Shown: positions 1 through 29,422 of the stretch, piece by piece
Layout of the letters: every line of letters begins with the position of its first letter
Numbering within the stretch: the first letter of the stretch is position 1
NCBI GenBank assembly: GCA_016190245.1
Contig: JACPQY010000067.1
Location: 1-29,422 of the forward strand
Length of the DNA stretch: 29,422 nt
From: Nitrospirota bacterium
Lineage (GTDB): Bacteria; JACPQY01
Direction: 5' to 3'
The notes under the pieces: generated by a model
Told to the model about the DNA's origin: nothing
Database searches by the model: none
Seen by the model: only the letters and a program-made list of their open reading frames with translations
Position numbers and translations under genes: made by a program

Positions 1-12
1 CCACGGTCATTG

Positions 13-136
13 CCCTGCCATCCTGGCAGGGCCACACCTGGGCAGGAAGCCCTGGTGCCACGAGCGGAAGGCAGCCCACGAAGGGCTGCGATGAACGTGG
101 CATTGCGTGGTACCTGGCCTTCCTGGGCCAAGGTAC
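13..136. ncRNA. Four consecutive stem-loops, possible structured RNA
   Basis: Four adjacent hairpins can be read directly. The first is an 8-bp perfect stem at 13-20/24-31 with a 3-nt loop. The second is CACC-T-GGGC at 35-43 pairing with GCCC-T-GGTG at 49-57, with loop AGGAA. The third is an outer stem GCCACG 57-62/CGTGGC 96-101, an internal loop, then GCAGCCC 71-77/GGGCTGC 83-89. The fourth is a roughly 10-bp stem with one bulge at 110-119/126-136. No U-tract follows any of them, so they are not ordinary terminators. I do not recognise a known RNA family (it does not match RNase P, SRP, tmRNA or 6S signatures). The strand is unknown. It could be a structured RNA, part of the pdxA leader, or a REP-like repeat cluster. 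Confidence 0.35.
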
Positions 137-236
137 GAAGAACCGCCCTGCCCATGGTCGATCCCCCTACAGGTCATTTTCAAACAGAGCCTAGCCGCGA
201 GCAGTCCCCGCCAGTGGAGTTCGCGTGACGGCGGGG

Positions 237-243
237 CTAGAAT
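237..243 (+). promoter_or_regulatory. Likely -10 box upstream of pdxA
   Basis: The sequence CTAGAAT carries a TAGAAT -10 at 238-243. A weak -35 (TGGAGT, 215-220) lies 17 nt upstream. Transcription would start near 250, giving a leader of about 38 nt that includes a GAGGGAG Shine-Dalgarno at 271-277 in front of the GTG at 288. The -35 is poor, so this is a moderate call. Confidence 0.4.
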
Positions 244-287
244 GCCCTGCCATACGGCGGCGAGGCCGCAGAGGGAGAAGACGAGAG

Positions 288-1241
288 GTGGCGCGAAGAC
301 CACGCATCCTGATCACAATGGGCGACCCCTATGGCATCGGTCCGGAAATCGTCGCCAAGTCCCTCTCGTCGAAAAAACTGCCCGGAGCGAACTACAGCGT
401 GGTCGGCCTGAAGGAAGTCTTCGACGCCCTGCCCGCCCGAAGGCGCCGGAGGCTCAACCTCATCGAACCCAAGGCCACCGAAACGCCGAGCGACTTCACG
501 AAGCCGCGGGTGAGCGCCGCCGGGGGGCACGCGGCCGCAGCTTGTATCCGAAAGGGCGTGGAAATGATTCTGGCGGGCGAGGCCGACGCGCTGGTGACCG
601 CCCCGATCTGCAAGGAGGCCCTTCACGCGGCGGGCTACACATGGCCGGGCCACACGGAAATGCTGAGTGAGCTCACCCGAGCTCCCCGCCATGCCATGAT
701 GTTCGCGGGCCCCCGTCTAAAAGTTTCCCTCGCGACGATCCACACGGCCGTTCGTGACCTCCCCACCCTCATCACGATGGATCGAGTGCTCGACACGATT
801 GAGCTCACCCACGAGGCGATGCGGCGCTGGTTCCGCCGGGCCAAGCCAAAGATCGCGGTGGCCGGCCTGAACCCGCACGCGGGGGAAAACGGCGCGTTTG
901 GCACTGAGGACAAAGACCGGATCGCCCCCGCGGTGGAGCTCTCGCGGCAGAAAGGCGTGGACGCCACCGGCCCCCTCCCGGCCGACACACTCTTCTACCG
1001 GCTCTACCGCGGCGAGTTCGATGCGGGCGTCTGCATGTACCACGATCAGGCCCTCGCCCCGTTCAAGATGATCCATTTCAAGGACGGTGTGAATCTGACA
1101 CTCGGCCTCCCCTTCGTTCGGACCTCTCCGGACCACGGCACGGCCTTCGATCTCGCCTGGCGGAACCGGGCCGACCCCTCCAGCCTGATCGCCGCGATCC
1201 GCCTCGCCGCGAACCTCGCGGGAAAGGGGCGCAGGTCATGA
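288..1241 (+). CDS. pdxA: 4-hydroxythreonine-4-phosphate dehydrogenase PdxA
   Basis: PdxA oxidises 4-phosphooxy-L-threonine with NAD in the DXP-dependent pathway of pyridoxal phosphate synthesis, in the cytosol. The N-terminus carries the family motif MGDPYGIGPEI. The three metal-binding histidines are visible in WPGHTEML, GLNPHAGENG and MYHDQALAPFK, and the conserved FVRTSPDHGTAFD block is near the C-terminus. The frame is open from an upstream GTG at 225, but I chose GTG 288: it has a GAGGGAG ribosome-binding site about 10 nt upstream and puts the MGDP motif at the usual distance from the start. The resulting 317 aa is close to the usual length. The stop overlaps the next start (ATGA), so this is the first gene of a coupled cluster. 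Confidence 0.95.
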   Translation: MARRPRILITMGDPYGIGPEIVAKSLSSKKLPGANYSVVGLKEVFDALPARRRRRLNLIEPKATETPSDFTKPRVSAAGGHAAAACIRKGVEMILAGEADALVTAPICKEALHAAGYTWPGHTEMLSELTRAPRHAMMFAGPRLKVSLATIHTAVRDLPTLITMDRVLDTIELTHEAMRRWFRRAKPKIAVAGLNPHAGENGAFGTEDKDRIAPAVELSRQKGVDATGPLPADTLFYRLYRGEFDAGVCMYHDQALAPFKMIHFKDGVNLTLGLPFVRTSPDHGTAFDLAWRNRADPSSLIAAIRLAANLAGKGRRS

Positions 1242-2173
1242 CCCGGCTCGTCGCGGCCCTCGCGATCCTGACCGCCGTCTCCCAGCCCCCGGCGCGGCCG
1301 GATCTCTCAAAGGCCGTCACCCAACTGGTCCAGGAGCACACCGGGAGACCCCTCGATGTGAAGACCCTTCTCATCAAGGAATCGAAGGACGTCCGTCAGT
1401 TCGAGATTTCCTTCGTCGGCGCCGCCGAGACGAGAATCTTTGGCGGCCTCTACCGCCCCGTCGGCATCGAGGGTGTCCCGATGGTGTTGCTCGTTCACGA
1501 TCTGGGTGAAACACGGCTGGAGGACCTCGCGCGCGATCTCGCCCGCTCCGGACTGGCCTCCTTGGCCCTCGATCTTCGGGGCCACGGTCCCTCGGCCGGA
1601 GAACCCGCCCTCGCGACCGCGAGGTGGCTCACGGACTCGATCGAGGACACTCCGCAGCAGGCCGCCCTCCTCTCCGCGGTGGATGTGACCCGCGCCCTCC
1701 AGGTGCTCAAGCAGGAAACCCCGCAGGTTTTTGCGGTCGGAGTGGGCCTCGGCGCCAACCTCGCCTGGATCGCGGCCCACTTCGAGCGCGTGAAAGGGGT
1801 CGCGCTGGCCGGGCCCCTGTTCTGCCCCCAAGCCCTACACCCGCTGATCGAGGGCAAGACCTCGGCCTCGAAATCCCTCCAACCCCTCGCCACGCTCGAG
1901 TCGAACCTCGTCCTCTGGTTCGCCTCCTTCTTCGAGCTCCCCCGCTACCAGCCCCGCGCGCCGGCCCTTGTCGGCGAGGCCATTACGGATCCGATCACTC
2001 CCCCGGCCTGCCTGAAGAGCTGGATCGCGAAAGTGCCGCGGTCCACACCGATCGAGTTGGTGAGTTTCGCCCACCGAGGACAGTTCGTGTCGGGCGAATG
2101 GACGCGCAGCGTGATCGGGTGGATCGAACGCGTGCTGGCCGGCGGGCACACGCTCAAACGCCAGAAGGTGTAG
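1238..2173 (+). CDS. Secreted alpha/beta-hydrolase-fold protein lacking the nucleophilic Ser
   Basis: The 311-aa product starts with a short basic-hydrophobic segment (residues 3-15), probably a Sec signal peptide. The alpha/beta hydrolase fold is shown by VLLVHDLG (83-90, oxyanion region) and LALDLRGHG (109-117). The nucleophile-elbow strand reads AVGVGLGAN (166-174). In related dienelactone-hydrolase-like proteins this site reads G-x-S-x-G, whereas here residue 170 is Gly (codon 1745-1747). A late Asp (251, in ITDPITP) and a late His (279, in AHRGQF) could be the rest of the triad. The protein may therefore be a non-catalytic relative or use another residue. The start overlaps the pdxA stop by four bases, so it is translationally coupled. 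The substrate is unknown. Confidence 0.8.
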   Translation: MTRLVAALAILTAVSQPPARPDLSKAVTQLVQEHTGRPLDVKTLLIKESKDVRQFEISFVGAAETRIFGGLYRPVGIEGVPMVLLVHDLGETRLEDLARDLARSGLASLALDLRGHGPSAGEPALATARWLTDSIEDTPQQAALLSAVDVTRALQVLKQETPQVFAVGVGLGANLAWIAAHFERVKGVALAGPLFCPQALHPLIEGKTSASKSLQPLATLESNLVLWFASFFELPRYQPRAPALVGEAITDPITPPACLKSWIAKVPRSTPIELVSFAHRGQFVSGEWTRSVIGWIERVLAGGHTLKRQKV

Positions 2174-2182
2174 AGTTCGCAG

Positions 2183-3394
2183 ATGAAATACGTCCTCGTC
2201 GTCGCGGATGGGATGCCCGATGAGCCCATCGCCTCGCTGGGCGGAAGGACACCGCTCGAAACGGTCGCCACGCCGACCCTGGATCGCCTCGCCGGGCTGG
2301 GCACGATCGGCGTGACGCACCCGATTCCCGACGGATTCCCGGCCGGCAGCGATATCGGGAATCTGAGCCTGATGGGCTACGATCCCGCCGTGTATTTTAC
2401 GGGGCGCTCGCCGCTCGAAGTGATCGACATGGGCGTGGAGCTACGCCCCGGCGATGTGGCCTTCCGGATGAATCTCATCACGATGAGCGGGCTTCCGGAC
2501 CGGCCGCAGATCGAAGACTACAGCGCAGGGCACATCGGCGATGCCGACGCGGCGGGCATCGTGGACGAGATCGCGCGGGAACTACGATCCCCTGGACTCG
2601 AATTCATCAAGGGCGTGAGCTACCGCCATGCCCTCGTCTGGCACGGCGGCCCGCAAAAGCTCACCACCACCCCCCCCCACGACATCCAGGGCGTGCCCGT
2701 CGCCGACCGCTGGCCGCAAGGCGAAGGAGCGGATAGGCTGACGGCGCTCATTCGGCGTTCCTGGGATGTGCTGGCCGCGAGTCGCATCAACCTCGAGCGC
2801 GCGGCGCGCGGGGAAAAACCCGCAAACTCCATCTGGTTCTGGGGGCAGGGCACCCGGCCCGCCCTCAGCTCCTTCGCAGCACGGTTCAGGCTGCGAGGCG
2901 CAGTCATCTCCGCCGTCCCGCTCCTCCGCGGGATGGCGGTTTGCGCGGGGCTCGAAGTGCTCCGCGTTCCCGGCATGACCGGCTGGCTCGACACCAACTA
3001 CGCCGGAAAAGTCCGCTTCGCCCTCGACTTCCTGCGGGACGGCGGGGACTTCGTTCTTCTCCACGTGGAGGCGATCGACGAGGCCGGGCACGTGGGCGAC
3101 CTCGAGAAAAAGCTCCTCGCGATCGAGCATTTCGACGGGCGGGTGATGGCCCCGCTCTCCGAGGGACTTGCCTCCCTCGGCCCCCACCGCCTGCTCGTCA
3201 CGTCGGATCACCTCACCTATCTTTCGCGGAAGACCCACGTGGCCGGTCCCGTGCCCTTCATCGCAGGCGATTCCAGCCGGGCGACCGACGGCACGTCCCG
3301 AAAATTCTGCGAAAAGAACGCCGCGCTCGGGGTGGTGGCGAAACCGGCCCACGAGCTGCTCCCGCGCGTGATCAGCGGCGACCTGTTCCGTTGA
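2183..3394 (+). CDS. apgM: Cofactor-independent phosphoglycerate mutase, ApgM family
   Basis: This 403-aa protein belongs to the alkaline-phosphatase superfamily, archaeal-type ApgM group, which interconverts 3- and 2-phosphoglycerate using two metal ions and a phospho-Ser. The N-terminus has VVADGMPDEP (metal Asp9), and the nucleophile block is GSDIGNLSLMGYDP with Ser62. Later metal ligands appear in DEAGH and in SDHLTY...KTHVAGPVPF. Bacterial members of this subfamily have also been annotated as possible homoserine kinases, so the substrate is inferred. The gene starts 9 nt after the hydrolase stop, with AGAAGG about 14 nt upstream as a weak ribosome-binding site. It contains a 9-C run at 2670-2678. 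Confidence 0.88.
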   Translation: MKYVLVVADGMPDEPIASLGGRTPLETVATPTLDRLAGLGTIGVTHPIPDGFPAGSDIGNLSLMGYDPAVYFTGRSPLEVIDMGVELRPGDVAFRMNLITMSGLPDRPQIEDYSAGHIGDADAAGIVDEIARELRSPGLEFIKGVSYRHALVWHGGPQKLTTTPPHDIQGVPVADRWPQGEGADRLTALIRRSWDVLAASRINLERAARGEKPANSIWFWGQGTRPALSSFAARFRLRGAVISAVPLLRGMAVCAGLEVLRVPGMTGWLDTNYAGKVRFALDFLRDGGDFVLLHVEAIDEAGHVGDLEKKLLAIEHFDGRVMAPLSEGLASLGPHRLLVTSDHLTYLSRKTHVAGPVPFIAGDSSRATDGTSRKFCEKNAALGVVAKPAHELLPRVISGDLFR

Positions 3395-3537
3395 CGCTTC
3401 TCCGGCTGAACACCAGAACCGCGCCCGCGGCGGCCCCTGTTTGCAGGTCCGAGAACAGGTTTCAAAGCCGCGAGGCAGGAAACCCTCACCCCTCCCCTCC
3501 CCGCCACTCGATCTTGCCCGACACGCCGCCACCCGGC

Positions 3538-4437
3538 ATGGTCGTTCGGGGGGGGGGGCTGGGCGACCTTATCATCACCCTGCCGCACCTGTGGGCCATC
3601 CAATCCCGCCTTGGACCCTTCACGGTCGTGGCGCCCGCCCGGGCCCTTCGCCTCCTTCGCCGGATGGGGATTGGGGCGCAGCACCTCCCCATCGAGAGTT
3701 CCGCGGCCACCCGCCTCCTGTTCGGCGACGGTTCGGACAAGCGTGACTGGGTGGTCTCGTGGCTCAAGCTGAACCCCGCCCCTGCGACGCGCCGGTACCT
3801 CCGACTGCCCCACGCCCCCGCGCCCGAAGAGCACATGAGTGAGGCGTGCTGGAAAGAGTTGCGCGCGATCGGTGTGGAACCTCTTCCCCTCCCCGACCTG
3901 CGCCGCGTTCTTTCGACCTCGGGCACCGACGTCTCCCGACTGCTCCTCCACCCCGGGAGCGGCACAGCCTGGAAGTGCTGGCCCGCGGCCTCCTACGGGG
4001 AACTCGCCCACCGTCTGGCCGGCACCGGAGTATGGAAGGACATCGCGTTCCTGTTCGGCCCCGAGGACGACGCCCTCGCACGCGAGTTCAAGGCCCTCCG
4101 CCTGGGTTCCCGCTTCCAGTTCCTCTTCTCGGAAGACATCGAACGCACCGCCGAGATCCTGTGCCACACCGGGCTCTACGTGGGAAACGACTCAGGCGTC
4201 ACCCACCTCAGCGCGCTCCTCGGGGTCCCAACTCTCGCCCTTCATGGTCCGACCCGGCCATCCGAATGGGGGGCCATCGGCCCCCGCTCGACCCATCTCT
4301 ATTCTCCATCCCCATGCTCGCCCTGCACACCCGAAGTCGGCCGGGCGTGCAGGCACCGCGCCTGCATGCGGGCCCTGACGATGGACATGGTGGAAGTCGC
4401 AGCCCGGAAGCTCCACGATGCTGACACTGGCCATTGA
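3538..4437 (+). CDS. Glycosyltransferase family 9 (heptosyltransferase-like)
   Basis: The 299-aa product resembles ADP-heptose:LPS heptosyltransferases, GT9 enzymes that add heptose to the lipopolysaccharide inner core at the inner face of the cytoplasmic membrane. The N-terminal nucleotide-sugar motif is MVVRGGGLGDLIITLP. LLHPGSGTAWKCWP opens the second Rossmann domain, and GNDSGVTHLSALLGVPTLALHGPT is the family hallmark near the end, followed by the Cys-rich tail CSPCTPEVGRACRHRAC. I chose ATG 3538 because the GT9 motif begins there. In-frame TTGs at 3514 and 3391 (the latter overlapping the apgM stop as TTGA) are alternatives, and none has a good ribosome-binding site. The Gly-rich codons form an 11-G run at 3548-3558. 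The acceptor and donor are not determinable. Confidence 0.85.
   Translation: MVVRGGGLGDLIITLPHLWAIQSRLGPFTVVAPARALRLLRRMGIGAQHLPIESSAATRLLFGDGSDKRDWVVSWLKLNPAPATRRYLRLPHAPAPEEHMSEACWKELRAIGVEPLPLPDLRRVLSTSGTDVSRLLLHPGSGTAWKCWPAASYGELAHRLAGTGVWKDIAFLFGPEDDALAREFKALRLGSRFQFLFSEDIERTAEILCHTGLYVGNDSGVTHLSALLGVPTLALHGPTRPSEWGAIGPRSTHLYSPSPCSPCTPEVGRACRHRACMRALTMDMVEVAARKLHDADTGH
3548..3558 (+). repeat. 11-G homopolymer tract inside the GT9 gene
   Basis: The run covers codons 4-7 of the glycosyltransferase, just after the chosen start. A one-base length change would put the whole gene out of frame. It is the longest homopolymer I found; others are C9 at 2670-2678, G8 at 7442-7449 and C8 at 18131-18138. 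Confidence 0.9.
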
Positions 4438-5107
4438 GTGCGCGGGCCCGGTCCCGGCCGTCGCCATGCTCGACGACACCCGTGTCATCTCCCAGGCCAA
4501 AGCCGAGCCCGACGAAAAGCCGGGGACCGTCCTTGTTGCTCTGCTTCAGCGCTCGATCGACGAGGCTGGAATTGGCCTGGAGAAGGTTGACCTGATCGCC
4601 GTGGACCTCGGTCCGGGCTCCTTCACGGGTATCCGCGTCGCCCTCGCCACCGTCAAGGCCCTCGCCTTCCGCAGGCCGATCCCCGCGGTTGGCACGTCCT
4701 CACTCGCCGCCCTCACCTTTCCCCTGCGTGAAACCGCGGACGCCGTACTGGGCCTCCTTCCCGCCACACGCACCGCCTGCTACGCAGCCATCTACCAAAC
4801 CGATGGCATTGAGTGGTCGGCCATGGTGCCGGAACAGATGGTTGCGCACGCCCTCCTGCCCGGCTGGCTCGATTCCCAGATCCGGACACGCGCGCTCCGC
4901 CGCATCCGGTCCACCGGCGAAGGGCTTACCCGGCTGACGGGTGGGGCGATCGAGCAGCTCGGAGGGTTGGCGCCATTCGACCCGACAGACCTGGCTCGAA
5001 CCCCCGGCGTCGTGGAAATCGGTCTCCTTGGCCGCATGGCTCACCTCAAAGCCCGCCCTCTCCCCCCTCCGGCTCTTCGCCCGCTCTACGTCACCTCGCC
5101 TGTTTGA
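4418..5107 (+). CDS. tsaB: tRNA threonylcarbamoyladenosine biosynthesis protein TsaB
   Basis: TsaB (YeaZ) is the ASKHA-fold partner of TsaD. It is needed with TsaE to transfer threonylcarbamoyl to A37 of ANN-decoding tRNAs in the cytosol. The N-terminus MLTLAIECAG is the first beta-hairpin of the fold, where most homologues have a D-T-S version. The family signature DLGPGSFTGIRVALATVKAL lies around residues 63-82, followed by VGTSSLAAL. The 229-aa length is normal. The start overlaps the end of the GT9 gene by 20 nt, so it is probably co-transcribed and coupled. It appears to be the last gene of the pdxA cluster. Confidence 0.93.
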   Translation: MLTLAIECAGPVPAVAMLDDTRVISQAKAEPDEKPGTVLVALLQRSIDEAGIGLEKVDLIAVDLGPGSFTGIRVALATVKALAFRRPIPAVGTSSLAALTFPLRETADAVLGLLPATRTACYAAIYQTDGIEWSAMVPEQMVAHALLPGWLDSQIRTRALRRIRSTGEGLTRLTGGAIEQLGGLAPFDPTDLARTPGVVEIGLLGRMAHLKARPLPPPALRPLYVTSPV

Positions 5108-5136
5108 TTCCTTCTGGCCTTCGGGGAGTCAGATCG

Positions 5137-5144
5137 TATAGAAT
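5137..5144 (+). promoter_or_regulatory. Likely -10 box ahead of fapA
   Basis: TATAGAAT contains a TAGAAT -10 (5139-5144) in the 156-bp gap after tsaB. I see no convincing -35. Transcription would start near 5151, just ahead of a small open frame (5160-5267) that is coupled to the FapA-domain gene. Confidence 0.35.
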
Positions 5145-5159
5145 AGCCCCACAGTGACG

Positions 5160-5267
5160 ATGACGGCTCTGGGAGGGCATGTCGATCACCGGAAGGCCAC
5201 GGCGGCCGAAGTGGGACGTGGCGTCACGTTCCTCTGCGCCCCGGCGGCTGCGGTCTCGCCGCGATGA
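5160..5267 (+). CDS. Possible 35-aa leader peptide coupled to the FapA gene
   Basis: A short frame begins at ATG 5160 and ends with a TGA that overlaps the ATG of the FapA-domain gene as ATGA. A likely -10 box ends 15 nt upstream of its start. The product begins MTALGGHVDHRK and matches nothing I know. Its main support is the exact stop/start overlap and the absence of a ribosome-binding site in front of the downstream gene, which would then depend on coupling. It could be chance. Confidence 0.3.
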   Translation: MTALGGHVDHRKATAAEVGRGVTFLCAPAAAVSPR

Positions 5268-6700
5268 ACCAGGCCGCCGGCGCACCTGCCGATCTCCCCT
5301 ACTCGGTCTCCCTCGCGACGGACGAGCTCGAGGCGTACCTCTCCTTCGACCCCAAGGGGCTCACGCCGGAGGATTGTGCCTCGATCACCGCCGACAACCT
5401 GAAAGAGGAACTCAAGCGACAAAAAGTCGTCCGGGGCATCCTGGAAAAAGAGATGGCTGATTCTCTGGCCCGGATTCACAAGGGGCAGGCCCTCACCAAC
5501 GCCGTCGTCGCGAAGGGCCATCTTCCGGAAGACGGTCAGGAGGGCCGGATCGAATGGCAGGTGGAGATCCACGACCAAGCCGCCGTAGTGGACGAGGCGA
5601 CCGGCAAGGTGGACTACCGCCAACGCAAGGTCATCAAGTCCGTGTCGCAAGGCGCCCTCCTGGCCCTGCGCCACGGCGCGCATACCGGAACGGACGGCCA
5701 CACCGTCACGGGGAGAGTCCTGAAAGCCAAGCGCGCGCAAGACGCGCAACTCGTGGCCGGGAAAAACGTCGAAGTCGTGCAGCGGCCGACGGGGGAGTAT
5801 GAATACCATTCCCTGATCAACGGCGTTTACGTCATCCTCGGGAACCGGATCGACGTCAACGAGAGCACCATCGTGGCGGCCGACATCGATTTCAACACGG
5901 GCAACATCAAGTGCAACGGCTCCCTCAAGGTGGGCGGGCGGATTGCGACCGGCTTCAAAGTGGAGGTCGAGAAGGACCTCGAGGTGGGCGACATGGTCGA
6001 GGCGGCTGAAATCGTCGCCGGTGGGAACGTCATCCTCCGCAGCGGGATCAAGGGGCAGGACAAGGGCATCATCAAGTGTGGGGGGAACTTTGCCGCGTTG
6101 TATGCAGAGCGCGCCGTTCTGGAGGTCCAGGGCGATGTCGAGATCGTAAACGGCTTGTTCGATTGCAGGGTCATCTGCGGGGGGAAGGTGATCGCCGTGA
6201 AGGGCAAGGGGGGCATCATCGGCGGCGAGATCCGGGCCGCCAAGGGGATCGAGGCGAAGAGACTCGGATCGGACTTCTCCTCCAGCACTGTTCTGGAGGT
6301 GGGGATCGACTTCCTTACCGAACAGGCTCTCGTGGAGAACGCCGCGAAGCTCAAGGCGCTCCAGGAGACGCTCGGAAAAATCGAGCGCGTCCTCTCGCGG
6401 GACATCCTCGAGAAGGGAGACCTCAGCTTCGTCCCCGAGCCGCAACGCCCCCAGTTCGTGCGCATCCTCGAAACGTGGCGCGCAGGACGCCTCACGCTCA
6501 AGCAACTGACTCAGGACAAGATCAACCTCCTCGAGAAGAAGAAGAACACGATCCGCGCGACCATCACCGCGCTCGAGCAGGCGTACGCCCGCGTGAAGCT
6601 GAAGATTGGGGTGTCCACGCTGACCACGGACAAGGAGTACAACCGAGTGGTGTTCTACGAGGATGTGGATGACAAGAAGATCAAATTCAGCTACAAGTGA
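5264..6700 (+). CDS. FapA / DUF342 domain protein
   Basis: This 478-aa cytosolic protein belongs to the FapA (DUF342) family, known for a right-handed beta-helix and polymer-like assembly; bacterial members are linked to cell-surface or polarity-related functions that are not well defined. Residues about 15-80 form the N-terminal alpha/beta part. Residues about 185-345 show the repetitive Gly-rich beta-helix pattern (NGSLKVGGRI, IVAGGNVILRSG, IIKCGGNFAALYAERA, CGGKVIAVKGKGG). Residues about 350-440 are a heptad-rich coiled coil. The C-terminus ends with DKKIKFSYK, as in many members. No clear ribosome-binding site precedes ATG 5264; translation may be coupled to the small upstream frame. Confidence 0.88.
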   Translation: MNQAAGAPADLPYSVSLATDELEAYLSFDPKGLTPEDCASITADNLKEELKRQKVVRGILEKEMADSLARIHKGQALTNAVVAKGHLPEDGQEGRIEWQVEIHDQAAVVDEATGKVDYRQRKVIKSVSQGALLALRHGAHTGTDGHTVTGRVLKAKRAQDAQLVAGKNVEVVQRPTGEYEYHSLINGVYVILGNRIDVNESTIVAADIDFNTGNIKCNGSLKVGGRIATGFKVEVEKDLEVGDMVEAAEIVAGGNVILRSGIKGQDKGIIKCGGNFAALYAERAVLEVQGDVEIVNGLFDCRVICGGKVIAVKGKGGIIGGEIRAAKGIEAKRLGSDFSSSTVLEVGIDFLTEQALVENAAKLKALQETLGKIERVLSRDILEKGDLSFVPEPQRPQFVRILETWRAGRLTLKQLTQDKINLLEKKKNTIRATITALEQAYARVKLKIGVSTLTTDKEYNRVVFYEDVDDKKIKFSYK

Positions 6701-6805
6701 CGCGTGGGATGTGGGTCGTCCCAGGCGACCGTGCATCCGGCTGACGACTCCTGGTGGAGGAGGTGAGGTCAGACAGTTCAGATCGACGTTCCGCTCAACT
6801 TCCTG

Positions 6806-7333
6806 ATGGGAGTGGCGTCAGCTTTGGTGGCGGAGCACCAAGTGCAGCGCGGGGGCAGACCCTACTCTCAGGGATTCTTCCGCGCTCCATTGGCGGTGAC
6901 GATCGTTCTCTTCCTGCCGCTTGGCTTCTACCTGGCGTATCGCTTCACGGATTGGAGTGTGATGTACACGTTCGACGCGCCGCGTGAGAGCATCGGATTC
7001 GCGGCGGTCGTCGCTCTGGCCTATCTCGCCTCGTTCTGCGCCGGCTTCGCCATGGGTGTGGCGTGGTTGCGCCGCGGCCAGAGGGTCGTGGCCCGGCTGG
7101 TGATGGGAGGCGTGGCCGTTGCTCTCGGCGCGTTCACTCTCGCCACGTGGTCGCGCCTCATGCAGGTCGGCACTCGCGAGCAGTTCCTGCACGGAGGGAC
7201 TGAACCGTTCCTCTCCGTCCGGGCCCTCCTGATCCCGAACGCCGCGGTCGGAACGCTCTATGCGGCCGGCATGGGCATCGCTCTCTTCGCGGCCCTCCGG
7301 GCCGGTCAGCGCCATCGGAACGCTCCGGCATGA
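6806..7333 (+). CDS. Multi-pass membrane protein of unknown function
   Basis: The 175-aa product has about four hydrophobic segments: near residues 29-47, 60-82, 92-112 and 142-162. I do not recognise a family. The annotated ATG 6806 has no ribosome-binding site, while a strong purine-rich GGAGGAGGTGAGG lies at 6757-6769. The frame stays open back to a TGA at 6764-6766 and reads IDVPLNFL just before the ATG. That looks like genuine protein sequence, although no ATG, GTG or TTG is available there. The true start may use a rare codon, or a small indel may have removed it. The stop overlaps the PilZ gene start (ATGA), so the two are coupled. Confidence 0.65.
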   Translation: MGVASALVAEHQVQRGGRPYSQGFFRAPLAVTIVLFLPLGFYLAYRFTDWSVMYTFDAPRESIGFAAVVALAYLASFCAGFAMGVAWLRRGQRVVARLVMGGVAVALGAFTLATWSRLMQVGTREQFLHGGTEPFLSVRALLIPNAAVGTLYAAGMGIALFAALRAGQRHRNAPA

Positions 7334-7695
7334 CGGACGACCCGAATCGCCGCCGGCAGGAGGACCGGGAGCGCACGCTGCTGGAGATCCAGTACGGCGA
7401 CGCGAAGAGCTTCGTCTCCGATTTCGCGCTCAACATCTCACGGGGGGGGATGTTCATCTCGACGCCGGAACCTCTCGAGAAGGGCCGCCAGCTCTCGCTG
7501 CGGTTCACGCTTCCGGGCTCGACGGTCCCCCTCGAGCTGATGGCGGAGGTCATGTGGGTCAATCCGCCTTCGAAGAACAGTCAACTCATTCCCGGCATGG
7601 GAGTCGCCTTCACGGGCATTTCGGACGAGAAGAGGAAAGACATCGAGCGCTACCTTGACTTAATGAAAAGACCCGAGGACAAGCCCCACGCCTGA
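7330..7695 (+). CDS. PilZ-domain protein (TIGR02266-like)
   Basis: This is a 121-aa single-domain PilZ protein, a predicted c-di-GMP receptor in the cytosol. The two ligand-binding elements are visible: an N-terminal Arg pair in RRRQEDRER, and NISRGGMFI fitting [D/N]-x-S-x-x-G. The rest follows the beta-barrel pattern (LSLRFTLPG, AEVMWVNP, GMGVAFTGIS). It resembles the short PilZ proteins abundant in myxobacteria and their relatives. It starts within the stop of the upstream membrane protein, suggesting that c-di-GMP may act on that membrane protein; this is inference from context. A G8 run lies at 7442-7449. Confidence 0.85.
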   Translation: MTDDPNRRRQEDRERTLLEIQYGDAKSFVSDFALNISRGGMFISTPEPLEKGRQLSLRFTLPGSTVPLELMAEVMWVNPPSKNSQLIPGMGVAFTGISDEKRKDIERYLDLMKRPEDKPHA

Positions 7696-7720
7696 GCACG
7701 ATGGCGGGCGGTTCGTTTTG

Positions 7721-7749
7721 TTGACTTGCCCTTGGTCGTCCGATATCAT
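7721..7749 (+). promoter_or_regulatory. Sigma70-type promoter of the bifunctional-nuclease gene
   Basis: TTGACT (7721-7726), a 17-nt spacer and TATCAT (7744-7749) form a near-consensus promoter. The start point would be near 7756, leaving a leader of about 170 nt before the GTG at 7926. That leader contains a 6-bp hairpin (CACCGG/CCGGTG) and a possible small frame from ATG 7792 to a stop at 7941. Confidence 0.75.
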
Positions 7750-7925
7750 TTTTCATGGGACACCGGTTGCACCGCACCCGGTGATTCAGCAATGGAGGGA
7801 GCGAATAGGTCGAACAGCATGCACGGATTGGGGACGCGCTCTTCCAGGACCGCGAAGCGGGGCGTTCCGCCCACGGCCCACCCCCGCGGCCCAGCGCCTC
7901 CATGGCTCACACAAAGGAGGTCCTC

Positions 7926-8432
7926 GTGTTCCTACAGATGAAAGTCGCCGGCATAGCGGTCGATCCTTTCGCGGGCCTGCCGATCGTGATCCTCAAGGAT
8001 CTCGAAGACAAGCAGGCCGTCCCGATCTGGATCGGCCTGTTCGAAGCCAGTGCCATCGCCACCGAGATGGAAAAAGTGAAGCCGCCCAGGCCCATCACGC
8101 ACGACCTCCTGCGAAACGTCCTCCAGGCCCTGGGCACCAAGGTCACCCGGATCGAAGTGACGGACCTCAAAGAGGACACCTTCTTCGCGGTGATCTATCT
8201 CCAATCCGCGCAGGGAGAACAGTTCTCCATCGACAGCCGGCCGAGCGATGCCATCGCGCTGGCGCTCAGAACGGAGGCCCCGATCTTCGTCGCGAAGGAC
8301 GTGGTGGAGAGATCCCAGAAGATCGACGTGCAGCAGTCGCGCGCCGTTGACTTCACGCCCGCCTCGAAAGACAAGTGGGCGGAAATCCTCGAGAAGATGA
8401 AGCCGGAGGATTTCGGGAAGTACAAGATGTAG
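7926..8432 (+). CDS. Bifunctional nuclease family protein (DUF151/BFN)
   Basis: The 168-aa product is a BFN-domain protein. Family members are small cytosolic proteins reported to have RNase/DNase activity, but the biological role is poorly defined. The core pattern is clear: KVAGIAVDPFAGLPIVILKD, PIWIGLFEASAIA, ITHDLL, and SRPSDAIALALR, which is the conserved S-x-P-S-D-A family hallmark. I chose GTG 7926 over the in-frame ATG 7902 because AAAGGAGG (7913-7920) sits 5 nt before it and lies inside the longer version. The gene has its own near-consensus promoter and an unusually long leader for this region, where many starts are leaderless. Confidence 0.88.
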   Translation: MFLQMKVAGIAVDPFAGLPIVILKDLEDKQAVPIWIGLFEASAIATEMEKVKPPRPITHDLLRNVLQALGTKVTRIEVTDLKEDTFFAVIYLQSAQGEQFSIDSRPSDAIALALRTEAPIFVAKDVVERSQKIDVQQSRAVDFTPASKDKWAEILEKMKPEDFGKYKM

Positions 8433-8444
8433 CGGCCCGCCGCG

Positions 8445-9563
8445 TTGTCCAACATCCTCGTCACCGGCGCAGCCGGATTCCTCGGATCGCACCTGGTTTC
8501 GCAGTTGGCGGGAGGGCCGCACCGGGTGGTGGCCACTGATCTGCCCGGACCGGCGTTGGAGGCCCTGCGAAAGGCCGGAGCCGAAACGCGGCCCGCCGAC
8601 ATCCTGAACGGCCGGGAAATGACGGCGGTGATGGAAGGCTGCGATGCAGTGATCCACCTCGCCGCGGTTTTCGACTTGGGCGCCCCCCTCGACCTTCTCA
8701 GGCGCGTGAACGTGGGCGGCACGGAGGTTGTCTGCGGAGCCGCCTGTGACCTCCGCGTCCGCCGCATGGTCATGCTCTCGAGTGTCGCCGTCTACGGCCA
8801 ACCCAGTGTGCTGCCGTGTCCCGAAGAGGCCCCCAAACGGGCCTGCGATGCGTATGGGCTTACCAAGTGGGAGTCAGAGCGCGTCGCCATGCGCTTCCAC
8901 GCGGAGCGCGGCCTGCCCGTCGTTGCCGTTCGACCCTCTCTCATCTACGGGCCCGGCAGCCGATACGGCCAGGCCCTGTACTTCGCCCTGTTCGCCATGC
9001 ACCGTGCTCTCGAACGCACCGCGTGGCCCGTCTGGCCGATGCCGCGCGCCAATCAAGCCCACGTGCTGGACGTCTGCCGGGCCATCCGCTTCCTCCTCGA
9101 CCGCGATGACGCGATCGGTCGGGCCTTCAACGTCGCGGACGACGACCCGCTGGCTCTCGACGAAGCCTTCGAGATCATCATGGCGAAAGTGGGCGTGCGC
9201 CCCGTCCGAATCGCGTCACCGGCCTTCGCAGGGCTCGTCCGCCGGCTCTGCTGGGCCGTCTCAAAGCTCCCCATGAGTTGGTTCAACCCCCTCAACCGGT
9301 GGGTGTACCGAGTGTGGCTGCGCGTCTGCGAGGCCCAGGCCATTCACTCCCCGCTGAAGCCTCGGTTGGATCGGGACTGGCTCGACTACCTGAGCCACGA
9401 CCGCATCTACGACAATCGCCGACTGAAGGAGATGGGATTCCAGTTCACCTATCCCAAGGCGCGGGAGGTCCTCGGAGAGGTCATTGACTGGTACGCCCGG
9501 GAGCGGTGGATCCCCAGCGTTCCGCCGCCAGCCGTCATCCGGCAGGAGAGACAGGTCGCGTGA
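8445..9563 (+). CDS. NAD-dependent epimerase/dehydratase (extended SDR)
   Basis: The 372-aa protein is an extended short-chain dehydrogenase/reductase. The N-terminal Rossmann motif is ILVTGAAGFLGSHL (G-x-x-G-x-x-G), an Asp follows at the end of beta-2 (ATDLPG), and HLAAVFDLG is the usual strand-4 block. The active site reads SSVAVYG and YGLTKWESE (Y-x-x-x-K). RPSLIYGPGSRYG and the AHVLDVCRAI segment match the 3-beta-hydroxysteroid dehydrogenase/sugar epimerase group, so the substrate could be a sterol-like or nucleotide-sugar compound. The start is TTG 8445, which begins the Rossmann strand directly and lies 12 nt after the previous stop. No better start is available. Confidence 0.82.
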   Translation: MSNILVTGAAGFLGSHLVSQLAGGPHRVVATDLPGPALEALRKAGAETRPADILNGREMTAVMEGCDAVIHLAAVFDLGAPLDLLRRVNVGGTEVVCGAACDLRVRRMVMLSSVAVYGQPSVLPCPEEAPKRACDAYGLTKWESERVAMRFHAERGLPVVAVRPSLIYGPGSRYGQALYFALFAMHRALERTAWPVWPMPRANQAHVLDVCRAIRFLLDRDDAIGRAFNVADDDPLALDEAFEIIMAKVGVRPVRIASPAFAGLVRRLCWAVSKLPMSWFNPLNRWVYRVWLRVCEAQAIHSPLKPRLDRDWLDYLSHDRIYDNRRLKEMGFQFTYPKAREVLGEVIDWYARERWIPSVPPPAVIRQERQVA

Positions 9564-9631
9564 GGTTCGGCGGCCGAGGTGGGTGTGCCCGTCTGTGCGT
9601 CCCTACGTGCGCGGGCCTCTCGCCGATGGAT

Positions 9632-9651
9632 CACGGCTCTCCAGAGCCGTG
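9632..9651. promoter_or_regulatory. 20-bp perfect palindromic hairpin upstream of purB
   Basis: CACGGCTC (9632-9639) and GAGCCGTG (9644-9651) form an 8-bp perfect stem with loop TCCA. It lies 69 nt after the epimerase stop and just upstream of the presumed purB promoter. There is no U-tract, so it may be a weak terminator or a dimeric repressor site. Confidence 0.45.
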
Positions 9652-9670
9652 GTGTCGCCCGGCCCCGGCG

Positions 9671-9679
9671 TGGTAGGCT
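9671..9679 (+). promoter_or_regulatory. Possible extended -10 of purB
   Basis: TGGTAGGCT fits an extended -10 (TG-n-TAGGCT). It ends 10 nt before the purB ATG, the same spacing seen for several other genes here, and would give a nearly leaderless mRNA. No good -35 is visible. Confidence 0.35.
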
Positions 9680-9689
9680 TGCCGCGCCG

Positions 9690-10991
9690 ATGATCGAACG
9701 CTACATGCGGCCCGAGATGGCCAGGATCTGGTCGGACGGGACGAAGTTCACCGCATGGCTCCGAATCGAGTTGCTCGTCTGCGAAGCGCTCGCACGCCGG
9801 AAACAAGTCCCCAGGGCCGATTTAGCCGCGATCAAGCGGAGGGCGCGCTTCAGCATCCCACGGATCTTCGAACTGGAGAAGAAAACCCGTCATGACGTCA
9901 TGGCCTTCGTGGCCAACGTCAACGAATCCCTGGGCCCCCTCTCACGCTACTTCCACAGGGGCCTGACGTCCTCTGACCTTCTCGACACGACACTCGCCCT
10001 CCAGCTCCGTGATGCGATGGACCTGATTCTCGGCGAACTCGATCGGTTCATGCTCGCCCTCCGGCGGCGAGCTCTGGAGCATCGGCACACGATCGGCGTC
10101 GCCCGCACGCACGGCATTCACGCCGAGCCGACATCCTTCGGGTTGAAGTTTCTTCTCTGCCTCGACGAGATGGGTCGCCACCGAGCGCGCTTGCGCCACG
10201 CCAGGGAAACGATTGCAGTTGGCAAGCTCTCCGGCGCCGTCGGCACCTACGCACACCTGTCACCCGCGATCGAGGGCGAGGTCTGCCGTGCCCTCGGCCT
10301 GAGGCCCGCCGCGGTGGCCACGCAAGTCATCAGCCGGGACCTCCACGCGGAGTATTTCTCCGCCCTGGCCCTCCTCGCCGCGGGGATCGAGAAAATCGCG
10401 CTTGAGATCCGTCACCTCCAGCGCAGCGAGGTGCTGGAGGTGGAAGAACCTTTTGCCGAGGGGCAGAAAGGCTCCTCCGCCATGCCGCACAAGAAGAACC
10501 CCATCCTCTCGGAGAACTTGACCGGGCTCGCGCGCATCGTTCGCTCCGCCGTGGCCCCCTGCATGGAAAACATCTCCCTCTGGCATGAACGCGACATCAG
10601 CCACTCCTCCGTCGAACGCGTGATCGGACCGGACTCAACGACCCTGATCCACTTCATGCTCGGGCGGGCGACCGAACTGGTGGGAGGGCTCGTGATCCAC
10701 GCCGACCGCGTGCGGGCGAACCTCGACCGCCTCGGCGGGCTCGTATTCTCCCAGCGCATTCTCGTGGCGTTGATGGACGCGGGCCTGAGCCGGGAAGAGG
10801 CCTACGGCTTGATCCAACGTCACGCCATGGAGGCGTGGCGGGGGGGAGCCACGTTCAGAGACAGGGTCCTGTACGACCGCACGATCGCCGCACGGATTCC
10901 TCCGCGCCGTCTCCGCGGCCTTTTCGAACCCGCCTACTTCCTCCGGAACGTCGCCTCGATATATCGCCGCGTTCTCAAGGACAGCCACTGA
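9690..10991 (+). CDS. purB: Adenylosuccinate lyase
   Basis: PurB cleaves SAICAR to AICAR and adenylosuccinate to AMP in purine synthesis, in the cytosol, as a homotetramer of the fumarase/aspartase superfamily. The superfamily signature GSSAMPHKKNP, with the flexible-loop catalytic Ser, is intact. ARTHGIHAEPTSFG contains the catalytic His region, and TRHDVMAFV and GLTSSDLLDT are the other conserved blocks. I start at ATG 9690 because MIERYMRPEMARIW is the typical N-terminus; the frame is open further upstream but is not protein-like. The 433-aa length is normal. The 3' end overlaps 58 bp of an opposite-strand small gene. Confidence 0.95.
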   Translation: MIERYMRPEMARIWSDGTKFTAWLRIELLVCEALARRKQVPRADLAAIKRRARFSIPRIFELEKKTRHDVMAFVANVNESLGPLSRYFHRGLTSSDLLDTTLALQLRDAMDLILGELDRFMLALRRRALEHRHTIGVARTHGIHAEPTSFGLKFLLCLDEMGRHRARLRHARETIAVGKLSGAVGTYAHLSPAIEGEVCRALGLRPAAVATQVISRDLHAEYFSALALLAAGIEKIALEIRHLQRSEVLEVEEPFAEGQKGSSAMPHKKNPILSENLTGLARIVRSAVAPCMENISLWHERDISHSSVERVIGPDSTTLIHFMLGRATELVGGLVIHADRVRANLDRLGGLVFSQRILVALMDAGLSREEAYGLIQRHAMEAWRGGATFRDRVLYDRTIAARIPPRRLRGLFEPAYFLRNVASIYRRVLKDSH

Positions 10992-11230
10992 TAGAGCGAG
11001 CCGCGGGACACCGCCGCAGGCATCGACACGACGCCACCGAACGCCCCGCCTACCCATGTGAAGGCGGACCGGCCGGCCCGGGTCAGTTTCCCGGGTGTGC
11101 GGTCGCGGGGCGCCCTTGGAGCGAGGTGACTCTTCGTCTTCAGCTTCCGCCGGATCGAGAGGAGCTGAAACAGCGTGAGAATGGAGACGCCCACGAGAAC
11201 GAACAACCACGACCAGTCCTTGCCGAACAT
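10934..11230 (-). CDS. Small membrane protein, 98 aa, overlapping purB antisense
   Basis: The product has one clear membrane segment near the N-terminus (about residues 8-24), followed by a very basic region and a second weakly hydrophobic stretch around residues 57-72. I know no homologue. Support for it being real: ATG 11230 is preceded by GGAGG with a 5-nt spacer, and it begins 17 nt after the stop of the upstream nucleotidyltransferase-like gene in the same unit. Its last 58 bp run antisense into the 3' end of purB, so the two transcripts overlap convergently. The C-terminal third might be less constrained for that reason. Confidence 0.55.
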   Translation of the reverse strand: MFGKDWSWLFVLVGVSILTLFQLLSIRRKLKTKSHLAPRAPRDRTPGKLTRAGRSAFTWVGGAFGGVVSMPAAVSRGSLYQWLSLRTRRYIEATFRRK

Positions 11231-11247
11231 CCCCCCCTCCAGAGCGC

Positions 11248-11955
11248 CTATCTGGGGATCTCCTGCGCGAGGGCGAGCACGGCCGTCACTTCCTTCGAGT
11301 AGAGATCGTAGAGACCCGACACCTCGTGCTTTCCCGGAGGGTCCATGGCCCCTTGGCGCACACGCAGAAAGACCTTCGTGGTGGACAGCATGACATCGTA
11401 GGTTTGAGAGAACTGCTCGATGCTTTCAGCCTTCCGCCTGGCGGGCTTGAGCCCCCCGAGCCTCAGAAGCCCCCGAAGCGCGAACACGAAATCGTAGAGT
11501 GTGCGCTCAGGCGTCCGTCCGGGCGAATCCGCATGCCGTTCCTGGGCCAGTTCGATCGAGAGGCGCGCGAGCTGCCCTGCCACGGCCACACGCAGATTGC
11601 GCGAGTCGACGACGAGGCCGGAAAAAACGTCGTCTCCGTGGAGAACTTTGTGGATCTCCACGAGTTCGCTCATCTCGATGGGATAGCCCAGCCCCAGACT
11701 GTCCAGTCCTTCCGGTTCCCAGATCAGGAGCCGGTTCCGGGCGACCGCTGTCGCCCGCGCCATCCACCCTTTCGGGAGCACCGGCCGCGCCCCGGACCTC
11801 AACACCACCGCCAGGTTCACGTCCGATCTGTCCGGAATGTAGTCCCCCGCCGCGCCGCTGCCGAAGAGGACAAACGATCGGACGGACGCCGACGGATCGG
11901 CGACGAGTGCTTCCTTTAGATCGGAGAGTTGCCCCCTGAGCTCGACGAAGTCCAA
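11248..11955 (-). CDS. Nucleotidyltransferase-fold (MNT-like) protein with D-x-N motif
   Basis: The product is about 235 aa. VLFGSGAAGDYIPDRSDVNLAVVL matches the minimal nucleotidyltransferase active site (G-S-x10-D-x-D), but the second Asp is Asn, so metal binding and catalysis may be altered. I recall a proteobacterial group with a similar S-D-[IV]-N-L motif, so this may be a subfamily trait and not decay. The rest is mostly helical. The frame is open upstream into the HDOD gene, but that part is a shadow. The only start that begins just before real sequence is TTG 11955, 13 nt after the HDOD stop, with no clear ribosome-binding site. It belongs to the cheD-HDOD unit. The target is unknown. 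Confidence 0.65.
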   Translation of the reverse strand: MDFVELRGQLSDLKEALVADPSASVRSFVLFGSGAAGDYIPDRSDVNLAVVLRSGARPVLPKGWMARATAVARNRLLIWEPEGLDSLGLGYPIEMSELVEIHKVLHGDDVFSGLVVDSRNLRVAVAGQLARLSIELAQERHADSPGRTPERTLYDFVFALRGLLRLGGLKPARRKAESIEQFSQTYDVMLSTTKVFLRVRQGAMDPPGKHEVSGLYDLYSKEVTAVLALAQEIPR

Positions 11956-11968
11956 GCGACGCCCGGGA

Positions 11969-12823
11969 TCAGGCGAAGAGCTTTTCCGCTTCCTGCGCCC
12001 GCTCGAGCATTTCGCCGAGGATGTCCTCCGTCTCGCCCTCGCGCACGCCGAGTTCCTTGAGCATCTCCTCGTCGAGCTTGAAGTACATCCCGTCGTAGCC
12101 AACCCCCTGCCCGGTCATCCGGCACAGGCAGTTGGCCACATGAACCACGCCGCAGAGCTGCCGGTTCAGTTTGGCCTGGGTGGGCTGGTGATGAAACTGG
12201 ATGGTCTCCACCAACTCCGGCGAGAGCCTCCACTTCTGCGCCGCCATGGCCCCGATCTCCGCGTGATCGAAGCCGAGCACCTGCTTCTCCGCCGAGGGAA
12301 ACTCGATGTTCTCGGATTGAACCATCCCGAGGATGGCCTCGAACTGCTCACCGAGGAAACGATCCAGGATCACCTTTCCTAGGTCGTGGATGAGGCCGGC
12401 GGTAAAGGCCGTGTCCCGCAGCGCCCGGTTGTGGCGGGTGGCCAGGGCCTGCGCGCCGTAGGCCGTCATGATCGAGTGGACCCAGAGGCTTCCTTTGTCC
12501 AGTCCGTAGCTCTTGAGAGACCGACGCAGCGTGTCGACAAACATGCCCGCGAGCGCGAGGTTCTCCACCACCGAGAATCCGAGAAGCGCCGTGGCCTGCT
12601 GGATCGAGGTGATCTTCTGCGGGAAACCGTAGAAGGGCGAGTTGACCAGCTTGAGCACCTTCGTGGTGAGAGACTGGTCGTGCGCGATGACATTCGCGAG
12701 GTCCTTCGCGGAGGCCTTCTCGTCCTTGGAGAGATCGAGGATCTTCTCCATCGTCTGAGGCATGGGGGGAAGATCCTGCAGCGTGCGCAGGATCTTGTTC
12801 ATCGTGGAGACGGCGGTGGCCAT
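11969..12823 (-). CDS. HDOD-domain signalling protein
   Basis: The 284-aa protein is an HDOD (HD-related output domain) protein. Such domains often sit in c-di-GMP, chemotaxis or stress-signalling proteins. The N-terminal pattern LPPMPQTMEKIL, HDQSLTTKVLKLVNS and ITSIQQATALLG is typical. Unlike many HDOD domains it keeps an HD-like HDLGK block (around residue 146), so residual phosphohydrolase activity cannot be ruled out. The C-terminal 60 residues are acidic and helical. ATG 12823 lies 9 nt after the cheD stop, which places it in the same unit and suggests a chemotaxis- or motility-related signalling role. Confidence 0.87.
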   Translation of the reverse strand: MATAVSTMNKILRTLQDLPPMPQTMEKILDLSKDEKASAKDLANVIAHDQSLTTKVLKLVNSPFYGFPQKITSIQQATALLGFSVVENLALAGMFVDTLRRSLKSYGLDKGSLWVHSIMTAYGAQALATRHNRALRDTAFTAGLIHDLGKVILDRFLGEQFEAILGMVQSENIEFPSAEKQVLGFDHAEIGAMAAQKWRLSPELVETIQFHHQPTQAKLNRQLCGVVHVANCLCRMTGQGVGYDGMYFKLDEEMLKELGVREGETEDILGEMLERAQEAEKLFA

Positions 12824-12832
12824 TTAGCTCGT

Positions 12833-13315
12833 CTACAGTTTCAGACTCTCCCGGTGCTCCCCGGTGCCCCGGTAGCAGGTCACTTCGCCGGTGTTCAGGT
12901 CCACCTCCAGCGTCCGGAGGTGGCGCCCGCCGACGTCCTCTCCCGTCACCGGAACGGCGAGCTTTCGCAGGGCCTCGCGCGCGGCGGCGATGTTGCGGTC
13001 GCTCAGGATCGTGTGGGAGAGCATTTGTGCGCCCCCGGCGATCTTGGCCACCATCTTGCCCTTCTGGGCTCCCATCTTGTTCAATTCTTCCACGATCAGG
13101 GGAGCCGCCATATTAGCAAATTTCCCGAGGCTTCCCACCTGATTCGAGGGGGCTTCGGGCAGGATGCAGTGGGCACCCCCGCAGGCACGTCCCACCAAGT
13201 CCACCACGACGATGGCCACTCCCGCCCCCACCCGTTCGATCACAAGTTTCTGTCCGGCCCCCGTCGCCACCCGCCATTCGCCCAGCCGAACTTCAACAAG
13301 CTTTTCATTGGACAC
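12833..13315 (-). CDS. cheD: CheD-family protein lacking the catalytic Cys
   Basis: CheD deamidates glutamines of chemoreceptors and binds CheC. The 160-aa length and most blocks fit: GEW near the N-terminus, GGAHCILPEA with the catalytic His (residue 49), MVAKIAGGAQML, LSDRNI, and VPVTGEDVGGRHLRTLEVD. In active CheD the nucleophile lies in G-S-C-V-[AG]-V. Here the site reads GAGVAI, with Gly32 (bases 13220-13222) in place of Cys, and the preceding Thr is also not evident. It is therefore probably not a deamidase but may still bind a CheC-like partner. The GTG start at 13315 is supported by a promoter whose -10 ends 12 nt upstream. No CheC, CheA or receptor gene is in the window. Confidence 0.82.
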   Translation of the reverse strand: MSNEKLVEVRLGEWRVATGAGQKLVIERVGAGVAIVVVDLVGRACGGAHCILPEAPSNQVGSLGKFANMAAPLIVEELNKMGAQKGKMVAKIAGGAQMLSHTILSDRNIAAAREALRKLAVPVTGEDVGGRHLRTLEVDLNTGEVTCYRGTGEHRESLKL

Positions 13316-13327
13316 GTGTCAGGGCGG

Positions 13328-13356
13328 ATGTTAGCGCCAAGGATGACGCAAGTCTA
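13328..13356 (-). promoter_or_regulatory. Promoter of the cheD-HDOD-nucleotidyltransferase unit
   Basis: Read on the minus strand, TAGACT (13356-13351), a 17-nt spacer and TAACAT (13333-13328) form a sigma70-like promoter. Only 12 nt separate the -10 from the GTG of cheD, so the leader would be about 5 nt. Confidence 0.6.
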
Positions 13357-13447
13357 TCTCGCGAGGCCCGGCGCCCCGATTAGGCTCACCCGGAGAAACG
13401 AGGCGGAAACGGACCGACGCCGTCCGGTCAGCGAACCGCCGGCAAAC

Positions 13448-14584
13448 TCAATACGCCCTGGTGATCTCGACGTTGGTGTAGTACCTCTTGAGAATCTCGT
13501 CGAAGGGATGGCCCGCCTGGGCCATACCCCGCGCGCCCCACTGGCAGAGCCCCACGCCATGCCCGGAGCCCGACCCCATGAACTTGAATGAGCCTCCCTG
13601 TCCAACGACCTTGAAGTTGGTGCTCCGGATCCGATTGAATCCCATCTTCTCGCGAAAGACCTTGCCGGAGACCGCGCGCGAGCCGGACTCCGTCTGGAGG
13701 CGAAGCCGTTGCACACGCCCGCTGCCAGACGTGTCTTCCACCACCACGTCCGCAAGCCCCTTGAGGCCGAAGGCGCGTTCAATCTCCCGCGCGCTGATCC
13801 CGGTCTCCCAGTAGGTGTTGGGACAGTCCGTGTCGAAACCGCAGGGCACGCCCTGGAGAGAGGATTCGGGTCGGCCCCAGACCGCCTGTGAGGACTCCGT
13901 TTGCCCGCCGCAGCACGAATGGTAGTACGCCTCCACCACATCGCCCCCGGTGGTGATGACGAGGCCCGCCGTCTCGCGAACCGCCTGCTCGGCCGCCTCA
14001 TCCGCCCTCGATGTGCCGCGATACACCTGGTCCATCACCGTGGCCACGAGGTCGTACCTCGAGTCCTTGGGCCGCTTCTTCCTGAAGAGGGCGTAGGACC
14101 TGGAGGCCACCACCTGTGCCTTCACGGCCTCGATGGGCCACTTGGATGAAACCTCGTGGTTCACGATGCCGACCAGGTAGTCCTCGAGATCGAGATCGTT
14201 CACGACGAGGATCTTCGTGCGGTCCTCTGCGTGCAGGACCACGTCCCCCGCATAGGGTGCGCCTTCGATCTTGATCGGAGCCCCGCGGGTCGCCACACGG
14301 GCCCCGCTCTGAACGGACGCCTTGCCCTGCTCCCAATTCAAATGGAGCTGCCGCCCCTCGACCGTGACGCTGAGGGGATTGGTCTCGACGGCGACCTCGG
14401 ACGATCCGTCGGAAACGGTGAACGGACCGCCCTTGAGCACGAGGGGAGCCTTCTTCCAGGTGATGGCGACACGGATGCGCTCCCCCGCACGAGCGGGCGC
14501 CGCATGAATTATCGCGAGCCCCGCTCCCAGCCAGCCCGCAAGAAATAACAGTAGCCGGAAAGGGGTCTGGTGCTTCCGTTGCAC
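13448..14584 (-). CDS. SpoIID/LytB-family lytic transglycosylase-like protein
   Basis: The 378-aa protein has a signal peptide (hydrophobic residues 10-28, likely cleavage after ARA at 31-33), so it acts in the periplasm. SpoIID enzymes cleave peptidoglycan stripped of stem peptides. The catalytic Glu block is VNHEVSSKWPIEAVKAQVVA (Glu144), followed by ASRSYAL. The zinc-site block YHSCCGGQT lies at 221-229, and the C-terminal hallmark GSGSGHGVGLCQWGARGMA at 337-355. Most SpoIID homologues outside endospore formers are of unknown role in wall turnover. The start is GTG 14584, 17 nt after the HU-like gene stop, so it is probably co-transcribed with it. Confidence 0.9.
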   Translation of the reverse strand: MQRKHQTPFRLLLFLAGWLGAGLAIIHAAPARAGERIRVAITWKKAPLVLKGGPFTVSDGSSEVAVETNPLSVTVEGRQLHLNWEQGKASVQSGARVATRGAPIKIEGAPYAGDVVLHAEDRTKILVVNDLDLEDYLVGIVNHEVSSKWPIEAVKAQVVASRSYALFRKKRPKDSRYDLVATVMDQVYRGTSRADEAAEQAVRETAGLVITTGGDVVEAYYHSCCGGQTESSQAVWGRPESSLQGVPCGFDTDCPNTYWETGISAREIERAFGLKGLADVVVEDTSGSGRVQRLRLQTESGSRAVSGKVFREKMGFNRIRSTNFKVVGQGGSFKFMGSGSGHGVGLCQWGARGMAQAGHPFDEILKRYYTNVEITRAY

Positions 14585-14601
14585 GCCCCTTCGCTCCGTT
14601 T

Positions 14602-14904
14602 CTAGCTCGACTCGCCCCCGCCGGAGGACTTGGAGTTGATCATCCGCTTGAGTTCGCGCCCCATCTTGAAATAGGGCAGCCGCTTGGGGTTGACATCGAT
14701 CTTCTCGCCCGTCCGCGGGTTGCGGCCCGTATACGCGTCGTATCGGCGGACCGAAAACGTGCCGAGGCCGCGCAACTCCACCCGCGAGTTCTCAGCCAGC
14801 GACTCGGTCACGGTGTCGAAGAGGTAGTTCACAACGCGCTCGGAGTTCCGATACGAAAGTGCGCAATCCTTCATCAACAGCCGCACGAGATCGTACTTCG
14901 TCAT
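14602..14904 (-). CDS. HU/IHF-family DNA-binding protein
   Basis: The 100-aa protein belongs to the bacterial HU/IHF architectural DNA-binding family. The helical dimerisation half (residues 1-45) is followed by VELRGLGTFSVRRY and the beta-arm GRNPRTGE, which contains the Pro that intercalates into bent DNA. The N-terminus MTKYDLV is close to IHF-type proteins. It is unusually acidic and Ser/Gly-rich at the very C-terminus (SSGGGESS). ATG 14904 is fixed by a near-consensus promoter whose -10 ends 9 nt upstream, making the mRNA essentially leaderless. It may be followed by co-transcribed spoIID. Confidence 0.93.
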   Translation of the reverse strand: MTKYDLVRLLMKDCALSYRNSERVVNYLFDTVTESLAENSRVELRGLGTFSVRRYDAYTGRNPRTGEKIDVNPKRLPYFKMGRELKRMINSKSSGGGESS

Positions 14905-14913
14905 GGCGTGGGC

Positions 14914-14942
14914 AGGATATCAGGACCCTTCCGGAAATGCAA
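14914..14942 (-). promoter_or_regulatory. Promoter of the HU/IHF-like gene
   Basis: On the minus strand, TTGCAT (14942-14937), a 17-nt spacer ending in TGA and TATCCT (14919-14914) give a -35/-10 pair with an extended -10. Nine nt separate the -10 from the ATG, predicting a 5' leader of only a few nucleotides. Confidence 0.7.
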
Positions 14943-14985
14943 GTGAATAGGAGTAGTTGCGGGCGTGCCCTGGGGAAGACCAAGC

Positions 14986-16200
14986 TCAGTCGTAGTGCGC
15001 GTTGATGGCGACGTAGCGGCGCGACAGATCCGTGCTGTAGATCGTGGCATGGCCCGGCCCCGATCCCACGCTGATGCGCACCGGAACTTCGCGGGCCCGG
15101 AGGTGCCCGCGCGCCTTGGCCAGCATGACTTCGGAGCAACCGCGTCCCCCCGAGAAGACCGCCACCCCACCGATCAGGATCCGCAGTTTCTCGAGCGAGA
15201 AGGGAATCAACGTGCTTCCCAGGGCAGCCAGCATCCGCCCCCAGTTGGGGTCGCCCCCGTGGACGGCCGTCTTGACGAGGAGGGACTGGGCGACGGCCCG
15301 CGCCTGTATCTGCGCATCCTCGCCCGACCTCGCTCCTTCCACTGCGACGGTGAAGCACCGGGTGACGCCTTCACCGTCCGCTACGATTTGCTTCGCCAGC
15401 GAGACCAGCACCTCTTCAAGTGCATCGTTGAAGCGCGCGGCCGCGGCCCTGTCCAGAGCGACCCGCCCCGATGCAAGAACCAATACGGTGTCGTTCGTGC
15501 TCATGTCGCCGTCAACGGTGATTCGGTTGAAACTCCGCTCCACGGCCTGTGCGAGGGCTCGTTGAAGTTCGGGCTGTTCCACCCGCGCATCCGTCATGGC
15601 AAAGGCCAGCATGGTGGCATGCGGCACTGCGGCGAGGCGCGGGGCAATCATCCCTGCGCCCTTGGCCACGCCGAGGAGGCCTGCGCTCCGGCCACCGCAG
15701 TGCACCGTTCGATGCTCCAGCTTGGGCCGCGTGTCCGTGGTCAGGATGGCGCGCGAGAAACGATCCACGCCCCGCGGGTCCGCTTCCGCCTTCAGGCCAG
15801 GGAGCGCGCGAAGAATCCGGTCAACCGGAAGCCGGGAGCCGATCTTCCCCGTGGAGGCGAGAAAGATCCGGCGAGTCGGCATCCCCAGTTCACGGGCCGC
15901 CGCTGTCGCGATGCGAGCGCAATCCTTCAGGCCCTCCTCTCCCGTCCCGGCATTGGCATTCCCGCTGTTCACGAGCACCGCCTGTACCCTCGCCTTGTCC
16001 AGCCGGGTGAGATCCCACAGGACCGGCGCAGCCTTCGCCACGTTTCGCGTGTAGGCCGCCGCGTACACACACGGCCGGTCTGCCAATATCAGCCCGAAAT
16101 CCCGCCCTCCGCGCCTCCGAATGCCGGCACTCGTGGCGGAGAAGCGAAACCCTTCCGGCGCGGGAATACCGCCTCGGCCACCGGCGTTTCGAGAATCCAT
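14986..16200 (-). CDS. argJ: Glutamate N-acetyltransferase / amino-acid N-acetyltransferase ArgJ
   Basis: ArgJ moves acetyl from N-acetylornithine to glutamate in the cyclic arginine pathway and in many species also uses acetyl-CoA. The roughly 404-aa precursor autocleaves at A-T. Recognisable blocks are VNSGNANAGTG, the oxyanion-hole LASTGKIG (usually S-T-G-V-I-G), VAKGAGMIAP, the cleavage site HATMLAF and VDGDMSTNDTVLVLASG. The segment between MIAP and ATML is RLAAVPH, about five residues longer than the usual two, immediately before the scissile bond. The start is ATG 16200 (GTG 16206 is in frame), a few bases after the cytochrome gene stop. It is the last gene of the pepA unit. Confidence 0.92.
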   Translation of the reverse strand: MDSRNAGGRGGIPAPEGFRFSATSAGIRRRGGRDFGLILADRPCVYAAAYTRNVAKAAPVLWDLTRLDKARVQAVLVNSGNANAGTGEEGLKDCARIATAAARELGMPTRRIFLASTGKIGSRLPVDRILRALPGLKAEADPRGVDRFSRAILTTDTRPKLEHRTVHCGGRSAGLLGVAKGAGMIAPRLAAVPHATMLAFAMTDARVEQPELQRALAQAVERSFNRITVDGDMSTNDTVLVLASGRVALDRAAAARFNDALEEVLVSLAKQIVADGEGVTRCFTVAVEGARSGEDAQIQARAVAQSLLVKTAVHGGDPNWGRMLAALGSTLIPFSLEKLRILIGGVAVFSGGRGCSEVMLAKARGHLRAREVPVRISVGSGPGHATIYSTDLSRRYVAINAHYD

Positions 16201-16210
16201 CGGCACCGTT

Positions 16211-16588
16211 CTACGGTATCCGCCCCTCGCCTGTCCCCCTCGCCGCCAAGTAGGCCATCATCAGACGATCCTCCTCAGGCGTCAGAGACAGACCGGGGAC
16301 CCGGGACTCGGGCCGATGGCCCTGCGTCGGATCCACGTACCGACGCACCCACTCCGGCCCACGCAGGCGGTACGCCTCCGCCACCGAGGGCACCTCCGAA
16401 GCGGTGCCGTCGTGGTGACAGGGCCCGCACCGCTTCCCGAAAACGACTTCGCCCTTCTCAGCGTCCGTCGCGTTGGGAGGCAGAATGAGAAGCACATCCC
16501 CCAATCTCTTCCCACGCACCGTGTTCAGAACGGCTGCGGTTACGATCAAGGACAGGATCACCAAGAGGATCAGTGTGGACCGTTTCAA
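16211..16588 (-). CDS. Small membrane-anchored c-type cytochrome
   Basis: The 125-aa product has an N-terminal hydrophobic anchor (residues 5-22) and one haem-binding site, CGPCH at 54-58, so it would be a periplasm-facing cytochrome c. PEDR-type helices and LMMAYLAA at the end fit the class I fold. The usual distal Met lies before the last helix in a form like S-R-M-P; here it reads SRVPG, so Met is replaced by Val97 and another ligand or an open site is possible. The start is TTG 16588, the only start after the pepA stop (16615) that precedes the hydrophobic segment. The redox partner is unknown. Confidence 0.8.
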   Translation of the reverse strand: MKRSTLILLVILSLIVTAAVLNTVRGKRLGDVLLILPPNATDAEKGEVVFGKRCGPCHHDGTASEVPSVAEAYRLRGPEWVRRYVDPTQGHRPESRVPGLSLTPEEDRLMMAYLAARGTGEGRIP

Positions 16589-16614
16589 GGCGAGGCGTCC
16601 GCCCCATCTCCCTC

Positions 16615-18081
16615 TTACGCCTGGTGAAGGAGGAAATCGACGAGCGTGCGGACGCCGAAGCCGGTGCCCCCCTTGGGGCAGTAGGGAAGGTCGCGTTCGG
16701 TGAAGGCCGGACCGGCGATATCGATGTGGGCCCATGGCGTCTGCCCCACAAACTCCCGGAGAAACAGCGCCGCGGTGATCGCCCCGGCGTATCTCTCGCC
16801 GGCGTTCTTGAGGTCCGCCACCTCGCTCTTGAGAAGGTCCTTGTAGTCCTCCTCCATGGGCATGGCCCACATTTTCTCGCCTGTCCGCTCGCCCGATGCG
16901 AGGAGCGCCTGCACGAGCTTCTCATCGTTCCCAAACACGCCCGCGATCCTCTCACCAAGGGCCACCACGCACGCGCCCGTCAGCGTTGCCAGGTCCACGA
17001 TCAAGCGCGGGCGGCGGCGCGTCGCAAACACCAGAGCGTCCGCCAGCGTGACCCGTCCCTCGGCATCGGTATTGTTCACTTCGATCGTCTTGCCGGCCAT
17101 CGTCCGCACGACATCCCCGGGCCGGTAGGCGGATCCGCTCGGCATATTCTCGACGGCTGCGATGAGACCGATCACCTCAACGGGCGGCCGGATCTCGCGC
17201 AGCACCCGAAATGTTCCGAGAACCGCGGCCGCGCCGGACATGTCCGACTTCATGGTCTCCATGGACTTGGAAGGCTTGAGCGAAAGTCCGCCGCTGTCGA
17301 ACGTGACACCCTTCCCCACCAGCACGATGGGCCGAGACGTGGAGGGACGCCGCGGTCGGTAGTGCAGTTCGATGAACCGCGGCCGGTTGACGCTGCCCTG
17401 GGCCACGCCCAGGATCCCACCCATTTTCATCCTCTTGATCCACGCCTCATCCCGCACGCTGACGGACACGCCCGACCCGATGCGCCGCGCCGCCTCGGCC
17501 AGCGCCTTCGGCGTCATCGCGCAGGCCGGCTCGTTCACGAGGTCTCGGGCGAAGTTGACCGCGCGTGCGCCCCTGACAGCGCGATCCAGCACCTGGCGGG
17601 GGTTGCCGGCGATGCCGGCCGAGGGAACAAACGTGACCGAGTCCGGTTCGAATCCGTTCTCGGGCTTCTTGTAGTGGGAAAACCGGTAGACCGCCATTTC
17701 GGCGGCCTCCCCAAATGCCCTCGTGGCCGCCTCGAGATCCTCCCACACGCGATGCCTCCCGCCTGCCAGAACAATCTCGCGCGCCTTCACCTCCCGTCCA
17801 CGCACCACCGCGCGGGCCACCGCATGGCGCCATTTCTCCAGCGTGAAGGACGCCGCCTTTCCCACCCCAACAACGAGGACCCGACCCGCCCGGACATGGA
17901 TGAGGCAGGCCCGTCCCTCTTTGCCCTCGAAACGGTCGATCTCCAGCGCCTTCCGGACCGTCTGGCGGTCCCTCCCCCCGAAGCGGCCCCACATCGGAAC
18001 CTTCTCACCCTCGAATTGCAGAAGACATACGATGGACGAGGGGCGAATAGCAACGGCTGAGGAAGAGATGCGGAGGTCCAC
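16615..18081 (-). CDS. pepA: Leucyl aminopeptidase (M17)
   Basis: This 488-aa cytosolic M17 aminopeptidase removes N-terminal residues using two zinc or manganese ions. The first 150 residues are the divergent N-domain. The catalytic domain holds VGKGVTFDSGG (Lys and Asp ligands), MKSDMSGAA (Asp) and the signature NTDAEGRV (Asp, Glu and the bicarbonate Arg), plus DLATLTGACVVALG. All metal ligands are present. I chose GTG 18081, although the frame stays open further upstream, because a TTGCAA-N18-TAGAAT promoter ends 8 nt before it and the length then matches the family. It heads a unit with the cytochrome and argJ, and shares a divergent control region with the acyl-CoA dehydrogenase. Confidence 0.93.
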   Translation of the reverse strand: MDLRISSSAVAIRPSSIVCLLQFEGEKVPMWGRFGGRDRQTVRKALEIDRFEGKEGRACLIHVRAGRVLVVGVGKAASFTLEKWRHAVARAVVRGREVKAREIVLAGGRHRVWEDLEAATRAFGEAAEMAVYRFSHYKKPENGFEPDSVTFVPSAGIAGNPRQVLDRAVRGARAVNFARDLVNEPACAMTPKALAEAARRIGSGVSVSVRDEAWIKRMKMGGILGVAQGSVNRPRFIELHYRPRRPSTSRPIVLVGKGVTFDSGGLSLKPSKSMETMKSDMSGAAAVLGTFRVLREIRPPVEVIGLIAAVENMPSGSAYRPGDVVRTMAGKTIEVNNTDAEGRVTLADALVFATRRRPRLIVDLATLTGACVVALGERIAGVFGNDEKLVQALLASGERTGEKMWAMPMEEDYKDLLKSEVADLKNAGERYAGAITAALFLREFVGQTPWAHIDIAGPAFTERDLPYCPKGGTGFGVRTLVDFLLHQA

Positions 18082-18089
18082 GTCGCGCG

Positions 18090-18119
18090 ATTCTAGTCCG
18101 GCGACGACGCCGTTTGCAA
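18090..18119 (-). promoter_or_regulatory. Promoter of pepA
   Basis: On the minus strand, TTGCAA (18119-18114), an 18-nt spacer and TAGAAT (18095-18090) form a promoter. Eight nt separate the -10 from GTG 18081, so the transcript would be leaderless. This decides the pepA start. Confidence 0.65.
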
Positions 18120-18140
18120 GCTGGCCCCCGCCCCCCCCTC

Positions 18141-18168
18141 TTGCTTTCACCCGGGAGGCCCGCATAAT
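18141..18168 (+). promoter_or_regulatory. Promoter of the acyl-CoA dehydrogenase gene
   Basis: TTGCTT (18141-18146), a 16-nt spacer and CATAAT (18163-18168) lie in the 97-bp divergent gap with pepA. Ten nt separate the -10 from the ATG, so the leader would be only about 3 nt. A C8 run lies just upstream at 18131-18138. Confidence 0.6.
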
Positions 18169-18178
18169 AAGCCCTGCC

Positions 18179-19960
18179 ATGAGCGAGCCCACGTCCCCCA
18201 AGGGATGCGCCTTCCTCGTCGAGCCCTTCGGATCCGTCCCCATCTTCACGCCCGAGGATTTCACCGAAGAAGACCGCGCCCTGGCGCGCGCGGCCCACGA
18301 TTTCATGAGCGAGGAGGTCATCCCGCGCCACGAGGAAATCGAACGCAAGCAGGAAGGCGTGATGGTGGAACTTCTGAAGAAGGCGGGGCGCAACGGTTTC
18401 CTCTCCGCCGAGGTCCCCGAGGCGTACGGCGGACTCGGTTTCTCCAAGGCCCTCGGCATGCGCCTCTCGGAGGAATTCGCCCGGATGTCGTCTTTCGCCG
18501 TGGCCCTGGGCGCCCACACCGGGATCGGCACGCTCCCCCTCGTCTACTACGGGACCGAGGAACAGCGCCGGAAGTACCTGCCGCGCCTTGCCTCCGGCGA
18601 ACTGATCGCCGCCTACGCTCTCACCGAGCCGCAGGCCGGCACCGACGCCCTGGCCGCCAAGACGACCGCCGTGCTCGACGCGGACGGCCGCCAGTACCTC
18701 CTCACGGGGGTGAAACAGTTCATCACGAACGCAGGTTTTGCGGACCTTTTCACCGTCTTCGCGAAGATCGACGGCCGCGAGTTCACGGCCTTCCTCGTCG
18801 AACGCGCGACGCCCGGCGTGTCCGTCGGGCGCGAGGAGCACAAGCTCGGCATCGAGGGATCCTCGACCAGGCAGGTCATCCTCGAGAATGCCCGCGTCCC
18901 CGTCGAAAACCTCCTGGGAGAACGCGGCCGGGGCCACAAAATCGCCTTCAACATCCTCAATGTGGGCCGCCTCAAGCTGGGCGGCGGATCCATAGGCACC
19001 GCCAAGGAGTGCCTCGAGATCGCGACGCGCTACGCCAAGGAACGCCGCCAGTTCGGGCGACCCATCGCGGAGTTCGGCGTCATCCATCAGAAGCTCGCCG
19101 ATATGGCGACGCGGATCTTCGTGGCCGACAGCATCAACTACCGCGCGGCCGGCTTCGTGGACGCCCTCCTCAAAACACTCGACAAGGACAGTCCCGACTA
19201 CTTCAAGCGAGCCTCCGCCGCCATCGAGGAATTTACGGTCGAATGCTCGATCTCGAAGGTCTTCGGCACGGAGGCCCTCAATTTCGTGGCCGACGAGGCC
19301 CTCCAGATCCTAGGCGGCTACGGCTTCCTGCGTGACTACCCCATCGAGCGTTACTACCGCGACGCGCGCATCAACCGCATCTTCGAGGGCACGAACGAGA
19401 TCAACCGCCTCATCATCCCGAGCACGCTGCTCAAGCGGGCGATGGAGGGCATCATCCCACTCATGGAGTTCGTTCAGCAGGCTCAGGAGGAATTGGCCGG
19501 GAGCCGTAGCCTTGCCATCCCCGAGGGACCACTCCGCCGCGAGGCCGAGGCCGTCGTCCGCTCCAAACGCATCCTGGCCTACGTCGCCAACCTGATGGTC
19601 CAGAAACACATGGCGGACCTCAAGGACCAGCAGCAACACCTCCAGATCTTCAGCAACATGATCATTGATCTCTTCGCCATGGATTGCGCCACGCTCCGAG
19701 CCGAGCGCATCCTGCGGGAAAAGGGAGAGAACGGCACGAAAGTCTACCGGGACATGTGCCACGCCTTCGTCGCCTCGGGCAATGACCGCATCCTGGCCAA
19801 CGCGCGCCGTCTGCTGGCCAACGACATGGAAGATCTCGAGTTGCGAGGCCACCTGGACGTCATCGGCCGCTTCGCCCCATTCCTGCCCGTCCGAACCATC
19901 CAGATCAAGACCGACATCGCCCGCCAAGTGGTGGACATGGACGGCCGATTGTTCGCCTAG
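18179..19960 (+). CDS. Acyl-CoA dehydrogenase, VLCAD/ACAD9-like long form
   Basis: The 593-aa flavoprotein catalyses alpha,beta-dehydrogenation of acyl-CoA in fatty acid oxidation. Conserved blocks are AYALTEPQAGTD (FAD/substrate), GVKQFITNAGFADLF, ERRQFGRPIAEF and QILGGYGFLRDYPIERYYRDARI. The FEGTNEINR block carries the catalytic Glu seen in medium-chain enzymes. About 190 residues follow the usual end of a short or medium-chain enzyme, as in VLCAD and ACAD9, where the extension helps membrane association and dimerisation. An open frame runs upstream, but ATG 18179 is supported by the promoter and by protein similarity. The chain-length preference and electron acceptor are inferred. Confidence 0.93.
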   Translation: MSEPTSPKGCAFLVEPFGSVPIFTPEDFTEEDRALARAAHDFMSEEVIPRHEEIERKQEGVMVELLKKAGRNGFLSAEVPEAYGGLGFSKALGMRLSEEFARMSSFAVALGAHTGIGTLPLVYYGTEEQRRKYLPRLASGELIAAYALTEPQAGTDALAAKTTAVLDADGRQYLLTGVKQFITNAGFADLFTVFAKIDGREFTAFLVERATPGVSVGREEHKLGIEGSSTRQVILENARVPVENLLGERGRGHKIAFNILNVGRLKLGGGSIGTAKECLEIATRYAKERRQFGRPIAEFGVIHQKLADMATRIFVADSINYRAAGFVDALLKTLDKDSPDYFKRASAAIEEFTVECSISKVFGTEALNFVADEALQILGGYGFLRDYPIERYYRDARINRIFEGTNEINRLIIPSTLLKRAMEGIIPLMEFVQQAQEELAGSRSLAIPEGPLRREAEAVVRSKRILAYVANLMVQKHMADLKDQQQHLQIFSNMIIDLFAMDCATLRAERILREKGENGTKVYRDMCHAFVASGNDRILANARRLLANDMEDLELRGHLDVIGRFAPFLPVRTIQIKTDIARQVVDMDGRLFA

Positions 19961-19971
19961 GAACGCCCCTC

Positions 19972-20376
19972 ATGCCCATCTACGAGTACCAGTGTGAAAA
20001 ATGCCGCAAGAAGAGCTCGGTGCTTACCCTGCGCGTCTCCGAGGTAGTCCACCCCCGCTGCGAGCACTGCGGGAGCGAGAACATGAAGCGTCTCATCTCG
20101 CGCGTGCGCGTGGTGCGCTCTGAGAGCAGCCGCCTCGACCGAATGGCCGACCCTTCATCCCTCGCCGGACTCGACGAGAAGGACCCGCGCAGCATGGTAA
20201 AGTGGATGAAGAAGATGGGGCAGGAAATGGGAGAGGACCTAGGCGACGACTTCGACGGGATGATCGAGGAAGCGGAGAGAGAAGCCGAACACGGGGACGC
20301 GGGCGAACCGCCCTCGGACGGAGACGCAGCCACGCCCGACACCTCCGCCGACTCGACCAGCGACGACTCCGACTGA
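19972..20376 (+). CDS. FmdB-family zinc ribbon protein
   Basis: The 134-aa product begins MPIYEYQCEKC and has two CxxC knuckles (CEKC and CEHC), the FmdB zinc ribbon at residues 1-40. Such proteins are widespread, and their role (regulatory or RNA-associated) is not settled. The remaining 90 residues are low complexity, strongly acidic and Asp/Ser-rich at the C-terminus. It starts 11 nt after the acyl-CoA dehydrogenase stop and is likely co-transcribed with it. No independent function can be claimed. Confidence 0.85.
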   Translation: MPIYEYQCEKCRKKSSVLTLRVSEVVHPRCEHCGSENMKRLISRVRVVRSESSRLDRMADPSSLAGLDEKDPRSMVKWMKKMGQEMGEDLGDDFDGMIEEAEREAEHGDAGEPPSDGDAATPDTSADSTSDDSD

Positions 20377-20444
20377 TCGCCCCCATGCCCCCGAGAGGGT
20401 GCCTTTGGTTCCAGCCCCGAAAACCCCCATCCTCCGCGACAACG

Positions 20445-20473
20445 TTGATGAAGGTTCGCTCCGGGGGTATCAT
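20445..20473 (+). promoter_or_regulatory. Promoter of the decayed Uma2-type gene
   Basis: TTGATG (20445-20450), a 17-nt spacer and TATCAT (20468-20473) form a strong sigma70-like promoter. It ends 6 nt before ATG 20480, the same close spacing as the functional genes nearby. The gene it served is broken, so it may now drive the downstream two-gene unit or a short non-coding transcript. Confidence 0.6.
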
Positions 20474-20479
20474 CTCCGT

Positions 20480-20574
20480 ATGTCGGTCCTGATCCCGCCC
20501 CCAACCCCAAGATCAAGTTCACGTATCAAGACTGAGTCCTGACACCGGACGACAAGCGATACGATCTCATCTGG
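20480..20574 (+). pseudogene. Remnant of a Uma2-type (DUF820) endonuclease gene
   Basis: From 20506 one frame reads PKIKFTYQD, a stop at 20533, then VLTPDDKRYDLI. This closely matches the start of Uma2/DUF820 proteins (K-F-T-Y-E-D-Y-L-L-x-P-D-D-K-R-Y-E-L-I). ATG 20480 lies in another frame, so there is at least one frameshift and one nonsense change within 30 codons. After 20574 no further Uma2 sequence is recognisable; the rest of the 20377-20724 interval shows no other gene. Only the N-terminal part and its promoter survive. Confidence 0.55.
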
Positions 20575-20709
20575 TCCACCGGCGGACTGGCACAGTCCTC
20601 GCCGAATGGGGCTTATTCGCGTTGCACCGCATCGTCGCCGCAGGGGCCGTTGATGCAGGACCCATCGCGGGGGGCATTTCCCGGCTCCAAGAGGGAGATG
20701 ACCAGTCTG

Positions 20710-20718
20710 TGGTACAAT
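20710..20718 (+). promoter_or_regulatory. Extended -10 promoter of the nucleotidyltransferase pair
   Basis: TGGTACAAT fits TG-n-TACAAT, an extended -10. It ends 6 nt before ATG 20725, predicting a leaderless mRNA. No convincing -35 is visible, which is usual for extended -10 promoters. Confidence 0.5.
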
Positions 20719-20724
20719 CCACCC

Positions 20725-20988
20725 ATGCCGTCGGATACGCCGAAGAACCCGAATTCTTTCTTGCGCCCGCGGAACACCCTCGCGGACTTGATGGATGAGA
20801 TCGGCCACTGGCGAAACCGGCCCGTGGAGGACCACGACCGGGGCATCCGGCAGGCCTGTGACCTTGCGGCGCACATCCTGTCCAACCGAGACGACGGCCG
20901 GCTCGTGCTTGCGCAGGGCGACCCAGAGGCAAAGCATCTCTTGACGGACTGGTACAGAATCGTAAGGACCCGAGGCCGAAGAGTGTGA
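20725..20988 (+). CDS. Small protein paired with a nucleotidyltransferase (possible antitoxin)
   Basis: The 87-aa product (from ATG 20725) is hydrophilic and mostly helical, with a Pro/Asn-rich N-terminus. I do not recognise a family. The frame extends to an ATG at 20650 and one at 20698, but the extended -10 at 20710-20718 puts the transcript start at about 20725. Its stop overlaps the GTG start of the MNT-fold gene (GTGA), the arrangement of toxin-antitoxin and HEPN-MNT pairs. The role as antitoxin or partner is inferred from context only. No HEPN-type R-x4-6-H motif is evident. Confidence 0.6.
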   Translation: MPSDTPKNPNSFLRPRNTLADLMDEIGHWRNRPVEDHDRGIRQACDLAAHILSNRDDGRLVLAQGDPEAKHLLTDWYRIVRTRGRRV

Positions 20989-21554
20989 AGCCGATACCCT
21001 CGGCATCGGCTCTCGCGCGGAAACTTGTCGATGCCCTGGTCGAATCGGGAATCGAATACGCCTTGGGAGGGGCGCTGGCCTATGGATACTGGGCCCCGCC
21101 TCGGGGCACCATAGATGTGGACTTGACCCTATTCCTTGATCCGCCGGACTGGCCCAGGGGTGTGGGGGTTCTTCGGCAAGCCGGATGCGAAGTCGATCCA
21201 AAGAGAACCTTGGAGGGGGCAAAGGATCGCGGCGATGTCCGGCTGTGGTGCGAGGGGATGCGCGTAGACGTGTACTTCCCCTCCCTCGACTTCTACGGCT
21301 CGGTGCGACGCAGGCGAGTCACCAAGACCCTGGAGGATCGCGATGTCAAAATCCTGTCCGCGGAAGATCTTTCCACCTTGAAAGCCCTCTTCAATCGAGG
21401 CAAGGACTGGGTTGATATCGAACGGATGCTCGCCGCCCAAGGCGCGAGTTTCGACCGGTCGTACGTCCGCGACTGGATCGTCCGCCTGGTCGGCGAAGAG
21501 GACGATCGCGTCCTCAAGTGGAACGAAATGACCGCCCGCATCCCGCCGGTGTAG
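20985..21554 (+). CDS. MNT-fold nucleotidyltransferase (AbiEii-like)
   Basis: The 189-aa protein has the polymerase-beta-like nucleotidyltransferase signature GGALAYGYWAPPRGTIDVDLTL (about residues 27-48), with the D-x-D pair intact, and a further Asp (VDVYF) later. The closest groups I know are AbiEii/AbiGii toxins and related DUF6036-type proteins, which modify tRNA or proteins in defence and toxin-antitoxin systems. The GTG start overlaps the upstream stop by four bases. The substrate is unknown, and a simple housekeeping role cannot be excluded. It ends 135 bp before a convergent histidine kinase gene. Confidence 0.75.
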   Translation: MKPIPSASALARKLVDALVESGIEYALGGALAYGYWAPPRGTIDVDLTLFLDPPDWPRGVGVLRQAGCEVDPKRTLEGAKDRGDVRLWCEGMRVDVYFPSLDFYGSVRRRRVTKTLEDRDVKILSAEDLSTLKALFNRGKDWVDIERMLAAQGASFDRSYVRDWIVRLVGEEDDRVLKWNEMTARIPPV

Positions 21555-21555
21555 T

Positions 21556-21591
21556 CCCACCCGGCAGCTGGGCAGCAGGTCCCGGAGTGGG
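21556..21591. terminator. Stem-loop between convergent genes, weak terminator candidate
   Basis: CCCAC-CCGG (21556-21564) pairs with CCGG-A-GTGGG (21582-21591) with one bulged base, just after the nucleotidyltransferase stop. No U-tract follows, so intrinsic termination is uncertain. Confidence 0.3.
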
Positions 21592-21689
21592 CCAGGGGGC
21601 AGCCATGGGGGTTGAGAATCTCCGGGCTGGGGCTCGCGCGCGGGGTCGGCTGGCGTGAATGGCGCCATCAAACGCCCTGCCGGAGGTCT

Positions 21690-24026
21690 TCATGCAGAAA
21701 TGGGTCCGGAGACAGGATCGCCCTGGCGGGTAGAACGATCCAATCCGGGCACTCCGGACGATCCGGATTTCCTCGGGAGACTGAACCAGAAAGTCGATCC
21801 GGAATTGTGTTGACTGGTCACGCCCACCCGGCCTCCGTGTTTTTCCACCACCTCCTTGACGAAAGCCAAACCGAGCCCGGTTCCCTTGCCCTTCCGATGT
21901 TGCGAGGACGTGGCGCGATAGAATTTCTGGAACAGGTTCGGGAGTTCCTTCTCATCGATCCCGTAGCCCTGATCGACGACGGAAACGGTAAGGCTGTCCT
22001 TTTCGGCGGTCAACGTTACACGGACCTCGCGGTCGGCCGGACTGTACTCGATCGCATTGGAAACCAGATTCGTCACTGCCTGGCTTAGCAGATCACCATC
22101 CACGGTCACGCTGTGATCGCCCGGGGAAATGTCCACGGAGAGGCGGATGGATTTCTCGGTTGCTCTCGGGCGGAAGCCCATGATGCATTGTTCGATCAAT
22201 CCTGCGACGTTAACCCGGGCCAGTTGCAGTTCCTGTCGGCCGGACTCGATGCGGGAGACGTCCAGGAAAGAGTCGATCAAGCGTCGGAGCCGTGCGACGT
22301 GGTCGAGAATCAGGTTGGTTTGTTTCTCCGCCTGGGGATCCGCCGAAAAGCGATCCTGCAGCATTTCCGCGTAGGTCTGGATCACGGTGAGGGGTGCCCG
22401 CATTTCATGCGACATGAAATGCACGACCTCCGTCTTGCGGCGATTGAGCTCGGCCAGAAGCGAGACATCGGCGAAGACAAACACGCAGGCAAGGAGAATC
22501 TGCTCCCGGTCCCAAACGCCCGCAGCCGTCAATCTCACGGTGCGCGGCGGTTCCTGGACGTCCACCTGAACCTCATAGTGGCCGCGGGGCGTGGCAATGG
22601 CTTGCAGGGCTTTGAGGATGGCCTCTCGCTCCCAGCCCAGGCGCGCATGGAGGATTCCCCAGATACTCTCCTCCGGCATGTGCCCATTAACTCGTATGCC
22701 CAAGTACTCCTTTGAAAGCGGGTTCAGGAAGATGATGCGCCCCAGCGGATCGGTGACCACGATGGCGGCCCCCGCCTCATTGAGCACGGTTCGAAGCATC
22801 TCCTGAGTCGAGAGGACGTTGTCCGTTGCCGCGCCCAGCGATTCAAACAGTTTCGTGAGGTAGGGCCCATTCAATGTCCTCATCTGGGCGTCCTCACCCA
22901 GGTGTGCCGCTCGGAGAATATGTCCCTGGCGCGCGCCGAGATCACGCATTTTCCGAACGGCGGATGCCAGGCGCTCCTGAAGGAGGCCGCGCGGCTCGTC
23001 CGAAGGGCCGTTACCGATGGCAGACGTCATGAGCATGGATGTGTACCTCTGCCCGAGGGCTTCCAGATCGGCGGGATTTTCCGGGAGCTGAAGAAAATTG
23101 GAATTCTCCGTCAACGTGAGTATCCCACCATTGATCTGGGAGACGCTGAATTCCAGATTGTGCCACGTCTGTTCAAAGGCGGCCGCGAGTTCCGCGATCT
23201 CGTCGGCGGATCGGCGGGCGTGAGGGAGTTTGGCCACGCCCAACCCCAGCCGGCGGATCCGTTCAGTCAAGGTTCGAAGAGGGCGGGACAGCCTTGACGA
23301 GAAGAAGGCGACCAGCGCGGTTCCGGCCACAAGCACAACCAAGGTCAGGGCTAGAAGAGTGAGGGTCGACCGGTGGAGAGTCTTCTCAACCCGCTCCTCC
23401 GACACGTCCACCTCGATCCGTCCGATGAGGGTCCTATCGTGCAGAATGGGAGCCGATACGTGAAGAGCATGAATGCCGGAAGGTGTCCCATAGCGCGCAA
23501 GTGAAGGCTGGCCGGAGGAACCCTGGCGGAGGGTGAAACCCGGAGGGTGGTGGTACATTGTGTTGTCTCCGGCTGAATAGGGAACCAGAATCCTGCCGTC
23601 CGCCTGAACGATAGTGAGGCTGAGGATGTCCAGATTCTGCCGGGATACGAGATCCGCCACGACGCTGTCCAGCGCAAGGCGCAGGTCGTGGGAGGGAAGC
23701 AGGACCACTTCATGACTCTGGATGGCGATCTGGTTGGCCATGGCCAGTACACCTTCCAGGTACAGTCTCCTGAAATTGGTTCGCTCCCTCATCGTGGTCA
23801 CTCCGCCGATGATGGCGACGGTGGCGATGATGACGCATCCGAATACGTAGATGAGCTTCTTCCTGACGGACGTACCCGTTTCTCCCGGCATGTCCGCCGT
23901 AGCGACTCTCCGGAACGTCCCGAACAAAGGTCGCGAGAGGGGCCTGATTGATTCCTGCGGCGCGCTTGTCGCCTGACCGGGCCGCGTTCCAGTCTCGGAT
24001 ATCGAGGGGCTATCGGGACGTAGCAT
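21690..24026 (-). CDS. Membrane sensor histidine kinase (Cache-like, HAMP, PAS, HisKA, HATPase)
   Basis: The 778-aa kinase has membrane segments at about 58-76 and 221-242 enclosing a Cache-like periplasmic sensor. These are followed by HAMP (about 243-295), a linker, PAS (about 412-525), HisKA with phospho-acceptor His540 in HFMSHEMRAP, and a HATPase domain with N-box NLVSNAIEYS, G1 DQGYGI and G2 GKGTGLGLAF. It autophosphorylates and would pass phosphate to an unlinked response regulator; none is adjacent. About 50 extra residues precede TM1, and a start at the Met in ADMPGET is also possible. The start overlaps the barrel gene stop by 17 nt, so it is translated from the same mRNA as the surface genes. 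Confidence 0.92.
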   Translation of the reverse strand: MLRPDSPSISETGTRPGQATSAPQESIRPLSRPLFGTFRRVATADMPGETGTSVRKKLIYVFGCVIIATVAIIGGVTTMRERTNFRRLYLEGVLAMANQIAIQSHEVVLLPSHDLRLALDSVVADLVSRQNLDILSLTIVQADGRILVPYSAGDNTMYHHPPGFTLRQGSSGQPSLARYGTPSGIHALHVSAPILHDRTLIGRIEVDVSEERVEKTLHRSTLTLLALTLVVLVAGTALVAFFSSRLSRPLRTLTERIRRLGLGVAKLPHARRSADEIAELAAAFEQTWHNLEFSVSQINGGILTLTENSNFLQLPENPADLEALGQRYTSMLMTSAIGNGPSDEPRGLLQERLASAVRKMRDLGARQGHILRAAHLGEDAQMRTLNGPYLTKLFESLGAATDNVLSTQEMLRTVLNEAGAAIVVTDPLGRIIFLNPLSKEYLGIRVNGHMPEESIWGILHARLGWEREAILKALQAIATPRGHYEVQVDVQEPPRTVRLTAAGVWDREQILLACVFVFADVSLLAELNRRKTEVVHFMSHEMRAPLTVIQTYAEMLQDRFSADPQAEKQTNLILDHVARLRRLIDSFLDVSRIESGRQELQLARVNVAGLIEQCIMGFRPRATEKSIRLSVDISPGDHSVTVDGDLLSQAVTNLVSNAIEYSPADREVRVTLTAEKDSLTVSVVDQGYGIDEKELPNLFQKFYRATSSQHRKGKGTGLGLAFVKEVVEKHGGRVGVTSQHNSGSTFWFSLPRKSGSSGVPGLDRSTRQGDPVSGPISA

Positions 24027-25806
24027 TGATCGAATCCAATCTGCGGATAATGGATTCCGCGTTCTCCACGAAAGTTTTCATCTCGGCGTTTTCCGGTGCG
24101 TGTTGCAGTCCTCGTCGCCAGAAGCGGGCTGCCTGGCGATAGTCCCGGGCCCGAAACGATTCGAGACCCAGGTAGCGATAGGCACGGCTCAGGGAGATTC
24201 GCGTGACCGAGTGACCCGGCACCTCTCTGAGCACATCCTCCCAAGTGGAGATGGCAGAGCTGTACTGGCCTTGTTCGTACTGTCGCTTGCCGGCGTCGAA
24301 ACGCCTTTCCTGATCTGGACCGAGCAGGGGTTCCGGAGTCGGTTCCGGTTCTGGAGTCGGCTCCGGTTCCGCGGACGGTGCGGCAACCCTCACCACCGGA
24401 GCCTTGGGCGCAGGGGTGGAGGGGGTGTGAACACGGGGTGTCGCTGGAGGCTCCGCGGGCGTGGGCTCGTCGGCGACCTGCGGAGGAACGGCAGGGGCCG
24501 GTTCAACGATCGGCTTCGAGAGCGCCTCCTTCAAATCGATGGCCTTGAGCGATGCCTGGGAGGCCAGAATCCAGGCCTCCTCGTAATTCCTCGCTTGGGT
24601 GGCGGTGCGGGCATCCTGGAAGACCCGGCTGGCCTCCTCGAATCGCTCCGGTTCACGGTGTTCTCCTCCAAGCTCCCAGACCGCCCCGAGGAGCGTCCCG
24701 GCCTGATGCATCGCCTGTTCGACAAACTTCATGGATGTGTCTTCTACCGTTGACTGAACCAATTGGTCTCGCGCCGTGCTATCCTGTTCGATGCGGCGCG
24801 AGTACAGAACGTCGGGCCCGGTCTGCCGCGCCTGAGATCCGAACCTGTATCCCAGCGCAACGCGATGTTCCGCGGGAAATGGACTCTGGGAGGTGAGGCT
24901 GTAGTCCACAGACAAGATTCCCAAGGAAAGTCCCGCTCCCGTGGAATAGACGATTCGGTCGGGGCTCAGCGCGCTGCCGCCCCGTAGCGAGAGTGCGAAT
25001 CCTTTCGAATTCGACGACTCGGATTCGTCGGAGGGCGAAGCGAACCGTGACCCCCGGGAGGTCCAGACATATTCAAGGCCGAGTCGAACCCCGGCCTGCG
25101 AGTTGAGAGGCACAAATCCGTCCAACCCAAGGGCCACGTCGCCGGCCAGCAGGGGAAGATCCCGTCGAAGTAGCTTATAGCCGATGCCCACGTTGGCTTG
25201 AGTTGGAAGCTGGGCATGGCGCTGTCCCTCCCGAACGCCGGGGCCCAGATTGAGGATGGACGCTCCGACCTGAAGATTCTGCACGGGCACCCTGTATACC
25301 GCACCCAGGTCGGTGGCGGCTCCGACGGATCGAGTGTCGAATACCTGCTGGTGAAATGCTTTCAAGAAGACGCCCACGCTCGTGGAGGGCCCCATATCCC
25401 GGCCGAATCGGCCGACAATGACACTGCGGGTTTCCCGTCCGGATCCCACAGTCTTGGAATCTCCCATGGTGAGGGCAAAATCGCCGAGATCCGCATAGTA
25501 AGCAAACATGCCGATCGTGCCCCGCGAGGAGATGCCCTGGTTGTATTCCATGCATCCGGCGTGCCCGCCTGCGCTGGGTTGGACGTAGCAGAAGGCGCCG
25601 GCTTTGCGGACCACCATCGCAAGCGCCGCAGGGTTTTGACTTGACGAAGAGTAGTCATCGGCAAGTCCGGTGGCGGCGCGCCCTATCGCCACGGTACGGG
25701 GATGATCCAACCCATCGAGAAAACCTGGACCAACGGCTCCCGCGCCCCAAGCGCGACCGGCACTGAGCGTGAAAATCAGGGCCAACCCGCCGGGTGTGGT
25801 GCGCAT
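24010..25806 (-). CDS. PorV/UPF0164-like outer-membrane barrel fused to TPR
   Basis: The 598-aa protein has a signal peptide (about residues 1-22) and a PorV/UPF0164-type beta-barrel of the FadL superfamily across residues about 25-345. Evidence is the early ARTVAIGRAATGLADDYSS-like lipid-transporter N-terminus (RTVAIGRAATGLADD...NPAAL) and alternating strands such as YEYVW-type and RVALGYRF endings. A helical stretch (346-425), a Pro/Glu-rich linker (about 428-505, with PEPTPEP repeats) and a TPR-like region (about 512-590) follow. In type IX secretion PorV is the outer-membrane acceptor for cargo. Here the barrel gene abuts the CFI-box surface protein gene with no gap. The fused linker and TPR could reach periplasmic or peptidoglycan partners; that is inference. 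Confidence 0.78.
   Translation of the reverse strand: MRTTPGGLALIFTLSAGRAWGAGAVGPGFLDGLDHPRTVAIGRAATGLADDYSSSSQNPAALAMVVRKAGAFCYVQPSAGGHAGCMEYNQGISSRGTIGMFAYYADLGDFALTMGDSKTVGSGRETRSVIVGRFGRDMGPSTSVGVFLKAFHQQVFDTRSVGAATDLGAVYRVPVQNLQVGASILNLGPGVREGQRHAQLPTQANVGIGYKLLRRDLPLLAGDVALGLDGFVPLNSQAGVRLGLEYVWTSRGSRFASPSDESESSNSKGFALSLRGGSALSPDRIVYSTGAGLSLGILSVDYSLTSQSPFPAEHRVALGYRFGSQARQTGPDVLYSRRIEQDSTARDQLVQSTVEDTSMKFVEQAMHQAGTLLGAVWELGGEHREPERFEEASRVFQDARTATQARNYEEAWILASQASLKAIDLKEALSKPIVEPAPAVPPQVADEPTPAEPPATPRVHTPSTPAPKAPVVRVAAPSAEPEPTPEPEPTPEPLLGPDQERRFDAGKRQYEQGQYSSAISTWEDVLREVPGHSVTRISLSRAYRYLGLESFRARDYRQAARFWRRGLQHAPENAEMKTFVENAESIIRRLDSINATSR
24335..24370 (-). repeat. Two tandem 18-bp copies coding Pro-Glu/Thr repeats
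   Basis: Two adjacent 18-bp units at 24335-24352 and 24353-24370 match at 16 of 18 positions. They encode the PEPTPEP part of the linker in the barrel-TPR protein, a region likely to vary in length by slippage. Confidence 0.7.
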
Positions 25807-28800
25807 CTACGTGGTTCGGCCAAAGGACACCAGCCGGTCTAGGATCCACCGGACAGACCTGATCACGGCAGGTTTGTCCTTCAACCTGCGGACCAAGAGA
25901 GGTGACCACTGGTAGTACGTCCCAATGATCCATCTGCCTGTGGACGACTTCGAGAGAACGGAATCCCGGAATCGTTTCAGCACGAGAACGTTCGGATGGA
26001 ATGGATTTCCATAGACCGCCGTGGCCACGAAGCAACCCTTGTCCTCCGCATGAATCACCATGTCGATGGATTTCCGGTAGTCCTGCGTGGCAAAGACTCC
26101 CCGGTAGCGACCGATACCGAGCATTCTTCCGCCTTGATCCTTTCCGTCCCATTCGATGGACTGGGGGCCCGCCGGTCGATTCGTGTCTTGAAACAGCGTG
26201 CGGACCGGCTCGCCCATCGAATCGTAGATGGCGAGCGAGGCGGGGCCGGCCCTGGAGAGGTTGAAGCGGATGGTGGTGGATTCCGCCTGGGGGTCGAAGG
26301 GGTTGGGGAAGCTCTGGAACAGCCGGTTTTCCGGCAGTGCCATGAACTGGATGTCCGCACCACTGGCCAAGGTCAAGTTCTCGTCCACAACCGTCGCATG
26401 CAACGTGAGGGACTGTTCTTCGAAAGAGTAGACCTTCACCTCTGCGCTGCCGGTGCTGTCGCTGATCCGCTCCGGGGGCTCGATGACCAGGCTGGAGGAC
26501 TGGTCGGTGTGAAACTGAACCGTCTTCCCCGCGACAGGGTTGCCGTACGCGTCTCGGATGTACGCGATCACCCGGACGGGCGTCTCACCGTCGGCCACTG
26601 ACGATACGGGGTCGGCGGCAACGATGGAAAGCCGATTGTCCGAAGTGCACGCCCGGCCGTCTATCGAAAAGTTGAGCGGACTGCCCGCCAGCCCAGTACG
26701 AATGGCCTGCAAGGTCGTTCGCCCAGCGCGCTGCCCGATCACAACCTTCACCCGGGCCAGACCGTCAGGCCCGGAATTGACGAGATCGGAGGTGAACTGG
26801 GTCGTGGGATCCGATCCCGGTGGCAATGAGAAGGCTACAGAGACGCCCTCCACGCCCACTCCCAGCGCATCCGTCACGCTCGTTTCGAGGATCGTCTCGG
26901 TGCCCACGCAACCCTGAAGAATGCCGTCGCTCGAGTGAAAGCCCATTCGATCCGCGACGTTCACGAGGACGCCGAACGCCTGGCTCCGGATCGCCCGGGT
27001 GGGACCGGAATTGTTCCCTTCCTGAGCGGAATGGGCTTGTATCACAATGGCGTAGTCGCTACCGGCAGCGTATTCCGATGCCGCAGAGTCCCAGCGAGCC
27101 TCAAAGCTCCCCGGACGCTCCCGAACGGTGCGTATATCGGCCAACCCAACGGGCATGTTTCCCTTGAGGACTTCAAGGGTCGGCTCCTGGCCCAGGGTGC
27201 TCACCTCAGATCCGTCGGGCCGTGCTACGGTAAAGATCATCCTCGCAATCGATCCCCTGGAGATGTCATTGGGTTGGGTTGCAATGTCGAGGAGGAGATC
27301 CGTATTGATTTGGTGCGGTGCCTCCAGGGAAAACAGCGGGAAAGAGCCCTTGACGGCCACTCCATCCCCGAGACGCAGATCTCCCTTTTGCTCGACCTCG
27401 GCCTTCAGGAGCTCGCCGGTGCTCGCCTTGTCGCTGACATCAAAGGCCACGAAAAACACACGGTCGCTGCCGGGCCCGATCCCAACGTCCGTGAAAAGGA
27501 ATTCCTTTTTCGCGGACCGAAACGGTCCTGGCTCTCCGATTTCCGGATCGCCGTTTGGACCAGAAACGAACTTCTGGTCGCCCTCGTCGATGTGGAGGTG
27601 AACCGAGGCCACGGACGAATCATCTGAATTCAGACTCGTGACCGTGATTCCTTTGACGACCTGGCTGTCCTCGCCCGCGTTGTGGACGAGGAGAGCGAGG
27701 ACCGGAACCCTACTGCTTCCGGCCGAGACGACCCTGAAATCGATCGGCAGGGATCCCCAGAAAAGGGAACGCGCGGTCACCGTGAAAGCCCCCGAGGTCA
27801 GTGTTGCTTCAGGACCCTGCAGCCCGGATCGCGTCCCGGAATCGCCCGCCACCCGCAGGGTGTAATCGGTTCCCGAGGTTTGGGTGGGCGGGACGGACCA
27901 TACCGCTTTGTAGCGCCCGCCGGCGGCATCCACAGTGCTCCAACTTGCGGAACCCACGTTCTGTTCCCCTTTGAAAACGAACACGGTGGGGGATCGGTCG
28001 AACTGCTGCACGGGGGCCGAATCGAATCCTCTTCGAACAGTGAATTCCATCCAGGCGTCATCCCCGATGGCTGCCGCAGCCGGTTGAGCCTCGGCCCTGA
28101 ATTGGAGACTCGTGTCGATGCTGAAGGCTGCCGTGGAATGAGACGCGACTGGACCCATATTGCCTGCGCTGCCGGCTGAGTTCGCCTTGACCATGAGCAC
28201 GTAGTCAGGACCATTCACTTGATAGTCGGGAATCAACCAACTGATCCGATACTTTCCTTCATTCGGGTTCACCACGTCCCATGCGCCTGCGCCCACCTCC
28301 TGGGCTCCCTTGAACACCTTGACCCTGGGAAGCGGGTCGAACGAGGCAACCGGGCTGCCGTCCGAGTATTGAACCCGAACGTCGCACGCGGTGGTCTCCC
28401 TAGCTGTTCCGGCCTTGGGCTGATTCAACAAGGCGAATCTGAGCGTCGTATCCACGGAGAAATCAGCCGAGGCCAGTTCGGCACTCACGCCCTTGTTGCC
28501 GGCGGCCTGGGCGGTGCCGGCGAAAAGCGCGATGTTGTAGTTTGTGGCCGATGCTTGAAAGTCGGGTATCTTCCACGTGGCGCGGTATCGGCCGAGCGAG
28601 AAATCGAACACCGACCAACTGGGAACGGCCACATTCGAAATGCCCAGCCGTACGTTCAGGGTCGGAGGGGCCTCCAGCGTCTGAACGGGGGTGCCATCCG
28701 AGAAGGTGACGGCATATTCCGCCACAACCGTGTCGCCCGCCTTCCGGGGCGACGGCTGCGTGACCAGTGCAAACCTGAGCTGCGTGTCCACGGCAAAGCC

Positions 28801-29422
28801 GTTGGAGGCCAGACCTGTGGCTGGACCGAAATTGCCTCCCGCCGATCCGGAGGATGCCGTCAGCAGGAAGTTGTAGTTGCTTGACGTCGTCTGCAAATCG
28901 GGTACCACCCACGTGGCACGGTAGGTGCCGAGCGAAGCGTTGAGGGGAGACCAGGTGGCCGATGCGATTTCGGCGCCGCCCTCTTTCACTTTTACCGCAG
29001 GCGACACGCCGAAACTCGTGACGGCGCTCCCGTCGGAATACAGAGCCCTGTAGTCCGCGGATACCGTTTCACGGGCTTTCGCGGGGCCGGGCTGGGCGGT
29101 CAGGATCAGGGTAAGGGTGGGATCGACGAGATGGCCGCTGTCCACAGCCGTTCCGAGCGAGCTCAGAGGAAAGGAGCCGGACATGGTGTACGGTCCCTGG
29201 GGGAGATCGCCTGCGACGTCGACCATGGCGTTCAACCGGGCGCCGGCCGTGGCCGTTGCCGAGATGTCGAAAGCGACAAACAACTGCTGAGTGCCTCCGT
29301 TCTTCGCAATGACGAGGTTCAGCCCGTTGAACGTGTAGACCCCACCCATGAAAGCACCCGCGTTGCCGATTTCCAAGTCCGTCGTCGGAGTGAATTGCCC
29401 GTCGCCCGTGTCTGCAAAAAGG
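25807..29422 (-). CDS. Giant Ig-repeat surface protein with FlgD-Ig and CFI-box C-terminus (5' end outside window)
   Basis: More than 1200 codons are open to the window edge with no stop, so the N-terminus lies outside. Order in the visible part (minus strand): the end of an unrecognised domain X; four Ig-like repeats of about 110 aa (29118-28789, 28782-28453, 28443-28114, 28107-27778); a full X domain (27762-27322); a fifth Ig repeat (27297-26962); two Big_1/invasin-like domains (26955-26659, 26637-26338); a FlgD-Ig-like domain (26328-26053) with SFPNPFDPQAESTTIRF; and a C-terminal CFI-box segment (from Cys1115, base 26034) reading CFVATAVYGNPFHP. The repeats differ at DNA level and are protein-level repeats. 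CFI-box C-termini are a proposed sorting signal of unknown mechanism. It directly abuts the PorV-like gene. Confidence 0.85.
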   Translation of the reverse strand, partial: LFADTGDGQFTPTTDLEIGNAGAFMGGVYTFNGLNLVIAKNGGTQQLFVAFDISATATAGARLNAMVDVAGDLPQGPYTMSGSFPLSSLGTAVDSGHLVDPTLTLILTAQPGPAKARETVSADYRALYSDGSAVTSFGVSPAVKVKEGGAEIASATWSPLNASLGTYRATWVVPDLQTTSSNYNFLLTASSGSAGGNFGPATGLASNGFAVDTQLRFALVTQPSPRKAGDTVVAEYAVTFSDGTPVQTLEAPPTLNVRLGISNVAVPSWSVFDFSLGRYRATWKIPDFQASATNYNIALFAGTAQAAGNKGVSAELASADFSVDTTLRFALLNQPKAGTARETTACDVRVQYSDGSPVASFDPLPRVKVFKGAQEVGAGAWDVVNPNEGKYRISWLIPDYQVNGPDYVLMVKANSAGSAGNMGPVASHSTAAFSIDTSLQFRAEAQPAAAAIGDDAWMEFTVRRGFDSAPVQQFDRSPTVFVFKGEQNVGSASWSTVDAAGGRYKAVWSVPPTQTSGTDYTLRVAGDSGTRSGLQGPEATLTSGAFTVTARSLFWGSLPIDFRVVSAGSSRVPVLALLVHNAGEDSQVVKGITVTSLNSDDSSVASVHLHIDEGDQKFVSGPNGDPEIGEPGPFRSAKKEFLFTDVGIGPGSDRVFFVAFDVSDKASTGELLKAEVEQKGDLRLGDGVAVKGSFPLFSLEAPHQINTDLLLDIATQPNDISRGSIARMIFTVARPDGSEVSTLGQEPTLEVLKGNMPVGLADIRTVRERPGSFEARWDSAASEYAAGSDYAIVIQAHSAQEGNNSGPTRAIRSQAFGVLVNVADRMGFHSSDGILQGCVGTETILETSVTDALGVGVEGVSVAFSLPPGSDPTTQFTSDLVNSGPDGLARVKVVIGQRAGRTTLQAIRTGLAGSPLNFSIDGRACTSDNRLSIVAADPVSSVADGETPVRVIAYIRDAYGNPVAGKTVQFHTDQSSSLVIEPPERISDSTGSAEVKVYSFEEQSLTLHATVVDENLTLASGADIQFMALPENRLFQSFPNPFDPQAESTTIRFNLSRAGPASLAIYDSMGEPVRTLFQDTNRPAGPQSIEWDGKDQGGRMLGIGRYRGVFATQDYRKSIDMVIHAEDKGCFVATAVYGNPFHPNVLVLKRFRDSVLSKSSTGRWIIGTYYQWSPLLVRRLKDKPAVIRSVRWILDRLVSFGRTT

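Follow-up and report, generated by a model that had tools for sequence, protein, structure and literature searches.

A CFI-box surface-type protein, a TPR-tailed PorV-like barrel and a sensor kinase as a candidate trans-envelope device in Nitrospirota

Three consecutive genes on the minus strand of a Nitrospirota contig encode a surface-type protein with Ig-like repeats and a C-terminal CFI-box, a PorV/PorQ-like outer-membrane barrel with a TPR tail, and a sensor histidine kinase. Judging from gene order, domain content and conservation, we see about an even chance that their products form one trans-envelope device, which would hold the surface protein and report on it without the known machinery of type IX secretion (T9SS). 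Sec would export the Ig-repeat protein, and the neighbouring barrel would retain it at the outer membrane by way of its FlgD-Ig and CFI-box domains; the helical, Pro-rich and TPR-bearing tail of the barrel would cross the periplasm and touch the Cache domain of the inner-membrane sensor; and kinase activity, or cyclase activity in a paralogous locus, would change when the surface protein is occupied or pulled.

Two things are new here: a CFI-box cargo that is combined, outside T9SS, with a TPR-tailed PorV-like barrel and an exchangeable Cache sensor, and a wider association between CFI-boxes and outer-membrane barrels. If the triad works as proposed, a surface protein would signal across two membranes via a PorV-like barrel independent of T9SS, and the cargo of PorV-type barrels would include proteins whose C-terminal domains are unrelated to one another.

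Results

The window, that is, the whole stretch of DNA analysed, is 29,422 nucleotides long and constitutes the entire contig C60 of its assembly (29,422/29,422 bases). The genome to which it belongs (G000) is 85% complete, and sampling of the phylum consisted of its comparison with one relative from the same family and another genus (G001, 97% complete). The three genes lie at 29421-25807, 25806-24010 and 24026-21690; the stop codon of the surface gene abuts the start codon of the barrel gene with a gap of 0 (...ACG TAG / ATG CGC), and the kinase ATG is situated 17 nt inside the end of the barrel gene. An earlier note on this DNA had reported a CFI-box surface protein, a PorV-like barrel-TPR protein and a histidine kinase in tight order, the kinase overlapping the barrel gene, and both the junctions and the domain matches bear this out. 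Its description of the first two as 'directly fused' fails, the genes being adjacent, and the interval in which it had placed the module, 24010-29422, covers the surface protein and the barrel but leaves out the kinase.

The surface gene (25807..29421, minus strand) is open at its 5' end, where the contig stops at 29422, so that the protein (P0001) has lost its N-terminus and 1204 residues are visible. Its complete orthologue in G001 (L011:8434-14340) has 1968 aa and begins with a hydrophobic, signal-peptide-like stretch. Four tandem Ig-like repeats of ~110 residues (residues 104-552; 27766..29112), with a pairwise identity of 0.32-0.42, precede a Big_1 (bacterial Ig-like group 1, or invasin D3-like) domain (residues 935-1015; 26377..26619), a FlgD_ig domain (26101..26286; 33.7 bits) and, near the C-terminus, the CFI-box (residues 1130-1198 of 1204; 25828..26034). 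The latter scores 73.2 bits against NF041770 (E 1.1e-20; curated cut-off 40), which identifies P0001 as a CFI-box-CTERM protein; the earlier note had likewise placed a C-terminal box after a FlgD-Ig domain and Ig repeats. Elsewhere in G000 and G001, FlgD_ig is limited to short proteins resembling FlgD and to a single weak match, and a third FlgD_ig-bearing protein of G001 (L186) has neither a CFI-box nor a barrel neighbour; such rarity of FlgD_ig in these two genomes speaks for the anchoring and signalling reading. The structure model of the CFI-box is all-helical, comprising four helices, with pLDDT mostly >90. The C-terminal domain (CTD) of T9SS substrates is an Ig-like beta-sandwich. A PDB sequence search with the CFI-box returned nothing significant, and Foldseek found nothing below E 0.3 with a query diluted by the low-confidence Ig part.

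The second gene (24010..25806, minus strand) encodes a protein of 598 aa (P0002), in which the N-terminal portion, comprising signal peptide and barrel (residues 1 to ~326; 24829..25806), is followed by a helical segment (residues 343-430; 24517..24780) that is DUF4398-like in the orthologue, a Pro-rich linker (residues 431-496, 22 Pro among 66; 24319..24516) and a TPR domain (residues 499-595; 24022..24312). The barrel part matches PorV_fam (NF033709) over 24841-25704 with 79.9 bits and E 2.4e-22, under the curated cut-off of 90, as do its relatives with 86.4 and 68.7 bits; against the PorQ model the score is 65.4 bits, again under the curated cut-off. These values suggest that P0002 is a relative of the PorV/PorQ family below the curated line. 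A generic FadL transporter, the identity that the earlier note had set against its own proposal, is ruled out by the family scores: no match to FadL/Toluene_X (PF03349) was found in P0002 at E 0.1, and three other G000 proteins do match. That note had called the barrel PorV/UPF0164-like with a TPR tail; the PorV likeness and the TPR tail stand, but UPF0164 (PF03687) has no match in P0002. The lack of a UPF0164 match across the whole G000 genome is weak evidence, as no control genome gave one either. In PDB sequence searches the TPR domain of P0002 found matches and the barrel part none, and the barrel modelled from a single sequence reached a pLDDT of ~30.

Outer-membrane barrels have both termini on the periplasmic side, and the tail of P0002 should therefore be periplasmic; its 66 linker residues, if extended, could span ~20 nm. 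Across 290 domain-wide genomes and a further 383 chosen around another centre, full-length matches to the barrel-TPR protein occur only in the window's family, and PorV-like barrels outside that family have no TPR tail, the relatives from other phyla aligning to residues 8-326 only. The tail is thus found only on CFI-paired barrels, which again favours the preferred reading. Among the closest barrels in other phyla, a FlgD-Ig-like motif lies within ~1.5 kb in only 1/38.

The third gene (21690..24026, minus strand) encodes a protein with two TM segments, HAMP, PAS, HisKA and HATPase domains, and since HAMP, HisKA and HATPase_c all exceed their gathering scores it is a sensor histidine kinase. 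The orthologous locus of G001 has all three genes, at 75-80% identity and with identical junctions. A second G001 locus (L012) contains a paralogous CFI-box protein (Big_1, FlgD_ig) and a barrel-TPR protein 37% identical to P0002, followed by an sCache_3-HAMP-guanylate/adenylate cyclase instead of the kinase. The portions of kinase and cyclase from periplasmic domain to HAMP are homologous (BLASTP E 7e-18, 29% identity over 185 residues), and the periplasmic sensor domain of the kinase (23367..23795) corresponds to the sCache_3 of the cyclase. Surface protein, barrel-TPR and sensor domain have thus been kept, with an exchangeable output. A conserved third gene with a swapped output points to signalling as well as anchoring, a role absent from the earlier proposal, and the swap is the main argument for a signalling device. 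Conservation of the triad, its abutting and overlapping junctions and its homologous Cache sensors speak for this reading; against it counts the narrow base of three loci, one ancestral duplication and two genomes of the phylum.

Directly upstream of the orthologous G001 locus are a response regulator-HD-GYP gene and a PAS-GGDEF-EAL gene. These neighbours favour the anchoring and signalling reading, and they also suit an inside-out arrangement, in which cytoplasmic nucleotide signals from these c-di-GMP enzymes, relayed by the inner-membrane protein and the TPR tail, would decide whether an Ig adhesin is kept or let go, as LapD does for LapA. The Ig repeats are indeed adhesin-like, but the transmembrane protein combines a sensor-type Cache domain with a kinase or cyclase output where a degenerate GGDEF-EAL receptor would be expected, and the loci showed no gene for a periplasmic protease; we regard this arrangement as improbable.

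To place the CFI-box in a wider setting, 119 CFI-box ORFs in 106 loci were read; the domain is found at 43 named loci and in 41/290 genomes. (One CFI-box bait in the search alignment was a typical sequence, and served only for widening search patterns.) The box stands at the protein end in 71/119 cases, precedes a TM segment in 37/119 and precedes a long further domain in 11/119; by a crude measure of hydrophobicity, 30 of the 71 begin with a signal-peptide-like stretch. Its carriers include archaeal proteins (Thaumarchaeota) and many cytosolic-looking proteins without a signal peptide; the CFI-box is therefore no export signal as such, and it cannot be a barrel ligand in general, which weighs against the anchoring reading. 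The CFI-box was not named in any paper found in a literature search; its recurrent, strand-consistent link with outer-membrane barrels suggests a testable partner for it.

In the window's family, CFI-box and PorV-like genes are neighbours in 3/3 cases. G000 has one CFI-box, and the best PorV_fam match of the genome is the next gene; its four other PorV matches are weak, three being FadL-type or FadL-resembling and the fourth unclassified. Each of the two CFI-boxes in G001 is likewise followed by a barrel-TPR gene, and on a rough estimate chance adjacency in 3/3 cases, with few such barrels among some thousands of genes, is very improbable. When the CFI-box loci were scanned with a broad HMM for PorV, based on the three barrel-TPR proteins together with barrels from other genomes, new PorV-like genes turned up only in G095. 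There, one such gene is 72 bp downstream of a 1422-aa protein with LTD, metallo-beta-lactamase, FlgD_ig and CFI-box domains, with a second PorV-like gene in tandem; another is 443 bp upstream of a C11 peptidase bearing a CFI-box, in a cluster that also holds a secretin, TPR proteins and an sCache_3-GAF protein and that is kept in the related G233. This lineage is unrelated to that of the window and gives independent support for the link, which nonetheless appears confined to some lineages. The co-occurrence for which the earlier note had proposed a search holds within the phylum and recurs in one unrelated lineage, but most CFI-box loci in other phyla are without a PorV-like gene, and the CFI-box as a universal PorV partner is ruled out.

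A second barrel family accompanies other CFI-boxes. Several genes encoding a CFI-box followed by a TM segment stand beside a small outer-membrane barrel of the MXAN_2562 family (NF040596; 144 bits for L037). An HMM seeded on 11 of these barrels added 7 more when run over the ~1,100 genes of the CFI-box loci, and 18/18 of the barrels in these loci are directly 3' on the same strand of, or fused to, CFI-box-TM proteins. Nitrospirota, Gammaproteobacteria and Bdellovibrio are among the named hosts. In the fused proteins (L127, L134/L135, L144/L145, L152) the box is followed by a TM segment, a signal-peptide-like stretch and then the barrel, and the same order is seen in L170, which has another barrel-like end. 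The 12 best matches to the family in the 290 genomes are all at CFI-box places, a result that is partly circular in that 10/12 were used for the alignment; weaker relatives elsewhere are not beside CFI-boxes. No homology between the two kinds of barrel was found, PorV-like and MXAN_2562 barrels showing no profile similarity (hhalign probability 0.2%).

Partnership with outer-membrane barrels is thus recurrent, and not universal, among envelope CFI-box proteins. The 18/18 association and the pairings in G095 and G233 also agree with the anchoring and signalling reading. Alternatively, the barrel of the window might act by itself, as a channel or as a structural protein on which a periplasmic complex is scaffolded; the Ig protein would then be periplasmic or use its own helical CFI-box as a membrane tether, and the genes would be co-expressed for a shared condition while their products form no single complex. 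Self-tethering is plausible given that the CFI-box is a confidently helical domain and that 37 proteins have a TM segment after it. However, mere co-regulation would not usually preserve all three partners through a duplication in which the output was swapped, and the box is paired repeatedly with two unrelated barrel families, so we think this explanation unlikely. More broadly, and as a tentative suggestion, envelope CFI-box proteins may be a general cargo class whose dedicated barrels come from two or more families without common origin (PorV-like and MXAN_2562-like); the barrel would be supplied in trans, or in cis as part of a polyprotein that contains an internal signal peptide. The window's lineage would have converted such a pair into a device for surface sensing through the gain of a TPR tail and of a Cache sensor whose output, kinase or cyclase, is interchangeable.

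The SprA/Sov translocon is absent from G000 and G001, the same search being positive in 2/2 Bacteroidota controls. The type A CTD model TIGR04183 gives P0001 12.9 bits against a cut-off of 23, over the FlgD_ig region only, and among NCBIfam matches to E 1 neither P0001 nor P0002 matches the type B CTD or PorP/SprF models. Membership of T9SS is ruled out by the absence of SprA, and the view of the module as comparable to T9SS but distinct from it stands. A rival reading, which takes up the export idea of the earlier note, is a secretion system that stands in for T9SS or is a simpler form of it: CFI-box substrates would use the PorV-like barrel as shuttle or acceptor and the box as sorting signal, and the kinase would only regulate. 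The PorV/PorQ similarity of P0002, the layout of FlgD_ig and C-terminal domain beside a barrel in two lineages and the genetic linkage of specialised shuttles to type B cargo (PMC12618676) favour such a system; yet it would operate without SprA and without a CTD-model match above cut-off, many CFI-box proteins are cytosolic or archaeal, and with one CFI-box in G000 and two in G001 there is one cargo per barrel and therefore no general system. We rate its probability as low. Lack of SprA also tells against the anchoring and signalling reading, under which a large Ig protein would have to cross the outer membrane without it.

Discussion

In LapA/LapD (adhesin control) and FecA/FecR (transducers), a surface or outer-membrane protein is combined with a periplasmic part and an inner-membrane signalling protein. 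The window module resembles these in layout alone, no homologous parts having been found. Among CFI-box-CTERM proteins, P0001 has a full-length domain match above the cut-off; unlike the 37 with a TM tail it ends with the box, and its neighbour is PorV-like and not of MXAN_2562 type. The MXAN_2562 barrels are similar to P0002 in being outer-membrane barrels directly 3' of a CFI-box gene, or fused to its product, and differ in having no profile similarity to it.

Within T9SS, PorV and PorQ serve to anchor PorU and PorZ on the cell surface (PMC5562754), a case of FadL-superfamily barrels that hold surface proteins by their C-terminal regions. P0002 resembles the two barrels by its scores to the PorV_fam and PorQ models; in contrast, it falls under the curated cut-offs and has a TPR tail, there is no T9SS translocon, and neither PorU nor PorZ was seen in the window. 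SprB is likewise anchored by SprF, and PG1035 by PorP-PorE (PMC9143113). As in these pairs (PMC9143113, PMC12618676), the module would couple the C-terminal region of a large surface protein to a FadL-superfamily barrel encoded nearby, and as with PorP, whose barrel is linked to the further periplasmic protein PorE, a periplasmic part would be attached. It differs in its helical CFI-box in place of a type B CTD, its PorV/PorQ-like barrel with a TPR tail of its own, the absence of SprA and the presence of a Cache sensor protein. PorU, PorZ, SprB and PG1035 are therefore precedents that favour anchoring by the barrel, and by analogy it seems reasonable to say that the module works like the SprB-SprF, PG1035-PorP-PorE, PorU-PorV and PorZ-PorQ systems, and not that it is a member of any of them.

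Outer-membrane barrels paired with or fused to CFI-box proteins

Across the CFI-box loci, every copy of the MXAN_2562 family of outer-membrane barrels (NF040596; distinct from the PorV/PorQ-like barrel of the window) is adjacent or fused to a CFI-box protein (18/18). At L037, L050, L055, L060, L126, L148, L149, L167, L174 and other loci, the barrel gene lies directly 3' of a gene whose product carries a CFI-box and then a transmembrane (TM) segment, and among these pairs both genes share a strand without exception. Single ORFs at L127:4014-6110, L134:4140-6197, L144:4239-6161, L152:4218-5270 and L170:4083-8453 encode an exported protein, CFI-box, TM segment, internal signal-peptide-like stretch and barrel in succession; L131 and L137 have this layout but end in a non-barrel domain. 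All of these fusion ORFs look like polyproteins derived from two genes.

The CFI-box also terminates zinc-ribbon and other cytosolic-looking proteins, Thaumarchaeota proteins, and small proteins without a signal peptide on IMG/VR contigs classed as viral (L017:5677-6225, L018:5389-6228).

Surrounding genes

In G001, a relative from another genus of the same family, an HD-GYP response regulator and a PAS-GGDEF-EAL protein (L011:14285-17568) directly precede the orthologous CFI-box gene, which the EAL gene overlaps. The window itself also encodes HDOD (11969-12823, minus strand) and SpoIID-domain (13448-14584, minus) proteins, an acyl-CoA dehydrogenase (17723-19960, plus) and a small Zn_ribbon_8 protein (19972-20376, plus). 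Two long ORFs overlap on opposite strands, 5186-6736 (minus) and 5264-6700 (plus), the former without a Pfam match.

PorV-like barrels in an unrelated lineage

A conserved cluster in the G095 lineage (L203:2352-11753, L206:1321-9746) comprises TPR-AMIN, a PorV-like barrel, a lipoprotein, a CFI-box C11 (clostripain-type) peptidase, a secretin, a TPR protein and an sCache_3-GAF membrane protein. In G095, one protein (L141:2035-3969) combines a PorV-like barrel, two OB-folds and a ComEA-type helix-hairpin-helix; the CFI-box protein beside it carries LTD and metallo-beta-lactamase domains. With further ComEA-like genes in the vicinity, there is a possible link to DNA uptake.
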